In this document: one piece after another, positions 1 to 64,000 of the stretch
Layout of the letters: each line of letters begins with the position of its first letter
Position numbering within the stretch: the first letter of the stretch is position 1
DNA from: Nitrosopumilus sp.
Lineage (GTDB): Archaea > Thermoproteota > Nitrososphaeria > Nitrososphaerales > Nitrosopumilaceae
Direction: 5' to 3'
Assembly (NCBI RefSeq): GCF_025699125.1
Contig: NZ_JAILWC010000002.1
Coordinates: 186,001 to 250,000, forward strand
Length of the DNA: 64,000 bases
Notes under the pieces: model-generated
What the model was told of the DNA's origin: nothing
Databases searched by the model: none
Seen by the model: only the letters and a program-made list of their open reading frames with translations
Program-made: the position numbers and the translations under genes

Positions 1-122
1 TTTCAAAAATTACAGAAATGCTAAAAACAATCAAAAGAACAAAAAGAAATTTGAAATTCAACAGAAAGATTTAGAGACATATTCATAAAAAGCAATCGCA
101 TAAAATCACAAATGTTAAAAAT

Positions 123-1514
123 TTAACCAATTTTTCGCTCAACTAGTTTTCCATGACCAATCTTTCCAATAACCTCAAAGTTTTCTGCAATAATTTCTCC
201 CCTAACAATTGTCTTTACAGGCCATCCTTTTAGATTTCTTCCCTCATATACAATATAATCAGAGAATCCACCAAACAAATCTGAAGTTACTTTTTTTTCT
301 TTTTTCAAATCAATCATGGTTATGTCTGCATCAGAATTTTTCTCCAGGGTTCCTTTTTGCGGATACATTCCAAATATTTGAGCAGCGTTTTGACTAGTGA
401 ATTTTACAAATTGTTCTAGAGTTATTTTGTTTTGATTAACTCCATCATTAAGTAATATTGGAAGAGACGTTCCAATTCCGGGAAACCCTGCAAGTGCACC
501 CCATACATCAGTTCCACCTAGTTTTAGTTTGAGTCGATTTGCCACATGATCAGTGCCAATTGTATTTATGAAATTCTTTGACAATGCATTCCAAACCGCT
601 TTGGAATCTTTTTCGGTTCGTATTGGAGGCATAACTTTTGCAAGATACCCATTTTGTTTTTCATAAGATAATGTAAGATAATGAGGACATGTTTCAACAT
701 AAATTTTAGTTCCTAGTTTTCTCTCTTCTTCAATTTGTGCTAATGCTCGCTCAGATCCAATATGAACAAAGTAAATCACGCAATCATAATCTCGTCCAAA
801 TTTTGACACAGTTTTGATTGCTTTTGCCTCATATTCAGGAGAGCGACTCTCAGACCAGGCATGCAATCCATCTTGTTTTTTCTCTTTTGCAGTTTTAATT
901 CCACATCCACATGATTCATAATCTTCAGCATGAACTAATACGGGACAACCAAGTGATGCAGCAGTCTTTACTGTTTGTTCAACGATTTTATCTGTGACAT
1001 TTACCTCAGATTCAACTAGATGCGTAGAATCTGGCAACATATCCATGTATACATGACCAATTTCACCTCCAAGATTCATGTAAATTTTAAAAGACGTGAT
1101 TCCTTTATTTACACACAAATTCATCTCATTGATTTGTTCCTGTGTAAAAATTGAAGCATGAATTGCATAATCGACATAGTGATTTTTAGATGCAGCATCA
1201 AGCTGTGCTTGCAATGACTTGCTGAACGGATCTCCCAGTCGGAGCATTCTCATCATGGTTGTTATTCCACCTATAGCTGCTGCATGAGACTCAGTTTTTG
1301 CGGCTTCGTTAATTGGGGAGTAAACACCATAATGAACATGGGGATCAATCGGACCTGGAATTGAAATCAATCCGTTGCCATTAATTTTTTTATCACATGC
1401 AGGAGTATCATGAGTGAATCCAATAATTTTTCCTTCATCAATTACGATGTTTTTGTCAATCATTCCCTGAGGCAAAATAATGTGAGTGTCTGTAATCACA
1501 GTATCATACGTCAT
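123..1514 (-). CDS. Dihydroorotase/hydantoinase-type amidohydrolase
   Basis: A 463-residue metal-dependent cyclic amidohydrolase. The binuclear metal site of the dihydroorotase/dihydropyrimidinase/allantoinase family is visible: HVH at 59-61, the presumed carbamylated Lys at K143 (SFKIYMN), H195 (VLVHAED), H251 (YFVHIG) and the catalytic Asp D322 (GTDH). Length is normal for the family. It could be the pyrimidine-pathway dihydroorotase (PyrC) or a paralogue acting on another cyclic amide. No other pyrimidine gene lies nearby, so the substrate stays open. The gene stands alone, divergent from tRNA-Ala. The start ATG at 1514 gives a complete N-terminal beta-sandwich strand. Confidence 0.85.
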   Translation of the reverse strand: MTYDTVITDTHIILPQGMIDKNIVIDEGKIIGFTHDTPACDKKINGNGLISIPGPIDPHVHYGVYSPINEAAKTESHAAAIGGITTMMRMLRLGDPFSKSLQAQLDAASKNHYVDYAIHASIFTQEQINEMNLCVNKGITSFKIYMNLGGEIGHVYMDMLPDSTHLVESEVNVTDKIVEQTVKTAASLGCPVLVHAEDYESCGCGIKTAKEKKQDGLHAWSESRSPEYEAKAIKTVSKFGRDYDCVIYFVHIGSERALAQIEEERKLGTKIYVETCPHYLTLSYEKQNGYLAKVMPPIRTEKDSKAVWNALSKNFINTIGTDHVANRLKLKLGGTDVWGALAGFPGIGTSLPILLNDGVNQNKITLEQFVKFTSQNAAQIFGMYPQKGTLEKNSDADITMIDLKKEKKVTSDLFGGFSDYIVYEGRNLKGWPVKTIVRGEIIAENFEVIGKIGHGKLVERKIG

Positions 1515-1590
1515 CTGAAAACATTATTCTTTGCAGTCTATTATGCGTTGAGAAAATGAATAAAAGTACAGCTCAAAGAGGTATTACGTT

Positions 1591-1665
1591 GGGCCGGTGA
1601 TTTAGGGGTATAATGCCTCGTTCGCAACGAGGATGTCGAGGGTTCGATTCTCTCCCGGTCCACCA
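1591..1665 (+). tRNA. tRNA-Ala (CGC)
   Basis: A complete cloverleaf. The acceptor GGGCCGG pairs with CCGGTCC and contains the G3:U70 wobble that identifies alanine tRNAs. The anticodon stem CCTCG/CGAGG encloses loop TTCGCAA, anticodon CGC (codon GCG). The T-loop is TTCGATT. The discriminator A (1662) is followed by CCA (1663-1665), so the CCA end may be encoded here, unlike the other tRNAs in this window. Confidence 0.95.
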
Positions 1666-1676
1666 TTACTTTAGAA

Positions 1677-2348
1677 TTAAATTCCTCGCGAACTAAGGTT
1701 TGTATTACCTACTAAATTAGCAGGCATTGAAATTATTGGTTTTGCAAAGATACGATAATAGAGAAATATTCCTAAGATCTCTACTTGTTCTACTAGTAAA
1801 ATAAAATACAAATGCTCTAGCCATCCTCCCGAAAACTCATTCATTATAGCATATGTAATTGAAAATGTATAATCAAATGTAGAATAAATTCGGTTATCAG
1901 AATCATAAATTATTTTAATATTTTTTAGATTATTTGGAGTTATTTGTTCAAAGTCATTTTTTAAAACAATTGCATCATAAAATAGAGCCTTGTCCTCAGA
2001 AAAAACAGATTCCCCTCTTTCCATGAAAAACATTGTACTACCAAAATACAATAAAGATAGAACAGACATCCCAATTACAAATTTGCCAGTCTTTCCAAAA
2101 ATTGTTTTTTTCATCTGTTTTTCAAAAATAGTCCCAATTCTTCCCAGTTTTCCTTTTTTAATTAAAATCAGTAAAACAATACCCAACCCAGAAACAAGTC
2201 CAAAATTACCTATCCATTGATCAGAAACATATTCTACAAAAATCAACCTTAGAGGCAAAAATACTCCTAAAAGGAATCCGATCACAATTAGCTTTTCTTT
2301 AAAGTCACCTTTGCCCATAACCCTAACCCAGATACAATAGAGACTCAT
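1677..2348 (-). CDS. Multi-pass membrane protein, unknown function
   Basis: A protein of up to 223 residues with about four hydrophobic segments (roughly 20-38, 47-63, 88-108 and 170-195). A charged stretch lies between the second and third, and a polar extracytoplasmic region with FSEDKALFYDAIVLKNDF follows the third. The first ten codons may not be translated: Met11 (MGKGDFKEK) is an equally good start. I do not recognise a family, and no catalytic motif is evident. It ends close to tRNA-Ala, is divergent from the zinc-ribbon gene at 2417 and stands alone. Confidence 0.6.
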   Translation of the reverse strand: MSLYCIWVRVMGKGDFKEKLIVIGFLLGVFLPLRLIFVEYVSDQWIGNFGLVSGLGIVLLILIKKGKLGRIGTIFEKQMKKTIFGKTGKFVIGMSVLSLLYFGSTMFFMERGESVFSEDKALFYDAIVLKNDFEQITPNNLKNIKIIYDSDNRIYSTFDYTFSITYAIMNEFSGGWLEHLYFILLVEQVEILGIFLYYRIFAKPIISMPANLVGNTNLSSRGI

Positions 2349-2416
2349 TCGGTTAAAACATTTCTAATAAAGTATATTCCAGAAACTATTATACATAAAT
2401 AAAAAATATAATTATC

Positions 2417-2773
2417 ATGGAAGTTTTTGACGGCAAAAAAGCTGCACAGGATTACATGTCAAAACACACTTTGGCATTTTCCACTCCAGAACTAACTCTA
2501 ATGAGATTTGCATTTTGGTTAGGCGATTCAGTACCAGATCCAAAAAACGAAGGAAAGGGAATTCCAAGAATGATGACATATTTGACTGAACAAGATTTTC
2601 AACCAGTACTTATTGATGATGATAAATACGAACCATCTGGTGCAGTTAGAAGTTCAGCAAGTGTTGGAAATGCGTACAAAGAAGTAAAAACAGATGGAAA
2701 GTTTTGTTCAGAATGCGGTACCAGTTTATCTGCTACGGCAAAGTTCTGTCCAGAGTGCGGTACAACACAATAA
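2417..2773 (+). CDS. Small zinc-ribbon protein
   Basis: 118 residues. The C-terminus is a rubredoxin-like zinc ribbon with ligands C97, C100, C111 and C114 (CSEC...CPEC). The N-terminal 75 residues form a compact acidic/amphipathic domain of unknown function. A TATA-like stretch sits just ahead of the ATG, suggesting a nearly leaderless message. The gene is one of three zinc-ribbon genes within 2.2 kb (with 2799-3329 and 3837-4562), which hints at a shared protein-interaction role. The exact function is unknown. Confidence 0.75.
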   Translation: MEVFDGKKAAQDYMSKHTLAFSTPELTLMRFAFWLGDSVPDPKNEGKGIPRMMTYLTEQDFQPVLIDDDKYEPSGAVRSSASVGNAYKEVKTDGKFCSECGTSLSATAKFCPECGTTQ

Positions 2774-2798
2774 ACAGAAAATAATTTTTTGACTAGTT

Positions 2799-3329
2799 TT
2801 ATGCTTTAGTTCCACACTTTGTGCAAAACTTTGCATTTGGTCTTAGATCAGCACCACATGAAGAACATCCATTCTCACTATGAGGGGCAGTTCGTCTTGG
2901 CATTAAAGATGGATCAGGTGAAGGCAAGGTTCCAACATCTCCAAACGCCTCTTGTGCAGAAACAATTCCTGGTGGACCACCACCTACTGGGTTTTGTGCA
3001 GTTCCTGCTCTTGGTGGCACTCCCATTCCTCCTGCCATCATACCAGGATTTCCCATACCAGGCATCAAACCGGGAGACTGGGTAGTTCCAGAACCTGAAC
3101 CCATTGATTTTTTCATTTCAAATATTACTTTGATTGCAAGAAATTCTAATGCAGAATATGCAACAGTATAATCACCTAATTTTTGGAAGAATTCTTTGTC
3201 GCTGAGTTGTCCTTTTTTGTACATGTTGTTTGTGTCTAGAAATGATTCGTAATAGCCCTGTGATTCATCAAACAGACTCTGCAGTTTATCAAACAGCATG
3301 TTTAGCGTATCGACTTCACCAAATGACAT
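2799..3329 (-). CDS. Helical protein with Gly/Met/Pro-rich linker and C-terminal zinc ribbon
   Basis: 176 residues in three parts: an alpha-helical N-terminal domain (about 1-75), a low-complexity linker rich in Gly, Met and Pro (about 76-140, with GMGNPGMMAGGMG), and a C-terminal zinc ribbon with CSSCG and FCTKCG ligand pairs. It is convergent with the zinc-ribbon gene at 2417. No enzyme motif is seen. The layout suggests an adaptor or scaffold protein, which is inference only. Confidence 0.7.
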   Translation of the reverse strand: MSFGEVDTLNMLFDKLQSLFDESQGYYESFLDTNNMYKKGQLSDKEFFQKLGDYTVAYSALEFLAIKVIFEMKKSMGSGSGTTQSPGLMPGMGNPGMMAGGMGVPPRAGTAQNPVGGGPPGIVSAQEAFGDVGTLPSPDPSLMPRRTAPHSENGCSSCGADLRPNAKFCTKCGTKA

Positions 3330-3394
3330 ATTCTCACTTCATTTTTGGAATATTAATTACTTTAGGATCAAAAAAGAGGAAAACGTGTTTGAGT

Positions 3395-3721
3395 TTATGC
3401 AAGTGCTCTATCAATCATATTTTTGTATGATTCTTTAGAAGCTGCACCTACTTGTTGGCTTACTATTTCACCTTTGTTAAGGAGGATTAAGGTTGGAATA
3501 CTAAAGACATTGTATTTAGATGCCAATTCATTGGCCTCATCAACATTAACCTTGACAAATTTAACCTTGCCATCATAGTCATTAGCCAATTCTTCAACTA
3601 CTGGACCTACCATTCTACATGGACCACACCATTCGGCCCAAAAGTCTACAAATACAGGAATGTCAGAGTTTATCACATCGACTTCCCATGATTTTGCATC
3701 TGAAATTTGAGTAATTCCCAT
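3395..3721 (-). CDS. trxA: Thioredoxin
   Basis: A 108-residue single-domain thioredoxin with the canonical WCGPC redox motif (C32, C35), the cis-proline region SIPTLILLNKGE and the VDFWAEWC strand. It serves as a cytoplasmic disulfide reductant for reductases and protein repair. Length matches the family exactly. It is divergent from the zinc-ribbon/PRC gene at 3837 and lies downstream of the zinc-ribbon gene at 2799-3329 on the same strand. Confidence 0.95.
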   Translation of the reverse strand: MGITQISDAKSWEVDVINSDIPVFVDFWAEWCGPCRMVGPVVEELANDYDGKVKFVKVNVDEANELASKYNVFSIPTLILLNKGEIVSQQVGAASKESYKNMIDRALA

Positions 3722-3836
3722 TGTAATGTTGGTGGGTCAAACGTACCTAAAAATGTTCACCAGAATTAACACCATATTTTTTGTTGTACAATAAAATTTC
3801 ATATATACTTAAATGACGTTTTGGTAAAATCCAGAT

Positions 3837-4562
3837 ATGAGTTCAGAACAAAGATTAAAGAAATTACGAGGTTCTGGAGGCTATGTTATGGCCACAGTTA
3901 CAGATGAACAACAGATGAAAGGCAATCTAGGCGGTCCTGATCTGTTTTTAGCTCCAATCGGAAGATTAGAAGCTGAAAGAATTACTAAACATTTTTGCAA
4001 TACTTGTGAAAAAGAATTTGAAGGTTCTCCAAAAATAGAATTTGAAAATCCTAACGAAGAAGTTGCAGAAAATCTTGTTCTATATGAAAAAGGACAATAC
4101 ATTTGCAATGCATGTAATGCATCAATTGCAGAATATAGAGAATTTAGAAAGCAGGATGAATCAGGTGAAGTTGGAGTTGCAAAACCAATTGAGCCATCTA
4201 TTCAAAACACTCCACAACAAGTTGCAGAACCAACAATTCAAACCCCACAAGAAACAGTAACGCAGCCAGGTCCAACAACTTCAGTTAGCTCGATTGAAGG
4301 AAGAGGAGTATATGATGAAAATGCAAATAAGATTGGCAATGCAAAGCAGGTGGGAATTGACTCTACACAATCAATGGTTCTAGTAATTACAAAAAATGAT
4401 GGTACTGAAGGAAGCATTCCATGGAGCAATATCAAAAAAGTTGGCGAGATTATTTTATTAGGAAATGCAGAAGAGAAATCACAGCCTGGAAAGTGTTCTA
4501 ATTGTGGATTTGGCAACAAAGAAGGGTCTAAGTTTTGTGAAGAATGTGGAACAAAGATCTAG
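3837..4562 (+). CDS. Protein with two zinc ribbons flanking a PRC-barrel-like domain
   Basis: 241 residues. An N-terminal zinc-binding module carries CNTC (about 52-55) and CNAC (about 92-95). A Gln/Thr/Pro-rich linker follows, then a PRC-barrel-like domain (about 153-205, GVYDENANKIGNAKQVGID) and a C-terminal ribbon (CSNCG, FCEECG). A TATA-like catatata lies about 35 bp upstream, so the leader is short. The gene ends 33 bp before signal peptidase I on the same strand, so the two are probably co-transcribed. A role in membrane-protein handling is possible but inferred only from that. Confidence 0.7.
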   Translation: MSSEQRLKKLRGSGGYVMATVTDEQQMKGNLGGPDLFLAPIGRLEAERITKHFCNTCEKEFEGSPKIEFENPNEEVAENLVLYEKGQYICNACNASIAEYREFRKQDESGEVGVAKPIEPSIQNTPQQVAEPTIQTPQETVTQPGPTTSVSSIEGRGVYDENANKIGNAKQVGIDSTQSMVLVITKNDGTEGSIPWSNIKKVGEIILLGNAEEKSQPGKCSNCGFGNKEGSKFCEECGTKI

Positions 4563-4595
4563 TTAGTAAATGTAATCAATGATGCTAAGGGGATA

Positions 4596-5345
4596 ATGGA
4601 ATTGGCAAAAAGATCCATCTCAAAAGGCATCATCAAAGATATCATCATTGTAGGCGTTGGAGTTTTAGTTATTTGGATAGGGCTTCAAGTTGCATTTGGA
4701 ACACAAAATCCATTTTATGTGGTTGCAAGCGGAAGTATGATTCCAGTTTTACAAGTATATGATGTGTTAATCGTACAAGGACACGAACCATTTGAAGACA
4801 TCGAAGTAGGTGACATCATTGTGTTTAATCGGCCATCTGATCACAATCGAGTCATTGTTCATAGAGTTGCATCAATAATTGATGATGATCCTAAAACAGT
4901 TAGAACTAAAGGTGATGCAAATCCTGCATCCATTCCAGGTACAGATTTTCCAATTACTGAAGAAGAATACATAGGAAAAGTTGCACATACAATTCCACAA
5001 GTAGGGTATGTGACACAATTACTAAAACCACCAATTAACTATGTCATAATTGCAGTTGTAATTGGAATAATGGTTGTAAAACAGATGGCAAAGAAAAAAA
5101 GTGAAAAAGAGCTTACATTTACTGATCCGTTAGATTCAAAAAAAACAGATACCATTGAAGAATTATCAGACATTGACAAAATGGAAAAAGATTCGGAGTA
5201 TTCTAAACACATGGAAAAATCCAAAGATGTAGAAAAATTGGAAGATTCTGAATATTTAGAAGAAATGGAAGATGTAGAAAAAGAAATGAAAGACATAGAT
5301 GAATCCATTGAGGATTCAGTTGAAAAAAAGAAAGACAGAGAATAG
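4596..5345 (+). CDS. Signal peptidase I (archaeal/Sec11-like)
   Basis: A 249-residue membrane endopeptidase that removes signal peptides from Sec-exported proteins. An N-terminal membrane anchor (about 14-33) precedes the catalytic box SGSMIP with nucleophile S47. The archaeal/eukaryotic-type catalytic His is H89 (VHRV), and the conserved Asp lies in TKGDAN (D107). A second membrane segment covers about 147-163. Residues 165-249 are an extra charged, Glu/Lys/Asp-rich cytoplasmic tail with coiled-coil character, unusual for the family. It follows the zinc-ribbon/PRC gene by 33 bp. Confidence 0.92.
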   Translation: MELAKRSISKGIIKDIIIVGVGVLVIWIGLQVAFGTQNPFYVVASGSMIPVLQVYDVLIVQGHEPFEDIEVGDIIVFNRPSDHNRVIVHRVASIIDDDPKTVRTKGDANPASIPGTDFPITEEEYIGKVAHTIPQVGYVTQLLKPPINYVIIAVVIGIMVVKQMAKKKSEKELTFTDPLDSKKTDTIEELSDIDKMEKDSEYSKHMEKSKDVEKLEDSEYLEEMEDVEKEMKDIDESIEDSVEKKKDRE

Positions 5346-5517
5346 AAAAGATCTGTTAGAAATCAGGCAAACAGGTTCACATATGCCTTTGAAAAGCAAT
5401 AGATCGTCCTGTCTGCTTGGTGATATTATTACGTAAAATTTACTAAAAAAGGATCCTCAGAAATTATCAGTTTCAAGAGTAGAATCATTTATGAATTAGC
5501 ACAAAAAAAATTGCTCA

Positions 5518-6366
5518 TTGAAATATCTAGCTGTTTTTTCAGTATTACTTTTATTTGGTTCAGCATTTGCACAGACTCCTTTTCGTGATACAGCAGGATT
5601 GACAAAAAATGGAATAGAGTGGTGTGAAGAAAATTATCAATTATACAAGATTATGGGAAAAGATTTTTTTGAACATCACAAACATTCAATTGAATCAAGA
5701 TTATGTGGAAATCTTTACAATGATGATTTATGGACATATTCCGAACATGATAGATATCAAAAATTAATCGAACAGAGTAGAATGTATTACAATTTAGAAA
5801 TCCAAGAAAGTGTTGAAGAGTCTAAAGAGGGAATTGTAGATACAAATCCTGTAAATGTGAAAGAGATCCCACAAGAGATAGAGCAACAAAAAAAGGAGCA
5901 ACAGCAAAAAGAACTAAAAGAATCAAACATAGAATTAAAATCAAATGAAATAATTATTGAATCGCCACAAATTGAAGAGGTGAATTCCGAAGGTGGCGGT
6001 TGTCTTATTGCAACTGCAACATATGGAACTGAATTAGCGCCACAAGTTCAACTACTCAGAGAAATTCGAGACAATCAATTGATGAATACCCACTCAGGCG
6101 CATCATTTATGGCAGGATTCAACCAACTCTACTATTCATTCTCACCAATAATTGCAGACATGGAAAGAGAGAATCCAGTGTTTAGAGAAGCAGTAAAGAT
6201 TGGAATCACTCCATTGCTATCATCACTAGTTATTTTATCACATGCTGAGTCTGAATCAGAGGTCTTGGGATATGGGATAGGCGTGATTTTGATGAACATA
6301 GGAATGTATTTTGTAGCACCAGCCTTATTGTTTTATGGATTTCAAAAAAGAAAAAATCAGATTTAA
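5518..6366 (+). CDS. Exported CFI-box type protein
   Basis: 282 residues starting at TTG (5518). A clear signal peptide (MKYLAVFSVLLLFGSAFAQ) is followed by a polar domain and a Gln/Glu/Lys-rich linker (about 100-155). The conserved Gly-Gly-Cys-Leu-Ile-Ala-Thr-Ala-Thr-Tyr-Gly motif (about 160-172) then starts a hydrophobic C-terminal region ending in a membrane segment. Motifs of this kind mark the CFI-box C-terminal domains found on many thaumarchaeal surface proteins; that link is recalled from family knowledge. The function is unknown, with membrane-anchored surface attachment most likely. Confidence 0.75.
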   Translation: MKYLAVFSVLLLFGSAFAQTPFRDTAGLTKNGIEWCEENYQLYKIMGKDFFEHHKHSIESRLCGNLYNDDLWTYSEHDRYQKLIEQSRMYYNLEIQESVEESKEGIVDTNPVNVKEIPQEIEQQKKEQQQKELKESNIELKSNEIIIESPQIEEVNSEGGGCLIATATYGTELAPQVQLLREIRDNQLMNTHSGASFMAGFNQLYYSFSPIIADMERENPVFREAVKIGITPLLSSLVILSHAESESEVLGYGIGVILMNIGMYFVAPALLFYGFQKRKNQI

Positions 6367-6375
6367 AATAATTTT

Positions 6376-7902
6376 CTAAAGGACAGAGTCTTTAGTTTTG
6401 AAGACTCGCTTAAAGTATTCAGATGGTTCATGTGGTTCTTCAACGTCATTTTTAATCCCTGCCAAATTCTTTGCAAGATTCTTTTTGTATCCTATTTGCA
6501 TCTGTCTTTGAATTTGGATTCTTTGTGCTTGAGGAGAACCCGCACCATGCATGGATTCGGTAAGATATCCAACTGCATTTCGACCAAGAGTCATATTTTC
6601 AATTAATCTAAGTATTCTCATTCTATTTTCAACATCAACACCTTTTCTTCCTGCTAGGTATTTCTTGAGTAGTGGTCCTGCTTCTGGATGTCTAAAGTCT
6701 TTTTCAGATGGAAGAGTAACTACCAATCCACCTGCAATATCTTGTGCAAGTCTACTAATTTCGTATGGGAATCGAGTAACATTATGTTTACAAACTTGTG
6801 CAAGCATATCGTCATTAAGATAAACGCCAGATTTCATCTTATATCCTTGATGAGAAGATGCAATTCCGGCAGCAAAGATTGTCTCATTTAGATGAGTCAT
6901 CTCAATTATTTTGTCTTTGATATGAGATACCTTTGGAACTCCATTATAATCTGCAATTGTGGCTGCAGCACCAATTAGTACATCGCCAAGTCCTGTTTTA
7001 CAGACATAACTACGTCTATGATAACAAGTAAAACGCTCTATAAGCATGGATGCAAATTCAAATTCTCCATTCATGAAAACTTTATCCCATGGAATAAAGA
7101 CTCTATCTAAAATGATTAATGCTTCTTGTCCACCAAATTTTGCGTTACCATCATCAATATCACCTTCTTCCATACTTCTAGTGTCACAAGATTGTCGACC
7201 ATAGATGTAAGTAACTCCTTTTGCGTCTGCCGGAATTGCACCCACAATTGCCCAATCTTTATCATTTTCTGTCAATCTAATTGTCGGCATCAAAATAATC
7301 CAGTGTGAGTTAATACAACCAGTTTGGTGTGCTTTTGCACCAGACACATAAACTCCTTTTTCATCACTATCCACAATTCTTGTAAATAGATCAGGATCAT
7401 CTTGTTCTGCAGGTCCTTTGCTTCTATCACCTTTAGGATCAGTCATAGCACCACCGATTACAAGATTTTCTTTTTGAACCATCTTTACAAATTCTAAAAA
7501 TCTTTTATGATAATTTGTTCCGTGTTTTTCATCAATTTCAAATGTAGTAGAGTGTAAAGAATTCAATGCATCCATTCCAACGCATCTTTGGAAACATGTT
7601 CCAGTGTTTTGTCCAAGTTTTCTTTGCATTTTATTTTGTAAAACTAAATCTTGTGCACTTTCTGCAATGTGCAAAAATCTGTTAACTCTCAATCCAGTAA
7701 GAGATGAATTAGCAGATGCCAATTCTTCTTCACGTACTGCAAGATCATAAGTTTCTGCAACTGCATTAATTGATGGCCTAATCATGGGATGGTCTACTGG
7801 TTCTTTTACTAGTTCTCCAAAAAGGTAAATTTTGAGATCACGGCCTCTAAGACTTTCAATATAATCATCGCCTGTTCTAATAGTCTTCAATACGTTTGCC
7901 AT
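6376..7902 (-). CDS. 4-hydroxybutyryl-CoA dehydratase
   Basis: 508 residues. A flavin and [4Fe-4S] enzyme that converts 4-hydroxybutyryl-CoA to crotonyl-CoA, a key step of the 3-hydroxypropionate/4-hydroxybutyrate CO2-fixation cycle. The expected cluster ligands are present: C103 and C107 (TCFQRC), and H295 and C301 (CYHRRSYVC). Other family signatures include GAMTDPKGDRS and AKAHQTG. Length is normal. It lies downstream of the ADP-forming acyl-CoA ligase on the same strand but has its own TATA box in the 70-bp gap, so it can be transcribed separately. The thaumarchaeal pairing of these two genes supports the assignment. Confidence 0.96.
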   Translation of the reverse strand: MANVLKTIRTGDDYIESLRGRDLKIYLFGELVKEPVDHPMIRPSINAVAETYDLAVREEELASANSSLTGLRVNRFLHIAESAQDLVLQNKMQRKLGQNTGTCFQRCVGMDALNSLHSTTFEIDEKHGTNYHKRFLEFVKMVQKENLVIGGAMTDPKGDRSKGPAEQDDPDLFTRIVDSDEKGVYVSGAKAHQTGCINSHWIILMPTIRLTENDKDWAIVGAIPADAKGVTYIYGRQSCDTRSMEEGDIDDGNAKFGGQEALIILDRVFIPWDKVFMNGEFEFASMLIERFTCYHRRSYVCKTGLGDVLIGAAATIADYNGVPKVSHIKDKIIEMTHLNETIFAAGIASSHQGYKMKSGVYLNDDMLAQVCKHNVTRFPYEISRLAQDIAGGLVVTLPSEKDFRHPEAGPLLKKYLAGRKGVDVENRMRILRLIENMTLGRNAVGYLTESMHGAGSPQAQRIQIQRQMQIGYKKNLAKNLAGIKNDVEEPHEPSEYFKRVFKTKDSVL

Positions 7903-7924
7903 CTAAGATTATTCAGTTCTATGT

Positions 7925-7932
7925 TGTATAAA
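7925..7932 (-). promoter_or_regulatory. TATA box of the 4-hydroxybutyryl-CoA dehydratase gene
   Basis: Reading the minus strand, TTTATACA is centred about 26 bp upstream of the ATG at 7902. That is the archaeal TATA-to-start distance, so the transcript would begin at or next to the start codon (leaderless). The box lies in the 70-bp gap after the ligase gene. Confidence 0.6.
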
Positions 7933-7972
7933 TATTCTAAAATGTAAGAATAATTTTTAGGAATGACTGCGA

Positions 7973-10069
7973 TCAGAGTCCTATTCGGACATCAAGAATA
8001 CGACAACCCTTTCCTTTTTCCATGACTAAAACGGGATTCATGTCTAATTCTTTGATCTCTTTAAAGTCAGAAACGAGTTGAGATAATCTCTGAATGCATT
8101 CAGAAAGCTTTGCAATATCAGATGGTTTTTCACCTCTAACACCTTGCAGAAGTTTTTGAGTCTTAATTGATGCTATCATATCATCTGCTTCTAAATCAGT
8201 AACTGGTGCAAGTTTGAATGTAACATCTTTTAGAACTTCAACATAGATTCCTCCCATTCCAAGCATAAGTACTGGACCAAAGCCAGGTTCTAGTTTTGAG
8301 CCTATGATTAGTTCTTTGCCGCCTTTTACCATCTCTACTATCAAAACACCTTTGATCTCGGCATTCTTGTTGTATTTTTTAGCATTTTTGATAATTGTTT
8401 TGAATGCATCTTTAATTTCTTCATCATTTGTGAGATTTACCTTAACACCACCAGCATCAGACTTGTGAATGATCTGTGGTGATGCAATTTTCATAACAAC
8501 AGGATATCCAATCTTCTTTGCAATCCTTACTGCTTCTGTTTCATTTTTAGCTAATGCACTTTGAGGTAAAGGCAAACCATATGCTTTGAGAACTTCTTGT
8601 CCTTCTTCTTCTAGAAGATTGGGTCTCTTTTCTTTTTTTACCTTGTCAAAGATCTTTTTTGCTTTATCTTTGTTTACTTTGAATTTAGTAATTTTTCCAT
8701 TTGGAGACTTAATCCAATTAGAAAACCTAATCATTGCAGAAAGTGTTCTTATTGCACCTTCTGCATATGTGTAATATGGAACATTGCCCTCAGCTAGAAT
8801 TTCTTTATTAGTAATTCCTTCATCCAGTCCCATTAAACTTGCAAGCATTGTTTTTTTGTATTTCTTTGACATTTCAACAATGACTTCAGCAAGCTTGTCA
8901 TAGTTGAGAGTACCGGAAGGAGTACACATTGAGATAACAGAACCAACTTTTGGGTGTTTTAGTACACGATCCAAAACATTACGGAATCGATTAAAATCTG
9001 CATCTCCAACAATGTCAACAGGGTTTCTTGAGCTTCCCCAAGGCGGAATTACCTCATCAATTTTTTTTCTAACACTAGTAATATCTGCCATCTTAATTTT
9101 CATTTTAGAACATGCATCAGTTGAAATTATTGCAGGACCACCTGCATTTGATACTATGACAAGATCACCTCTTGCTGGTAGAGGTTGTTTAGAAAACGCA
9201 GTGGCATAATCAAAGAGTTCTTCCATAGTATCAACTCTGAGAGCACCAGACTGTTTTAGTAAAGCATCATAGATCTCATCTGAACCCATCAAGGCTCCAG
9301 TATGAGACATTGCAGCCTTTGCACCTTCTGGACTACGTCCAGATTTGAGCACAAGTACTGGTTTTTTGAGTTTTTTAGTGATATTTTTACAAACTTTAAG
9401 GAATTCCTGACCATCGCCCATATCTTCAAGATACATAACTATGACTTCGGTTTGTTTGTGGTTTGCGAGAATTTTTAGAACATCAACTTCACTCATTGCA
9501 GCTTTATTTCCAAGACTTACAACGGCTGAAAAACCAATGCCCTGAGCACTAGCATCTTCAACCAGTGCGGCACATATTGCTCCACTTTGAGATACAAGTG
9601 CAATTTTTCCAGACTTTGGTGTAACTTTAAGAAATGTAGAATTCATCATTGTCTTTGGATCAAGATTCATTACGCCAAGACAGTTAGGTCCAATGACATG
9701 AATATTGTATTTTTTAGCAATATCTTTTAGTTCCTGTTCTCGTTTTGCCCCTTCTTCATCGACTTCTTTGAAACCTGCAGTGATGATAATTACTCCTTTG
9801 ATTTTCTTTTTACCACATTCTTCTAACACCGGTGCTACCAGTGTATTTTTAATTACAATTACTGCAAGATCAATTGGTTTAGGAACATCTAAGACACTTT
9901 TGTATGCTTTTTTGTAAAATACTGTTTCTCTTGTCGGACTAATTGGATAAACTGAACCTTTGAAACCATTCATAATATTAGATGTGATTGTAGCACCTAC
10001 ACTTCCTCTTTTGTCAGATGCCCCTATGACAGCAATTGATTTTGGCGATAAAATTACAGATTCTGCCAT
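7973..10069 (-). CDS. ADP-forming acyl-CoA synthetase, likely 4-hydroxybutyrate--CoA ligase
   Basis: A 698-residue fused alpha-beta NDP-forming acyl-CoA synthetase. It begins with a CoA-binding Rossmann domain (IAVIGASDKRGSVG near residue 12). Two ligase-CoA domains follow, containing the phosphohistidine loop in AMSHTGALMG. The C-terminus is an ATP-grasp domain (GYPVVMKIASPQIIHKSDAGG). In thaumarchaea, enzymes of this type activate 4-hydroxybutyrate or 3-hydroxypropionate with ATP to ADP plus phosphate, a lower-cost variant of the crenarchaeal cycle. The neighbouring 4-hydroxybutyryl-CoA dehydratase favours 4-hydroxybutyrate; substrate choice cannot be read from the sequence alone. Confidence 0.9.
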   Translation of the reverse strand: MAESVILSPKSIAVIGASDKRGSVGATITSNIMNGFKGSVYPISPTRETVFYKKAYKSVLDVPKPIDLAVIVIKNTLVAPVLEECGKKKIKGVIIITAGFKEVDEEGAKREQELKDIAKKYNIHVIGPNCLGVMNLDPKTMMNSTFLKVTPKSGKIALVSQSGAICAALVEDASAQGIGFSAVVSLGNKAAMSEVDVLKILANHKQTEVIVMYLEDMGDGQEFLKVCKNITKKLKKPVLVLKSGRSPEGAKAAMSHTGALMGSDEIYDALLKQSGALRVDTMEELFDYATAFSKQPLPARGDLVIVSNAGGPAIISTDACSKMKIKMADITSVRKKIDEVIPPWGSSRNPVDIVGDADFNRFRNVLDRVLKHPKVGSVISMCTPSGTLNYDKLAEVIVEMSKKYKKTMLASLMGLDEGITNKEILAEGNVPYYTYAEGAIRTLSAMIRFSNWIKSPNGKITKFKVNKDKAKKIFDKVKKEKRPNLLEEEGQEVLKAYGLPLPQSALAKNETEAVRIAKKIGYPVVMKIASPQIIHKSDAGGVKVNLTNDEEIKDAFKTIIKNAKKYNKNAEIKGVLIVEMVKGGKELIIGSKLEPGFGPVLMLGMGGIYVEVLKDVTFKLAPVTDLEADDMIASIKTQKLLQGVRGEKPSDIAKLSECIQRLSQLVSDFKEIKELDMNPVLVMEKGKGCRILDVRIGL

Positions 10070-10134
10070 GATTAATTGAGTCTAAGGATTTTCCATAATA
10101 AAGTTATTCATGGATATTGCTGATCTCTATGTTT

Positions 10135-10491
10135 TTAGCTTCCCAACATCTTTCCAGCTAGATTCTCTTTTCGTGGAACCCATTGAATTGAAAGATTAGA
10201 GAATTTTCCCATGATACTCCAAGCTTCACGTGCAAGATCCCGTAGTTGTTCGTTATTTATTGCAAATTCATGGTTTAATTGATTAACAGTATTTTTAGAA
10301 TCACTAAAAATCTTAATTTCTTCATTAGAATCTACAAATTTGTTTAGTGCAGATATTATTGCCATATATTCAGCCTGATTGTTTGTAATTTCTGGTTTTT
10401 TTTCATAAAATGATTCTCCAGTTTCTTTAACAAAAAATCCAAAGCCACCGTTTGGACCTCCAGATCCATCTACATAAACACTAATTCCCAT
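10135..10491 (-). CDS. RNase HI-like protein lacking the last catalytic Asp
   Basis: 118 residues with an RNase H fold. It opens with SVYVDGSGG (D8), then NNQAEYMAI (E41) and IFSDSKNTV (D64), three of the four metal-binding carboxylates. The final region WVPRKENLAGKML has Gly where the family has its fourth carboxylate (A-D in the usual NxxAD-LA pattern), and the protein ends there. It may have reduced activity or bind rather than cut RNA-DNA hybrids. The start overlaps the end of the upstream membrane-protein gene by 11 bp. Confidence 0.7.
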   Translation of the reverse strand: MGISVYVDGSGGPNGGFGFFVKETGESFYEKKPEITNNQAEYMAIISALNKFVDSNEEIKIFSDSKNTVNQLNHEFAINNEQLRDLAREAWSIMGKFSNLSIQWVPRKENLAGKMLGS

Positions 10492-10924
10492 CTTTGTACA
10501 ACCTCGTTATCTTCACACTTAGATTAACTACTAACATGTAAATTATTGTTGATATTCCTTGGGATGTAAATGAGGCCAAGTAAGGATCATAGTTAATCAT
10601 CAGAAAATAATATTGCAAAACCCATCTAACAACAGTATAAACAACTTCTGCAATTCCAAGTGATGTCACTAGTTTTTTGAGATCATGTTTTAATTTTACA
10701 GTATCAGTCCTGCCAGACGCTAAACGATATTTTTTTCGATTATCAAAATAAAATAACACACTAAAAACTGAGAAATAAATAACATAATCTGCAATTGTGG
10801 TAAAGGTTGTGTTAAGATAAGCAGTTTGTTCAGACAAAATTTGTGCAATTATTGCAGAAATTATGATTGATGCTGCAAACGCAATTAGAATATTTTTGTT
10901 AAGCTTGAGATATTCGTGTAACAC
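10481..10924 (-). CDS. Four-helix membrane protein, unknown
   Basis: 147 residues with about four hydrophobic segments (about 10-28, 42-60, 82-105 and 115-135) and basic loops (DNRKKYRLASGR). No family is recognised. It is the second of three genes (10956, 10481, 10135) reading the same way with small gaps or overlaps, which suggests an operon headed by the HTH gene at 11567. Confidence 0.6.
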   Translation of the reverse strand: MLHEYLKLNKNILIAFAASIIISAIIAQILSEQTAYLNTTFTTIADYVIYFSVFSVLFYFDNRKKYRLASGRTDTVKLKHDLKKLVTSLGIAEVVYTVVRWVLQYYFLMINYDPYLASFTSQGISTIIYMLVVNLSVKITRLYKDGN

Positions 10925-10955
10925 GTTTTTTGGATTTTGCTTGTTACAATTAAAC

Positions 10956-11240
10956 TCAATCTAAAGTAATCTTGAGAAATATCAATAATCCTGCAAGTTC
11001 TGCAATTCCCACTCCTAACATGTATGGAAATATCTCATGAGAGAAAATTTCTTCCATCGAAAAATAAGCCAAAGAACCAATTACATTATGTAAAAATAAC
11101 ATTCCTGCAACTACAATCATTCCTAAAGGAAGTTGTGCACGTGTCTTACTATACATATTTCCAAATATTGCAATTAAAATTCCCAATATCCCCATATTTG
11201 CAATTGAAACAATAGATAAGATCAGAGAAGTTGTTTCCAT
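10956..11240 (-). CDS. Small three-helix membrane protein
   Basis: 94 residues, almost entirely hydrophobic, with about three membrane segments (about 5-27, 37-58 and 70-90) joined by short loops. It directly follows the HTH regulator at 11265-11567 with a 24-bp gap. A small integral membrane protein paired with a winged-helix regulator is a recurring archaeal arrangement (regulator plus membrane sensor or effector), but the specific function is unknown. Confidence 0.6.
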   Translation of the reverse strand: METTSLILSIVSIANMGILGILIAIFGNMYSKTRAQLPLGMIVVAGMLFLHNVIGSLAYFSMEEIFSHEIFPYMLGVGIAELAGLLIFLKITLD

Positions 11241-11264
11241 TTAGACAAAAACACCTCTGAGCTT

Positions 11265-11567
11265 TTATTTACTTTTGTCCAATTTTGCTTCAATTTCTTC
11301 AAATGTTTCCATGTTTACTTCAAGAAAATTAGAGATAAAGTATGCAACTCCATATTTCTCTCCAACTTTACTAATCATATTATTTTTTTCAAGAACCTTA
11401 ATGTGATGCTGTATTGCTTTATAATCCAAATTCATCTCTTTTGCCAGTTGATTTGTATTGAATGGTTTTTCTTTTAATTTTGAAATAATTTTTAATCTAT
11501 TTAATCCCCCACGTGAACCTGCAAAAACAAACCAAAGCAGTCTTTTTGCATCAGGATCATTTGCCAT
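11265..11567 (-). CDS. ArsR-like winged helix-turn-helix regulator
   Basis: A 100-residue winged HTH. The fold is visible as an N-terminal helix (RLLWFVFAGSRGG), then NRLKIISKLKEKPFNTNQLAKEMNL. The recognition helix lies in DYKAIQHHIKVLEKNNMI, followed by a wing and a short acidic tail. It probably heads an operon with the two small membrane proteins downstream and may respond to the membrane state or a small ligand. No metal-binding Cys is present, so it is not a classical metal sensor. Confidence 0.75.
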   Translation of the reverse strand: MANDPDAKRLLWFVFAGSRGGLNRLKIISKLKEKPFNTNQLAKEMNLDYKAIQHHIKVLEKNNMISKVGEKYGVAYFISNFLEVNMETFEEIEAKLDKSK

Positions 11568-11658
11568 AACTTGTGAATTTCTTCTTGGTTACTACTAAAA
11601 GGTATTTTGAGATTAAATCAAAATAGAAACTATAAAAAACATAATCAAGCAAATTTCA

Positions 11659-12549
11659 GTGAGAGACATGATGTTAAACTATGATGCACCGTTATACAGG
11701 CCCCCATCAGAAGCTAGATCACTAATTTTTCAAGTAACGTTAGGCTGTTCATTTAACGAATGTTCTTTTTGTGATATGTATAGATCAAAAGAGTATTCTG
11801 AAAGACCATGGGATGATGTCAAAGCCGAAATTGACATGATGGCAAAATATCTTCCAGATACTAGACGGGTATTTCTTGCAGATGGTGATGCACTAAATCT
11901 TGATTCTGAATACATGATAAAAATTGTAAAATACATTAGAGAGAAATTTGCAAACATTGAAAGAATTTCTTGTTATGCAATGCCAATGAACATTCTAAAG
12001 AAAACATCAGAGGAACTAAAGAAAATGAATGAAGCTGGGTTAGATATGTTCTACTTGGGGATTGAAAGTGGATCAGATATTGTTTTAAAAAAAGTAACAA
12101 AGGGGGCTGTTGCAAAAACAATCATCAAGTCTGTTAACAAAGCAAAAGAAGCAGGATATGTAATGTCATGCATGGTAATTTTGGGGTTAGGAGGAAAAAA
12201 ATACTCAAAAGAACACATCAAAGGAACTGCAGAAGTAATTAGTGCATGCTCACCCAATTATGTAGGCGCACTTACACTTTATTTAGAAAATGGAATAAAA
12301 CAAGAATTTCTTGACAAGTATAATGGAGAATTTACAAGAATTAATGATGATGAATCGTTAGATGAGCTTCATGACTTGATCAGTCAGATAGAAACAAAAG
12401 ATGAAATTATTTTCAGAGCAAATCATGGTTCAAATGCATATACAGTCAAAGGTACTTTTCCCCAAGACAAACAAAAAATGATGGATAATGTAGAATGGAT
12501 GAAGCAACATCCAGAAATTATGCGTCCACAAGGTTTACGTGGATTCTAA
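11659..12549 (+). CDS. Radical SAM protein (CX4CX2C type)
   Basis: A 296-residue radical SAM enzyme. The cluster motif near residue 30 is CSFNECSFC, a CX4CX2C spacing rather than the usual CX3CX2C. SAM-binding features follow: the FLADGDAL strand, YAMPMNIL, LGIESGSD and SCMVILGLGG. It resembles the BchE/Elp3-like group of uncharacterised proteins. The substrate is unknown. The stop overlaps the 3' end of the convergent exported-protein gene at 12546. Confidence 0.8.
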   Translation: MRDMMLNYDAPLYRPPSEARSLIFQVTLGCSFNECSFCDMYRSKEYSERPWDDVKAEIDMMAKYLPDTRRVFLADGDALNLDSEYMIKIVKYIREKFANIERISCYAMPMNILKKTSEELKKMNEAGLDMFYLGIESGSDIVLKKVTKGAVAKTIIKSVNKAKEAGYVMSCMVILGLGGKKYSKEHIKGTAEVISACSPNYVGALTLYLENGIKQEFLDKYNGEFTRINDDESLDELHDLISQIETKDEIIFRANHGSNAYTVKGTFPQDKQKMMDNVEWMKQHPEIMRPQGLRGF

Positions 12550-12998
12550 ATTAGATTCTCTTGATTAAGATAAACAACTTTGAATATCTTTACGGAATAA
12601 TCTCCTTCAAATATTTTAGTTGTATGGCCTTTATCAGAATTTAGAACTCTGAATTTGTATTCATAATTACCATCATCTCCAATATCAGTCTGTGCAAAAT
12701 GAACTGCATGATTATTCTTGAAGATTTGAATTATTACAGGATAGCCTTCAACATGATTTGCAACTTTCCCTTCAACAAATCCCCAAGGCAGTTTATTTGC
12801 TTGAGGAGCATGAAAGAATATGGTTGATTTTTCAAGTCCTATCATTGAATTAATTGGAATTATTTCAGTTTGTGGTTCATGTGTATGATTATTTATCATG
12901 ATTTGACCAGAATGCGGATGAGCAAAAGCTGAATCTGCTGAAAATGATAAAAGAATACTCAAAGTCAAAATGCTTGAAAAAATAACAAACTTGTTCAT
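12546..12998 (-). CDS. Exported His-containing protein, unknown
   Basis: 150 residues with a strong signal peptide (about 1-26, ending SADSAFA). The mature N-terminus is His-rich (HPHSGQIMINNHTHE). The remainder looks all-beta (about 60-150, an Ig-like or carboxypeptidase-regulatory type fold). The His cluster could bind Cu or another metal, which is speculative. It is convergent with the radical SAM gene, overlapping by 4 bp. Confidence 0.6.
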   Translation of the reverse strand: MNKFVIFSSILTLSILLSFSADSAFAHPHSGQIMINNHTHEPQTEIIPINSMIGLEKSTIFFHAPQANKLPWGFVEGKVANHVEGYPVIIQIFKNNHAVHFAQTDIGDDGNYEYKFRVLNSDKGHTTKIFEGDYSVKIFKVVYLNQENLI

Positions 12999-13036
12999 AG
13001 CAAATCTACCATTAAAGTGATTTAAGAATTTTTAGA

Positions 13037-13288
13037 TTAAAGGTTTTCAATGATAGATTTTAGATGTTCTGGAAGTTCTGGAAGTTCAGTGTGACTCTCA
13101 TTGTTTTGGAGATTTTCAGGACCTATTCTTCTAACTCGTTGGGTTCCAATAAGAGTGTCAATATTTCTTTGAATGTCTTTTTCAGGTAGAGTGTTCTTTA
13201 GTTTTTCAAGTACGATTTCCTCATTTTCAAATTTTTTAATTGCATATTGTACAAGAATGGTTTTTTCTTCTGAAGAGAATTCAGTCAT
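13037..13288 (-). CDS. Small acidic helical protein, unknown
   Basis: 83 residues, rich in Glu and Lys, predicted helical, no Cys. A motif EEKTILVQYAIKKFENEEIVLEKL sits in the first half. No family is recognised. It stands alone, divergent from the membrane protein at 13349 with a 60-bp gap holding both promoters. Confidence 0.5.
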   Translation of the reverse strand: MTEFSSEEKTILVQYAIKKFENEEIVLEKLKNTLPEKDIQRNIDTLIGTQRVRRIGPENLQNNESHTELPELPEHLKSIIENL

Positions 13289-13348
13289 ATTTTTGCCATG
13301 TGTATTATGGCTAAGAATCTTTGGTTGGTAAAAGATAGTTAAAATACA

Positions 13349-13861
13349 ATGGGCTGTAAATTAACCTACTTGGTAAGTAAGTTACAACTAATTTCAAATG
13401 TGCTCACTTTGAAACGATATGCTGCAATTGCAATAATTAGTGGCACAGGATTAGGAATAATCTATTATTTTTTGACAATGTCAATGTTACCATCTCATCT
13501 GAACATTACAATGGAGATAATGCCATCTTATATCATAACATCAGTTGGACTAACCATTACAATTTCTGCTTTGGCTGGAATTAATTTTGCAATGATGGCA
13601 TTTAAGATGAAAAGAATGAAGATGATGAATTCGGTAAAAAGCAATTCTTCATCGATTTTAGGCGGAGTGTTTGCAGCATTTACACCTGGATGTCCTGCAT
13701 GTACTGCGCCACTGGCAGTTATTTTAGGGGCAATAGGAGGATTATCACTATTTCCAATGCAAGGATTAGAATTGAAATTTGTTTCAGTAGGAGTTTTAAT
13801 TTTCTCTATCTTTTGGATTTCAAGAGGACTTCAAAGTAAAAGTTGTTGCAAGATAGGATGA
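13349..13861 (+). CDS. Membrane protein with CPAC motif
   Basis: 170 residues with about four membrane segments (about 24-45, 60-82, 106-135 and 145-163). A conserved-looking FTPGCPACTAPLAVILG segment (near residues 110-126) puts a CxxC pair within a membrane helix, and the C-terminus ends in CC. The pattern resembles archaeal membrane proteins implicated in thiol chemistry or metal handling, but I cannot name the function. A 49-codon ORF is coupled to its stop by an ATGA overlap. Confidence 0.6.
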   Translation: MGCKLTYLVSKLQLISNVLTLKRYAAIAIISGTGLGIIYYFLTMSMLPSHLNITMEIMPSYIITSVGLTITISALAGINFAMMAFKMKRMKMMNSVKSNSSSILGGVFAAFTPGCPACTAPLAVILGAIGGLSLFPMQGLELKFVSVGVLIFSIFWISRGLQSKSCCKIG

Positions 13862-14007
13862 ATGAAAATAGTTATTTTGCATCATTGAAGAACAAAGAAT
13901 TTTTGATTCTAGAAAAATTGTGTGATGAATCAATATCTCCTACTGAAAAGGAGAAAATGGAAAAAGAGCTTAGACATGTTCGCTTAGAGATTAAGAAATT
14001 AGAATGA
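13858..14007 (+). CDS. Micro-ORF coupled to the CPAC membrane protein
   Basis: A 49-residue charged helical peptide ending in KEKMEKELRHVRLEIKKLE with a single Cys. Its ATG overlaps the TGA of the upstream gene in an ATGA arrangement, a strong sign of translational coupling. It resembles a short coiled-coil partner. No family is recognised. Confidence 0.55.
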   Translation: MNENSYFASLKNKEFLILEKLCDESISPTEKEKMEKELRHVRLEIKKLE

Positions 14008-14082
14008 ATGTTTTTGAAAAATACTTGTCAGACCAATTATTCTAAAGAGTTTAGTTAAATATGGACAAACTCTAAGACGTGC

Positions 14083-14511
14083 ATGAAAAAATCACTCTAC
14101 ATGAATATTTTAGTTCCTCTTGATGGCTCAAAGTATTCGGAAAAAGCCCTTATCCATGCATGTGAGATGGCAAAGAATTACCAATCTCGTTTGACACTTG
14201 TGTATGTTGTTGAGAAATCAATTCCAATTAATCTTTTAGATAGAAAAGAATATCTTGAAATTCTAAGAAAGTTTGGAAATAAAGTTTTGACTAAAGGAAA
14301 AGAAACAGCTACTAAACGTGGTGTTGATTCAAAAATTATTATGAAAGAAGGTAATGTCTCATCTGAGATCATAAAACTTGCAAAAAAAGAACAGTGTAAT
14401 ATTATAATTGTTGGAAGTAAAGGACTGGGTTCAGCAGCAAGATTATTTCTTGGGAGTGTTTCAAACAAACTTGCAAATAATTCTCCTTGCTCTATCCTAA
14501 TTGTGAAATAG
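14083..14511 (+). CDS. Universal stress protein (UspA family)
   Basis: 142 residues with the Usp alpha/beta fold: N-terminal NILVPLDGSKYSEKAL, and the ATP-binding G-2x-G-9x-G(S) signature in VGSKGLGSAARLFLGSVSN. The start at Met7 (MNILVPLDG, 14101) is equally good and matches the usual family length. It is convergent with the second UspA at 14527. Usp proteins respond to stress or bind ATP; the specific role is unknown. Confidence 0.9.
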   Translation: MKKSLYMNILVPLDGSKYSEKALIHACEMAKNYQSRLTLVYVVEKSIPINLLDRKEYLEILRKFGNKVLTKGKETATKRGVDSKIIMKEGNVSSEIIKLAKKEQCNIIIVGSKGLGSAARLFLGSVSNKLANNSPCSILIVK

Positions 14512-14526
14512 GTATTTTTTAAAAAA

Positions 14527-14952
14527 TTATTTTACTATCATTACAGGCACAGACGATTTGTGAACAACGTAGTTTGACACACTGCCGAAAAATTTTTCCT
14601 TGATACCACTCATCCCCCTTGTTCCGAGGATTATAATGTCAAAATTCAAGGATTCGGCAAATTTGGTGATTTTAGAACCAGGATCGCCAAAATCTATCTT
14701 TCTCTCAAATAAAATTCCATTTTGGGCACAAAGTATCTTAGCGGATTCCATCATATTGTCTGCAGCTAGCAAAACAGGTTTTTCTGGATAACTCAGATGA
14801 TGATATTTTTTTGGAATATTTGATATTACATTCATTCCTACTAGTTTAGTATCACAATTTCTTGCCAAGGAAATTGCCATTGAGAGTGCTCGTTGGGAAT
14901 TTTGGGACCCATCCAAGGCAACTAAAATTTTCTTGATTTGTTTCTGTATCAT
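14527..14952 (-). CDS. Universal stress protein (UspA family)
   Basis: 141 residues. KKILVALDGSQNSQRAL opens the fold, and LGTRGMSGIKEKFFGSVSN gives the nucleotide-binding Gly motif. Its ATG overlaps the TGA of the Cys-rich micro-ORF at 14949-15071 (ATGA), so the two are probably translated together. It is convergent with the other UspA gene, with only 15 bp between the stops. Confidence 0.9.
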   Translation of the reverse strand: MIQKQIKKILVALDGSQNSQRALSMAISLARNCDTKLVGMNVISNIPKKYHHLSYPEKPVLLAADNMMESAKILCAQNGILFERKIDFGDPGSKITKFAESLNFDIIILGTRGMSGIKEKFFGSVSNYVVHKSSVPVMIVK

Positions 14953-15071
14953 TTATTTTTACCAAATGCTCCCTGATGATCACTTAGGCAACACGAACAT
15001 TGTTTTGTATAGCACTCATCAGTTTTTTCATGTCCACAAGAACCACAGTGACAGAATACATCATCTCGCAT
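14949..15071 (-). CDS. Cys-rich 40-residue protein coupled to UspA
   Basis: A 40-residue ORF, MRDDVFCHCGSCGHEKTDEC and onward, with seven Cys (C7, C9, C12, C20, C25, C27, C28) and two His. This density suggests zinc, copper or iron-sulfur binding. Stop and start overlap with the UspA gene as ATGA. It is absent from a simple long-ORF view but the composition and coupling support it being real. A metallochaperone-like or redox-sensing role is possible. Confidence 0.6.
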   Translation of the reverse strand: MRDDVFCHCGSCGHEKTDECYTKQCSCCLSDHQGAFGKNK

Positions 15072-15161
15072 AATTTCATATTATTTTCTTGATAGTTAAA
15101 CTAATTCCAAGTTATCATTATTGAAAATTAACATATTTTTATGATAATTATTTTACTGAAA

Positions 15162-16232
15162 TCATGTAACAAACTGAAATCGGTCTTCTTTGTAGCCTTT
15201 TTGTAATTTTCCTTCGATAGGAATTTTATTTCCACAAAACTGACAACAGTTGTTTTTATCAAGATACCAACCTCTTATGCTAAACCCATAACGATTTACG
15301 ACTATTTTATTACATTCAGAACAATACGTATGTTCCCACTTGTGTCCGGGAACATTTCCAAGATAGACATATTTCAATCCTTGATCTTTTGCAACTTGGT
15401 AGTGTTTTTCCAAAGTTTCCACAGGTGTGCTAGGATATTCCATCATTTTGTAGTCAGGATGAAATCGCAAAAAGTGAATTGGCATCTCTGGTCCGAACTC
15501 ATCATAGATGAATTTTGAGAGTTTTTTTGCATGCGTTAAATCATCACCAACTTTAGGTACAATTAGATCAGTTATTTCAATGTGGATTTTTGTCTTATCG
15601 CGAATTTCTAACAATGTATCAAAAATCGGTTGAGGATCAGGAACGCCAATGAATTTTCGTGTGAACTCTTTCTCTGCGTTTCCTTTAAAATCAACAGTAA
15701 TTCCATCAAGAAATTCATTCATCATGGATACTGATTCAGGAGTATCATATCCATTTGAGACAAAAACATTGAAGAGTCCCTTTTTTCTTGCAGCAATACC
15801 ACAATCACGTGCAAATTCAATGAATATTGACGGTTCATTGTACGTATATGCAATTCCATGAGCACCATATTTTACAGCAGTATTTGCAACATCTTGAGGA
15901 GTCATATCAATTCCCTCAACTTTGCGTCGTTGACTAATATCAGAATTTTGGCAATATCTGCAGAGCCAATTGCATCCGGTTGTTGCAATAGAGTATACTT
16001 TACTACCAGGAAAATAATGTATCAATGGTTTCTTTTCAATAGGATCAACATGACCTGAAATTACTTTTCCATACGCATATAGATGTAGTTTTCCATTTTC
16101 ATTTCCTCGTATTCCACATAAACCAATTTGTCCCTTTCCAATTTCACAGTATCTAGCACAAGCAGTACACTTTACCTTATCATTTGGAAGTTTTTCATAT
16201 AGTTCAGCTTCTTTTCCGAGTATTGTCGTCAT
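15162..16232 (-). CDS. amrS: AmmeMemoRadiSam system radical SAM enzyme
   Basis: A 356-residue radical SAM protein. An N-terminal Cys-rich segment (CTACARYCEIGKGQIGLCGIRG) precedes the cluster motif CNWLCRYC (CX3CX2C). A C-terminal zinc-ribbon-like region CSEC...CCQFCG follows. This is the layout of the pyruvate-formate-lyase-activating-like AmrS family. It is divergent (33 bp) from the AMMECR1 gene, with MEMO1 next, so the full three-gene system is present here. The substrate of the system remains uncertain. Confidence 0.92.
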   Translation of the reverse strand: MTTILGKEAELYEKLPNDKVKCTACARYCEIGKGQIGLCGIRGNENGKLHLYAYGKVISGHVDPIEKKPLIHYFPGSKVYSIATTGCNWLCRYCQNSDISQRRKVEGIDMTPQDVANTAVKYGAHGIAYTYNEPSIFIEFARDCGIAARKKGLFNVFVSNGYDTPESVSMMNEFLDGITVDFKGNAEKEFTRKFIGVPDPQPIFDTLLEIRDKTKIHIEITDLIVPKVGDDLTHAKKLSKFIYDEFGPEMPIHFLRFHPDYKMMEYPSTPVETLEKHYQVAKDQGLKYVYLGNVPGHKWEHTYCSECNKIVVNRYGFSIRGWYLDKNNCCQFCGNKIPIEGKLQKGYKEDRFQFVT

Positions 16233-16265
16233 GTTTTTTATTGTGTTTTTACATATTTAACAAGT

Positions 16266-16886
16266 ATGAAGAATATCAGAAATTTTACAGATGAGGATGG
16301 AAAAGAATTAGTCAAAACTGCCAGAAAAGCAGTTACTGAATATTTGAAAAACAAATCAAAGATTGCTGATTCGGGTTTTCATTCAAGGTTTAATTTTGAA
16401 TCAGGAGTTTTTGTGACGATTAACAAAAAAGATTCTTTACGAGGCTGTATCGGTTATCCTATTCCAATCAAAAAATTATCTTATGGATTAATTGATGCTG
16501 CAATTTCTGCTGCAACACAAGATCCTCGTTTTACACCAGTAAACATTGATGAATTAGACAATATTGTTTTTGAGGTAACCGTGCTTACTCCTCCCGTTGA
16601 AATCAAAGTAGATGATCCTTTGGAGTACTTATCTATCATCAAAGTAGGAAGAGACGGACTAATAGTAGAGAATTCATACTCTTCGGGTTTACTTTTACCT
16701 CAAGTTCCAACAGAGTACGGTTGGAATGTAGAAGAATTTCTACAACATACGTGTGAAAAAGCTGGTATAAACAAAGACTCATGGAAAGAAAGCTCAACTA
16801 AGATATCCAGATTTGAAGGCGTGATATTCAAAGAAGAGTCACCTAATGGAAAAATAGTTCGAGAATCAACTAACAATTTTTTATAA
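16266..16886 (+). CDS. amrA: AMMECR1-domain protein (AmmeMemoRadiSam system A)
   Basis: A 206-residue AMMECR1 fold with the signature LRGCIGYPIPIKKL and AAISAATQDPRFTPV, followed by LLPQVPTEYGW. Length is normal for the archaeal family. It is co-directional with the MEMO1 gene 20 bp downstream and divergent from the radical SAM gene. The conserved Cys in RGCIG may be catalytic or a substrate-binding thiol; this is family knowledge. Confidence 0.92.
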   Translation: MKNIRNFTDEDGKELVKTARKAVTEYLKNKSKIADSGFHSRFNFESGVFVTINKKDSLRGCIGYPIPIKKLSYGLIDAAISAATQDPRFTPVNIDELDNIVFEVTVLTPPVEIKVDDPLEYLSIIKVGRDGLIVENSYSSGLLLPQVPTEYGWNVEEFLQHTCEKAGINKDSWKESSTKISRFEGVIFKEESPNGKIVRESTNNFL

Positions 16887-16906
16887 AATAAGGTGTAATT
16901 CCTAAC

Positions 16907-17737
16907 ATGATAAGAGAACCAGTTGTTGCTGGACAGTTTTACCCAGATACAAAAAAGGAATTAGAAAAGATGATAAAATATTGTATCGAGCACAAGTTTG
17001 GTCCTGGAAAACAAATCAAAGAATCAACTGAAAAAATATTTGGAATTGTTTGTCCCCATGCAGGATATGTGTATTCTGGTCCCACAGCATGTCATTCCTA
17101 CAAAGCAATATCATCACAAAAACCAGAGCTTGCAATAATTATTGGACCAAATCATTTTGGGATAGGAAAAAATGCTGCCACAATGATAGATGCAAAATGG
17201 GAGACTCCATTAGGTTTGATAGAAGTAGATTCACAGGCAGCTCAAGAAGCTGTAAAAAACTCTAATGTTATCGAGATAGACAATTACTCTCACTCACAAG
17301 ATCACAGCTTAGAAGTACAGGTTCCAATGTTACAATCAATTCTTACTAATGAATTTAAGATTCTTCCAATAATTTTACTTGAACAAAATTTGCAAACAGC
17401 TACAGATGTAGGAAACGCAGTATCAGAAATTGCAAAAAAAAGAAATGCAATAATTGTTGCATCATCAGATTTTACTCATTATGAGGAAAATTCTTTTGCA
17501 CATCTTCAAGATAAGGCCCTAATTGCGCCGATTTTAGATTTGGATGTGGATAAATTTTATCAAGTGTTAATGGAGAAAAGAGTATCTGCATGTGGATATG
17601 GGGCTATCGCATCTGCAATGATTGCATGTAAAAATTTAGGTGCAACTAGAGGAGAACTTCTTAGTTATGCAACAAGTGGAGATGTTTCTGGAGATACAGA
17701 CTCTGTTGTTGGGTATGGTGCCATAAAATTTGTTTAA
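16907..17737 (+). CDS. amrB: MEMO1-family protein (AmmeMemoRadiSam system B)
   Basis: A 276-residue MEMO1/extradiol-dioxygenase-like fold. It has REPVVAGQFYP at the N-terminus, CPHAGYVYSGPTA with the metal-binding His, GPNHFG, HSQDHSLEVQVP and SSDFTHYE. The family contains a non-haem metal site. It follows the AMMECR1 gene by 20 bp in an operon and completes the system with the radical SAM gene. Confidence 0.93.
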   Translation: MIREPVVAGQFYPDTKKELEKMIKYCIEHKFGPGKQIKESTEKIFGIVCPHAGYVYSGPTACHSYKAISSQKPELAIIIGPNHFGIGKNAATMIDAKWETPLGLIEVDSQAAQEAVKNSNVIEIDNYSHSQDHSLEVQVPMLQSILTNEFKILPIILLEQNLQTATDVGNAVSEIAKKRNAIIVASSDFTHYEENSFAHLQDKALIAPILDLDVDKFYQVLMEKRVSACGYGAIASAMIACKNLGATRGELLSYATSGDVSGDTDSVVGYGAIKFV

Positions 17738-17780
17738 CAAAAATAACTAGAATCCAATGACATAAAATCAGAAATTGTTT

Positions 17781-18233
17781 TTAATTCAAATTTTTTGTAA
17801 ATGATAAACCAGATTGTTCGAATCCTAATTTCTTGTAGAATTTATGGGATTCCTTGCGTTTATTGCCAGATTCGAGCCTGATTCTATGACATTTTTTCTC
17901 TTTTGCAATAGATATACAAGAATTGATTAGTTTTTTTCCAATTCCTTGATTTTGAAATTTCTCTTGAACAATTAATTCTGGAATGTACAATTCTCTGCTA
18001 GTTTGGTTAAGTCTTGACAAGAATATAATACTCACCATGCCAATAATTTCAATACCATCAAATTCTGCTACGAGTATTTTTTTATCAGTGTCATCTATGT
18101 ATTGCTTTACTAATTTTCTAAATGACTCTATTTCAGAATCTTTTTGTGGTCTTGGACGTCCAAGCTCATACAGCAATCCAAGAATAACAGGTATGTCTTT
18201 AACCATAGATTCTCGGATAACTACATTTTCCAT
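17781..18233 (-). CDS. GNAT-family N-acetyltransferase
   Basis: 150 residues. The acetyl-CoA loop is QEKFQNQGIGKKLI (Q-x-x-G-x-G), preceded by ELYIPELIV and followed by IRLESGNKRKESHKFYKKLGF, all typical of GNAT enzymes. The substrate is unknown. It ends 43 bp from the MEMO1 gene, which it faces convergently. Confidence 0.85.
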   Translation of the reverse strand: MENVVIRESMVKDIPVILGLLYELGRPRPQKDSEIESFRKLVKQYIDDTDKKILVAEFDGIEIIGMVSIIFLSRLNQTSRELYIPELIVQEKFQNQGIGKKLINSCISIAKEKKCHRIRLESGNKRKESHKFYKKLGFEQSGLSFTKNLN

Positions 18234-18300
18234 GAATAGTTTTTCTCATCATACTTTAAGAATAGTTTGATTCTAAATATGGTAAAGTTGGAGAATAATA

Positions 18301-18399
18301 ATGGATGAAATTACATCACAGACAATTTTAGCAGCATTAATTATTGCCGCAGTTGGAATTTTTGTTGGCTCTAGAATTTGGATGCTTTTTAGGAAATAA
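18301..18399 (+). CDS. Single-helix membrane micro-protein
   Basis: A 32-residue ORF from ATG at 18301: acidic start (MDEITSQ), a hydrophobic helix (about 8-27, with ILAALIIAAVGIFVG), and a basic C-terminus (WMLFRK), giving an inside-positive anchor. A purine-rich GGAG lies just upstream. No family is recognised. Confidence 0.5.
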   Translation: MDEITSQTILAALIIAAVGIFVGSRIWMLFRK

Positions 18400-18518
18400 A
18401 ACACATAGTTAGAATTAGGACAACATACCAATCATTGAGTTGATAGATTTAGTGGCACATTTTAGTTTGAAAATTAATAATTTTAGTATTAAACTGATTT
18501 AGTTTTTAATTTAAATAA

Positions 18519-18896
18519 TTATGTGCTAATTTTAGCTTCAGTATATTGTTTAGCTAGAGAAAGTAACTCATCCACCCCAAGTGGTTTTGAAATTACTTTG
18601 ATCAGTCCTTCTTTTACTGCCTGTTGATTCTTTGGTTCAAGTTGAGAGTATCCTGTAACAATTACTACTTTGGCGTTTTTATCAATCTCTTTGATTTGTT
18701 TGAAGGCTTCATATCCATCAAGTATTGGCATGTCTCCATCCATTATTACTAGAGAGGGATTCGTATCTTTGAATTTTTCAACTGCTTCTTGCCCATTATT
18801 TGCTGTTTGAAGCTCATATCCATGTAATTCTAAAATTTCTTTATAGATTGAAATCAAATCTACATCATCCTCTACCAACAGAATAATACTATTCAT
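18519..18896 (-). CDS. Stand-alone receiver domain protein (CheY-like)
   Basis: 125 residues with the full receiver set: acidic pocket EDD (9-11), phospho-acceptor Asp in VIMDGDMP, Thr in VIVTGY and Lys in SKPLG. There is no output domain. It is divergent from the membrane histidine kinase at 19066 with a 169-bp gap, so the two may form a pair. Confidence 0.9.
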   Translation of the reverse strand: MNSIILLVEDDVDLISIYKEILELHGYELQTANNGQEAVEKFKDTNPSLVIMDGDMPILDGYEAFKQIKEIDKNAKVVIVTGYSQLEPKNQQAVKEGLIKVISKPLGVDELLSLAKQYTEAKIST

Positions 18897-19065
18897 GCTA
18901 AAATAATATGCTCATACTTTACTATTAAAGACTACGTTTGTTATAATAATCACAGACAATTTTCTGTTATTTTAAATAAAAAATTGAGCCTAAATGAGAT
19001 TAGCATTTTATGCAAAATACAACTTTATACATTCACATAGTAGGTAATTTTCAGAGGATTGGACT

Positions 19066-20874
19066 TTGAGCAATAGTAATTTTTTATCAAAATCAACAAT
19101 AAACTATAGAAGAACTTTATTTATTTTAATTACAATTTTAGTGGCAATTACTATCATCTATCAATCAAGATCATTTCTCAATGATTCTCAATTCAGTTGG
19201 ATTTCAATTCCAACATATGCCATTCTTCCAGGAACACTTACTGTATATTCTACAGTTCTTGCAATAAAATTATTCAAGCAGAGACATTTTCAGGCAAAAG
19301 CATTTTTTTTCTTTGCATTAGGTGCAGCATCATGGTTTATAGCTGAGCAAATTTGGCAAGCTTATGATCATATTTGGGAAGGTGAACCATTTCCATCCGA
19401 AGCAGATATTTTTTATGTTGCATCATATCCGTTTATCACTGCATTTTTGTTTCTTTCAATTAAACCGATAATCAGTTCAATAAGCAGAAATGTTTGGTTG
19501 TTTGCAATTGCTTTGTCTTTCTCTTTTTTGATTCCAACTCTCTTAGTATCATATAATGATATTTCAGGAGAAGATTCTTTTGCAGCATCAATTGCTCTTA
19601 CATATCCAATATTAGCATCAATTAAATTAGTTCCAGCAATTATTGGCATACTATTTCTTACCAAAAAAGGTGCAAATTTTTCTTGGATGCTTCTTTTATT
19701 TGGACTAATAACTTATAGTGTATCAGACACGTTTTTCCTTTTTGCCGAGCTTGATGGATCCTATTTTGATGGACATCCAGTGGATTTGATGTATGTCTAT
19801 AGTTTTCTCTTGTTAATTTTTGCTCTTCATGTACGTTTAAGAATTGCAAAATTACCTGAAAATGAAAAACAGGCGATGTTTTTTTCAGACAACATACAAT
19901 TTGAAACTATCAAACAATTTGTAATTCCCTTAACGTTGGCTATTGTTTGTTTGGTTACCATCATATCACTAATCAATGTAGTTTTTATTCAAGAAAATAA
20001 GGAGATATCCACCCAAAATCTAATGCTCGGCATTGTTGCAATGTTGGGTGTTTTTGTTATAATTGTTTTAACTATCAACAAAAATCTTTCACAATTAGTT
20101 AAAATGAGAACCGATGAACTCGTAAAGCAAAAAAATAATCTTGAGAACATAGTAGAAGAAAAAACCCACAAGTTATTAAAATCTGAGCGTCTTTCTGCAA
20201 TTGGGGAGCTATCAGGGCGCCTGGCACATGATTTGAGGAACCCATTATCGGTTATGAAAATGTCTGTAGATTTGATAAATCAAAGTCCAGATGATACAAA
20301 AATTTCAGATTCCAAGGTAGTAGAGCGATTAGATTTGATTAAGAAGAGTATTGACAGGATATCCCATCAGGTTGATGAAGTTTTAGGTTTTGTTAGAAAT
20401 TCTCCAATAAAATTAAATTCCATTTCGCTATCAGAACTTGTTGAAAATTCAATAACAAAGATTAATGTTCCAAAAGATATAGAAATTAAATTTAATAGGA
20501 ATAATTTAAAAATTAAATGTGATCCAATCAAACTAGAAGCTGTTGTTATTAATCTTATTGTAAATGCGATTCAAGAAATGCCTAAAGGAGGAAACCTTGA
20601 AATAAAAACATATGAAGAAAAAGACAATGTGATTTTAGAATTTATTGATTCAGGTAAAGGAATACCAGAAAAATATCTTGACAAAGTCTTTGAACCATTA
20701 TTTACAACAAAACAAAAAGGAACTGGTTTAGGATTGGCAAGCTGTAAAAATATTGTAGAGCAACATCTGGGCAAGATTTCTGTAAAAAACGATCCTACAA
20801 CATTAACCGTAACAATACCAAAGGGATTAGTTGAAGAAACTTCTAAAATTAAAAATAAATTACAATTTTCTTAA
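19066..20874 (+). CDS. Membrane sensor histidine kinase
   Basis: A 602-residue kinase starting at TTG (19066). The N-terminal half has about nine membrane segments (about 16-34 to 322-338), with no recognisable extracellular sensor domain. A coiled coil (about 345-370) leads to the H-box with phospho-acceptor H388 (GRLAHDLRNPL). The ATPase domain carries an N-box (about 496-505), G1 DSGKGIP, the F-box FEPLFTTK and G2 GTGLGL. The neighbouring receiver at 18519 is the likely partner. The signal may be membrane- or lipid-derived. Confidence 0.9.
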   Translation: MSNSNFLSKSTINYRRTLFILITILVAITIIYQSRSFLNDSQFSWISIPTYAILPGTLTVYSTVLAIKLFKQRHFQAKAFFFFALGAASWFIAEQIWQAYDHIWEGEPFPSEADIFYVASYPFITAFLFLSIKPIISSISRNVWLFAIALSFSFLIPTLLVSYNDISGEDSFAASIALTYPILASIKLVPAIIGILFLTKKGANFSWMLLLFGLITYSVSDTFFLFAELDGSYFDGHPVDLMYVYSFLLLIFALHVRLRIAKLPENEKQAMFFSDNIQFETIKQFVIPLTLAIVCLVTIISLINVVFIQENKEISTQNLMLGIVAMLGVFVIIVLTINKNLSQLVKMRTDELVKQKNNLENIVEEKTHKLLKSERLSAIGELSGRLAHDLRNPLSVMKMSVDLINQSPDDTKISDSKVVERLDLIKKSIDRISHQVDEVLGFVRNSPIKLNSISLSELVENSITKINVPKDIEIKFNRNNLKIKCDPIKLEAVVINLIVNAIQEMPKGGNLEIKTYEEKDNVILEFIDSGKGIPEKYLDKVFEPLFTTKQKGTGLGLASCKNIVEQHLGKISVKNDPTTLTVTIPKGLVEETSKIKNKLQFS

Positions 20875-21426
20875 AAGAGTAAATCGAGATTTATCAGGTT
20901 CTATGTCTTCATGCATGTCAACATTGCTTACAACGCGGACATTATAGTTCAACCATCTTTTATACACATTTCTAAATTTCTGATTTTCATCTATCTGTTT
21001 TTCTGTTTCTTCAAATTTCTCACAATTCATAATGTATTTTCTTGCCACTCTATACATTTCTGCAATTCCCTTATCCAAGGTATCATCATCTAAATAATTC
21101 AATAATTGATGCGTAAAAACAAAATCGATTGAGGAATCCTCAAAGGGCAAATCAGTGATGCTCGCTTTCTTAAAACTTGCAAATGAGATTTTTGATTTTG
21201 CCATTTTCAATGCATTGTCATTTAGATCAACTCCATGAATTTGGAAACTTTTAGGAAACAATCTCAAATCAATTCCAGTACCGCATCCAATCTCAAGAAC
21301 ACTTGTACAATTCAAGGACGTGGCCAAATCTCTAGTGTATTTTGCAAATTCTTCATTGAATTTTGCTTCATTTTCATCAGCGTACTTGTCCCAAAATTCC
21401 TTATTGTAACTCATAAATTCATTCAA
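20860..21426 (-). CDS. Class I SAM-dependent methyltransferase
   Basis: 188 residues. Motif I is VLEIGCGTGIDLRLFP, followed by HGVDLNDNALKMAKSK and the SIDFVFTHQLLNYL region. The substrate is unknown. Its 3' end overlaps the histidine-kinase stop by 15 bp (convergent). The next minus-strand ORF upstream is the Cys-rich micro-ORF 21454-21615, 27 bp away. Confidence 0.85.
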   Translation of the reverse strand: MNEFMSYNKEFWDKYADENEAKFNEEFAKYTRDLATSLNCTSVLEIGCGTGIDLRLFPKSFQIHGVDLNDNALKMAKSKISFASFKKASITDLPFEDSSIDFVFTHQLLNYLDDDTLDKGIAEMYRVARKYIMNCEKFEETEKQIDENQKFRNVYKRWLNYNVRVVSNVDMHEDIEPDKSRFTLLRKL

Positions 21427-21453
21427 ACAAAAGCCGTATTTGATACTAATTGT

Positions 21454-21615
21454 TCAGTGCCGACATTTGCACTGGACAAGTCGTGTGTCAAAAGTACAAT
21501 CATGTGGGCCATCCGATCTTCCTTGTGTTGGGATTTCTTTCATGCAATCATCATGACGACCCTTCCTGCAAAACCAACAGATTTCAGGAGTGTCACCATT
21601 ATCACACGAATCCAT
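21454..21615 (-). CDS. Cys-rich 53-residue protein
   Basis: A 53-residue ORF (MDSCDNGDTPEICWFCRKGR and onward) with seven Cys: C4, C13 and C16 (CWFC), C24, C40, C49 and C51 (CKC). The CxxC and HDDC/HDC groups suggest a small metal-binding domain. It lies on the minus strand between IlvE and the methyltransferase with 27-41-bp gaps, so it may be in one transcript with both. Confidence 0.55.
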   Translation of the reverse strand: MDSCDNGDTPEICWFCRKGRHDDCMKEIPTQGRSDGPHDCTFDTRLVQCKCRH

Positions 21616-21656
21616 GTTTTCTACTCATTTTTGCTGGTAAAAAACTTCGTGGAAAA

Positions 21657-22589
21657 TTAGATAAATGTTAACCATGGCAAGAATCTCTCATCTTTTCCCA
21701 TTACCACATCAGAGAATGATTTTTGAAGTGCTTTTGTGATGTTGCCCATCTTCCCGTTTCCAATCTTTACTTGATCTATTTGAGTTACTGATTTTACTTC
21801 AGCCGCAGTTCCTGTCATGAAAATTTCATCAGCTGTATAAAGATCATCTCTTTCAAGATCTCTCTCAATTACAAATCCACTATTTTCTTCAATAATTTGA
21901 ATAACACTGTCTCTTGTAATTCCTTCTAATCCTCCTGCTGAAAGTGGAGGTGTTTGGATGATATCATCTTTTACAACAAATATGTTTTCAGCACTTCCTT
22001 CAGCAACTTTCCCATGTGAGTTTAACATTATTGCTTCATCATAGCCATTATTCAAGGCCTCCATTCTTGCAAGTGCAGCATTTGCATAATTTGATGCAGC
22101 TTTTGCTTGCATTGGCTGAGATCTAGAATCAATTTTCACCCAGCTTGACATTTTACATTTTGCACCAGAGAATTTACCTGCTTTTGATTCACCCATTTTC
22201 CATTCCCAACAAGCAATAGAGACATCTACTTTGTTTTCAGTAGGAGTTAACCCCATTGTTCCATATCCATAGTATGCTAATGGTCTAATGTATGATTCTT
22301 TGAGTCCGCTAGCTTTAACAGTTTTAATTATTGCATCAGAAATTTCTTTTTTTGTAAATTGCATTTTCATTGAATATAATTTTGCAGATTTGAATAGTCT
22401 GTCAACATGTTCAGGTAATCGAAATATTGCAGAACCGCTAGGTGTGTCATAACATCGGATTCCCTCAAATATTGAAGTGGAATAGTGCAATGCATGAGTC
22501 AATACATGGACTTTGGCATCTTTGAAGGGTACTAATTTTCCATTCATCCATATTTTGCCAACCTCTTTCATAGGAGTCGAAAAAAACAC
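21657..22589 (-). CDS. ilvE: Branched-chain amino-acid aminotransferase
   Basis: A 310-residue fold-type IV PLP enzyme performing the last step of leucine, isoleucine and valine synthesis with glutamate as donor. Family signatures: GIRCYDTPSGSAIFRLPEHV, the PLP Lys in MQAKAASNYANA and the C-terminal FMTGTAAEV with the phosphate-binding loop. Length matches the family. The start ATG at 22589 precedes KEVGKIWMNGKLVPF, the usual N-terminus. Confidence 0.93.
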   Translation of the reverse strand: MFFSTPMKEVGKIWMNGKLVPFKDAKVHVLTHALHYSTSIFEGIRCYDTPSGSAIFRLPEHVDRLFKSAKLYSMKMQFTKKEISDAIIKTVKASGLKESYIRPLAYYGYGTMGLTPTENKVDVSIACWEWKMGESKAGKFSGAKCKMSSWVKIDSRSQPMQAKAASNYANAALARMEALNNGYDEAIMLNSHGKVAEGSAENIFVVKDDIIQTPPLSAGGLEGITRDSVIQIIEENSGFVIERDLERDDLYTADEIFMTGTAAEVKSVTQIDQVKIGNGKMGNITKALQKSFSDVVMGKDERFLPWLTFI

Positions 22590-22670
22590 TGCTAATTTAA
22601 AGAATTAACTTTTGACAAAGATTTTGGTCAAATCTGTAAACTAAATATCTAGTAAAAGACAAATTATACT

Positions 22671-22877
22671 ATGGAATGGATGTTAGGTTTTACCGCTATT
22701 GCTCTTTTAGTGATAGGATTGGTGGGTCAGGCTTTTGAGATGAGAAAAATCAGATTATCAACATACAAAGATGAAGATTTAGGCTCGACAAATATTTTCA
22801 TGAATAAGAAAAATCTAAAATGGTATGCCATTTTGGGAATAGGAATTGTTTTGTGGTACGTAGCTGAGCGTATGTAA
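22671..22877 (+). CDS. Two-helix small membrane protein
   Basis: 68 residues with two hydrophobic segments (about 4-22 and 51-64) separated by a basic and polar loop (MRKIRLSTYKDEDLGS). No family is recognised. It is divergent from ilvE and lies 49 bp before the candidate structured RNA. Confidence 0.5.
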   Translation: MEWMLGFTAIALLVIGLVGQAFEMRKIRLSTYKDEDLGSTNIFMNKKNLKWYAILGIGIVLWYVAERM

Positions 22878-22925
22878 ATTATCTATATAGATCAGCTCTA
22901 TATACTAGAAATTGTAACATATAGT

Positions 22926-23022
22926 ATCGCGTGTTTAGGGTAACGCCCGGACTGAATCTAGATAATGGTCCAAGAACAAACCCTCGATGGCGCTTACAGG
23001 TGTAAAAACCCGTACGCCACAC
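22926..23022 (+). ncRNA. Candidate structured RNA, family unknown
   Basis: A TATA-like tctatata at 22897-22904 predicts a start near 22926. The following ~97 nt are less AT-rich than the flanks and can fold into a closed three-way junction. GUGU (22931-22934) pairs with ACAC (23019-23022). AGGGU (22937-22941) pairs with ACCCU (22980-22984), enclosing a GGACU/GGUCC helix (22949-22953 with 22967-22971). GGCG (22989-22992) pairs with CGCC (23015-23018) directly against the closing helix. No open reading frame is present. It is not a tRNA or a recognisable 5S, SRP or RNase P piece. An ACA trinucleotide follows the last helix, so an H/ACA-type guide is one possibility. Confidence 0.5.
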
Positions 23023-23027
23023 TTTCA

Positions 23028-24443
23028 CTAAATAAAATTAATTTTTGAAATCTCATGATGAATTGCTTTTATTGCTTTTCTTATGTTGTCATCAGCATCT
23101 TCTACAACAATTATAATTCGTGAAGTTTCTTCTTGTGCATCCATATTCAAAATATTTAATCCTGCATCACCAATCTTTGCACTAGTTCTTGATGCAACTT
23201 GTTGAACTCGCCACATCTCATCACCAATCAATGTAATCACTCCTCGATTGTATGTAATGGTTGCAAGAGAATCAAATCCTAACAAGTATTTTTCATTTCT
23301 TTTTACATAATCACCATCCAAGAATAAAATTCTAGAGAATTCTATTCCGTCTTTGGTAAATGGAGATAGCATTACAAATTCACTGTAACGCTTATCTTTT
23401 TCCAAAGATGTCAATAACTTTTGGATTAAATTAGTTTCAATTCTAAAGATTGCGCAATTTTCTTTTCCTGTAACTATTTTGATCGGATGTCCTTTTTGTT
23501 CATCTAATACCCTCTTTATTGTAGTAGTTTTTTCGGGATCATTCATATTTGTAATAATTATTGGAATATCCACCCCATTTTCTACAATCTCTTTAATTGC
23601 TATAGGATCTAAAATTTTCATTCCGAACATACCTGCTAGTCTTGCTTCATTGTATGACAATTGCAGAACTTGTGATAGATTAGATTCTACAATTTTTGGA
23701 TCTGCAGAAACCACTGCACTATCTTTCTCAAAATCTATACTAGTTTCGTATATTTTATGAAATAGTATTCCAAGATCTGCTGCGGTCCTATCTGAACCGC
23801 CACGCTCGTATGTAGTTGTAACGTTTCCAATTGTTTTTCCAATAAATCCCCCTATAGTAACTACTTCGTTTTGTTCTACTAATAGCGCAATTTTATCCAT
23901 ATTTTCTCTGGATTTTGAGGCAAGAAAATTAGTAGACTCTATATTGTTATCTGTAATTATTGGCCAATCATCGAAATCTACAGAATCAGATTTGATACCA
24001 TTGCTTTTTAGAATATAGTTCATTACATGAGACATCAATATTTCACCTGAAAATGCCAGTGCTCTAGAGCGAATTTCATCTACAAATTCTTTAGCATTTA
24101 GTGCATCATCAAGTGCTTTGCTGGCCTTTTTTAGATTCAGATCAATAGTATTTTTGCAATTCTCTTTATTTTCAGGACTTACCAATTGAAGAATTTTATC
24201 ATAAGTAGATTTCACAATATCTAAAGAAGGACTTTGTCCATTTTCTGCATTTTTTCCCTGCTCTAAAATTACATCTGTAAGCGAGCGTGTTTTTCCATTA
24301 TGTGTTGTTAGCGGGGCTGAAAAAACTGCAATTACTTTTGAATCTTTTTTCAAATTGTTGATGCGAGCGATTATTTCTGGAATCAGTATACCGTCAGGGC
24401 CAATTGCACTCCCACCAAATTTGGCAACGACTAGTTTAGTCAT
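23028..24443 (-). CDS. Aspartate kinase
   Basis: 471 residues. It phosphorylates aspartate in the lysine/threonine/methionine pathway. The N-terminal kinase domain begins KFGGSAIGPDG and continues with SRALAFSGEILMS and the YERGGSDRTAADLG loop. Two C-terminal ACT domains (about 320-470) would bind allosteric amino acids. Length is normal. The gene ends only a few bases from the candidate RNA. Confidence 0.92.
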   Translation of the reverse strand: MTKLVVAKFGGSAIGPDGILIPEIIARINNLKKDSKVIAVFSAPLTTHNGKTRSLTDVILEQGKNAENGQSPSLDIVKSTYDKILQLVSPENKENCKNTIDLNLKKASKALDDALNAKEFVDEIRSRALAFSGEILMSHVMNYILKSNGIKSDSVDFDDWPIITDNNIESTNFLASKSRENMDKIALLVEQNEVVTIGGFIGKTIGNVTTTYERGGSDRTAADLGILFHKIYETSIDFEKDSAVVSADPKIVESNLSQVLQLSYNEARLAGMFGMKILDPIAIKEIVENGVDIPIIITNMNDPEKTTTIKRVLDEQKGHPIKIVTGKENCAIFRIETNLIQKLLTSLEKDKRYSEFVMLSPFTKDGIEFSRILFLDGDYVKRNEKYLLGFDSLATITYNRGVITLIGDEMWRVQQVASRTSAKIGDAGLNILNMDAQEETSRIIIVVEDADDNIRKAIKAIHHEISKINFI

Positions 24444-24473
24444 AGTACTTTATCAAAAATCAGTGGCCTTCTA

Positions 24474-25502
24474 TTAAGCATTTGATTGTTTGATTAGTTT
24501 TTTAATAATATTTGATGCAGTTTTTGCACCATTTGTGTTTGTTTGTTTTCTCTTTTCTTCTAGTTTTTCTAAAATTAATGTGTCTAATCTTTGGAGATCA
24601 TCAAAAACGTATCCTTGTTCTAGAGCATTATCTTCTTGTTCAAAATGACCTTTAATTGGAATGAATATTGCAGGTGTGCCGTAAGCATTTGCCTCATCTA
24701 TGGTGGATTTACCAGCTAGTGAGATTAAAAGATCTGCTGCAAAAATTATTTCATGTAAGTTATCTACAAATCCTAAATTTCTGACATTTTCAAATTTTTT
24801 AGTAACTGCAGGACCAGACACTAGAACAATTTTGATGTCTTGATTTATTTTTGAAATAGACTCTAATGCTTTTTCAATTAGAAATATCCCAGCATCTGTT
24901 CCTCCAATGGAGACAACAATTGTTTTTCCCTCAAATAGGAATTTTTCGCGTAATTTCTCTCTTGAAAAAGCGGTGGTTCTAACTATGGGCCCTACTCTTT
25001 TGACATTATCAAAATCATCTCCATTTTCAGGAAGAATCACCAAATCGCATTTTTTGCTTATTTCTTGCATTGATTTGTTCATTTTTTTCTCAATTAGTGA
25101 TGCTAATCCTTTTGTAAAATGAGTCTCCAAGATATCGGTAACCAATACGGTAGGGATTTTCATTGTTTGAGCAACAGTCAATGATGCAAAATCCTCATCA
25201 CTAATGACTAAAGTCGGATTGTCATCTTGCAGAATCTTCTGTGAAATGTTTTTACATTCTTTGTAATAATTGTAATAACTCCACAACCATTTTGCTGGAT
25301 TCTTTAGAGTTCCATTTTCAACAATAAATGAAGGTGGTTTGTATACATCTTGAACTTTAAAATTCAAATTTTTTAGAATTTCAGCTGCTCCGCTACCTGT
25401 AACAAAATTTGTGGAAATGTTTTCAAAATTATTTACGATTGCAATATCTCTAGTCACATGACCTAATCCAATAGGGCTAGAAAAAAAATTGCAGACATTC
25501 AT
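24474..25502 (-). CDS. MurG-like (GT28-type) glycosyltransferase
   Basis: A 342-residue GT-B fold. The N-terminal acceptor domain carries GHVTRDIAIVNNF. The donor domain has VVSIGGTDAG and SLAGKSTIDEANAYGTPAIFIP, which resembles the UDP-sugar binding site of GT28 enzymes. Substrate and product are unknown; a glycolipid or exopolysaccharide sugar is likely. It is divergent from tRNA-Val and precedes aspartate kinase on the minus strand, with a 30-bp gap. Confidence 0.8.
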   Translation of the reverse strand: MNVCNFFSSPIGLGHVTRDIAIVNNFENISTNFVTGSGAAEILKNLNFKVQDVYKPPSFIVENGTLKNPAKWLWSYYNYYKECKNISQKILQDDNPTLVISDEDFASLTVAQTMKIPTVLVTDILETHFTKGLASLIEKKMNKSMQEISKKCDLVILPENGDDFDNVKRVGPIVRTTAFSREKLREKFLFEGKTIVVSIGGTDAGIFLIEKALESISKINQDIKIVLVSGPAVTKKFENVRNLGFVDNLHEIIFAADLLISLAGKSTIDEANAYGTPAIFIPIKGHFEQEDNALEQGYVFDDLQRLDTLILEKLEEKRKQTNTNGAKTASNIIKKLIKQSNA

Positions 25503-25581
25503 GAGATTCTTATTTTTTCATCAAATTTGTAGATTCTCACATGTCTCAAAGTTTAAATGGTTTTTAACAAGGTAGGTTTCT

Positions 25582-25656
25582 GGGCTCATAGTCCAGGTCG
25601 GTTATGACGTCGCCCTTACACGGCGAAGATCCGGGGTTCAAATCCCCGTGGGCCCA
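25582..25656 (+). tRNA. tRNA-Val (TAC)
   Basis: A complete cloverleaf. The acceptor GGGCTCA pairs with TGGGCCC (one G-U), discriminator A at 25656. The anticodon stem TCGCC/GGCGA encloses CTTACAC, anticodon TAC (codon GTA). The T-arm CGGGG/CCCCG encloses TTCAAAT. CCA is not encoded. A long reading frame over this segment is a shadow. Confidence 0.95.
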
Positions 25657-25716
25657 TCTCCATAATGAATATCAAATAGAATACAATCGTAATTCTGATA
25701 AAATCCCGCTTAAATT

Positions 25717-25842
25717 CTATTTTTGTTCTTCTTTAATGTCTTTTTTTAATTTCTCAAGTGTCTCAACATATTCTTTTTTCATCAGATTTTCGGGCTTTGT
25801 TTTGTTGTTTTTGTTAATTTGTGGTTTACTTTTATTTTTCAT
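25717..25842 (-). CDS. Lysine-rich micro-ORF coupled to a C2H2 finger
   Basis: A 41-residue, very basic and charged peptide (MKNKSKPQINKNNKTKPENL and onward, ending LKKDIKEEQK). Its ATG overlaps the TGA of the C2H2 micro-ORF at 25839 in an ATGA junction. No domain is recognised. The coupling is the main support. Confidence 0.45.
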   Translation of the reverse strand: MKNKSKPQINKNNKTKPENLMKKEYVETLEKLKKDIKEEQK

Positions 25843-25997
25843 AATGTTGTATTCACATCCATGGAAATTTGTTTAGTTTTCACGTGTGTTTTTTCGTGGG
25901 CAAGAACTTTGGCAAAAGTATCGGAATTTCCTTCCCACTTGAAAGCACAAACTCTGCAATTGTATTTCATTGTGTAAGATTCTCTATGTGAATACAT
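25839..25997 (-). CDS. C2H2-like zinc-finger micro-protein
   Basis: A 52-residue ORF with YNCRVCAFKW followed by LAHEKTHVK: C-x2-C-x17-H-x4-H, a single C2H2-type zinc finger with basic residues around it. An alternative start is Met10 (MKYNCRVC). Such one-finger proteins are common in archaea and may bind nucleic acid. It is coupled by ATGA to the 41-residue ORF downstream. Confidence 0.6.
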   Translation of the reverse strand: MYSHRESYTMKYNCRVCAFKWEGNSDTFAKVLAHEKTHVKTKQISMDVNTTL

Positions 25998-26305
25998 GAA
26001 GGCAGACCTGCTCTGAAAATGAGAATCGTATTGAGCAGCTGTCTTATCATGGATTCACTTGTACAGTATTACACTATCTAACTATTAAGACAAGTTACAG
26101 TTGACTTTGGGCATGTTTTAGTCAACTGATTCATAGTTGATAACTACGATTATGAGTTAATTATGCTAGAGAACATATTTGCAAGAATAAAATGGAAACA
26201 AGAAAATTGCAAACATCCTATACTATACAAATCATTGTTTGTTGGTACTATAAAATTGACTAACTAGTATCAAAAATAGTTTTTTACTTTCAATGAGCAA
26301 TCAAA
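25998..26305. other. Divergent intergenic region with inverted repeat
   Basis: About 300 bp between the C2H2 ORF and the MFS gene, holding both promoters. Apart from the inverted repeat at 26098-26128 and several further TTGACT/AGTCAA-like words, I see no gene. Confidence 0.5.
26098..26128. promoter_or_regulatory. Operator-like inverted repeat
   Basis: CAGTTGACT (26098-26106) and AGTCAACTG (26120-26128) form a perfect 9-bp inverted repeat around a 13-bp spacer. It sits about 100 bp from the C2H2 ORF start and 180 bp before the MFS gene, in the position of a regulator site. The regulator is unknown. Confidence 0.4.
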
Positions 26306-27583
26306 ATGATTTCCAGAAATAAAAAGTGGATGCTTTTCATTATGCCATCTAGCATTACTGCTGAAGGTTTACACATTGCAATTCCTTTGTTTGTTTTATT
26401 TCTTGGAGGAAATGTAGCAGATGTGGGGATTGTAATTGGATTACATTACGGGTTTTCGTCATTAGGTTCTATTTTTTGGGGAAAAATTATTGACAAATAC
26501 CATGTGAAGAAAGGAATTTTGATAATTTGTTTTTCCGTAATTGCTGTAATTAGCTTGTCTATGTTTTTTGTATCTGAAATTAGTCTTGTTTTTATTTTTT
26601 CTGGGATTTTAGGATTTTTTATAATTGGAAAAAATCCTGTGACTCATATTTTGGTAATGGAATCCGTGCCAAACAATCAATGGAGTGTTCTATTTTCACG
26701 GATTTCAATTATTGCAAGTTTTGGTAGTCTTTTTGCATTTCTTGTGGGTGTACTATGGGATTCGTTTTTTGATCTTAAGCCATACTTTGTTTTTTGTGCA
26801 TTGTCTAGCACCACTGCGGTAATACTAAGCATGACAGTAGAGAAAAAGAGCTTTATTGAAAGAGAGACACTTGTACATTCAATTTATGGTCTAAAGCATA
26901 TTTTCAATTATAACAGATATCACTTTCACGTTGTATATCAAAAAGTTCCAAAAATTCATGATTTCAAACACATAATTTCAATTTTCAAAGGTAAAGTTTC
27001 ACATGAGATTGGAATTTTATTTTTTGCAAATTTTTTATTTTATTTTGGTAGTAACATCTACTTTACAGCATTTATTCCATTCTTAAAAAAATACGATTTC
27101 ACTGATTCCCAAGTTTTTCTAGTGTATATGATTCAAACCATTACATTACTGGTAATATTTTTTTTAGTTCCTAAACTAATTTCAAAAATTTCTGAAGAGC
27201 GTGCAACGCAATTAGCATATATTCCACGAATGCTGGGAATTTTAATTGCTGCCGTTATTTTCCCTCAAATGATTGGTATAGAATCGTTTGTGACTGCAGT
27301 AATATCTTCATGTTTAATGGTTGCATCATTTTCAATATACAGTACTGCAAATTCACTTATTTTGTTCAAAACCATTCCGAGAGGATTTGAAGGAACATAC
27401 TTGGGTGTGAATAGCTTTATGATCGGGTTAGGAATATTGTTAGGTTCTTTGACTGCCGGGTTTATTTCAAATGTATTAAGTTACTCGATATCCTTTGGCA
27501 TTGCAGCAGTTTTGATACTGTTATCTCTTCTAATGTTTAGATTTTATTTAAAAAACATATTGTCACAAAAAGATATTGTATAA
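26306..27583 (+). CDS. Major facilitator superfamily transporter
   Basis: 425 residues with about 12 hydrophobic segments in two halves, divided by a basic cytoplasmic loop (about 180-235, YGLKHIFNYNRYHFHVVYQ). The first half carries the MFS loop GSIFWGKIIDKYHVKKG between TM2 and TM3. The substrate cannot be told. The start at 26306 gives a short polar N-terminus (MISRNKKW). Confidence 0.85.
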   Translation: MISRNKKWMLFIMPSSITAEGLHIAIPLFVLFLGGNVADVGIVIGLHYGFSSLGSIFWGKIIDKYHVKKGILIICFSVIAVISLSMFFVSEISLVFIFSGILGFFIIGKNPVTHILVMESVPNNQWSVLFSRISIIASFGSLFAFLVGVLWDSFFDLKPYFVFCALSSTTAVILSMTVEKKSFIERETLVHSIYGLKHIFNYNRYHFHVVYQKVPKIHDFKHIISIFKGKVSHEIGILFFANFLFYFGSNIYFTAFIPFLKKYDFTDSQVFLVYMIQTITLLVIFFLVPKLISKISEERATQLAYIPRMLGILIAAVIFPQMIGIESFVTAVISSCLMVASFSIYSTANSLILFKTIPRGFEGTYLGVNSFMIGLGILLGSLTAGFISNVLSYSISFGIAAVLILLSLLMFRFYLKNILSQKDIV

Positions 27584-27735
27584 ATTAAGATGTGATGTTG
27601 GATTAATTTATGGTTTAGAATTTCTGTCTACATACAGTCTCATCCTCAGATGGCATAGCCCATGGATTCATTTTAACTTCATATGTCCTTATTATGATGT
27701 AAATCTAAAAATTGTTCAAGCATCTAAAAATTATT

Positions 27736-28260
27736 TTAATTGGAGAACATTAACGAAACAGAATTTTCAGTAATTGTAACATCTGCTTCTTTTTCTAATG
27801 TTGACTGAACTATTGCCTCTAAGAATGCTTTTAGAAAAATTGAGCCCTTCTTTCCAAAACTATGATGTATGCTTACTGCATTGTTACTTTCATCTCTTTG
27901 CATATCACACATTCCATAACCACAATGCTCAAAGTATATCTTGATAAATTCCGATACGGAGTCTGGCGTAAGTTTTTTCCATTTGAATAAAATGAAGTCA
28001 CGTGGTTCCTTTGTGCCAATCGATTTTGCCAAATTTATGATATTTTTTTCATCAAGCGAATCAAGTATTTCTTTGAATGCACCTTTGCTCATCTCAACCA
28101 TGCCAAATTTTTGCATGAATTGTTCCAGTTCCACATGGTCTCCAAAGATTTGATTTGCAAGTGTGTTAAGACTGATTCTTTTCTCTTCAGCTTCTTTTCT
28201 CAAACCTTTTTCATAATTCTCATCAATTCGAAATGTAATGGTTGATGTTTTTTTGGTCAA
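27736..28260 (-). CDS. Ribbon-helix-helix protein with C-terminal domain
   Basis: 174 residues. An N-terminal ribbon-helix-helix DNA-binding segment (STITFRIDENYEKGLRKEAE, then EKRISLNTLANQIFGDH) precedes a ~120-residue domain containing YFEHCGYGMCD and HHSFGKKGSIFL. Proteins with this combination recur in thaumarchaeal genomes. The C-terminal part may sense a ligand. It is divergent, by 70 bp, from the rhodanese/MBL gene, which it could regulate. Confidence 0.7.
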   Translation of the reverse strand: MTKKTSTITFRIDENYEKGLRKEAEEKRISLNTLANQIFGDHVELEQFMQKFGMVEMSKGAFKEILDSLDEKNIINLAKSIGTKEPRDFILFKWKKLTPDSVSEFIKIYFEHCGYGMCDMQRDESNNAVSIHHSFGKKGSIFLKAFLEAIVQSTLEKEADVTITENSVSLMFSN

Positions 28261-28286
28261 ATCTCTTTGTAATTGCAGTTGATTGC

Positions 28287-28294
28287 AGTATAAA
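28287..28294 (+). promoter_or_regulatory. TATA box deciding the start of the rhodanese/MBL gene
   Basis: The sequence gtataaac here places the expected transcription start about 25 bp further on, near 28313-28320. This excludes the in-frame ATG at 28283 and supports translation from 28331, leaving a short leader. Confidence 0.5.
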
Positions 28295-28330
28295 CTTCTT
28301 CGTTATATCTCACAAAGGGCAACAATACTC

Positions 28331-29734
28331 ATGAATCAAAATAATGAAAATATAGGAATATCTGCGGATCAACTAAACAAGGATTTGACCCAACAAGTTC
28401 CATTGCTCTTGTTTGATCTTCGACTGAAAGAGGATTTTGAGCAATCTCATGTGGAAGGATCTGTTCATGCAGTATGTAACGCCCAAGCAAAAGAAAAGAT
28501 CATGGCAAAAATTCCAAAAAATACCAAAATTGTGCTGATTTCAGAGCCTGAAGAATATGCTCGAGAGACTGCATCTATGATGAAGGCATTTGGATTGGAT
28601 GCTCATTATCTTGAAGGGGGATTTTCTGCATGGACTGGAAAAATAGCCTCAGGTCAGACTGGAAAAACAATAACACCTGATGAACTTGCTCAAAAATTAG
28701 GCTCGGTGTTTCTTCTAGATGTTAGAAACAATGAAGAGTTTACAGAATTTCAAATTCCTGGAAGTGTAAACATTCCATTAGGAGAACTTTTTGATGCAAA
28801 CATAATCTCCAAAATTCCAAAAGACAAACAAATTGTAACCATTTGTCCACATGGAAATCGTGCTATGATTGCAAGTTTTGCTCTGGCAAGAGCAGGAATT
28901 GATTCTCAAACACTTGTAGGTGGATTAGCAGGATGGAACCAAGTTCTCAAAGATGTAACTATTGTAAATGAACCAACAAAAATTATCCAAATTCAAAAAA
29001 TTGGAAAAGGCTGTCTATCATACATTATAGAATCTGATAGAGAGGTTGTTGTAATTGATCCATTGTATCCTTTTGAAAAATACATTGATATTTCCAAGCA
29101 GGAAGGATTTCAAATTACCAAAGTTTTTGATACTCACCAACACGCAGATCATGTTTCTGCTGCAAGAGATCTTGCCAAAGTGACTGGTGCAGAATTATAT
29201 CTTTCAAAATATGAGGGATATGACTTTGATGCAAACTTTGTTGGAGATGCAGATGAAATATCATTTGGTAAAACAAAACTCAGGGTAATTCACACTCCAG
29301 GTCACACACCTGGGAGTCTAAGCTATGTAATTGATGAAAAATATGTCTTTACTGGGGATATCTTATTTGTAGAGTCAATTGGAAGACCTGATTTAAGAGA
29401 TAATGCAGAAGAATTCACAGAAGATCTTTACAATACATTACATAACAAACTACTCAAGCTTTCAGATGACACTATAGTATTTCCAACCCATCATGGAGAA
29501 GATGTAGAATCTAAAGGAAATGCTTTTTACTCCACCATACAACGAGCGAAGAAACTCCCATGGCTGGATATCTCAAAACAAGAGTTTATCAAAAAAGTAG
29601 TTGCAACTACTCGTCCACGACCAATGAATTATAGAAAAATAATTTCAGTCAACAAAGGAGAGTTAGAACTGGTGCATTCAGAGATTCCTGATTTGGAGAT
29701 TGGTCCAAATAGGTGTGCAGTAGATGCCAGTTGA
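28331..29734 (+). CDS. Double-rhodanese plus metallo-beta-lactamase sulfur protein
   Basis: 467 residues from the ATG at 28331. The first rhodanese domain (about 5-105) has Ser in the active-loop position (VLISEPEEY), so it is probably inactive. The second (about 115-215) keeps the catalytic Cys in TICPHGNRA. A C-terminal metallo-beta-lactamase domain (about 225-440) follows with THQHADH and HTPGHTPGS and FTGDILF, matching persulfide-dioxygenase (ETHE1)-like proteins. The domain order is rhodanese first. The next gene, a TauE-type exporter, overlaps its end by 11 bp, so the two act together, likely in sulfane sulfur oxidation and sulfite export. Confidence 0.85.
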   Translation: MNQNNENIGISADQLNKDLTQQVPLLLFDLRLKEDFEQSHVEGSVHAVCNAQAKEKIMAKIPKNTKIVLISEPEEYARETASMMKAFGLDAHYLEGGFSAWTGKIASGQTGKTITPDELAQKLGSVFLLDVRNNEEFTEFQIPGSVNIPLGELFDANIISKIPKDKQIVTICPHGNRAMIASFALARAGIDSQTLVGGLAGWNQVLKDVTIVNEPTKIIQIQKIGKGCLSYIIESDREVVVIDPLYPFEKYIDISKQEGFQITKVFDTHQHADHVSAARDLAKVTGAELYLSKYEGYDFDANFVGDADEISFGKTKLRVIHTPGHTPGSLSYVIDEKYVFTGDILFVESIGRPDLRDNAEEFTEDLYNTLHNKLLKLSDDTIVFPTHHGEDVESKGNAFYSTIQRAKKLPWLDISKQEFIKKVVATTRPRPMNYRKIISVNKGELELVHSEIPDLEIGPNRCAVDAS

Positions 29735-30515
29735 GATTTTCTTAGATCCTCTAACTCTATTTCTTTCAATTATTTCAGGAATAGTAGTTGGATTTAGCTT
29801 AGGATTGATAGGAGGAGGAGGCTCTGTTCTTGCAGTACCATTGCTGATGTATGTTGTAGGCGTAAAAGACATTCATGTAGCTATTGGTACATCTGCTCTT
29901 GCAATAGGAATTATAGCTTTGATCCATCTATTCTCCCATAGAAAAAATAGGAATTTGGAAATCAAAAAAGGCATAAAGTTTGCTTTTCCTGGAATTGTAG
30001 GAACTCTAATTGGTTCACAACTTGGTTTGTGGACTTCTTCAGAATATTTGTTAATTATGTTTGCAGCATTTATGGCAGCAATTGGAGTTATGATGATGAA
30101 AAAGAAAATTACTAAAATTGAGACAACCGGTGGACATTCAGTATTATTTTTAGTAAAGAAAAATCTACCATTATCTGGTTTCTCAGTAGGAATGCTTTCA
30201 GGGTATTTTGGTATCGGTGGTGGTTTTTTAATTGTTCCAACAATGATGTATTCAGGGGGCTTAAACATCATGCAATCAATTGCAACATCATTGGTTTCAG
30301 TTAGCTCTTTTGGACTAGTTACTGCTGGAAGATATTTTGTTTCAGGTAATGTAGATGTTATAATTGCAATGTTGGTTATCGTGGGCGGAGTATTAGGAGG
30401 TTATTTTGGCATAAAAAGCTCAGAAAAAATACCAAAAGAAAACCTCGTAAAAATATTTTCTATTTTGTTATTTGGTGTTGCATCATACATACTGATAAGA
30501 ACAGTTATTCTTTGA
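29724..30515 (+). CDS. TauE/SafE-family sulfite exporter-like permease
   Basis: 263 residues with about eight hydrophobic segments and the two family repeats GLIGGGGSVLAVPLLMYVVG and GYFGIGGGFLIVPTMMYSGG. The family exports sulfite or organosulfonates. Its start overlaps the rhodanese/MBL stop, which makes sulfite the likely substrate; this is inference. Confidence 0.85.
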   Translation: MPVEIFLDPLTLFLSIISGIVVGFSLGLIGGGGSVLAVPLLMYVVGVKDIHVAIGTSALAIGIIALIHLFSHRKNRNLEIKKGIKFAFPGIVGTLIGSQLGLWTSSEYLLIMFAAFMAAIGVMMMKKKITKIETTGGHSVLFLVKKNLPLSGFSVGMLSGYFGIGGGFLIVPTMMYSGGLNIMQSIATSLVSVSSFGLVTAGRYFVSGNVDVIIAMLVIVGGVLGGYFGIKSSEKIPKENLVKIFSILLFGVASYILIRTVIL

Positions 30516-30574
30516 TTGCAAATGATTGCACCATAAACATATTCCATATATCTAAAATTCACTATATTATACGC

Positions 30575-30784
30575 ATGAAACAAAAATCAACCATTGCGTT
30601 CTTTTTAGGCGCTATACTTGTATTGACTATCTCAAGTGCTCAAGTTGCATTTGCTGATTCTGATAACGATGATGATGACAAGTATGAAAACGATTATGAT
30701 GATGACTATGATCGTGAAAATGAAAGAGAACACGAATCAGAACGAGATGATTATGACAAGTATGAAAACGAAAGGAGAAGCTAA
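30575..30784 (+). CDS. Exported, highly acidic small protein
   Basis: 69 residues from the ATG at 30575, chosen because a signal peptide (MKQKSTIAFFLGAILVLTIS) begins there and a TATA-like catatat lies about 30 bp ahead. The mature part is almost all Asp, Glu, Tyr, Arg, Lys and Asn (DDDDKYENDYDDDYDREN). It looks disordered and could bind cations such as Ca. An in-frame longer version would start at 30512 but would put the signal peptide in the middle. Confidence 0.55.
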   Translation: MKQKSTIAFFLGAILVLTISSAQVAFADSDNDDDDKYENDYDDDYDRENEREHESERDDYDKYENERRS

Positions 30785-30974
30785 ACTCCTAAAAATCTAG
30801 CAATTGTTCATTTTTTTCAAATTTCATGCAGAATTATGTCTCATTTTATCCCAAAATGGTGGCTCCCCCGTGGATCTATTTAATTCACAGAACATCAGGC
30901 TCAAAATTATCGGAATTATTTTCAATCATAGCTAAATCTAATATAGTATAATGATATGAATGTCATATTATACT

Positions 30975-31352
30975 ATGGATATTATAAACTACAAAGTACT
31001 GATAGCAGATGATTCAGCATTTATGAGAACATTACTATCAAAAATTTTTCAACATACAGCAGGAGTAGGAGAAATTTTTCAAGTAAACAATGGTGAAGAG
31101 GCTCTACAAGCATACAAGGTGCAAAAACCAGATCTGGTGACAATGGATATAGACATGCCAGAGATGGATGGAATTGAGGCTGCAAAACTGATTAAACAAT
31201 ATGATTCAAAAGCAAAGATAGTGATAGTTTCATCATCAGATAAGAAGAATACAAGAGATGAAGCAGAAAAAATAGGAGTTTTTGGGTACATAAGAAAACC
31301 ATTTGATCGCTTAGAGATAAAGAGAATAATTGAGAATTTATCAAAAGAATAA
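30975..31352 (+). CDS. Stand-alone receiver domain protein (CheY-like)
   Basis: 125 residues from the ATG at 30975 (MDIINYKVLIADDSAFMR). Complete receiver set: ADD, phospho-Asp in VTMDIDMPEMDG, Ser in VIVSSSD and Lys in RKPFD. No output domain. Met at 30960 adds only five residues upstream and is less likely. It is followed, 300 bp on, by another receiver in the opposite direction. Confidence 0.88.
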   Translation: MDIINYKVLIADDSAFMRTLLSKIFQHTAGVGEIFQVNNGEEALQAYKVQKPDLVTMDIDMPEMDGIEAAKLIKQYDSKAKIVIVSSSDKKNTRDEAEKIGVFGYIRKPFDRLEIKRIIENLSKE

Positions 31353-31431
31353 AACTCACCGAATTTTAGTACGTTAGAAATGATTACACATGATTATCTA
31401 ATCTTTGAATATATTTTCAATACATTGTAAA

Positions 31432-31575
31432 ATGAAAATTATGATAATTAATAATTCACTAGTAATGAACCCATCAGACAATAAAGGAGATTTTGAGGCA
31501 TTCAGAAGAATGTTTCATCATAAAATTACTAAATATTCTATTAGATCGAAGAAACACATTTTGAGTCGTAATTGA
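31432..31575 (+). CDS. Possible basic micro-ORF
   Basis: A 47-residue ORF (MKIMIINNSLVMNPSDNKGD and onward), ending in a basic tail with FEAFRRMFHHKITKYSIRSK. It has no recognisable domain or coupling. It is the only candidate in the 300-bp gap between two receiver genes. Confidence 0.25.
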   Translation: MKIMIINNSLVMNPSDNKGDFEAFRRMFHHKITKYSIRSKKHILSRN

Positions 31576-31654
31576 AAATAGAAACAATTCTAAAATTCTC
31601 ATATTTATTGAAAAAATTTTAATTTTTTTGGCATGAAGACAGCATTACAAAAAA

Positions 31655-32020
31655 TTATGCTATGCTAAGCGATCGTAAAACTTGATCCAGTTTGATCAGC
31701 GAACAAGGTTTTTCCATTATTTTAGAGACATTAAACGGTTTAATTTTTTGCCTATTTCTTTCAGTATAATGTCCAGTCAATATGATGACTTTGGCATCAG
31801 GGTTAATTTTTTTAATGTTTTCGAGGCCATAAATTCCATCATAGTTAGGCATCGATAGATCCAGTAAAACTACATCTGGGCGGTATTCTTCATACAACTG
31901 AACTGCTTCTAATCCATTATGACCGCATCCTAAAATATTGAATCCCTTCATTTGAAGAAAGTCAGTAAGTGAATCAAGTAAATCATCATTGTCATCTACT
32001 ACTACAACAGAGTTATTCAT
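31655..32020 (-). CDS. Stand-alone receiver domain protein (CheY-like)
   Basis: 121 residues: DDND pocket at the N-terminus (VVVVDDNDDLL), phospho-Asp in VLLDLSMPNYDG, Thr in VIILTGHY and Lys in EKPCS. It is divergent from the His-less DHp-like protein at 32130, 109 bp away. Both look like parts of a signalling module without a kinase. Confidence 0.88.
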   Translation of the reverse strand: MNNSVVVVDDNDDLLDSLTDFLQMKGFNILGCGHNGLEAVQLYEEYRPDVVLLDLSMPNYDGIYGLENIKKINPDAKVIILTGHYTERNRQKIKPFNVSKIMEKPCSLIKLDQVLRSLSIA

Positions 32021-32129
32021 TATGATTGAAAGGAATCAAAATTTCATATAGGTATGAGTATGTATTTTTTAAGACACATTTTTGGCAAATGAGATAATAT
32101 AAGTATCAGATTAACAATTATTATAAGAA

Positions 32130-32327
32130 ATGGAAGACGAGATAGATTTCGAGAAATGTGCAGATCCATTGATGATTATACTAAATTCATTAGAATTGAT
32201 TAAACTCCAATATAATGGGGTGATGGATGATGGAATCAAGGCTTATCTTAATCGCATAGAGAAATCTGCACAAAAAATTGAACGTTTACTGCAAGAATTA
32301 AAAACAAAACACAAAATTTACAATTAA
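32130..32327 (+). CDS. DHp-like dimerisation helix protein without phospho-His
   Basis: 65 residues forming two amphipathic helices, resembling the dimerisation/phospho-transfer domain of histidine kinases. PLMIILNSLELIKLQ and YLNRIEKSAQKIERLLQEL align with the H-box and second helix of such kinases (compare HDLRNPLSVMKMSVDLI in the kinase at 19066). The His position is lost (KCADPL). No ATPase domain. It may dock a receiver, possibly the one at 31655. Confidence 0.55.
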   Translation: MEDEIDFEKCADPLMIILNSLELIKLQYNGVMDDGIKAYLNRIEKSAQKIERLLQELKTKHKIYN

Positions 32328-32527
32328 AAAAGTACAAAAATTTTCTAAAATTAATCTAAAATATTGAGAATTCAAAATGAGTCTAAAGAAACTCATACTT
32401 TTCTGGGTCAAATTAGAGACACCATTTAGATGAAATATTGAAAGACAGGGTGTATTGCAATTATAATCCAGGTAACAACTCCCTCAAAACTATGATGACT
32501 TTTATTTGGTAATGAGATAATCTTTTC

Positions 32528-32998
32528 ATGGAAACTAATATTGGAATTTCCTCTGATAATGCAAAAAACATCGTTGATATTTTGAACAGACTTTTAGCCG
32601 ATGAGTACGTGTTGTATACCAAAACAAGAAACTATCATTGGAACGTCGTAGGAATACAATTCAATGATCTTCACAAGTTCTTTGAATCGCAATACGGCGA
32701 ACTAGATGGAATTATTGACGAAGTTGCTGAGAGAGGTAGGTCTTTGGGTGGAAAGACAAAAGCAACTCTTTCTGAGTTTATTGGGAATAGTAGAATCAAG
32801 GAACAACCAGACACATTTCCAGAAGCACAAACAATGCTGAGAAATCTTCTAGTTGATCATGAATCAGTCATTCAAACATTAAGAAAAGATCTTGAGACAT
32901 GTACAAAATTGGGAGATGCAGGAACTTCTGATTTTCTCACAGGGCTTATGGAACAACATGAAAAGATGGCTTGGATGTTAAGATCATTCCTTGAATAA
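32528..32998 (+). CDS. dps: Dps-family ferritin-like protein
   Basis: 156 residues of a four-helix bundle. Intersubunit ferroxidase-type ligands are seen in NYHWNVVGIQFNDLHKFFES and YGELDGIIDEVAER, the core Dps signature. The family stores iron and protects DNA from peroxide. Length is normal. It stands about 200 bp upstream of the FTR1-type iron locus but reads towards it. Confidence 0.9.
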   Translation: METNIGISSDNAKNIVDILNRLLADEYVLYTKTRNYHWNVVGIQFNDLHKFFESQYGELDGIIDEVAERGRSLGGKTKATLSEFIGNSRIKEQPDTFPEAQTMLRNLLVDHESVIQTLRKDLETCTKLGDAGTSDFLTGLMEQHEKMAWMLRSFLE

Positions 32999-33223
32999 TC
33001 TTTTTTTATTTTTTCAACCATCAGCAAAATAGCATAATTACACACTACATCACATGGCATTTCTGGTATGTATGTAACATCAATGTTTTATGATTTGAAC
33101 ATAAGTATTCCACCGGGATTAATTAAATTTGGTTTTCATTTTGGAATAATGAAATACAGAACAAAATAGTTTTAAAAACAGCTTCTGAATGCACTTATTT
33201 CAATAAAAAAATAGAAAAAAGAG

Positions 33224-34978
33224 TTAGACTCTTAGATTTATTCTAGATTTTGCAGTAATTGCAATAATGCTTGTGATTGCGACAACTAGTACCATCATTG
33301 CTATTGTTCCAAATTCTGGCACAACAGTTCCAATGGTTTTCATTTTAGCTTGAATTGCATCAATCTGAGCATTGACTTCGGATACTGGCTCACCATTTCG
33401 AATCATGCCTCGGAGTTCTTCACGCAACATGACTTCAACTTCTTCCATCAACTCTCGCTGACCAAGTTCAATCAAGGGTGCCTCAAGAAACTCATAGTTA
33501 TCAAGATATGCCTTTGTGGCAAGACTTAATGCCAAATCAGTATCTCCTTTTGCATATTCTTGTTTTGTTTGATCAAGCAATTCTTCAATGGTTTCTACAT
33601 ACTCTAACAAATCATTGCCTTCATCCTCAACACCTAAGACTTCATCAATTTCATGGATAATACCTCCAGCTAAAGTTTCAACTTGTAAAGGATTGGCCAT
33701 TACATCATATGCATTCCACAAGTCTTCATAGGATTCTTTAATCTCTTCTGCAATATGAGCGTCAATGTCAGATTCTATTTCAGCAAAGATTTGCTGTGAC
33801 CTCCAGACAAATGCAGAACCGTCTTGGAATTCAGCCATTTCTCCAATTACACCATCAGAGACGGCTTCACCGTATTCTGCTATTGATGTATCAAGTAGAA
33901 CTTTCATCAAAATCAATTTTGTGTCAACTGAGTTGCTGAGATAATCACCTACAATAGTAGAGCGTGCAATTTCAACAACGCCTTTTGCATCGTCAATTGC
34001 CTGCTGAGCTTGTGCTCGTGATATGCTGGTATTTGCCTTGTCTTTCAAATCCATCAATGTCTTCTGAACTTGTGCATCAAGTGAAGGATCTGCTGCCTTT
34101 AGCTGTGGTTTCATGGAGTCATACAATTCTGAAATTGGATGTGTAGCATGAATCAATGCCAGTTCAGCATTTTTATCATCTAGGTTTTGTTCAAGTGCCC
34201 AAAAGTGACCTAATGTTTCCTCAAGGGATGAAGCAAACTCTATTTTTGGTTCTTGTGATTCATCTAGTTCATGAATAATTCTATTTGCAATAGTTTGAAT
34301 TTCTGAAGGATCAGCTTTAGCATCGTATGCTTGCCATAGATATTCATAGGATTCTTCAATCTCTTCTGCAATATGAGCGTCAATGTTAGGTTCTATTTCA
34401 GCAAAGATTTGCTGTGACCTCCAGACAAATGCAGAACCGTCTTGGAATTCAGCCATTTCTCCAATTACACCATCAGAGACGGCTTCACCGTATTCTGCTA
34501 TTGATGTATCAAGTAGAACTTTCATCAAAATCAATTTTGTGTCAACTGAGTTGCTGAGATAATCACCTACAATAGTAGAGCGTGCAATTTCAACAACGCC
34601 TTTTGCATCGTCAATTGCCTGCTGAGCTTGTGCTCGTGATATGCTGGTATTTGCCTTGTCTTTCAAATCCATCAATGTCTTCTGAACTTGTGCATCAAGT
34701 GAAGGATCTGCTGCCTTTAGCTGTGGTTTCATGGAGTCATACAATTCTGAAATTGGATGTGTAGCATGAATCAATGCCAGTTCAGCATTTTTATCATCTA
34801 GGTTTTGTTCAAGTGCCCAAAAGTGACCTAATGTTTCCTCAAGGGATGAAGCAAACTCAGATTTTTCTTGAACTGATTCAGCAAAAGCAAAAGATGGACT
34901 TGACAAAATTATCGAAGTCATCAAAAGTGTCAATGTAGTTATTTTTCTCATTAAGAAAGTGGTCTTGAAAATTATCAT
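33224..34978 (-). CDS. PEFG-CTERM exported protein with 206-residue tandem repeat
   Basis: 584 residues. A signal peptide (MRKITTLTLLMTSIILSS from Met10) precedes two tandem 206-residue helical repeats. The first 156 residues of each (41-196 and 247-402) are identical because the DNA is identical. A third region (about 430-545) contains AYLDNYEFLEAPLIELGQRE, closely related to the N-terminal repeats of the adjacent FTR1 permease. The C-terminus, VVPEFGTIAMMVLVVAITS then a basic tail, is a PEFG sorting signal with membrane helix. It is therefore probably a surface-anchored partner of the iron permease. Confidence 0.8.
   Translation of the reverse strand: MIIFKTTFLMRKITTLTLLMTSIILSSPSFAFAESVQEKSEFASSLEETLGHFWALEQNLDDKNAELALIHATHPISELYDSMKPQLKAADPSLDAQVQKTLMDLKDKANTSISRAQAQQAIDDAKGVVEIARSTIVGDYLSNSVDTKLILMKVLLDTSIAEYGEAVSDGVIGEMAEFQDGSAFVWRSQQIFAEIEPNIDAHIAEEIEESYEYLWQAYDAKADPSEIQTIANRIIHELDESQEPKIEFASSLEETLGHFWALEQNLDDKNAELALIHATHPISELYDSMKPQLKAADPSLDAQVQKTLMDLKDKANTSISRAQAQQAIDDAKGVVEIARSTIVGDYLSNSVDTKLILMKVLLDTSIAEYGEAVSDGVIGEMAEFQDGSAFVWRSQQIFAEIESDIDAHIAEEIKESYEDLWNAYDVMANPLQVETLAGGIIHEIDEVLGVEDEGNDLLEYVETIEELLDQTKQEYAKGDTDLALSLATKAYLDNYEFLEAPLIELGQRELMEEVEVMLREELRGMIRNGEPVSEVNAQIDAIQAKMKTIGTVVPEFGTIAMMVLVVAITSIIAITAKSRINLRV
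33773..34240. repeat. Perfect 468-bp repeat, copy 1
   Basis: Identical to 34391-34858 with an offset of 618 bp (206 codons). It lies inside the PEFG-CTERM gene; the ~150 bp between the identical tracts have diverged. Confidence 0.9.
34391..34858. repeat. Perfect 468-bp repeat, copy 2
   Basis: Second copy of the tract at 33773-34240. The preceding segment (FAEIEPNIDAH versus FAEIESDIDAH on) differs at many positions, so the identity is limited to this block. Confidence 0.9.
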
Positions 34979-35039
34979 TTAAATGCATTACACATTATTT
35001 GGAAATATTCCAAGTTTCTAGAATAACATTTTGAATCAA

Positions 35040-37163
35040 TTAAATTTCAATTATTACTGCAGCTTTATCATTGTCACTGATTTCCTGTCGTACTGCATCA
35101 ATAATATGAGAGTTAGATGTGAGACTGGAATAATCAATGAGTTTTAGATCTGTTAAAAGATATACTTGTGGTGCAATGTCACTGCTTCTAGACTCTAAGA
35201 AATCATCGATATCTTCTAACATGCTAAGCTTGCCTCCTTGAAAGATCTTTCCATTTTTGATTGAAAGTTTTAGTCTTCCAAATCTATCCAAGACTATTAT
35301 ATGATGTCTGTTGTGTTTGCTAAACATTCTCTTTTTTTCAATATGACCTGTAAATACAAAGTAATGCTCAGTTTCAAAACTTAACTCAATAAGAGATTCA
35401 GGAAGTTTAATTATTTCAGAACATCGTGTTAGGGCTTCATCTAATGTAAAAATAGTCTTTGAAGTAGCAGAGCTATCAAGTTCCACATTTCCAGTTGCAA
35501 TAACGCGAAGAATTGATTTCTCAGGGATATACTCGCTACTTATCGTTATGGATTCAGACAATGCCCCTCTATCAATCATAATGTTGTGAATTTTTTTATG
35601 GGCTACAGATATTTTTTCAGGCGTTGGTTCTGCCATAGTAATTTCCAATTCTTCTTGAAGCATGGATGACGCCACTCCGATAGAAGATATTATTTCAGAA
35701 TGTTTACACTTTGAGTATTTTATTCCTAGTTGTTTTGCAACAAAAGGTACCAATACTGATGCCCCTCCCCCACCGCCAACAATCTGAGTTGTGGAAGGAG
35801 ATATTTGAAATTCTTTTAGAATTTTACTGATTTCTTTCGTGATGGTAAATGACGCAGTTTGAATTATCGACATTGCCACCTCAGAATATGACATTCCAAG
35901 ATGTTCAGATAATATCTTCAAAGCAATCTTGGCAGAGTCTGGGGAAGCATACGCATAGTCATCACTATCAACCATGCCCAAAGCGTTTGCAGCACAGGTA
36001 TTGGTAATTGCAAAAATTTTACCTTTTGATGAAATTGCAACATATTCATCATTATCGTTTTCAGTTGGCTTTATTGAGATGATTTTGCCTCCTTCAAGTT
36101 CAGAGGGATCCGCAAAACAGGAATATTTCAAACCAGCAATATGAGCACTCCTAGGGCCCACACCAAGTATCCTGTTATCCTTAATTTGACACATACTGCC
36201 TCCTGCAACTCCCAGTATTCTAACATCAATGGATCTAACACATGTGGGATGATCTTTGATTGTAACATAACGGATTTCTGGCTTTCCATTTTTGATAACA
36301 CAAATGTTTGTACTAGTTCCACCAACTTCAACAAAAATACCGTTGGTAATTCTCTGATAAAGCAAAGCTCCTGCTACACTGGCAGCTGGGCCTGAGAGTA
36401 TAGTAAGTATGGGTTTTGTTCTAAAGGTGTTCATATTTGTAACACCTCCATCTCCTTTCATTATCATCAAGGGGGAGTTTATACCAAAATCTCGTATAGC
36501 ATCCTCGACATAGTTTGCAACTTGAAATGTTTTTGGCAAAACACTAGCATTAACTGCAGAAGTCAGGGTTCTAATTTCTAGCCCATAAATTCCAGAGATT
36601 TCATGTGAGGCAGTAGATGGAAGCCCCAGTTTGGAGCATACATTCATTACAAATTTTTCATTTGACGGATCATCAACTCCAAATGCCTCAGTAGCGATTA
36701 TAACTTTTGCACCATCATTTTTTAATTTGTTAATTGCTGTTGTAACTTCTTCTTCTGAAATCAAATGTGAGGTATCAAGAAAACAATGACATGTGTTTAT
36801 ATCATGTTCAGAATTAATCTTGTTATCTGAGAGTTTTGTGCGTTTAATTATATTTTTTTTCTCTGGACCAACACCCATTGCAACAATACCAACTTTGAAA
36901 GTATCTTTTTCTAATAATGCATTGATTGCTTGTGTTGTACTGTGAGATATTAATTCAATATCATCAATAGAAATTTTCGATGTTTCTAGGATATTAGATA
37001 GTGCATTTACAATTCCTGCAGATACGCCTCGTTCATTAGTATGAGTAGTCATCACAGTTGATTTTCCCAAGATAGTTCCAGTCTTGATGTCAATGGCTAC
37101 AGCTTTGGTAAAGGTGCCACCAACATCAATTCCAACTCTAATTCGATTTTTTTCAGTCATCAA
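35040..37163 (-). CDS. Hydantoinase A/oxoprolinase-like protein
   Basis: 707 residues of the HyuA/5-oxoprolinase/acetone-carboxylase beta family. An N-terminal sugar-kinase/Hsp70-like nucleotide site is seen in GIDVGGTFTKAVAID, and a Gly-rich loop in VGGGGGASVLVPFVAKQLG. The family hydrolyses ATP to open cyclic amides or activate acetone-like substrates, normally with a HyuB partner, which is not in this window. Its start overlaps the FTR1 stop by 11 bp, so it is co-transcribed with FTR1, a pairing I do not recognise. Confidence 0.8.
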   Translation of the reverse strand: MMTEKNRIRVGIDVGGTFTKAVAIDIKTGTILGKSTVMTTHTNERGVSAGIVNALSNILETSKISIDDIELISHSTTQAINALLEKDTFKVGIVAMGVGPEKKNIIKRTKLSDNKINSEHDINTCHCFLDTSHLISEEEVTTAINKLKNDGAKVIIATEAFGVDDPSNEKFVMNVCSKLGLPSTASHEISGIYGLEIRTLTSAVNASVLPKTFQVANYVEDAIRDFGINSPLMIMKGDGGVTNMNTFRTKPILTILSGPAASVAGALLYQRITNGIFVEVGGTSTNICVIKNGKPEIRYVTIKDHPTCVRSIDVRILGVAGGSMCQIKDNRILGVGPRSAHIAGLKYSCFADPSELEGGKIISIKPTENDNDEYVAISSKGKIFAITNTCAANALGMVDSDDYAYASPDSAKIALKILSEHLGMSYSEVAMSIIQTASFTITKEISKILKEFQISPSTTQIVGGGGGASVLVPFVAKQLGIKYSKCKHSEIISSIGVASSMLQEELEITMAEPTPEKISVAHKKIHNIMIDRGALSESITISSEYIPEKSILRVIATGNVELDSSATSKTIFTLDEALTRCSEIIKLPESLIELSFETEHYFVFTGHIEKKRMFSKHNRHHIIVLDRFGRLKLSIKNGKIFQGGKLSMLEDIDDFLESRSSDIAPQVYLLTDLKLIDYSSLTSNSHIIDAVRQEISDNDKAAVIIEI

Positions 37164-39360
37164 CAGTACTTCTTGACTTACGCATCATGGCTATTTGTTT
37201 TTCACGTTTTGGTCTAACTACCAATACGTATGATGAGGCAGCAAGATAGATGCCCAATAGGATGATTTGCGATACAATAGTTTCAAGAGTGGGGTAGATT
37301 CCTGTCATCGTAGCCAAATTGATGTCAAGACGAGGTATGATTCCAATCATTCCAGTATAAGGAACAATATCTAAAACTTGTAATTCCCTTACTGCATTTC
37401 CCAAAAATGCTATTGAAAGATACGCGCCAACACCCATCGTCAATCCAAACAATGCACGTAAGGGCAATTTTCTTCCCAATCTACGCATTCCATAATAGAT
37501 TGCTATCAACGATACAATTCCAAGCACAAATCCAAGACCGACTTGTAATTCCATATACTTTGCAAATCCAGACATTGCCTGATAAAATAAGACAGTTTCA
37601 AATCCTTCTCTATATACGGTAAAGAAAGCCAACATAACAAACACCATCACACTACCAGTTGCAGAAGCTTGCCAAACTTTTGCCTTTACAAATTCCATCC
37701 ATTTTTTATGCTCAATTTTATTTAAAACCCAAAAACTAACATAAAACAAAACAGCAGTTGCAGACAATGCGGCAATCGCTTCTATAAGTTCCCGATTTGC
37801 ACCAGAGATTTCAATAACATACGATGCAATCACCCAAGTAACTGCTGTTGCACCAAATGCAGCAAGCACACCGTAGTACACATATTTTTTGAATTGATTA
37901 TTTCGTGATGCTTCAAGATAAGACAGGACTGCACCTAAAATCAACACAGATTCCAGACCTTCTCTAAAAATTATTGCAAATGATGATGTAAAGGCAATCA
38001 TAGGTGCAAGTGTGCCTACACCGCTGACTAGTCTTTCTGATTCGTCAAGATTTCGTTTTATTGCAATTACAACTTCTTGTATGTCCTCAGAAGGAGCTTG
38101 ATTTTGTATCATGCTTCGTAGCTCTGCAAATTGAAATTCCACCTCAAGGGTAAAATCAGGGTCAATTGTACGTAGCGGGATTTCAACAAACTCATAGCTG
38201 TCAAGATATGCAGTTCTTGCTGAAGTGTAAGCTGATTGAAAATCACCCTCATCATATTGAACTAACAAAGCCTGAAGAGTGTCTCTAATGAAATCAATTT
38301 CGTTTCTGACACTTTCTTTTGCACCTTCAGATGCATCGCCCATATCTTTTAGTTCTTTTTCTAAAACAATATCAGATAATCCAGCACTCCCAAGAGATTT
38401 TACCTGTTCTTCTGCGTTTGCAAGATCAGGCAAAATGGAATCACTTACGAATGTTTTGATTCTCTTTACGTCTTGCTTGTCTTGAATCATTTCTCGAAGT
38501 TCTTCACGCATGTCTATCTCTAACTCATAAAGCAATTTTGGGTCTACTTTTTCAATGTCAGCTTCCAGATACTCAAAATTTTCCAAATATGCCTCAATTC
38601 CTAACTCTTCTGCTTTAGCGTAATCTCCTTGGTCTAACGCTGCAAATAATTCTTCATATAGAGACCTGATGTTTTCATAGAGTTTCTGTTTGTCATACAC
38701 TACAGTTTCAGTTCCAACAAAATCTCGATTTATTACTGAGATTAGGGTTCCAACTGAATGAAAATCATCTTTATTTTCAATTTTTATTTTCAATTCATCA
38801 AGAAAAGAACTAATCTCAAGAGTTAATCGTTCATCATAATTTGTATTTCCAAACAATTCAATTGACAGATCCACAAGTTTCACAGATAGTTGGTATGATG
38901 ACGAAACATCATTTTGAGCAGAAAATTGGTATTGTTCATCAACTAGGGTCAATATTTGTGCAATAGTTTTTCCAAAGTCTGGAGAATCATATTTGTATCT
39001 CTCCAGCAAATTTTGAACAGTGTTAATTTCAGAAAGTATCTTTTGGTTATCTGATTTTCCAATACTGCTGTGTATGTCTAACAACAGCAGATGTATTTCA
39101 TCAGAAGTCTCAAGATCGTGTTGTCTCAAAGTCTGCAAATGTAAGGGAAAATATGATGTAATAGTCATTGAGATATTTTTTGCACTTTCCACATCTCCTT
39201 GTTCAACATAATCTGCAAGCATGTCAAGGGAGAGCGAAGTCACACTTTTGATAAAAAGTAGAGTGGTATCAGAATTATTTGACTGTCCATGAACAGAAAA
39301 ATTGGGTACAAGTAATGTAGAGAAAAGAAAAACCATCAAGAAAACCCATTTAGAAACCAA
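37153..39360 (-). CDS. FTR1-family iron permease with duplicated extracytoplasmic domain
   Basis: 735 residues. A signal sequence (MVSKWVFLMVFLFSTLLVPN) leads to a long extracytoplasmic helical region with two homologous repeats (about 235-325, with AYLENFEYLEADIEKVDP; and 357-445, with AYLDSYEFVEIPLRTIDP). A seven-helix-like permease domain follows with the two REGxE iron motifs: REGLE (466-470) and REGFE (584-588). The N-terminal repeats resemble EfeO/imelysin-like iron-binding domains, and the same repeat occurs in the PEFG protein. It transports ferric or ferrous iron. It overlaps the HyuA-like gene. Confidence 0.88.
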   Translation of the reverse strand: MVSKWVFLMVFLFSTLLVPNFSVHGQSNNSDTTLLFIKSVTSLSLDMLADYVEQGDVESAKNISMTITSYFPLHLQTLRQHDLETSDEIHLLLLDIHSSIGKSDNQKILSEINTVQNLLERYKYDSPDFGKTIAQILTLVDEQYQFSAQNDVSSSYQLSVKLVDLSIELFGNTNYDERLTLEISSFLDELKIKIENKDDFHSVGTLISVINRDFVGTETVVYDKQKLYENIRSLYEELFAALDQGDYAKAEELGIEAYLENFEYLEADIEKVDPKLLYELEIDMREELREMIQDKQDVKRIKTFVSDSILPDLANAEEQVKSLGSAGLSDIVLEKELKDMGDASEGAKESVRNEIDFIRDTLQALLVQYDEGDFQSAYTSARTAYLDSYEFVEIPLRTIDPDFTLEVEFQFAELRSMIQNQAPSEDIQEVVIAIKRNLDESERLVSGVGTLAPMIAFTSSFAIIFREGLESVLILGAVLSYLEASRNNQFKKYVYYGVLAAFGATAVTWVIASYVIEISGANRELIEAIAALSATAVLFYVSFWVLNKIEHKKWMEFVKAKVWQASATGSVMVFVMLAFFTVYREGFETVLFYQAMSGFAKYMELQVGLGFVLGIVSLIAIYYGMRRLGRKLPLRALFGLTMGVGAYLSIAFLGNAVRELQVLDIVPYTGMIGIIPRLDINLATMTGIYPTLETIVSQIILLGIYLAASSYVLVVRPKREKQIAMMRKSRSTVDD

Positions 39361-39458
39361 GATGTTTTGAAAATCAATGTGTTCAGTATTTAAAAGAGAG
39401 ACTCATTTCAAGAGTTTAGAATGGAATACTTCAAAATTTTTCAGACTTTGTCTAGATT

Positions 39459-39569
39459 TTAAGGATGCAGTATAGATATCATGGTTGCTTTGTCTTCAAA
39501 AATTCCTTCAAAAGATTCTATTGAATCAAGTAGATCTCTTATTTTTTGTGTAAGCAGTTTTAGTTTCAA
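39459..39569 (-). other. Possible gene remnant between FTR1 and the element
   Basis: A 36-codon frame starting at TTG (39569) reads KIRDLLDSIESFEGIFEDKA before a stop. It looks like a helical fragment of a longer protein, with no recognisable start. It may be debris left beside the integration site. Confidence 0.25.
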
Positions 39570-39760
39570 CTGATTTTATTCCACTGTAAAATACTTGTAA
39601 AGGACTTCCAATGTATTGTATTCTAGTTAAGTGATAGAACTGGTTTGTTTTGATTATACAATGTTCCTCTACAAACATGATAGAAAGTTCTGGTTATGAA
39701 ATTCCCGAGCTTTTGTGCATGATGTAATGTTAATCGATAAAAGATTCTAAAATTCAAGAT

Positions 39761-39774
39761 AGCGGGTCTAAAGG
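39761..39774. repeat. att direct repeat, distal copy
   Basis: AGCGGGTCTAAAGG, identical to 46236-46249 next to tRNA-Lys. It lies within the reading frame of the integrase N-terminal fragment. Confidence 0.75.
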
Positions 39775-39820
39775 TATCCCCGTCACCTGCCACAGGAGTC
39801 TCATCCTGTGATTTCATCAC
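39761..39820 (-). pseudogene. Integrase N-terminal fragment (int-N)
   Basis: From GTG at 39820 (a stop lies directly upstream) the frame reads 16 residues, MMKSQDETPVAGDGDT, then enters the att as FRPA and continues into unrelated chromosomal sequence. Joined at att to the frame beside tRNA-Lys, it restores the start of one protein. The longer ORF that continues beyond att is a by-product of the insertion. Confidence 0.65.
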
Positions 39821-39920
39821 TTATCATAGAACATACTTGAACTTATCTTTTGTGTTTGTAGAAAATTTATTCAGGGTTTCGTCCAAATTACATCAATAGT
39901 GATTTTTCATATCTGCATAG

Positions 39921-39942
39921 TTCAAATCTTGACAGATTTGAA
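39921..39942. repeat. 22-bp palindrome P1
   Basis: TTCAAATC then TTGACA then GATTTGAA, a perfect 8-bp inverted repeat. Similar copies lie at 40599-40620 and, reversed, at 42108-42129, all inside the element. Confidence 0.65.
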
Positions 39943-39979
39943 TATCAATTCCCTTCTGAATTATGTGGAATTGATATTA
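39941..39979. terminator. Strong hairpin
   Basis: AATATCAATTCC (39941-39952) and GGAATTGATATT (39968-39979) are perfect 12-bp arms with a 15-nt loop. It could terminate transcription or form part of an element origin; it directly follows palindrome P1 and precedes direct repeat A. Confidence 0.4.
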
Positions 39980-39980
39980 A

Positions 39981-40027
39981 AGTAAAAGATAAGCGGAAAA
40001 CATTGATTCAAAATGCCAGTAAATATC
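39981..40027. repeat. Element direct repeat A
   Basis: A ~46-bp sequence whose core is TTGATTCAAAAYGCCAGTAA, repeated at 42285-42330 with few changes. Both copies lie in front of or between element genes. Confidence 0.65.
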
Positions 40028-40089
40028 TAATCCTGTTTGATTAAATTTGTCATACAGATCTATAGATAATTTGATGCAAATATTATATT

Positions 40090-40488
40090 GTGAATAACAA
40101 ATCCTTGAGGATTCTTGTAGTCGAAGACGAGGAGGCACTAGCCGAATATTACAAAACTGTTTTGGAATCTGAGGGACACAAGGTCTTTGTTGCTCGTAAT
40201 GGAAAGGAGGAATTTGAAATTTATGAAAAGGAGATAAGGTCACATCCATTTGGAAAACTTCCATTTGATCTGATTGTAAGTGATAACTCTATGCCTGAAA
40301 TGACAGGGATTGAGGCAGGACAGAAAATACTCGAACTTGAACCTGCTCAAAAATTCTTTTTTGTCACTGGTGAGGAGCAATCCATCTTGGATTCATTTAA
40401 TGTGGATGGGAAAAATATTGATGTTGAACAAAAACCATTCAAAACTGAGAAATTCTTGAATAAGGTAGAAATACTAACTCAAAACTAA
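40090..40488 (+). CDS. Element-borne receiver domain protein
   Basis: 132 residues starting at GTG (40090). Receiver features: VVEDEEAL pocket, phospho-Asp in LIVSDNSMPEMTG, Thr in FFVTGEE and Lys in EQKPFK. An insertion with a basic/aromatic patch (EIRSHPFGKLPFD) precedes the phospho-Asp strand. No output domain or kinase is in the element, so it may tap into host signalling. Confidence 0.88.
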   Translation: MNNKSLRILVVEDEEALAEYYKTVLESEGHKVFVARNGKEEFEIYEKEIRSHPFGKLPFDLIVSDNSMPEMTGIEAGQKILELEPAQKFFFVTGEEQSILDSFNVDGKNIDVEQKPFKTEKFLNKVEILTQN

Positions 40489-40598
40489 GTTTTTTAGCCT
40501 AGATTGGAAACATGAAGAATTATGTCCCACAAGTAAAGCAGCGTCCATAACAATACAAAATAACTTCTCGTACTGTTCAAAATTTATTAAATTCAGAG

Positions 40599-40620
40599 TT
40601 CAAACATGTTGAGATTTGAA
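40599..40620. repeat. 22-bp palindrome P2
   Basis: TTCAAAC and ATTTGAA-type arms around an 8-bp core, sharing both half sites with P1. It lies about 120 bp upstream of the secreted-protein gene at 40736. Confidence 0.6.
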
Positions 40621-40735
40621 CCGTATCCTGACCTGGATTTGTCACAGTTTCTAACTATGAAAATTTATCATGTCTCGGTTGTTTGTATTCTATAACAAAC
40701 AGAAACTTAATTGAATCATTTTAACTATCTTGATA

Positions 40736-41155
40736 ATGGTTAATTCCCAAAATCAGAACAAAACAATACAATACACCGGATGTGTTGGCATAAAGTATAC
40801 TGTTGACACCCCAAAGCTTTACACGGTGAGAAAAACGGCTCTTTTTGGAATGTTTTCTTTGTTAAGCGTCCTATTGCTAAACGTTCCAACAATGCTAGAA
40901 AATACCTATGCTTATGGATCTGATGGTTTTGAATCTCTTGAGTCTATAGATGAGAGATCTTTGGCAAGAAACCATTTCATTACTGGCAGTCCAATAGATC
41001 CCAGTCAAATAGCAGAGTACTATGATTCGAACCGATCTGAAGCATTAGAAGAAAGAACCAATCTGAGAAATCACTTCTCATATGAACAAAAGACATCTGA
41101 AACTTTTAGCGTTGATCAGACAACAGGCAATTCTTACGAGAAACGAAGAGCCTAA
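40736..41155 (+). CDS. Exported element protein, unknown
   Basis: 139 residues from the ATG at 40736 (an in-frame TTG lies at 40730). A long basic n-region precedes a hydrophobic helix (about 36-55, GMFSLLSVLLLNVPTML) ending in an AYA-type cleavage site. The mature part is acidic and polar with a repeated RNHF pattern (LARNHFITGS and LRNHFSYEQK). No family is recognised. It is probably secreted. Confidence 0.6.
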   Translation: MVNSQNQNKTIQYTGCVGIKYTVDTPKLYTVRKTALFGMFSLLSVLLLNVPTMLENTYAYGSDGFESLESIDERSLARNHFITGSPIDPSQIAEYYDSNRSEALEERTNLRNHFSYEQKTSETFSVDQTTGNSYEKRRA

Positions 41156-41210
41156 GTTTCCATTCCTATTTTATTTTTTTTAAAATTTTTTGTTTTTCTA
41201 ATTGGGTGAA

Positions 41211-41309
41211 CTAGTAACTTAGAATCCAAGTCAATCCAAAAACCATTCCTACAAGTCCTAAACTCATAGAGTAGTATCCTATCTTCCATCTTGGAATAGA
41301 TTTTTGCAT
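41211..41309 (-). CDS. Small membrane protein (possibly N-terminally truncated)
   Basis: From the ATG at 41309: 32 residues, MQKSIPRWKIGYYSMSLGLV then one membrane helix. Upstream, the same frame stays open for 14 further codons (EHTHPEITFFLESD) without a start codon before a stop, so the original start may be lost. No family is named. Confidence 0.45.
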   Translation of the reverse strand: MQKSIPRWKIGYYSMSLGLVGMVFGLTWILSY

Positions 41310-41410
41310 ATCTGATTCCAGAAAAAATGTAATTTCAGGATGTGTATGCTCAAATTAAACACAATCACAATTATCAATAAATGCTCGTAATTACATTCAA
41401 GGTAATTGAA

Positions 41411-41518
41411 ATGATTGACTATGAAAAATACCTAAAATGTCCTGATTGTAGAAATGCAGGGCTTTACTGCAAACCTCACAGAGAAGAGGTGGAAACTATC
41501 CTCAAGAACAATGACTAA
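41411..41518 (+). CDS. Cys-rich micro-ORF
   Basis: A 35-residue ORF with CPDC and LYCKPH, a four-ligand pattern for one zinc ion (three Cys, one His), and an acidic helical tail. Its stop overlaps the ATG of the next small ORF at 41511. Confidence 0.45.
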   Translation: MIDYEKYLKCPDCRNAGLYCKPHREEVETILKNND

Positions 41519-41657
41519 CAACATGTCAATCATTAACAGAGAAAAGATTTGGAGCCTTTACTGCTCAACTGTTCAGCAACATCGTGGCAAAATTAGTACA
41601 AGGAATAATCTTACTGCATTTACTATAGAATTGTCAAAACATGACTCCTTTTTCTGA
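41511..41657 (+). CDS. Basic micro-ORF following the Cys-rich ORF
   Basis: 48 residues (MTNNMSIINREKIWSLYCST and onward). Its ATG overlaps the preceding stop. A basic stretch (QQHRGKISTRNN) suggests nucleic-acid contact; no domain is recognised. Confidence 0.35.
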   Translation: MTNNMSIINREKIWSLYCSTVQQHRGKISTRNNLTAFTIELSKHDSFF

Positions 41658-41710
41658 TTTTGAGTTCAAACCTGCCAAAATTTAATACCTTAGCATTATC
41701 ATATTTTTTA

Positions 41711-42070
41711 ATGAATGACAAGGGAACCAAAATTGCAGCAATGATTGTTGTACCATTTGTACTATTCATTGCAATTGGTATGGTTTACGAGTCATCTACA
41801 GGACTAAACATGATTACAGGTGAGAGAAAAACATCGGGAGTAGGTGCTGACAAATGGGGAGAAGAGGAATTATCCAAAATTACTCAAAGCACTACCAATC
41901 CATCTATTACATCAAAGCCTTCTTGTGATGAGTCATATCCTTCAGTGTGTATACCACAATATCCGCCAGATCTTGATTGTGACGAGATTGCATATTCCAA
42001 CTTTATTGTTAGAGGTTCGGATCCTCATGGATTTGACAGAGATGGTGATGGAATTGGCTGTGAAAAATAA
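41711..42070 (+). CDS. Membrane-anchored excalibur-domain protein
   Basis: 119 residues from the ATG at 41711 (chosen over an upstream TTG because a TATA-like sequence lies just ahead). One membrane helix (about 7-25), a polar linker, and a C-terminal excalibur calcium-binding-like motif, CDEIAYSNFIVRGSDPHGFD followed by RDGDGIGCE. Excalibur motifs occur at the ends of extracellular nucleases and surface proteins; here no nuclease domain is present. Confidence 0.7.
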   Translation: MNDKGTKIAAMIVVPFVLFIAIGMVYESSTGLNMITGERKTSGVGADKWGEEELSKITQSTTNPSITSKPSCDESYPSVCIPQYPPDLDCDEIAYSNFIVRGSDPHGFDRDGDGIGCEK

Positions 42071-42107
42071 CTAGAATTGAATCCGTTAATGGAATTTACA
42101 GAGTCAG

Positions 42108-42129
42108 TTTGAATCTGTCAAGGTTTGAA
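42108..42129. repeat. 22-bp palindrome P3 (reverse orientation)
   Basis: On the minus strand it starts TTCAAACCTTGACAGATT; it matches P1 at 19 of 22 positions. It lies between the excalibur gene and direct repeat B. Confidence 0.6.
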
Positions 42130-42284
42130 CAGGTTTTTGGTTCAAATTCAACCTAAAGCACTGTATGTGAGGGAATATAGACAGAGGCTTAGAAATGTCA
42201 CAAATTTGAATAAAAATATGAAAAAATGATCTCAAGTCATGAAATGATCATCATGGATTAATCACAGATAATTTCTGAAATTAC

Positions 42285-42330
42285 AAGTAAAAATAAGCGG
42301 GAAACGTTGATTCAAAACGCCAGTAAAAAT
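42285..42330. repeat. Element direct repeat B
   Basis: Second copy of the ~46-bp repeat at 39981-40027, sharing TTGATTCAAAAYGCCAGTAA and flanking bases in the same orientation. Confidence 0.65.
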
Positions 42331-42378
42331 ATGATTTTTGCGCACAAAGCATGATGTTAATTTCATTTAGAACGAACT

Positions 42379-43236
42379 TTATTCCTCAAAAGTTTTCCAA
42401 GGAAATCCAGAACTTGCATGTCCTGTAGGATACCTATATTGGATTACATCATCATCAATAATTCGGTATTCTGTGTAAAAATGCCCGGATGATATGTCTT
42501 CGTTTCTTTTCAACTTGTACAGTTCGCCAGTCTCCAGATCATATTCCATTGTAATGAAAATTCCAGGTTCACATTCCTTCCCGTATGCCCTACACAGTTT
42601 TTGAGCCAGTTCTCCTGAGATCTTTTTTTTCTGCAATTCGCGTAACCCTTCCCTGGCCTCATCATGATCCTTTTCTGTTGTATACTCACATCTGACTTTG
42701 GAGCCATCTACACTTGGATAGTAAATGCCGTTGTAGGTAGAGCACCACCTCTCATAGTTTCCTAAATCATCACTATCATAGTGAAATGTTCTTGAATAAT
42801 TTTGCTCAGTTAAAGGAGCAGATTCCGTGACTGGATCGTCTGATTCGGCATCATAATCCCACATCCACTGATCCTTTTCTTCATACGTAACCCATTGATC
42901 AGGATTTTGATTTGTATGGTATTCCAATTTATCATCAAGTATTCTGAAATCATAATGCACCCCATCCTGAAAATATCTAAATTTAGTGTAACCATCAGAT
43001 GGATCAAGTGTTGCATAAAATGATGTTTGATCAGAGCAGTCTAATTCTATAATTTTACAAATGGTCTGCGCATGAATTCCGGTAATTTGGGGGGATTTTG
43101 ATATTTCTTTTTGTATGGATTCTTTGAGTTCTTGCTCCGATACTGATACAGTTTCATCTGAAACAGACATTGCAAGTACTACAATGATTGTAACTACAAT
43201 TACACTTGCACTTGACAATATTATGAGATTATTCAC
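42379..43236 (-). CDS. Membrane-anchored extracytoplasmic protein, unknown
   Basis: 285 residues. One N-terminal membrane helix (about 5-24, ILSSASVIVVTIIVVLAMS) followed by a large soluble domain rich in Tyr, Asp and Glu, with several Cys that could form disulfides. No family is recognised. Its start overlaps the stop of the upstream secreted protein by 4 bp, so the two are co-transcribed. Confidence 0.6.
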   Translation of the reverse strand: MNNLIILSSASVIVVTIIVVLAMSVSDETVSVSEQELKESIQKEISKSPQITGIHAQTICKIIELDCSDQTSFYATLDPSDGYTKFRYFQDGVHYDFRILDDKLEYHTNQNPDQWVTYEEKDQWMWDYDAESDDPVTESAPLTEQNYSRTFHYDSDDLGNYERWCSTYNGIYYPSVDGSKVRCEYTTEKDHDEAREGLRELQKKKISGELAQKLCRAYGKECEPGIFITMEYDLETGELYKLKRNEDISSGHFYTEYRIIDDDVIQYRYPTGHASSGFPWKTFEE

Positions 43237-43601
43237 CTTAACTTCACCACAACTTGTGTTGCTGTAGTTATCTCAGAGTTATCATCATAGGCTATTACAT
43301 ACAGTAATGCGTCTCCATTGGCAAAAGCAGTCACATTGCTTAAAACCATCAAGTTTTCAGTTGTAGTATCTGACAAGTTTGGCATACAGCTTACACATCC
43401 AACTTCATAGTATGATGCACCGTTATCATTCCATGAAATCTCAACTGTTGCAAATACACCGTCAAATTCAATCACATCTGCATTTACCTCTTGCAAAGGC
43501 TGTGCAAACACGTCATCTGCATAAAAAGTAGATGTAATAATACCCATAACTACAAACAATAATAATTTTGAATTCACATCAACCATACCACAAAAATCCA
43601 A
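43233..43601 (-). CDS. Exported beta-rich protein, unknown
   Basis: 122 residues with a signal peptide ending near ADDVFAQ. The mature part (about 32-122) looks like a single Ig/fibronectin-type beta sandwich with a CVSC pair (possible disulfide). It is coupled to the membrane-anchored protein downstream (4-bp overlap) and may interact with it. Confidence 0.55.
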   Translation of the reverse strand: MDFCGMVDVNSKLLLFVVMGIITSTFYADDVFAQPLQEVNADVIEFDGVFATVEISWNDNGASYYEVGCVSCMPNLSDTTTENLMVLSNVTAFANGDALLYVIAYDDNSEITTATQVVVKLR

Positions 43602-43915
43602 AAATTATACAATTTAAGAATTACTAAAGAATTCTTTGTTTATGAATATATTAAAATCCATTTTCATTTTTATATTCCAAATGTCCCATAGTAATATTTC
43701 CAAATTGGCTAAGGGCATACTTGAAAGGGAACAAATTAGTGTTTAGAAACATTTTGAATATTTTGCACACACATATTACAATTAACTAATTCATGTAGAT
43801 AATACCAGTCATCATGACTCAGAGATTTCGCGTCTCTTGTTTTCCCCTCTCTTTGAGGGGTTTACATAAAATGTTTATTCAAATTATTGAATTTTATCTC
43901 AGACAAGAATAATTT
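43602..43915. other. Gene-free 314-bp region of the element
   Basis: No plausible gene. The right half holds a cluster of three inverted repeats (43807-43860); the left half is plain AT-rich sequence with promoter-like words. Confidence 0.6.
43807..43860. terminator. Cluster of three inverted repeats
   Basis: In order: AGTCAT-C-ATGACT (43807-43819), AGAGA-N7-TCTCT (43821-43837) and CCCCTC-N5-GAGGGG (43844-43860). The last is a GC-rich hairpin about 55 bp beyond the HTH gene's stop. It could be a terminator for that gene, or part of an element replication or control site. Confidence 0.45.
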
Positions 43916-44196
43916 CTAGAATTCCAACCCATATGACTCTGCAATTCCAATAAATCTTCTATACGATTGAAGGTATTCTCTTCCTTTAGAGGTAATCACA
44001 AATGCATTTTTTTATCAATTTCTTTAGTTGCAATTAATCCGGCATTAGTCAGATTTTTCATAAATTTTGAGAGTTTTGAAGATGGTATGTTAGCCTTTGC
44101 CATCAAAGGAGTTGGCCGGATTCCTTGTTGACCTGTTTGTTCAGCAATGGTGAGAATTTCACCTACTACTTTAGTTGGACTTCTATACACAGCCAT
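43916..44196 (-). pseudogene. Winged-helix regulator with a frameshift at an A7 run
   Basis: The first 66 codons (MAVYRSPTKVVGEILTIAEQ to EIDKKMHL) give a winged HTH of the HTH_45 type. An A7 run (44007-44013) is followed by a stop. With one more A, the frame continues as KNAFVITSKGREYLQSYRRF and on to GLEF, giving a normal ~93-residue protein ending at 43916. It may be a mutation, a sequencing error or programmed slippage. A TATA box TTTTTATATTT lies about 25 bp ahead of the ATG. Confidence 0.7.
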
Positions 44197-44263
44197 ATCA
44201 TATGTTCATAAATGACAAATATAAAAACGCTGTAAGAGCGGACTTTTTTCCTCTATCTTGAAA

Positions 44264-44389
44264 CTAAAACACCCCAATGTCACAAGAAGGAACAGAATCT
44301 TCCAGATTGTTTTCAGATACGCCAAACACTTGAGGAATAAACGAACTCATCGCAATTAATCCAGAAATTATCAAAAGCCTAGTCTTCAT
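44264..44389 (-). CDS. Exported micro-protein
   Basis: A 41-residue ORF with a signal peptide (MKTRLLIISGLIAMSSFIPQ) and a short acidic mature part (VFGVSENNLEDSVPSCDIGV) with one Cys. It directly precedes the HTH gene on the same strand and is one of several small secreted proteins of the element. Confidence 0.5.
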   Translation of the reverse strand: MKTRLLIISGLIAMSSFIPQVFGVSENNLEDSVPSCDIGVF

Positions 44390-44426
44390 TTTCTTTTACC
44401 CCATATGGCTGACGCAGTAATTATGA

Positions 44427-44708
44427 TCATTGGCACAATAATGAAAAACAAGATAAATCGGGTGTTTGAATGAAAACTCCGGGTTTTGTTTCTTCAAATC
44501 CATGTGCAGTTCCAGACCGTTCTTCGATACCATTTGTAGTATCCCATACAATACCTCCAGGAACGATAAGGCGTGTCTGAATGTTCACATCTCTAAGCAC
44601 AGAACAATCATCAAAAAATGACATGCATAAAGATAGTAGCATAGATATTACAAAGTAAACAAAAACAGTTCCGCCAATAACAATGAGAGTTTTGTATCTG
44701 ATTTTCAT
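44427..44708 (-). CDS. Membrane-anchored small protein
   Basis: 93 residues with an N-terminal membrane helix (about 8-30, TLIVIGGTVFVYFVISMLL) and a polar extracytoplasmic part with several Cys. No family is recognised. It lies upstream of the exported micro-protein on the same strand. Confidence 0.5.
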   Translation of the reverse strand: MKIRYKTLIVIGGTVFVYFVISMLLSLCMSFFDDCSVLRDVNIQTRLIVPGGIVWDTTNGIEERSGTAHGFEETKPGVFIQTPDLSCFSLLCQ

Positions 44709-44845
44709 TTTTTCACACTAACAAAAGTTCTGTACAATAACAAGATGATCATTACTCAAAGAAATTCCAATTCCAGTTCTAGTCATATTTGATGCAAACA
44801 TTTTTTCTTTTTCATTTTCTTGTTGTATTAGAAATCCCATTCTGA

Positions 44846-45388
44846 TTAACAATACTTTTCTTTTATTGCCTGCTCTTTGAGCATGTTATCTACTGCATCT
44901 CGAGTTCCACCGCCAATTACAAGAGGTGTGTCTTTTTCCCATCCCACATATTCCCACTTCCAGAATTGTGGGTTTGTGTCATGTTCTGCCATTGCATGGT
45001 TTGAAGTATTCACAAAGATGACAGGATGGTTCTCATCGTCATAAAAGTACTTGATGTCATGGGGAGGCGCCTTTTTGCCCCATTTTGTCGAATCTCCGTG
45101 CGTGGAATCATCTTTGAGCGTATCATTATTGCTGTAGATATTAGGGAATTTCAGATATACAGGGTTGCCGTTATCAAGTACAATCTTAAAGGACTCAAGA
45201 TCACGAATTCGTCCATACTTTCTTTTTCTAAACACTCTGTATGCAACATCCAAAAACCAAGCCCTGCTTAGTTGTTCGTCATTGAACACGACTGAAATCT
45301 CAATCTTGTCTTCTTGCACATCCCAAAATATGGCACGAATGTAATTGTCAAGGGTGTCAACTCTTGGCTGGTATATTACAGGAAACAC
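44846..45388 (-). CDS. Soluble protein of unknown function
   Basis: 180 residues, mixed alpha/beta, no signal peptide. Trp/Tyr-rich C-terminal half (NPQFWKWEYVGWEKDTPLVI). No motif is recognised. It lies directly after the integrase fragment with a 25-bp gap, so it may have replaced or displaced the integrase 3' end. Confidence 0.5.
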   Translation of the reverse strand: MFPVIYQPRVDTLDNYIRAIFWDVQEDKIEISVVFNDEQLSRAWFLDVAYRVFRKRKYGRIRDLESFKIVLDNGNPVYLKFPNIYSNNDTLKDDSTHGDSTKWGKKAPPHDIKYFYDDENHPVIFVNTSNHAMAEHDTNPQFWKWEYVGWEKDTPLVIGGGTRDAVDNMLKEQAIKEKYC

Positions 45389-45413
45389 ATGTTCTTTATG
45401 AGTTGTTTGTACA

Positions 45414-46249
45414 TCAAAGACATTGGATTCTGAACTGGTGCCGATTGTTTTTTGCTATCCGTAATTGATCCCATGCCTCAAGTGAAATTAGTGACGGATA
45501 TCTTGATGATGTTCCATCATAGACTATTATGCTTGCACATACTACATTACCAGTTGCCTTTTCTGGGTCATGGGTGTATGTACCGTTTTTGGCAGGATAT
45601 ATTGGGTTGATGTTACCCCATGTTTGATCATATAGACTTCCCACACGAATTCCACTTGAGCTCTCAGCTAGGATTAAGAATTTACTTAGTGGAGTTGAAC
45701 AATATTCTATTATCTTTCTAATCTCCTCAGTTGTGTAGCCTCTTGTTTGCTGTACATTTGTAATTTCTGGAAATATTGCCTCTATTCCTCCCCATTCCAT
45801 TGGAAGTTCATTCATTTTTAGAAATTTTTTGATTCCCTTGAACTTGTTTGGCACTACAGTAGGTTTGAGATAGTTCTCATCAGAAATTGGTTTTTCTGTT
45901 CTTGTACGCAAATACTTGGCATAGTTTTTTAGGAGATTTTTTGTGTTATCTGGATTTTCCTTTGTGTATTTGCAAAACGCAATTGCCCTTTGATTAAAAT
46001 CCCCCGAGAACTCTTTTATTGCAAAGAGAAACTCGCGCAGTGTCTTGCGGTATGTAGTTTTTGTTTCTTCTGATTTTATGCCAGCGTAAAAGTTTCCAAG
46101 CGGATCAGTTGTTGCAGGATCTTGTGTCTCTGTGATTGAGAGAAATGGTTGTGTCATTATTCTATCATTATACCCACCAGAAAGTAAATACTGGTTAGAG
46201 ATATTGAGAGTTTTTGAGACTCTAGTGAAAGGGAGAGCGGGTCTAAAGG
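45414..46249 (-). pseudogene. Integrase C-part, truncated tyrosine recombinase (int-C)
   Basis: The frame enters from the att site (FRPALPFTRVSK) and continues into a tyrosine-recombinase core-binding domain (about TTYRKTLREFLFAIKEF to KGIKKFLKMNEL). The start of the catalytic domain follows, with the first active-site Arg (SSGIRVGSLYDQTWG). It ends soon after SLISLEAWDQL, before the HxxR and Tyr motifs. A functional recombinase would need those. The frame stays open through tRNA-Lys, as expected for att inside the gene. Confidence 0.8.
46236..46249. repeat. att direct repeat, tRNA-proximal copy
   Basis: AGCGGGTCTAAAGG overlapping the last 12 bases of tRNA-Lys, matching 39761-39774. Confidence 0.75.
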
Positions 46250-46311
46250 GATTCGGACCCTTGACAACCGGATTAAGAGTCCGGTGCGCTACCTGGCTGC
46301 GCCATAGACCC
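46238..46311 (-). tRNA. tRNA-Lys (CTT)
   Basis: Cloverleaf with acceptor GGGTCTA/TAGACCC and discriminator G (46238). Anticodon stem CCGGA/TCCGG encloses CTCTTAA, anticodon CTT (codon AAG). The T-arm AAGGG/CCCTT encloses TCCGAAT. CCA is not encoded. Its 3' end is the integration site of the element, and the tRNA remains intact. Confidence 0.95.
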
Positions 46312-46371
46312 ACCAAAATGGATAAAGCCCAGAGTTGTTATTAATCTTAAGATTTTAAAATAAATGAAAAT

Positions 46372-47031
46372 TTAGTTTTGGGTTTTTGCTTCAATTTCAT
46401 TGTACTTTTCAATAATTGCCGTAAGTGCAGTTGAAACTGGAACATCGTTCATCTTTTTCTTTTCGGCAAGAAGTTTTTGGTATGCATCTAGTGTTATGTA
46501 AACTGGAATTGAACCATTTCCTTCTAGTAAACCTCTAACGTTGTAAAGAGCAGTTTCCATTCCTTTCTCAGCAGATTTTGCGAATTTTGCTTTATCCAAA
46601 ATTGCTCCTAGCGGACCAAATGGCATTTCGTAATCTACAGACATGGTTACTCTGGTGAGATTATTTCCCAAGGCTTTGAATTCATTTGTGATTTGCCATC
46701 TCTTAAATGGGCCTTCAATTTGTTTTGCTGTAATCTTTTCATTTCTGATAAATTCAGTTGTCTCACAATCCCACTCTAGACGTTTACCGCTAAAGTCACC
46801 GATAATTCTGAAGGTTGTACCTACACCCATTCCTTCTTTGATATCCATAGGAACCACCGTCATACCTACCGTGTCATTTTTGATTTGGTCAGAAACGTGC
46901 TCTGGTCTTGCAAAGTAGGTAAAAACATTCTCTACAGGTGTTTTAATATCGATTGATTTTGTAACGAGGGTCAACGATTGGGTTTCTTGCCAATAAGGAT
47001 TTAAAGGTTTTGAAGATTTTCTCACGTTCAT
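46372..47031 (-). CDS. SRPBCC-family (polyketide-cyclase/START-like) protein
   Basis: 219 residues. An SRPBCC domain (about 20-165) opens with LVTKSIDIKTPVENVFTYFARPEHV, the characteristic first strands and helix. A C-terminal segment with IPVYITLDAYQKLLAEKKK resembles a ribbon-helix-helix or antitoxin-like tail. The domain binds hydrophobic ligands; a lipid- or isoprenoid-sensing role is possible. It is divergent from the exported protein at 47071. Confidence 0.75.
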   Translation of the reverse strand: MNVRKSSKPLNPYWQETQSLTLVTKSIDIKTPVENVFTYFARPEHVSDQIKNDTVGMTVVPMDIKEGMGVGTTFRIIGDFSGKRLEWDCETTEFIRNEKITAKQIEGPFKRWQITNEFKALGNNLTRVTMSVDYEMPFGPLGAILDKAKFAKSAEKGMETALYNVRGLLEGNGSIPVYITLDAYQKLLAEKKKMNDVPVSTALTAIIEKYNEIEAKTQN

Positions 47032-47070
47032 TGATTTACAATATATTCATGTAAAGTTAGATTTCATTTA

Positions 47071-47595
47071 ATGGATAAAAAGCGATCAGTTTTTCTGATC
47101 TTTGTTTTGATGTTTTCATCAAGCGTATTATTTGAAGAAGCGTATGGCCATTCCATGTTTAATTCAGCAGAGCAGTTTGAGGCAGGTTATAGGGTTCAGG
47201 TAGCCACATTACCAGAATTTCCGCAAATTGGAGAACCATCTCAATTTTTAGTCAAAGTGAGTGAGGGGTTTGAATATGAAGATGTGGACAGATTTACAAT
47301 GGGAATTCGAGTTTTTTTTAATGGCCAACAAGTAGATACAATTCCTCCCACATCCATTGAAGGGAACCATTGGGATTTTGATTATGTCTGGAGACAACAA
47401 GGAAACCATATTGTAAAAATTGACTTGTACGATATGCCAGGAAACGAAGGAGTCATAACGTATACGTTTAACATGGGAACTCAAAGCCCATTTGGTGTAA
47501 TTTTCTTTGGTGCGATAATTGTTGGCGCTCTAGTTTTCACAGGGGTAATGATTTACATCTATATGCCAAAAATTTTCAAAAAATCTAGACTGTAG
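47071..47595 (+). CDS. Exported membrane-anchored protein, oxidase-associated
   Basis: 174 residues: signal peptide (about 1-26), a beta-rich extracytoplasmic domain (about 30-140) and a C-terminal membrane helix (about 145-167, GVIFFGAIIVGALVFTG). It resembles FixH/YtkA-like proteins seen beside cytochrome oxidase loci. It converges on the CtaA-like gene with an 11-bp overlap. The copper or assembly role is inferred. Confidence 0.55.
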   Translation: MDKKRSVFLIFVLMFSSSVLFEEAYGHSMFNSAEQFEAGYRVQVATLPEFPQIGEPSQFLVKVSEGFEYEDVDRFTMGIRVFFNGQQVDTIPPTSIEGNHWDFDYVWRQQGNHIVKIDLYDMPGNEGVITYTFNMGTQSPFGVIFFGAIIVGALVFTGVMIYIYMPKIFKKSRL

Positions 47596-48028
47596 GTTTC
47601 ACAGTTATTCTAGAAATTCTAAATGCAAACAATGTTGTTAGCAACACCATCGCAAATAGCCAGATTCCAATACCCAGATGAATTGCAACCAGAACCGCAT
47701 GAAGTTTTGTATCAATTACCAGTGCGCCTAAGGTAATTTGAGTAATCACCAATCCAGTTGCAAGTGAACTTGTAATTTTTATTTTCAAGTCAGAATTCTT
47801 GTTAATCAGACTTGCAATCATAGTTGAAATTACTAATAATCCAGTGGTTGCAGCAGTTGTTCTATGAATCCATTCAATTAGATATTCCTCAGAAGGCATC
47901 ACTCCATTAGGGCACAGAGGCCATTCAGGACAAGTCAGACCAAGTCCTGCAGCTGAAATATAGCCACCAATAAACATCAACGAATACAGAACAACCAGCG
48001 TAGTTAATGCAAGATATTGTATAGCCAA
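47585..48028 (-). CDS. Half-size CtaA/COX15-like haem A synthase
   Basis: 147 residues with four membrane segments and the paired His of one COX15 half: EYLIEWIHRTTAATTGLLV and VLVAIHLGIGIW. A full CtaA has eight helices in two such halves; this is one half, the archaeal short form that would act as a dimer. It makes haem A for the oxidase. It closes the oxidase operon, 8 bp after the cupredoxin gene. Confidence 0.8.
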   Translation of the reverse strand: MAIQYLALTTLVVLYSLMFIGGYISAAGLGLTCPEWPLCPNGVMPSEEYLIEWIHRTTAATTGLLVISTMIASLINKNSDLKIKITSSLATGLVITQITLGALVIDTKLHAVLVAIHLGIGIWLFAMVLLTTLFAFRISRITVKPTV

Positions 48029-48035
48029 AATTTCT

Positions 48036-49010
48036 CTAGTTTACTGTAACTATACCTACCATCCAAGGATGAACCATACAAAAGTATGGGTATTCACCTG
48101 CTTCATCTAATGTTACTGAGAATGTATTTCCTGCCATAAACAAACTACTATCAAAGTTTCCATCAGGACCATCTGAAGGTGTTCCACTTGTAACCGTGTG
48201 AGCTGCTGAATCATCATTTGACCAAGTAATCTCATCACCTGCTGAAACTGTAACATGGTATGGAATATAGCATTCATATGTTTCTTCACATCCTGGAACG
48301 GATGAACCATCTGGGATAGATATCACTCCATCATATGCTACAGGTTCTGGTTCTGCAACTTCTTCCATTACCTCTGGTTCTGGTGTTGCTTCCATAACTT
48401 CTTCCATTACTTCTGGTTCTGTTTCCATAACTTCTTCGACTGGAACATCACCTACAACGATTTTACCAACCATTCCTTGTTCTCTGTGACCTGGAACAGT
48501 ACAAATGTAATAGTAAGTTCCTTCTTCACCAGGAATGAATTTAGAGTCTCCACCCTCACCAGGTTTTAATGGATTTGATGCAGATGCAACTTCAGATCCA
48601 GGAATAATTCCTGAAAATCCTTCAGTGGCTTTGGTTACACCAAATGAATGAAATGATTTTCCATTATTAATTACAGAGAAATTAATTTCATCACCAACAT
48701 CAGCGTTGATTGTTGGATTGTTATCAGGTTCTCCGGGTAACGCATTAAATGCCAGAGTCCTAAAATCACTTGATTCTATAAATGATAAAGTAACTGGAAT
48801 GTGAACTCCGGTAAAAGCAGCTTGTACATCATGTTCAATAGTTTCACTCATCATACCCACAACAGGAGCTGGTTGTGAAATCCAATAATCCCACATTGAA
48901 AAGAAGATTACTCCGCCGACAATGCAGATACCTAACATGATTATCATCATTTTTCCAGTTCTGGCTGGAGTTGTTCTGTAAACTTGGGAATTATCGTGAC
49001 TCAATTTCAT
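48036..49010 (-). CDS. Membrane-anchored double-cupredoxin protein
   Basis: 324 residues. An N-terminal membrane anchor (about 21-42) precedes two plastocyanin-like blue-copper domains. The first has HSFGVTKATEG and CTVPGHREQGM (His, Cys, His, Met). The second has HTVTSG and YFCMVHPWM with the same four ligands. A Glu/Pro/Met-rich linker (about 185-230) joins them. It probably carries electrons to the terminal oxidase in place of cytochrome c. It lies between coxA and ctaA in the operon. Confidence 0.85.
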   Translation of the reverse strand: MKLSHDNSQVYRTTPARTGKMMIIMLGICIVGGVIFFSMWDYWISQPAPVVGMMSETIEHDVQAAFTGVHIPVTLSFIESSDFRTLAFNALPGEPDNNPTINADVGDEINFSVINNGKSFHSFGVTKATEGFSGIIPGSEVASASNPLKPGEGGDSKFIPGEEGTYYYICTVPGHREQGMVGKIVVGDVPVEEVMETEPEVMEEVMEATPEPEVMEEVAEPEPVAYDGVISIPDGSSVPGCEETYECYIPYHVTVSAGDEITWSNDDSAAHTVTSGTPSDGPDGNFDSSLFMAGNTFSVTLDEAGEYPYFCMVHPWMVGIVTVN

Positions 49011-49017
49011 TTATCTC

Positions 49018-50544
49018 CTAATGTGATGGGTTCTTTGCCTCAAATGGATAGTAATACTTGCCGCCTACTCCGAATGGGTCTTCGGTATTTGCAAGTTTTC
49101 CTTTTCCTGAACTGTAAATCATGTTTGCCAAAAAGATTGCCATGCTGACACCAATAATCATTGCGCCCACTGTGGCAATCTGGTTCATTGCAATCCATTC
49201 TGGGATTGGAGGATAATCGAAAATTCTTCTTGGCATTCCGTACAAGCCAAGTACGTGTTGTGTAAAGAATACCAAAACAGTTCCAATAAATGACATGGCA
49301 AAATGAACCTTACCCATTGTTTCATTGTACATTCTTCCTGTTACATATGGGAACATGTAGTAGAGAAAACCAACTGAACCAAATGCAATTGTACCCATCA
49401 CAAAGAGATGGAAGTGACCGACTACCCAGTATGTGTCGTGTGTTGTAAAGTCTAATGGCATTGCAGCATTTGCTACACCGCCTGCGCCTGCTGAGAAGAA
49501 CAATGCAATGCCTCCAACTGCCCACATCATTGGTGTTGAAAATTTAATTCTGCCATTCCACATTGTTGCAATAAAGTTGAAAACGTGCATTGCAGATGCT
49601 GGCACTGCGGCAAGCGTTCCCACCATAAAGACGGTCTTTTCGGTAAATGACATTCCGGTTGCATACATGTGGTGTGCCCATGATGAAAAGCCTACAATAG
49701 ATAGCAAAACAAACGCAAAGACACCAGAGTTGTAGCTGTAGATTGGTTTTCTTGAGAATCTTGGAATAATTTCATACATCATACCGATTGCTGGGATTAC
49801 CAACACATACACCTCAGGATGGAACGTAAACCAGAACAAGTGTGCATATGCTATTGGATCTCCTCCCATTGCAGGATTGAAGAATCCACTTACACCAAGT
49901 CTGTCAGTTAGCAACATCAAAAGTGCTGCTGCAAATGTTGGAATTGCAACTAGAATAATCAAAGATGATGACAAAAATGACCATGCTAAAAGTGGGACTT
50001 GCCCAATTGACATGTCAGGGTGTTTACATTTGAGAATTGTAACAACAAAGTTGATTGCCCCCAATACTGATGAGATACCAAGAATCTTTAATCCAAAAAT
50101 CCACATGTCAGCAGCTGGACCTGGTGCGCTGATAATAGAGTAGGGCGGAGTTGCATACCAAGTAAAGTCCGCAAATCCCAACCAGATAAGTGCGCCAGCT
50201 GGTGGAATCATCCAGAATGCGATTGCATTGAGTTTTGGATATGCCATGTCTTTGTATCTGACCATGATTGGAACGTAGTAGTTACCAACTGCAGATGCAA
50301 ATGGAATGATAAACAAGAAGATTAGCGTTGTACCATGAACTGTAAAGATTCTGTTAAAGGTCATCGCATCACCAATAATTTGTGCTCCTGGCAAGAACAA
50401 CTCTGCTCTAATTGCAAGAGCCAAGGTTCCTCCTAGGAACAAGAATGCCAGTGATGAAATCAGATAAAGTAAACCTACATCAGTATGATGTGTCGAAAAC
50501 ATAATTTGCCAGATTGGACGTGGTTTTTGCAGTTCTAGAACCAT
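49018..50544 (-). CDS. coxA: Haem-copper oxidase subunit I
   Basis: 508 residues with about 12 membrane helices. The CuB and haem ligands are present: TVHGTTLIFLF, WFTFHPEVYVLVIP (the His-Tyr cross-link pair), HHMYATGM and the haem ligands in HDTYWVVGHFHLF. It reduces O2 to water and pumps protons. Length is normal for an A-type subunit I. Centre of a five-gene operon; no subunit III gene is in this window. Confidence 0.93.
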   Translation of the reverse strand: MVLELQKPRPIWQIMFSTHHTDVGLLYLISSLAFLFLGGTLALAIRAELFLPGAQIIGDAMTFNRIFTVHGTTLIFLFIIPFASAVGNYYVPIMVRYKDMAYPKLNAIAFWMIPPAGALIWLGFADFTWYATPPYSIISAPGPAADMWIFGLKILGISSVLGAINFVVTILKCKHPDMSIGQVPLLAWSFLSSSLIILVAIPTFAAALLMLLTDRLGVSGFFNPAMGGDPIAYAHLFWFTFHPEVYVLVIPAIGMMYEIIPRFSRKPIYSYNSGVFAFVLLSIVGFSSWAHHMYATGMSFTEKTVFMVGTLAAVPASAMHVFNFIATMWNGRIKFSTPMMWAVGGIALFFSAGAGGVANAAMPLDFTTHDTYWVVGHFHLFVMGTIAFGSVGFLYYMFPYVTGRMYNETMGKVHFAMSFIGTVLVFFTQHVLGLYGMPRRIFDYPPIPEWIAMNQIATVGAMIIGVSMAIFLANMIYSSGKGKLANTEDPFGVGGKYYYPFEAKNPSH

Positions 50545-50581
50545 TAGCTAAGTCCTCCAGATGGTTGTGATAAAAGCGTTA

Positions 50582-51013
50582 TCAAGATGAAGGCTCCTCC
50601 ACAATTAACTTACCTCTCATGTTATAGTGAATCAATCCACAATATTCCCTGCATTGAATGTCATGTTCTCCTACATCAGTTGGTGCAAACCATACCGTGT
50701 TAACTCTACCAGGAATTGCATCCATCAAAACAACATAATCATGAATGTTAAAAGAATGATTGACATCTTTGGATTCTATTTCAAATTTGTAGGCTTTGCC
50801 TTTTTCAACATGTAACTCACCAATTTCTTTTGTGCCGTCTTCATGTTCAAAAGACCAGAACCATTGTTGTCCAGTAACTTTGATAACTTCTGCATCGGCA
50901 GGAACATGCTCTACCAGTCTTTCAGCCTCCCAGGCTTCTGCTCCTACCCAAACCATTAGTGCAACTACGACTCCAATGTAGATCCATTCAGGCCAGTTAG
51001 AGTGTCCGCCCAA
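50582..51013 (-). CDS. coxB: Haem-copper oxidase subunit II, CuA domain
   Basis: 143 residues. One N-terminal membrane helix (about 9-26) is followed by a CuA-binding cupredoxin domain: VNHSFNIHDYV and CREYCGLIHYNM carry the His, two Cys, His and Met ligands. It lacks the first of the usual two membrane helices, which may be supplied by the 86-residue protein directly upstream. It accepts electrons from a cupredoxin. Confidence 0.88.
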   Translation of the reverse strand: MGGHSNWPEWIYIGVVVALMVWVGAEAWEAERLVEHVPADAEVIKVTGQQWFWSFEHEDGTKEIGELHVEKGKAYKFEIESKDVNHSFNIHDYVVLMDAIPGRVNTVWFAPTDVGEHDIQCREYCGLIHYNMRGKLIVEEPSS

Positions 51014-51015
51014 TT

Positions 51016-51276
51016 CTACCAGTCCGTCCCCTCATATGGAGTTGGTTTTGCTTTTGGATGAGATTCCCTGAATCTCCAAACTTGCCAAATTATAGTACCG
51101 GATACAACGGCGCCAACAACAAATGCGATAGTCATCATTCTAAAAAATAAATTCCAAATAATTGCTCTACGATCAAGATATTCTCCAGGCTCATCACCTG
51201 CAGCAAACGCTGACTCTATAGCTGGAATAACCACTATAACTGCCAATACCAAGAATAATCCGACCAATTTCTTCAT
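51016..51276 (-). CDS. Small oxidase-operon membrane subunit (split CoxB helix?)
   Basis: 86 residues with a signal-like segment (about 1-25, LVGLFLVLAVIVVIPAIESAFA) and one membrane helix (about 43-65, RMMTIAFVVGAVVSGTIIW), ending just 2 bp before coxB. It probably forms the first gene of the oxidase operon and may replace the missing first helix of subunit II. This is inferred from position and size. Confidence 0.6.
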   Translation of the reverse strand: MKKLVGLFLVLAVIVVIPAIESAFAAGDEPGEYLDRRAIIWNLFFRMMTIAFVVGAVVSGTIIWQVWRFRESHPKAKPTPYEGTDW

Positions 51277-51332
51277 TAGCGATTGAATGACGTGGCCAAT
51301 AATTTCTATTTAAGGGTTTTCAAGATTACTAG

Positions 51333-51956
51333 TTATATTCTAAGATCGAATCTTGATGGATGCATTACATTAAGTCCTGAAAGTGAAAACTTTCGATCTT
51401 TTTCTCTAAAGAGATTAAGAGATGCATTCTCTATAATTAGCTCAAATAAATTGGTAGGAGACAAATCAACTATAGTAGACAGCATTGCTTTGATTGGATC
51501 CATATGAGTTACAAGAACTATATTTTCATCCGGATGTTTTTCAATGACATGATCAACTATTCCTAAAACTCTTTTTTTGACTTCGGCAAAAGTTTCCACA
51601 CCGTTGTGAGCAATTTCTAGTTCACCATTGTAAAATTTCATAAAGACATTGCCATGACTGGTAAAAATTTCATCATATGGAACGCCAGTGAATTTTCCCA
51701 TATCAAGCTCAATCAATCTATCATCAATTGTTACATCAAGAGAATTGTGTCCTCCAACAATTTCTGCAGTATGTTTTGCTCTCTCAATTGGACTCGAGTA
51801 AATTGCTGAAACATTCATGTGTTTTAGTAGTTCTGCAGTATGTTCTGCTTGTTTAATTCCAACATCAGTTAATGGAACGCCTTCTGTTCTTCCTGCTAGA
51901 ATTCTCTCAACGTTATTTTTTGCCTGACCGTGTCTTAGGAAAATAATATGTCCCAA
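51333..51956 (-). CDS. Histidine phosphatase family protein
   Basis: 207 residues of the phosphoglycerate-mutase/acid-phosphatase superfamily. It has FLRHGQAKNN with the phospho-His and ERAKHTAEIV and LVTHMDPIKA with the second His. The substrate is unknown. It is divergent from the F420-reductase-like gene; an upstream extension of that gene would overlap it. Confidence 0.85.
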   Translation of the reverse strand: MGHIIFLRHGQAKNNVERILAGRTEGVPLTDVGIKQAEHTAELLKHMNVSAIYSSPIERAKHTAEIVGGHNSLDVTIDDRLIELDMGKFTGVPYDEIFTSHGNVFMKFYNGELEIAHNGVETFAEVKKRVLGIVDHVIEKHPDENIVLVTHMDPIKAMLSTIVDLSPTNLFELIIENASLNLFREKDRKFSLSGLNVMHPSRFDLRI

Positions 51957-52007
51957 TCTGAACGGAATTCAAATAGAGATAATAATAAGATTATCAGACG
52001 AATAATA

Positions 52008-52679
52008 ATGAAGGTGGGAATTATTGGCGGTACTGGTGGCATGGGCAAAGGTTTTGCTCTGAGATGGTCACAAAATCATGATGTCATAGTTGGCTCTAGA
52101 GATGCTGCACGAGCGGCAGAATCAGCAATTGAATATACAAATCTTGCAAAAGAAGCATTTGGCGAAATTAAGGGATCAATTTCTGGAGGTGACAATGTCA
52201 CTGTTGCAAAAGAAAGTGATGTTTTGATTTTATCAATTCCATATGAGAATATTGATTCAGTGTGTTCTAGGATTTTACCTGAAATAAAAGACAGTTGTGT
52301 TGTGGTATCTCCAATTGTTCCAATGACAAAGACTGATGTTGGATTTGAGTGTGTTTCAATTAAGGAGAATAAGCCATTTTCATACAAACTTGTGTTAAAT
52401 CATATGAAAGACAAATCAAAACTAGTTTCTGCATTTCATGTCATATCTGAGAAGAAACTAATCAATCCCACACTGGAACTAGATTACGATATATTTGTCT
52501 GCGGAGATGATGATGAATCAGTCAAAGTTGTCAATACTTTGATTGATGAAATCAAAGGATTGAGATCAATTTACTTGGGACCAATTGAACTATCATATCT
52601 TGCAGAAATGTCAACACCATTACTGCTTAATGCAATGATTAGAAACAAGATAAAGAATCCCGGAATCAAAATCATCTAA
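52008..52679 (+). CDS. NADPH-dependent F420 reductase-like protein
   Basis: 223 residues from the ATG at 52008, which puts the dinucleotide motif GIIGGTGGMGKG at residue 4 as in the family; the longer frame from 51948 overlaps the neighbour's start. Other features: VIVGSRDAARAAE, VLILSIPYENI and a C-terminal dimerisation helix. It transfers hydride between NADPH and F420. A flavin/F420-type protein is two genes on. Confidence 0.85.
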   Translation: MKVGIIGGTGGMGKGFALRWSQNHDVIVGSRDAARAAESAIEYTNLAKEAFGEIKGSISGGDNVTVAKESDVLILSIPYENIDSVCSRILPEIKDSCVVVSPIVPMTKTDVGFECVSIKENKPFSYKLVLNHMKDKSKLVSAFHVISEKKLINPTLELDYDIFVCGDDDESVKVVNTLIDEIKGLRSIYLGPIELSYLAEMSTPLLLNAMIRNKIKNPGIKII

Positions 52680-52697
52680 GCCTGATTTTCATTAATC

Positions 52698-52931
52698 ATG
52701 AGTTACGAATACTATAGACGCGGTAGAAATTGGTTTACTGCAATCGGGGTACTGTTTTGTGTGATGGGTGGAATTGTTCTGATTCAGCAGTTGTTAATTT
52801 GGGGCCCGGAATTTGTTGAAGAGTTTCTGATAAATTCTGATTTTACCAACGAAAAAGTATCTGCTGCAATGATTGCCTTTGGGATTTTTATGATAGTATT
52901 GGGATTTAGAAAGCATGAGCAAAAGAGATGA
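52698..52931 (+). CDS. Two-helix membrane protein
   Basis: 77 residues with two membrane segments (about 13-32 and 55-70), a basic N-terminus (YYRRGRNW) and basic C-terminus. It follows the F420 reductase gene by 18 bp and overlaps the next gene by 17 bp, so all three are probably one operon. Function unknown. Confidence 0.6.
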   Translation: MSYEYYRRGRNWFTAIGVLFCVMGGIVLIQQLLIWGPEFVEEFLINSDFTNEKVSAAMIAFGIFMIVLGFRKHEQKR

Positions 52932-53313
52932 ATTTCTAAAATCTCAGAAAATATTACGACTGTCAACTATTGGCAAAAAAACTCCTCATATCGTTCCCGT
53001 CTGGTACAGGTACAGTGGAAAAAAATTCTACATTGGAACAAACACTAAAACTGAAAAAGCAAGGAATGTAAAAAGAAACAAGCACGTTGCATTTTGTGTG
53101 GATGTGGGAATAAAGTCACCTGACATTTATGGTATTATGGGACAGGGAGAAGCTAGTCTGATTTTGGAAAAGACCAAGGTGAAATTAATTGCAAAGAAAA
53201 TTCTCTTACGATACTTTGATGATATGGAAAATAAATCTGCAAAAGAATTGCTAGATGATACTGATTGTATCATAGAAATAGTTCCAAGAAAAATTTCAGT
53301 TTGGAGTTACTGA
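52915..53313 (+). CDS. PPOX/pyridoxamine-oxidase-fold flavin or F420 protein
   Basis: 132 residues with the split-barrel features LRLSTIGKKTPHIVPVWYRY and FYIGTNTKTEKARNVKRN and HVAFCVD, the usual cofactor phosphate-binding strand. Members bind FMN or F420. Position two genes after the F420 reductase favours F420. Its stop overlaps the aminotransferase end by 7 bp (convergent). Confidence 0.8.
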   Translation: MSKRDEFLKSQKILRLSTIGKKTPHIVPVWYRYSGKKFYIGTNTKTEKARNVKRNKHVAFCVDVGIKSPDIYGIMGQGEASLILEKTKVKLIAKKILLRYFDDMENKSAKELLDDTDCIIEIVPRKISVWSY

Positions 53314-54482
53314 CTAACAAAGTCTTGAATTTTGTTCATTGCAGAATCCAGAATCGCAAGACTTGGAAGATATACCAGTCTGAAATGTCCACTGCCATAT
53401 TGTTCTCCAAATCCTGAACCGTGGACTGTTAGCACACCTTTAGTTTCAAGTAACTTTGTTACAAATTCTTTGTCAGTTCCAAATCTGTTGTCTTCAATTT
53501 TTGGAAATGCATAAAATGCACCCTTGGGATTGGGACAAGAAAGTCCTGGCATTTCATTTAGGCGCTTTACTACCAAGTCTCTTCTTTTTTTGATTTCAGA
53601 TACAAACTCGCTAATGTAATTTTGAGGACCGCGAAGCGATTCCAAAGCTGCATGTTGCACTGGAAGGCTGGTTGCAATTCTTACTCTGGCTAATTTTGGC
53701 AAATGCTCTCGAAGATTATCCAGTTGAGATGATTGGTTAAATGCAATGTATCCAATTCTCCATCCAGACATTAGATGTACTTTGGAGAAACCATTAAGAA
53801 CAATTACAGGTGAGTCTCCTGCTACTTTGCCAATTCCAACAAATTCATCATCAAAAATTATTTGATCATAAATTTCGTCGCAGATGATATAGAGATTGTT
53901 TTGGTTTGCAATGTTTACTAGTTCTTTGAGGGATTTTTCGTTGAATACCACACCTGTCGGATTGTTTGGACTGATTAAACAAATAGCTACTGTCTTTGAG
54001 GTAATTTTGGATTTGATATCTTCAATGTCAGGGGTAGAGTTTTCCAAGTCTACTGCAAACTCTATTGGAACTCCGCCATGCAATCTCACATAGGATGCAT
54101 ATGGAGGATAATACGGTCCAGGTAACAGCACTTCGTCACCTTCTTCGACAATTGATGATATCACCATGTCCAGTCCTTCAGAGACACCGTTAGTGATTAG
54201 AATTTCATCAGCGGATATGGATAGTCCTTTGGCATTTTCTTTTTTTGCTATCTCTTCTCTTAGTTCCAAGAGACCTTCAGATGTTGAATAATAATTTTCA
54301 CCTCTGTTAATTGCGTCAATTAGAGCTTGTTTTACATTGTCAGGTGGCTGAAAGCCAAACTGCACAGGATCACCAATGTTCAGATAATCAACATTCATTC
54401 CTTTTTGTTGTACTTTGCGTGCAGCAACTACAATGTCTCTAATTGCATATTCCACTCCTACAACTTTTTTTGATACCTTCAA
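53307..54482 (-). CDS. Class I aminotransferase (alanine/aspartate type)
   Basis: 391 residues from TTG at 54482 (MKVSKKVVGVEYAIRDI). The longer frame from ATG 54539 runs into tRNA-Arg and is not used. PLP-enzyme landmarks: NGVSEGLDMVIS, LISPNNPTGVV, CDEIYDQIIFD and the PLP Lys in NGFSKVHLMSGWRIGY. The substrate could be alanine, aspartate or an aromatic amino acid. Confidence 0.88.
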   Translation of the reverse strand: MKVSKKVVGVEYAIRDIVVAARKVQQKGMNVDYLNIGDPVQFGFQPPDNVKQALIDAINRGENYYSTSEGLLELREEIAKKENAKGLSISADEILITNGVSEGLDMVISSIVEEGDEVLLPGPYYPPYASYVRLHGGVPIEFAVDLENSTPDIEDIKSKITSKTVAICLISPNNPTGVVFNEKSLKELVNIANQNNLYIICDEIYDQIIFDDEFVGIGKVAGDSPVIVLNGFSKVHLMSGWRIGYIAFNQSSQLDNLREHLPKLARVRIATSLPVQHAALESLRGPQNYISEFVSEIKKRRDLVVKRLNEMPGLSCPNPKGAFYAFPKIEDNRFGTDKEFVTKLLETKGVLTVHGSGFGEQYGSGHFRLVYLPSLAILDSAMNKIQDFVSQ

Positions 54483-54526
54483 AGTATCTAGACAGATATT
54501 TAGGCCTGTTAAAATCTTACTTGTTT

Positions 54527-54601
54527 GGACTCGTTGCACAGTCTGGATAGTGCGAGCGGCTTCGAACCGCTAGGTCGAGGGATCGAAGCCCTCCGAGCCC
54601 T
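54527..54601 (+). tRNA. tRNA-Arg (TCG) with an acceptor mismatch
   Basis: Cloverleaf: D-stem GCAC/GTGC with a GG-containing loop, anticodon stem AGCGG/CCGCT around CTTCGAA, anticodon TCG (codon CGA). T-stem GAGGG/CCCTC encloses ATCGAAG. The acceptor GGACTCG/CGAGCCC has an A3:C70 mismatch, the discriminator is T (54601), and T-loop position 54 is A. CCA is not encoded. Otherwise well formed. Confidence 0.85.
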
Positions 54602-54643
54602 TTAGATTATCTTATAAAGTAAATTAATTGTAATTATGATGAA

Positions 54644-55132
54644 ATGAAATTATCACTGTTCAAACTGGGATTGAGTTTAGTGATAATAGGAATGATTTGG
54701 TGTTCGTTTATTTTTGCAGAATCTGAGAAAACTAGTGATTCAATAATTCTAAAGCAGTCAAACTCTTTTGAATTAAAATCAGAGTTTATGGGAGAAGATA
54801 TTGGATTTTACAAATTATTCATGCCAGAATTTTCAGGCGAAGAGATTTTTGTGCAAATATTAGATTCTCAAGACAATGTAATTCAAGAGGAAAAAATTCA
54901 GACAAAAATGTCAGTTGGGTATTTTGACTTTGAAGACGGCACATTTACAATCAAAGTGACAAATATCTCAAAAAATCCAGTTGATTTACAAATAGAATTT
55001 GGAGATACAAACTCTCATGATATGGTTCCTGCAGGTATTCTGGTTCTTGCAGGAGCTGTTGCAATGATAATAATATCATATTTTAAAATTCAAAACTACA
55101 AGATTGAGCATCCAGAGGAGAATATCTCATAG
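54644..55132 (+). CDS. Exported membrane-anchored protein, unknown
   Basis: 162 residues with a signal peptide (about 1-24, LGLSLVIIGMIWCSFIFA), a beta-rich extracytoplasmic domain (about 30-125) and a C-terminal membrane helix (about 128-148, MVPAGILVLAGAVAMIII). No family is recognised. It converges with the membrane protein at 55096, overlapping by 37 bp. Confidence 0.6.
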   Translation: MKLSLFKLGLSLVIIGMIWCSFIFAESEKTSDSIILKQSNSFELKSEFMGEDIGFYKLFMPEFSGEEIFVQILDSQDNVIQEEKIQTKMSVGYFDFEDGTFTIKVTNISKNPVDLQIEFGDTNSHDMVPAGILVLAGAVAMIIISYFKIQNYKIEHPEENIS

Positions 55133-55689
55133 ACTTGAATGCATTGAATTGTATGCCCAAAGATTAGTACCAGATTAAAGATCAGCCAAGTTGTAAAAAA
55201 CAAAAATGTAACTATTGAGAATGGAAGTAATAGTTTGAGCTTTGTGTGTTCTCTGTTTTTTAGGATTAGCACTCCGCCTAATGATGCAAGAACTAGACCC
55301 AGTTCCAGAGGCTGGTGAGACCAAGAGATCAAACCGTCAATACCAAAGAGATCATGAGATATTGAATCTCCAAATCCTGCAATTATTTGAACTATGGATC
55401 CTGCAATAACTAATTTAATTCCGGTTTTAAGAGATCCACGAACTGATTTCCTTAGAATCAACATGCTGCCCATGATTGCAGCACACGCAGTCATTGAGAC
55501 TCCAGTGTATACTACCATGTGAGAAGGGCTCCAGAAAAACTCTGGCTCTTTTTGCAGATGGGATATCGCATCCCAGAATCCTGCTGAAACTACTACGACA
55601 GGACCAATCACTGCAAGAATTGAAACTAGAGAAACCAGGGTGCTGGATTTTGTAAGAGTGGAATTTGATAATCTTTGAATTAGTTTCAT
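55096..55689 (-). CDS. Five- to six-helix membrane protein, unknown
   Basis: 197 residues with about five hydrophobic segments (17-38, 55-76, 86-105, 120-138 and 150-176). His-containing loops (FFWSPSHMVVYTGVS and HDLFGIDGLISWSHQPLELG) suggest metal or haem contact, but no family is recognised. Confidence 0.6.
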   Translation of the reverse strand: MKLIQRLSNSTLTKSSTLVSLVSILAVIGPVVVVSAGFWDAISHLQKEPEFFWSPSHMVVYTGVSMTACAAIMGSMLILRKSVRGSLKTGIKLVIAGSIVQIIAGFGDSISHDLFGIDGLISWSHQPLELGLVLASLGGVLILKNREHTKLKLLLPFSIVTFLFFTTWLIFNLVLIFGHTIQCIQVYEIFSSGCSIL

Positions 55690-55781
55690 TGCTGTTACAA
55701 TGTAATTGGGTTATTTGTAATATTGTAAGAATATTAGAAAAATTCGACATTATGGGTAATTTTGTGAATTAACTATATTAG

Positions 55782-56042
55782 ATGATAAAATCAAGTGACT
55801 TTATGAGTCCTGGAATAGGATTAATGAAAAGGAGATTGGAAAAGGAAAAGGATGCCATAGCTTTGGCAGTATCGGGCGTTGCAAAAAAATATGATGTAAA
55901 GCCTGATGACATCCAAACTTTGGAGACAAAATATCATGATGACGCAGGGGATTGGTATGTTGCTTTGGGATGGGATGAGAAAAAGGCTGTTATCCAGATG
56001 GATTCTGTATTAGGTACAATTACAGAAATTAAGGAAATCTAA
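55782..56042 (+). CDS. Small PepSY-like protein
   Basis: 86 residues: a helical N-terminal half, then a beta-rich part resembling a PepSY module (KYHDDAGDWYVALGWDEKKA). No signal peptide. The function is unknown. It is divergent from the membrane protein at 55689. Confidence 0.5.
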   Translation: MIKSSDFMSPGIGLMKRRLEKEKDAIALAVSGVAKKYDVKPDDIQTLETKYHDDAGDWYVALGWDEKKAVIQMDSVLGTITEIKEI

Positions 56043-56206
56043 AAAATTCTCATTAATCTGGTTTTTAATTTTCATCTAGCTCAGGTCATGATCCGTGCTA
56101 GTTATTTTATATTCATATGTGTCGCCAGTGAAACTAGATTCAGAAAGATTGAAAAAACTCTAGAATCACAAGAGACTTAATTATCTTAAATAATTTTAAA
56201 AATAAC

Positions 56207-56854
56207 ATGACCAGTGCGATTGTTCTTGGCGGCTCCAGGGGAATAGGAAAGGCAATTGCCGAATCACTAAAATCAATAGATATTGACGTGTTTGCAGCCT
56301 CTAAAAACGACATAGATACATCAAATTTGGATAGCGTTAGGAAATTTTTAGACAGTCATGGTACAACGGACATTCTGGTATTGAACACTGGCGGTCCCGC
56401 ACCAAAACCGTTCCACACCATTACAGAAGATGACTGGAAATTATATCACAATCAGTTGTTTTTGGGATTTTGTACTATTCTACAAAATATTAAGATTAAT
56501 GATAATGGATATATCTTTTTGATCAGTTCAAGTGTAATCAAGGAACCTAACATGAAATTGATAATCTCTTCGGCTTATCGTGCTGCATTCAGCGAGGTTT
56601 TCAAAGTATTAAGCAAAGAATACGCTCAAAGAAACATCAGTTGTGTAAATATTGCTCCAGGGCCAATTAATACGGATAGAACTCGAGAGTTAATTGAAAA
56701 TATAGAGGAATACAAAAAATCATTACCCATGAGAAGACTAGGAGAGCCTGAAGAGATTGGAAATTTTGTCAAATCAATTATTGAAAACAAGATAAAGTAT
56801 CTGTCAGGTGTAACAATTAATTTTGATGGTGCAAATTCAAACTATATTTACTAG
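56207..56854 (+). CDS. Short-chain dehydrogenase-like protein with altered catalytic site
   Basis: 215 residues. The NAD(P) motif IVLGGSRGIGKAIAESL and LNTGGPAP are clear, as is the C-terminal ITINFDG. The catalytic region SSAYRAAFSEVF keeps a Tyr but has Phe where the YxxxK Lys should be. It belongs to the divergent SDR group related to 3-oxoacyl-ACP reductases. Activity may be unusual or lost. Confidence 0.85.
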   Translation: MTSAIVLGGSRGIGKAIAESLKSIDIDVFAASKNDIDTSNLDSVRKFLDSHGTTDILVLNTGGPAPKPFHTITEDDWKLYHNQLFLGFCTILQNIKINDNGYIFLISSSVIKEPNMKLIISSAYRAAFSEVFKVLSKEYAQRNISCVNIAPGPINTDRTRELIENIEEYKKSLPMRRLGEPEEIGNFVKSIIENKIKYLSGVTINFDGANSNYIY

Positions 56855-56856
56855 AA

Positions 56857-57495
56857 TTATTTTTTAAATTCAACATTTGGTGCGTCTGGTTGTCCTGCAA
56901 TTGCAATCAATCCGCCTTCTCGTAATTGTTGCAATAACTGCATGACTTCTTTTTCTACCTGGTTTCTCTGCAGTCCTGTCTGCTGTGCAAACACCTCAAC
57001 TAGTTCTGTGACTTTGCGTTGTCCATTACATGATTTCCAAAAGTCAACTATTGCCTGATTCACCATGAATCCCTGATCATGCTCGTTGGCCAACACCATG
57101 GAGCCGTCTTCTTGTTGTACTAGTTTTCCAACTCCTTGAGGCAATGCAGTTTCATAATTAATTGGTGCAGGAGTATTCATTGCAGCGCCCATGTTTTTTA
57201 ATTTCATTTTTCCCTCATCAGTCATTTTATCCATTGACCATGCAGGCTCCCATACGATGTCAATTTTGACATTGTTCACTCCAGGAACTTTTTTTGCGTA
57301 TCTTGTTGCATCCTGAACTAGAGTCTCATGTAAAGGACAACCCTGAGTGGTCATTGTCATTTTTATGTTGACGTCATTATTCTCTGCAACATCAATTCCA
57401 TAGATTAATCCCATCTCTACTATATTGAGAGGAACTTCTGGATCCATGCATTGTTTTAGAGACTCTTCAATGGCTTGTGGAGAAACGGTGCTCAT
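56857..57495 (-). CDS. DUF59/MIP18-family protein with extra C-terminal domain
   Basis: 212 residues. The N-terminal MIP18/PaaD-like domain (about 5-95) has CMDPEVPLNIVEMGLIYG and MTTQGCPLHETLV with the conserved Cys, as in iron-sulfur assembly proteins. A C-terminal region (about 120-212) contains a helical domain (ELVEVFAQQTGLQRNQVEKE) of PqqD-like character. It probably helps mature Fe-S enzymes. It ends 2 bp from the SDR stop. Confidence 0.82.
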   Translation of the reverse strand: MSTVSPQAIEESLKQCMDPEVPLNIVEMGLIYGIDVAENNDVNIKMTMTTQGCPLHETLVQDATRYAKKVPGVNNVKIDIVWEPAWSMDKMTDEGKMKLKNMGAAMNTPAPINYETALPQGVGKLVQQEDGSMVLANEHDQGFMVNQAIVDFWKSCNGQRKVTELVEVFAQQTGLQRNQVEKEVMQLLQQLREGGLIAIAGQPDAPNVEFKK

Positions 57496-57534
57496 ATTGT
57501 ATATGGGACTTTGAAAAACAATAAAAACTTTCTA

Positions 57535-58590
57535 TTAATTAGCTTGAAATAATTTTGGGATTGATTCTTCATATGGTGCTCTGGCAACGCCTTTTTCAGT
57601 GATAATTCCTGAAATTAGTTCAGGCGGAGTCATGTCAAATGCCGGATTTATGACATTGATGTCATCAGGTGCTGTCTTTTTATCGCCAATTCCAGTAACT
57701 TCGTTTCCTTTGCGCATCTCAATAATTACATCTTCTGCTTTGGTTTCCAAGTCAATTGTGGATAATGGTGCTGCAACGTAGAACGGGATTCCGTGCTGTT
57801 TGGCCATTGTTGCTACCTGATATGTTCCGATTTTGTTAAAGACATGACCAGTCTTTACAATTCTGTCAGCTCCGACTACTACTTTGTTTACCAATCCGTT
57901 TGCCATGGAATAGCCTACTGCTGTATCTGGAATCAAACTTACATCAAATCCATCATGCTTTAGTTCAAATGCTGTCAGTCTTGATCCTTGTTGGATTGGT
58001 CTAGTCTCAGTTGCTATTACTTTGATATTCTTTCCGCTCTCTCTGGTTGCTCTAATTACACCTAGTGCAGTGCCGTATGCAACAGTAGCTAGAGCACCTG
58101 CATTGCAGTGAGTCATAATTGTATCATTATCATCAAATAAAATGGATCCGTTTTTTCCCATGGCTTTGTTAATCTCAATGTCTTCTTCTGCCATTTTTTT
58201 TGCAGTTTCAATTACTAGTTCTTTAATTTGCTCAACTGTCTCTCCAGTCTTTGCAATCTTCATGATTTTTTCCAATCCCCATCCCAAGTTTACTGCAGTA
58301 GGTCTAGTTGCAAAAAGAATTTTTCTTGCGTTTTCTAAATCAGATAAAAGATCATCTTTAGTTGTTGCTTTACTTTGCAATACTGCTAGTGCCAATCCAA
58401 ATGCACCAGACACACCAATTGCAGGGGCACCTCTAACCACTAGAGTTTTGATAGCATCTGCGACTTGATTAAAATCATCAAATTCCACAAAGATTAGTTG
58501 ATTTGGCAGTTTTGTCTGGTCAATCATTACTACTTTGTTATTTTTCCATTCTACCGTTCGTAAGGAAGAATCAACTACAGTATTATCCAT
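57535..58590 (-). CDS. mtnA: S-methyl-5-thioribose-1-phosphate isomerase
   Basis: 351 residues of the MtnA/eIF2B-like isomerase family. The catalytic Cys lies in MTHCNAGALATVAYGTALG, and the catalytic Asp region in VVGADRIVKTG. GAPAIGVSGAFGLAL forms the N-terminal signature. It acts in methionine salvage. A related archaeal function, ribose-1,5-bisphosphate isomerase, is possible but the length and motifs favour MtnA. Confidence 0.9.
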   Translation of the reverse strand: MDNTVVDSSLRTVEWKNNKVVMIDQTKLPNQLIFVEFDDFNQVADAIKTLVVRGAPAIGVSGAFGLALAVLQSKATTKDDLLSDLENARKILFATRPTAVNLGWGLEKIMKIAKTGETVEQIKELVIETAKKMAEEDIEINKAMGKNGSILFDDNDTIMTHCNAGALATVAYGTALGVIRATRESGKNIKVIATETRPIQQGSRLTAFELKHDGFDVSLIPDTAVGYSMANGLVNKVVVGADRIVKTGHVFNKIGTYQVATMAKQHGIPFYVAAPLSTIDLETKAEDVIIEMRKGNEVTGIGDKKTAPDDINVINPAFDMTPPELISGIITEKGVARAPYEESIPKLFQAN

Positions 58591-58731
58591 TATTCATAGC
58601 AAAATCAGGCTTTTTAAAAATCAATTGGAAAAATATACGTGATTGATTAGATCATGATAGATTTGAGATTAGCAAAGAACAAATCTTTTCTAATTAGTGA
58701 TTAATTTCTTTGATTCATACATGTATTACCA

Positions 58732-58938
58732 GTGGAACTAATTAGAAAAAAGATCTCAGAAATGGAAAAAAGATTGAAAGAAAAAACTCTATTTTCAGAA
58801 AAGATACATCTGATTCTACACTCAAAAATCATTGGGAGAGCAAAAGTAGACAGGCTCAAAAAATATTATAAACTGATGAAATCACTAGGCAGACACAACT
58901 TTACAAACATGCATTTTGGACTTCTCAAGGACTTTTAG
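58732..58938 (+). CDS. Basic helical protein, unknown
   Basis: 68 residues, strongly basic, with an N-terminal coiled-coil-like helix (IRKKISEMEKRLKEKTLFSE). No domain is recognised. It precedes the isomerase gene by 32 bp on the same strand. Confidence 0.5.
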   Translation: MELIRKKISEMEKRLKEKTLFSEKIHLILHSKIIGRAKVDRLKKYYKLMKSLGRHNFTNMHFGLLKDF

Positions 58939-58970
58939 ATTTACAAATTGTTATATTGTTTTAGCAGATT

Positions 58971-59993
58971 TTGAATCATATATTGCTAGACATTGCAACA
59001 ATGGACAAAGTAGACACTCAGGGAATGTACAAAATCTATGATTCATGGCCAGAGATTGCACGTGAATCATACGAGGCCTATCACGAACTTGTAGATTTTC
59101 ACGATATAGATCACATTGTTTTTGCTGGAATGGGAGGTTCTGGTGCTATTGGAGACTTGTTTGCTTCAATACTATCCAAAAGCGATATTCATGTGTCGCT
59201 TATCAAAGGATATCTCTTGCCAAAGACGGCTGATAAAAAAACTCTAGTAGTTACAACAAGTGTGTCTGGAAATACATCTGAGACTCTGACAGTACTTGAT
59301 TCTGCTGCAAAACTGGATTGTAAATTAATTGCATTTTCGTCTGGAGGCAAAATGGAAGACAAGTGTAAAAAAAACCAAATAATATTTAGAAAAATTCCGC
59401 TTGTTCATTCACCAAGAACATCTTTTGTCAGTTTTACTTATTCGATTCTAAAGACATTAAATTCAGTTCTTCCAATTAAGAAAAACGATATTGTAGAATC
59501 ATTAGACGAACTTGACATTATGAAAAAACAAATCTTCTCTCATAACTTATCAGATTCAAATCCTGCAATCAATTTAGCTAGTTGGATATCTGGAATTCCC
59601 ATTATTTATTATCCTCACGGATTGCAATCAACTGCAACAAGATTCAAATCATCTTTACAAGAAAATGCAAAGACTCATGCAATCATTGAGGATGTCATAG
59701 AGGCTTGTCATAACGGAATAGTATCATGGGAGAAACCATCTGTAGTGCAGCCTGTTTTATTGCAAGGAAAAGACGATTACATAAAAACAAAGGAAAGATT
59801 TGACATAATCAAAGAATTCTTTACGAAAAGAGATATTGATTTTAAGGAGATTCACTCTGTTTCAGGAAACATTTTGACAAAAACGATTTCTCTTATCTAT
59901 ATGCTTGACTATGCAACAATTTACAAGGCAGTTTTGTCAAAAACAGATCCTTCTCCTGTTTTACCCATAGATTACATAAAAAGCAGAATTTGA
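58971..59993 (+). CDS. Bifunctional phosphoglucose/phosphomannose isomerase
   Basis: 340 residues starting at TTG (58971). Two SIS domains with FAGMGGSGAIGDLF and TTSVSGNTSETL (phosphate-binding loops) match the archaeal bifunctional PGI/PMI family. It interconverts glucose-6-P, fructose-6-P and mannose-6-P, feeding central metabolism and the glycan genes downstream. Confidence 0.88.
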   Translation: MNHILLDIATMDKVDTQGMYKIYDSWPEIARESYEAYHELVDFHDIDHIVFAGMGGSGAIGDLFASILSKSDIHVSLIKGYLLPKTADKKTLVVTTSVSGNTSETLTVLDSAAKLDCKLIAFSSGGKMEDKCKKNQIIFRKIPLVHSPRTSFVSFTYSILKTLNSVLPIKKNDIVESLDELDIMKKQIFSHNLSDSNPAINLASWISGIPIIYYPHGLQSTATRFKSSLQENAKTHAIIEDVIEACHNGIVSWEKPSVVQPVLLQGKDDYIKTKERFDIIKEFFTKRDIDFKEIHSVSGNILTKTISLIYMLDYATIYKAVLSKTDPSPVLPIDYIKSRI

Positions 59994-60299
59994 AATATTT
60001 GGTAAGAAATGCTATTTGATAGTTAAAATTAATAGAAAATCTAAATATATTTTTCAGATTTTTACATTAAATGTTAATACATTTCAGATGGTTGTCTTTT
60101 TGGAAATTTTACAATTTTGATTTTTGCTTTTAACAATTTAATTAATGACATGCTATAACAATACACAGATTAGTTTTAAAGGTATCAAAAAACGGTCCTA
60201 TAGGTTATATTTATGGATGAAAAATTGAGGGCAATTTTTAATCTATTTTCTAATATGAGAATTAGTTCATATCAATTATGATCATATCGAAATAAAATG
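59994..60299. other. Intergenic region without a gene
   Basis: About 300 bp of very AT-rich sequence between convergent genes. I see no coding sequence and no clear structured RNA. Confidence 0.5.
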
Positions 60300-61175
60300 T
60301 TACGTTTTTCGAGTAGCAGATATGCTATACAAAACAACAGACATCAATAGTAAAATTAAACCAATTATTAGAGAACTCATTGCAGTTAATATAGATGGCA
60401 GTGAAAAATTTCCAGTTTCATTAAAATTTGATATAGCATACGTTGCAAATCCCAATCCCACGATCAACAAAATCATTCCCGGAATTCCAAGATATTTTAA
60501 GGGATGATGTATTGCAATTAATTCAAGTAAAGAAGCAATTACACTCATTGAATGAGAGACAGGATCTTTAGTAGAAGTTTTTTCTCCAGTGTTATAAAGT
60601 ACAGTTACTTTTTTTTCGGTAATTTTTAATCCTTTGTTGACTGCATCTACTAAAATTTCAGAATCAACTCCAAATCCGTTTGTTGAAAAACTAATAGACT
60701 GAATTGCTTTTTTTGAATAAGAGCGAAAACCGCTTTGTGTATCTGAGAATGGAAGTTCAGCTGCCAATTTTGTAATTGTATCTAGCATTTTATTTCCAGC
60801 TTTTCTGTAAGAAGGCATTTCTTTATCATCTGAAAATCTATTACCAATTACTATATCAAAATTATTTTCTAAAATAGGTTCAATTAAGTTTGGAATTTGT
60901 TCAGGTAAAAATTGGCCATCTCCATCTATAGTGACTACAACATCAGCATCAATGTCCTTTGCATATCTAAAAAGAGATTTCATAGCATGTCCTTTTCCCA
61001 TATTTTTTTCGTGTTTTAGTACAATCGCACCTGCATTCTTAGCTTGCTCAGAAGTTAAATCAGTAGAACCGTCATCACATACAACAACTCTATCTGCATA
61101 GTTCAGCGATTTTTTTATTACATCGACAATTGGTTTTTCTTCATTAAACGCAGGAATACATACCAATTTCAACAT
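60300..61175 (-). CDS. GT2 glycosyltransferase, dolichyl-phosphate-mannose-synthase-like
   Basis: 291 residues. The GT-A domain (about 1-215) has IPAFNEEKPIVDVI, CDDGSTDLT and VTIDGDGQFLPEQ (DxD). Two C-terminal membrane helices (about 230-252 and 262-285) follow, as in membrane-bound DPM-like enzymes. It is likely to move a sugar to a polyprenyl phosphate for surface glycans. It is divergent from the deacetylase gene. Confidence 0.88.
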   Translation of the reverse strand: MLKLVCIPAFNEEKPIVDVIKKSLNYADRVVVCDDGSTDLTSEQAKNAGAIVLKHEKNMGKGHAMKSLFRYAKDIDADVVVTIDGDGQFLPEQIPNLIEPILENNFDIVIGNRFSDDKEMPSYRKAGNKMLDTITKLAAELPFSDTQSGFRSYSKKAIQSISFSTNGFGVDSEILVDAVNKGLKITEKKVTVLYNTGEKTSTKDPVSHSMSVIASLLELIAIHHPLKYLGIPGMILLIVGLGFATYAISNFNETGNFSLPSILTAMSSLIIGLILLLMSVVLYSISATRKT

Positions 61176-61264
61176 ATCAAAAATAAAATAACTATTTGTA
61201 GTATATCTACATTGTTTTTAAAATAGAATAATGAGTTATTAGCTAGAAAAAAGAATCTAAAAAC

Positions 61265-62089
61265 ATGCCTGTAACAAACATAATGTCAGTTGATTTAGAA
61301 GACTATTACTGTGACTTACCATTTTCAGAATGGTCAAAATATGAAAGCAGAGTTATCAAAAACACTGAAAGAATTCTAGATTTGTTTGAAAAATATGATG
61401 TCAAAGCTACATTTTTTGTGCTAGGTTATATTGCTGAAAAGTTTCCAGAGTTGATAAAAAAAATTTCAGATACGGGACATGAAATCGCAAGTCACAGTTA
61501 TGCTCACATTGATTTAAGAAAAGTCAGTAAAAAGCAATTTGAGGATGACTTTTTTAAATCAATTAATGTTTTAGAAAAAATTACCGGCAAAAAAGTAGAG
61601 GGTTTTAGAGCACCGTTTTTTTCCATCAATAAAGACAATTATTGGGTTTTTGAAATCTTAAGCAAGAAGATTACTTATGATTCGAGTGTTTTCCCTGTTA
61701 AGACTCAACTGTATGGGATTCGTAACGCACCCAGATTCATCTATAGACCGTCATTAGAGAATATTGTTAATGAAGATAAGAACGGAAAACTTGTTGAGAT
61801 TCCAATGGCAACACATAGAATTCCCATAATTGGAAACATTCCAATTGCAGGAGGATTTTATCTTAGGTTTTTTCCATATTGGTACATGAAGCTGGGAATT
61901 AAAAAACTGAACAAGCAAGGAAAGCCTGCAATGTTATACATACATCCAAAGGATTTAGATCCTTCAATGCCCAGAATTAAGGAATACAGTTGGTACTATT
62001 ATTATAATTTGAAATCAGCGATTGGAAAATTTGAGAAATTATTGAATGATTTCAAATTTGGAACAGCAAAAGAAGTATTAGCAATTTAG
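61265..62089 (+). CDS. Polysaccharide deacetylase
   Basis: 274 residues of the NodB-homology (CE4) family. Metal and catalytic residues are visible: SVDLEDYYCDLPFS (Asp pair), HSYAHIDL (two His), GFRAPFFS and the C-terminal YIHPKDLD (His). It removes acetyl groups from a surface polysaccharide. No signal peptide is present, so it probably acts on a cytoplasmic lipid-linked sugar. Confidence 0.88.
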   Translation: MPVTNIMSVDLEDYYCDLPFSEWSKYESRVIKNTERILDLFEKYDVKATFFVLGYIAEKFPELIKKISDTGHEIASHSYAHIDLRKVSKKQFEDDFFKSINVLEKITGKKVEGFRAPFFSINKDNYWVFEILSKKITYDSSVFPVKTQLYGIRNAPRFIYRPSLENIVNEDKNGKLVEIPMATHRIPIIGNIPIAGGFYLRFFPYWYMKLGIKKLNKQGKPAMLYIHPKDLDPSMPRIKEYSWYYYYNLKSAIGKFEKLLNDFKFGTAKEVLAI

Positions 62090-62167
62090 AGTATTTTTTA
62101 ATAGCAGTTATCCATTTGACTAAATTAAAAAACACATATTGAAAATCAGATTGGAGAATAATTTCAA

Positions 62168-63040
62168 TTAGTCAGAATGATTAATTGTGTATTCTAAGCC
62201 AGTCTGAATATCAATTTTGGGGTTAAAGTTTAGGATTTTTTTTGCTTTTGTGTTATCAGCCCAAATACATTTTTCATCAGGTATTTCTGAACTGTATTTA
62301 ACAGTAATTTTTGTTTTAGTGATTTGTTCAACTATTGAAATTAATTCTTTGATTGAATAACATTTTCCAGAAGAAATATTGAAAATATTAAATCCATCTA
62401 ACTTATGATTAATTACATTTAAAATACAATCAATAGCATCATCAACGTAGAGCATGTCACGTTGTTGTTTTCCTTGATTATAACAAATTGGAATGATGGT
62501 TTTGTCCTTTGTAGAGTTTATAATTTTGCTTAGAAATCCATTATTTTTAGTTGGACCATAGATTCCTGCAAAACGTAAAACAGTAACATTAATTCCATGC
62601 ATTTCTGAAAAATATTTGTACATTTGTTCAGTGAGTAATTTTATCATCCCATATGATGACTTTGGTTTTAATGGATCAGTTTCTTGTGAAGGTCTTTTCA
62701 AATTTTCTCCATATACATTAATGGAAGAAGCTAAAATTATTTGCTTTATTTTTTTGTCAATACAAGAATTTAGTAAGTTCAGACCTCCAAGTATGTTTGA
62801 ATTAATATAATCAGATTCATTTGGAGTCAGTTGTCCCAACAAATTAACTATTGTTTCATTCTCACGTATTTTATTTAGAAAAGAATTTGTGTATAAAATA
62901 TTTCCCTTGAATGTTTCAGCAGTAGTTTGTAAATTTGAATTATGAATCATCATTCTTACAGAATTATTTTTTTCGATTTTTTTAAGAAGTGATTTTCCAA
63001 GAAAACCAGCTCCACCAAATAATAATATATTTTGAGTCAT
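62168..63040 (-). CDS. NAD-dependent sugar epimerase/dehydratase
   Basis: 290 residues of the extended SDR family. NAD motif LFGGAGFLGKSLL and the catalytic SYGMIKL (Tyr-x3-Lys) are clear, with ASSINVYGE and VLRFAGIYGP. It converts a nucleotide sugar (4-epimerase or dehydratase type). It follows the UDP-GlcNAc 2-epimerase by 1 bp, in an operon. Confidence 0.88.
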   Translation of the reverse strand: MTQNILLFGGAGFLGKSLLKKIEKNNSVRMMIHNSNLQTTAETFKGNILYTNSFLNKIRENETIVNLLGQLTPNESDYINSNILGGLNLLNSCIDKKIKQIILASSINVYGENLKRPSQETDPLKPKSSYGMIKLLTEQMYKYFSEMHGINVTVLRFAGIYGPTKNNGFLSKIINSTKDKTIIPICYNQGKQQRDMLYVDDAIDCILNVINHKLDGFNIFNISSGKCYSIKELISIVEQITKTKITVKYSSEIPDEKCIWADNTKAKKILNFNPKIDIQTGLEYTINHSD

Positions 63041-63041
63041 A

Positions 63042-64000
63042 TTAATAGAAAAGTTGTTTTTGTATAGGGATTTTTTTGATATCTAAGTTTTCTAGTAATT
63101 TCACAATTTTTTTTGCAGAATGACCTTCTCCATACAGACTTTTTGTTTTCTTACACTTTTCTAAAAATTGTTTATCATAAATTGCTTTTATTATTACTTT
63201 TTTAATTTTATTTTTATCATAATCTACATCTATGACACTTGATGATTGAAGTCTTTTAGATTGTCTACTGCCAATATCGATAGAGGGTACATGTAAAAAA
63301 GGGGCTTCCATTATTCCGCTGCTAGAGTTACCTACCAACACAGAAGAGTTTTTGAGTAAATTTATGTACTTTTCAAAGCTTAGTGTAGAATATTGTTTGA
63401 TTTTAGAATGTTTGATGATTTGAGAAATTTGTTTTGATCCAGCATCTGCATTTCCATAAATTAAAATTGCTTGAACATTCAATTCTTTTACCGCATCCAA
63501 TGTTTTTCTAAAATTTTTTTGGATTGAATCTAATTCCGTAGTAACTGTGTGCTGAAGAATCAATACTAGAGGCTTAGATAAATCAATATCAAATTCTTTT
63601 TCTAGTTCATGTTTAGGGATTTTTTTCACTGTTCTAATACTATCAAGAGAGGGATTTCCTACAACATGAACATATTTTGGATTTTCGCCCATTCTGATTA
63701 TTCGTCTAGCAGCAGATGAATTGGTGACATAGTGAATATGCGCAAATCTTGTAGTAGCATGTCTGATAGGATCATCAATTGTACCACTAACTTCACCACC
63801 TTCAATATGAATTACAATTTTATTCATATGAGCTCCAATAATTGCAGATGCAAAGTTTGCACCTATATCAAATCCAGATAATATGATATCAGGATTTAAT
63901 TTTTTAACAAGTTTAGATAATTCAATAATTGATTTTCCAAATGCAGATACCATTTCAAACCCAGTATCATCTTTTTTTCTAGAGTACATTTGAAACTTTG
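63042..64000 (-). CDS. UDP-N-acetylglucosamine 2-epimerase-like protein (partial)
   Basis: At least 315 residues; the frame is still open at the window edge and the N-terminal ~70 residues of the family are missing, so the gene starts outside. Features: LSGFDIGANFASAI, IHIEGGEVSGTID, VGNPSLDSI, GNSSSGIMEAPFL and the C-terminal GEGHSAKKIV. It resembles hydrolysing UDP-GlcNAc 2-epimerases (NeuC-like) that make ManNAc for acidic surface sugars. Confidence 0.85.
   Translation of the reverse strand, partial: KFQMYSRKKDDTGFEMVSAFGKSIIELSKLVKKLNPDIILSGFDIGANFASAIIGAHMNKIVIHIEGGEVSGTIDDPIRHATTRFAHIHYVTNSSAARRIIRMGENPKYVHVVGNPSLDSIRTVKKIPKHELEKEFDIDLSKPLVLILQHTVTTELDSIQKNFRKTLDAVKELNVQAILIYGNADAGSKQISQIIKHSKIKQYSTLSFEKYINLLKNSSVLVGNSSSGIMEAPFLHVPSIDIGSRQSKRLQSSSVIDVDYDKNKIKKVIIKAIYDKQFLEKCKKTKSLYGEGHSAKKIVKLLENLDIKKIPIQKQLFY

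Follow-up and report, generated by a model that had tools for sequence, protein, structure and literature searches.

A conserved small RNA gene of the Nitrosopumilaceae with a palindromic loop that probably mediates self-pairing

Comparison of homologs shows a conserved RNA gene, single-copy and rarely duplicated, with its own conserved promoter within the window (the whole stretch of 64,000 nucleotides analysed from Nitrosopumilus sp.). That this stretch is an RNA gene is close to certain. A further-reaching interpretation, to which we assign a probability of about 0.6, is that this archaeal noncoding RNA, found family-wide in the Nitrosopumilaceae, would be a homodimer in which two pseudoknot domains are joined by a changing, still palindromic loop. 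Taken jointly, the RNA gene and the self-pairing of its product are likely.

Gene, promoter and distribution

The RNA is approximately 95–100 nt long, and its conservation begins with GCG at 22929. G+C content was 0.49 at 22925-23024, compared with 0.25-0.38 in the flanks, and no ORF of 60 aa was present within 22926-23022. Rfam 15 returned no family above the gathering threshold on either the + or the - strand, a permissive Rfam scan of the RNA stretch gave chance-level matches only, and ARAGORN detected no tRNA or tmRNA in it. Archaeal RNase P and SRP RNAs, likewise stable and stand-alone, are set apart, both having been located elsewhere in the same genome. The sequence-only reading had described, between convergent genes, a structured RNA of no assigned class that has no fitting ORF, is not recognisable as a standard RNA and is lower in A+T than its surroundings; these searches, together with the promoter, covariation and family-wide conservation described below, agree with that description.

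Table 1. Coordinates of the RNA gene, its predicted elements and its neighbours in the window
Feature	Position	Strand	Sequence	Remarks
68-aa protein gene	22671-22877	+		context; probably membrane; conserved
Promoter dyad	22881-22892	+	ATCTATATAGAT	12 bp; directly upstream of the TATA box
TATA-like box	22897-22904	+	TCTATATA	about 27 nt before 22929, the onset of conservation
RNA gene	~22926-23024	+		covariance-model matches; both ends estimated (5′ start 22926-22929, 3′ end about 23018-23046)
S1 (proposed pseudoknot strands)	22929-22932 / 22943-22946	+	GCGU / ACGC	
P1	22937-22941 / 22980-22984	+	AGGGU / ACCCU	exchanges UA/AU/GU and GC/CG/AU; pairing in 96.4% of cells
P2	22949-22953 / 22967-22971	+	GGACU / GGUCC	99% paired; double changes in 4/5 pairs
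Loop hexamer	22957-22962	+	UCUAGA	in the P2 loop; proposed self-kissing site
A-rich strand	22972-22979	+	AAGAACAA	P2 to P1; near-invariant in alignment A6
P3	22989-23000 / 23009-23018	+		double changes in all 10 modelled pairs
Aspartokinase gene (AA_kinase PF00696)	23028-24443	-		convergent; stop abuts the RNA 3′ end

The TATA box, which the earlier reading had placed at the right distance from the RNA, is conserved together with the dyad across 66 non-redundant upstream regions, while the spacer between them and the RNA is not. Relative to GTGTT, the TATA box occupies positions -33 to -26 and the dyad about -48 to -37; the box usually reads TCTAAATA in relatives. In five genomes, the sole exact match per genome to a 22-nt promoter pattern including the dyad precedes the RNA. 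In most second copies of the RNA a TATA box stands equally far upstream, and the dyad is missing. The dyad may be a candidate site for a regulator dedicated to this RNA, and we read the RNA as a probable independent transcription unit driven from the conserved promoter.

A BLASTN search of 61 genomes gave strong matches almost throughout the genus. Two covariance models were then used, R1 and, for a 57-nt core, R2. R1 detected the RNA across the family, and R2 found it in 191 of 250 family genomes, including 120 of the 131 near-complete ones; the genera represented are Nitrosopumilus, Nitrosarchaeum, Nitrosopelagicus, Cenarchaeum and Nitrosotalea. A scan of 398 genomes of the phylum gave no significant match outside the family (best E 0.04), and viral contigs gave no match to the RNA. 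A DNA pattern was present in at least 120 contigs from GTDB species genomes, and among the 80 matches listed all were thaumarchaeal by title apart from a few labelled "archaeon" only; since the pattern required intact core letters, it is unusable for judging variation in those letters. A link to amoA was considered and rejected, because genomes without the RNA have amoA.

In 198 of 221 loci, the gene abutting the 3′ end of the RNA encodes aspartokinase. This next gene is convergent and no co-directional gene follows downstream, which is not the arrangement of a cis riboswitch or leader. The 68-aa protein gene, for which no Pfam or NCBIfam family was matched, adjoins the RNA in most genomes; in Nitrosopelagicus, the RNA is kept and this gene was not found beside it. 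In the genera g27, g33 and g35 and in two outgroup families, no RNA lies between aspartokinase and the neighbour that it faces, and in g37 the 68-aa gene abuts aspartokinase with no RNA between. Absence is real in these four genera where aspartokinase is assembled, and the empty sites indicate that the RNA gene either arose inside the family or disappeared from those genera. G263 and G307 yielded distant aspartokinase homologs only, and G290 only part of the ortholog; absence of the RNA from these three may reflect incomplete assembly.

Some marine group I genomes carry the RNA away from aspartokinase (L093, L141 and L165, where it is the main copy; also L280, L282, L287 and L288), and in these displaced RNAs a hairpin with a long U-loop replaces the usual P3. 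Second copies were found at L086, L087, L220 and L291; L088 and L202; L089 and L292; and L090. They keep the 5′ domain and diverge in their 3′ hairpins, and most paralogs outside the aspartokinase site retain a TATA box. Genes in the neighbourhoods of second copies, named by eye from sequence, include those for dihydroxyacid dehydratase (ilvD), archaellins and a threonine synthase. A decayed-looking copy at L031:996-1076 (genome G011) has lost the P3 5′ strand and part of the invariant core and has kept UCUAGA.

Secondary structure and the proposed pseudoknot

Comparison among relatives shows a fold on the + strand consisting of a 5′ domain, in which P1 encloses P2, and the 3′ hairpin P3. When 83 distinct homologs were aligned to the model, standard pairs occupied 95.2% of pair cells, a figure biased in the model's favour because the alignment was fitted to it. 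Changes on both sides were found in 16 of 20 pairs, compared with 9.6 expected by shuffling; double-change cells numbered 150 against 28.9 in shuffled alignments, and the covariation score was 0.318 against 0.126, with none of 500 shuffles as high. As a control, sliding the partners by 1-3 columns reduced pairing to 25-55%. In a core alignment made with MAFFT alone, P1 and P2 covary as well. Compensatory changes in relatives, which had been set beforehand as a check on the structure, are thus present.

The details of the fold differ from those first proposed. The GUGU/ACAC helix that was to close a three-way junction forms all four of its pairs in only 11 of the 83 distinct homologs, and the junction is therefore not a conserved structure. 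The P2 and P3 hairpins of that earlier fold hold; as third helix, the comparison gives P1 (GGGU/ACCC).

Folded by itself, the sequence was unremarkable on the + strand (z -0.83); the - strand did somewhat better (z -2.17). Single-sequence folding is thus unconvincing for the + strand, and the case for structure rests on comparison. Strand is indicated by the exchanges themselves: GU pairs outnumber AC pairs by 123 to 22, or by 48 to 22 excluding a near-constant U-G pair, and this excess places the RNA on the + strand.

Other pairing schemes were rejected. RNAalifold, run on the initial MAFFT alignment, mixed up the registers of P3 and proposed another outer helix. The alternative GGGU partner within P3 (~23008-23011) does not survive in L029 and L030, unlike ACCC at 22980-22983. 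In L026, pairing between the repeated GUAACGCC and the 5′ strand of P3 is disrupted; P3 itself, in contrast, covaries.

S1 crosses P1 and, with a U-rich first linker and an A-rich last linker, could form an H-type pseudoknot, the odds of which we place near even. In such a pseudoknot two covarying crossing helices are expected. P1 covaries; S1 is paired in 99.2% of cells and nearly invariant, with one G-U change and no double change, and the pseudoknot therefore remains a proposal. The near-invariant stretches of the RNA would be its U-rich and A-rich linkers. In preQ1-II, the last loop of an H-type pseudoknot likewise carries a hairpin, and the topology proposed here (S1, U-rich loop, S2 corresponding to P1, A-rich last loop with hairpin P2) is of that kind; SAM-II is a further comparison. 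Unlike those RNAs, the present one is not in a 5′ leader, has no co-directional downstream gene, has an S1 that is itself proposed, and matches no Rfam family.

The palindromic loop and predicted self-pairing

A six-letter palindrome was found in the P2 loop of every one of 143 distinct homologs (73/73 distinct middle segments), and no loop breaking the palindrome occurred among the homologs examined, later finds included. The hexamer is mostly UCUAGA, otherwise UCAUGA or UCGCGA, with CCUAGG and AUCGAU in paralogs. Shuffled middle segments contain a 6-nt palindrome in 29% of cases, a weak comparison because the homologs share descent.

The changes on the tree are more informative about constraint. 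When mapped on the aspartokinase tree, UCAUGA involves four changes, at least three of them forced by well-supported branches, and UCGCGA represents one further change, to which the paralogs add CCUAGG and AUCGAU. Each change involving UCAUGA or UCGCGA altered both central letters and preserved the palindrome; three of the UCAUGA changes could also be one gain and two losses, which would still be double changes that keep the palindrome. Neighbouring letters such as the central two cannot pair with each other in a single molecule, so the constraint acts between molecules or on DNA. Preservation of a palindrome through changes at adjacent positions is what is expected of a kissing-loop RNA. We accordingly consider it quite likely, from this pattern of substitution, that two RNA molecules would pair through the palindromic P2 loop as a kissing-loop homodimer. 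With UCUAGA present in most homologs, some five or six independent events carry the case for the dimer. At -5.0 to -5.2 kcal/mol for UCUAGA and UCAUGA, pairing of the hexamer is weak, and dimer formation would depend on Mg2+, a high local concentration, a longer duplex or a protein.

Comparable loops occur elsewhere. The retroviral dimerisation-initiation-site hairpin carries a six-letter palindrome flanked by purines in its loop and kisses as a homodimer; the loop is of the same kind, although organism, gene and scaffold are unrelated and the dimer here is predicted. The ornate RNAs OLE, GOLLD and ROOL also have symmetric kissing loops, and in OLE and GOLLD the palindrome co-changes as in the present RNA; for these two, the argument from co-change of adjacent loop letters has been backed by cryo-EM contacts (PMC12286853). 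Those RNAs are large and bacterial or phage-borne, whereas the present one is small, archaeal and without an Rfam match. Our literature search found no report of a small archaeal homodimeric RNA with a changing palindromic loop.

Possible functions and significance

We favour a role in trans as a dimeric protein-binding RNA, proposed from sequence comparison. In this proposal, the dimer would present its two pseudoknot domains as a protein scaffold or decoy, and P3, whose sequence is free and whose shape is fixed, would serve mainly in stabilising or ending the transcript. Protein scaffolding as the specific function is tentative. If the pseudoknot forms, the conserved letters would be mostly structural, and a dimer that binds a protein or ligand would then be preferred to an antisense RNA.

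A constraint on DNA would be expected if the loop palindrome of the structured RNA gene were bound, as DNA, by a transcription factor acting as a dimer or by a modification enzyme and the RNA itself were monomeric. The promoter dyad makes a dimeric regulator near the gene plausible, but the palindrome falls precisely within the apical loop of a hairpin that covaries, and does so in paralogs without the dyad too, and a protein site would keep the letters that are read, whereas here the letters change and only self-complementarity is kept; we regard this explanation as improbable. We give similarly little weight to antisense regulation in trans, in which the conserved loop or single-stranded segments would pair with mRNAs. 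The long near-invariant unpaired stretches and a size typical of small regulatory RNAs suit such a role, as does a 40-nt match to the RNA (85%) at L032:1000-1045, in a coding stretch for a VirB4-like ATPase by eye, on the strand that makes its mRNA complementary. That match occurs in only 1 of 61 genomes and is likely due to chance, and a loop matching separate targets would not be expected to remain self-complementary.

Still less probable is cis control of the convergent aspartokinase mRNA, exerted by the RNA or by the complementary sequence in the 3′ UTR of that mRNA. The constancy of that neighbour and the probable overlap of the two transcripts speak for it, but copies with the same 5′ domain and TATA box lie elsewhere, in some genomes as the main copy, aspartokinase occurs without the RNA at the empty sites, and the GU/AC counts indicate the + strand; displaced copies and empty sites together make a cis role unlikely. 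An H/ACA or C/D guide RNA, for which the hairpins with an internal loop and the ACA after the last helix in the window might speak, is almost certainly not what this gene encodes. The ACA, from which an H/ACA-type guide had been suggested, is limited to a few species and is not among the 20 commonest post-hairpin triplets of 151 distinct sequences; box C (RUGAUGA) is absent from all 151, no Rfam guide family matched, and inspection of alignment A6 by eye revealed no kink-turn in the P1-P2 internal loop (AACGCC/AAGAACAA).

Our literature search found no report of this RNA and almost nothing on small RNAs of the Nitrosopumilaceae. Its transcript may have been detected earlier, for instance in a 2009 small-RNA survey of the ocean (Shi et al., Nature 459:266). 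One unnamed "conserved noncoding RNA" has been described as shared with N. maritimus (PMC3043068). The Tan1 RNA of marine group II Euryarchaeota is likewise an archaeal marine orphan noncoding RNA with a predicted structure, likened here by description; it is 229 nt long, belongs to another phylum and is known to be expressed (PMC5069720).

For reading RNA quaternary structure out of sequence, this RNA is a natural example, small and simple to test: molecules with UCUAGA, UCAUGA and UCGCGA loops would be expected to dimerise each with itself and not with one another. The ammonia-oxidising Nitrosopumilaceae are among the ocean's most abundant microbes, control much of its nitrification and are common in soil too. 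The presence of a single-copy RNA in nearly every genome, with a family-wide promoter, suggests that it likely matters to these cells.
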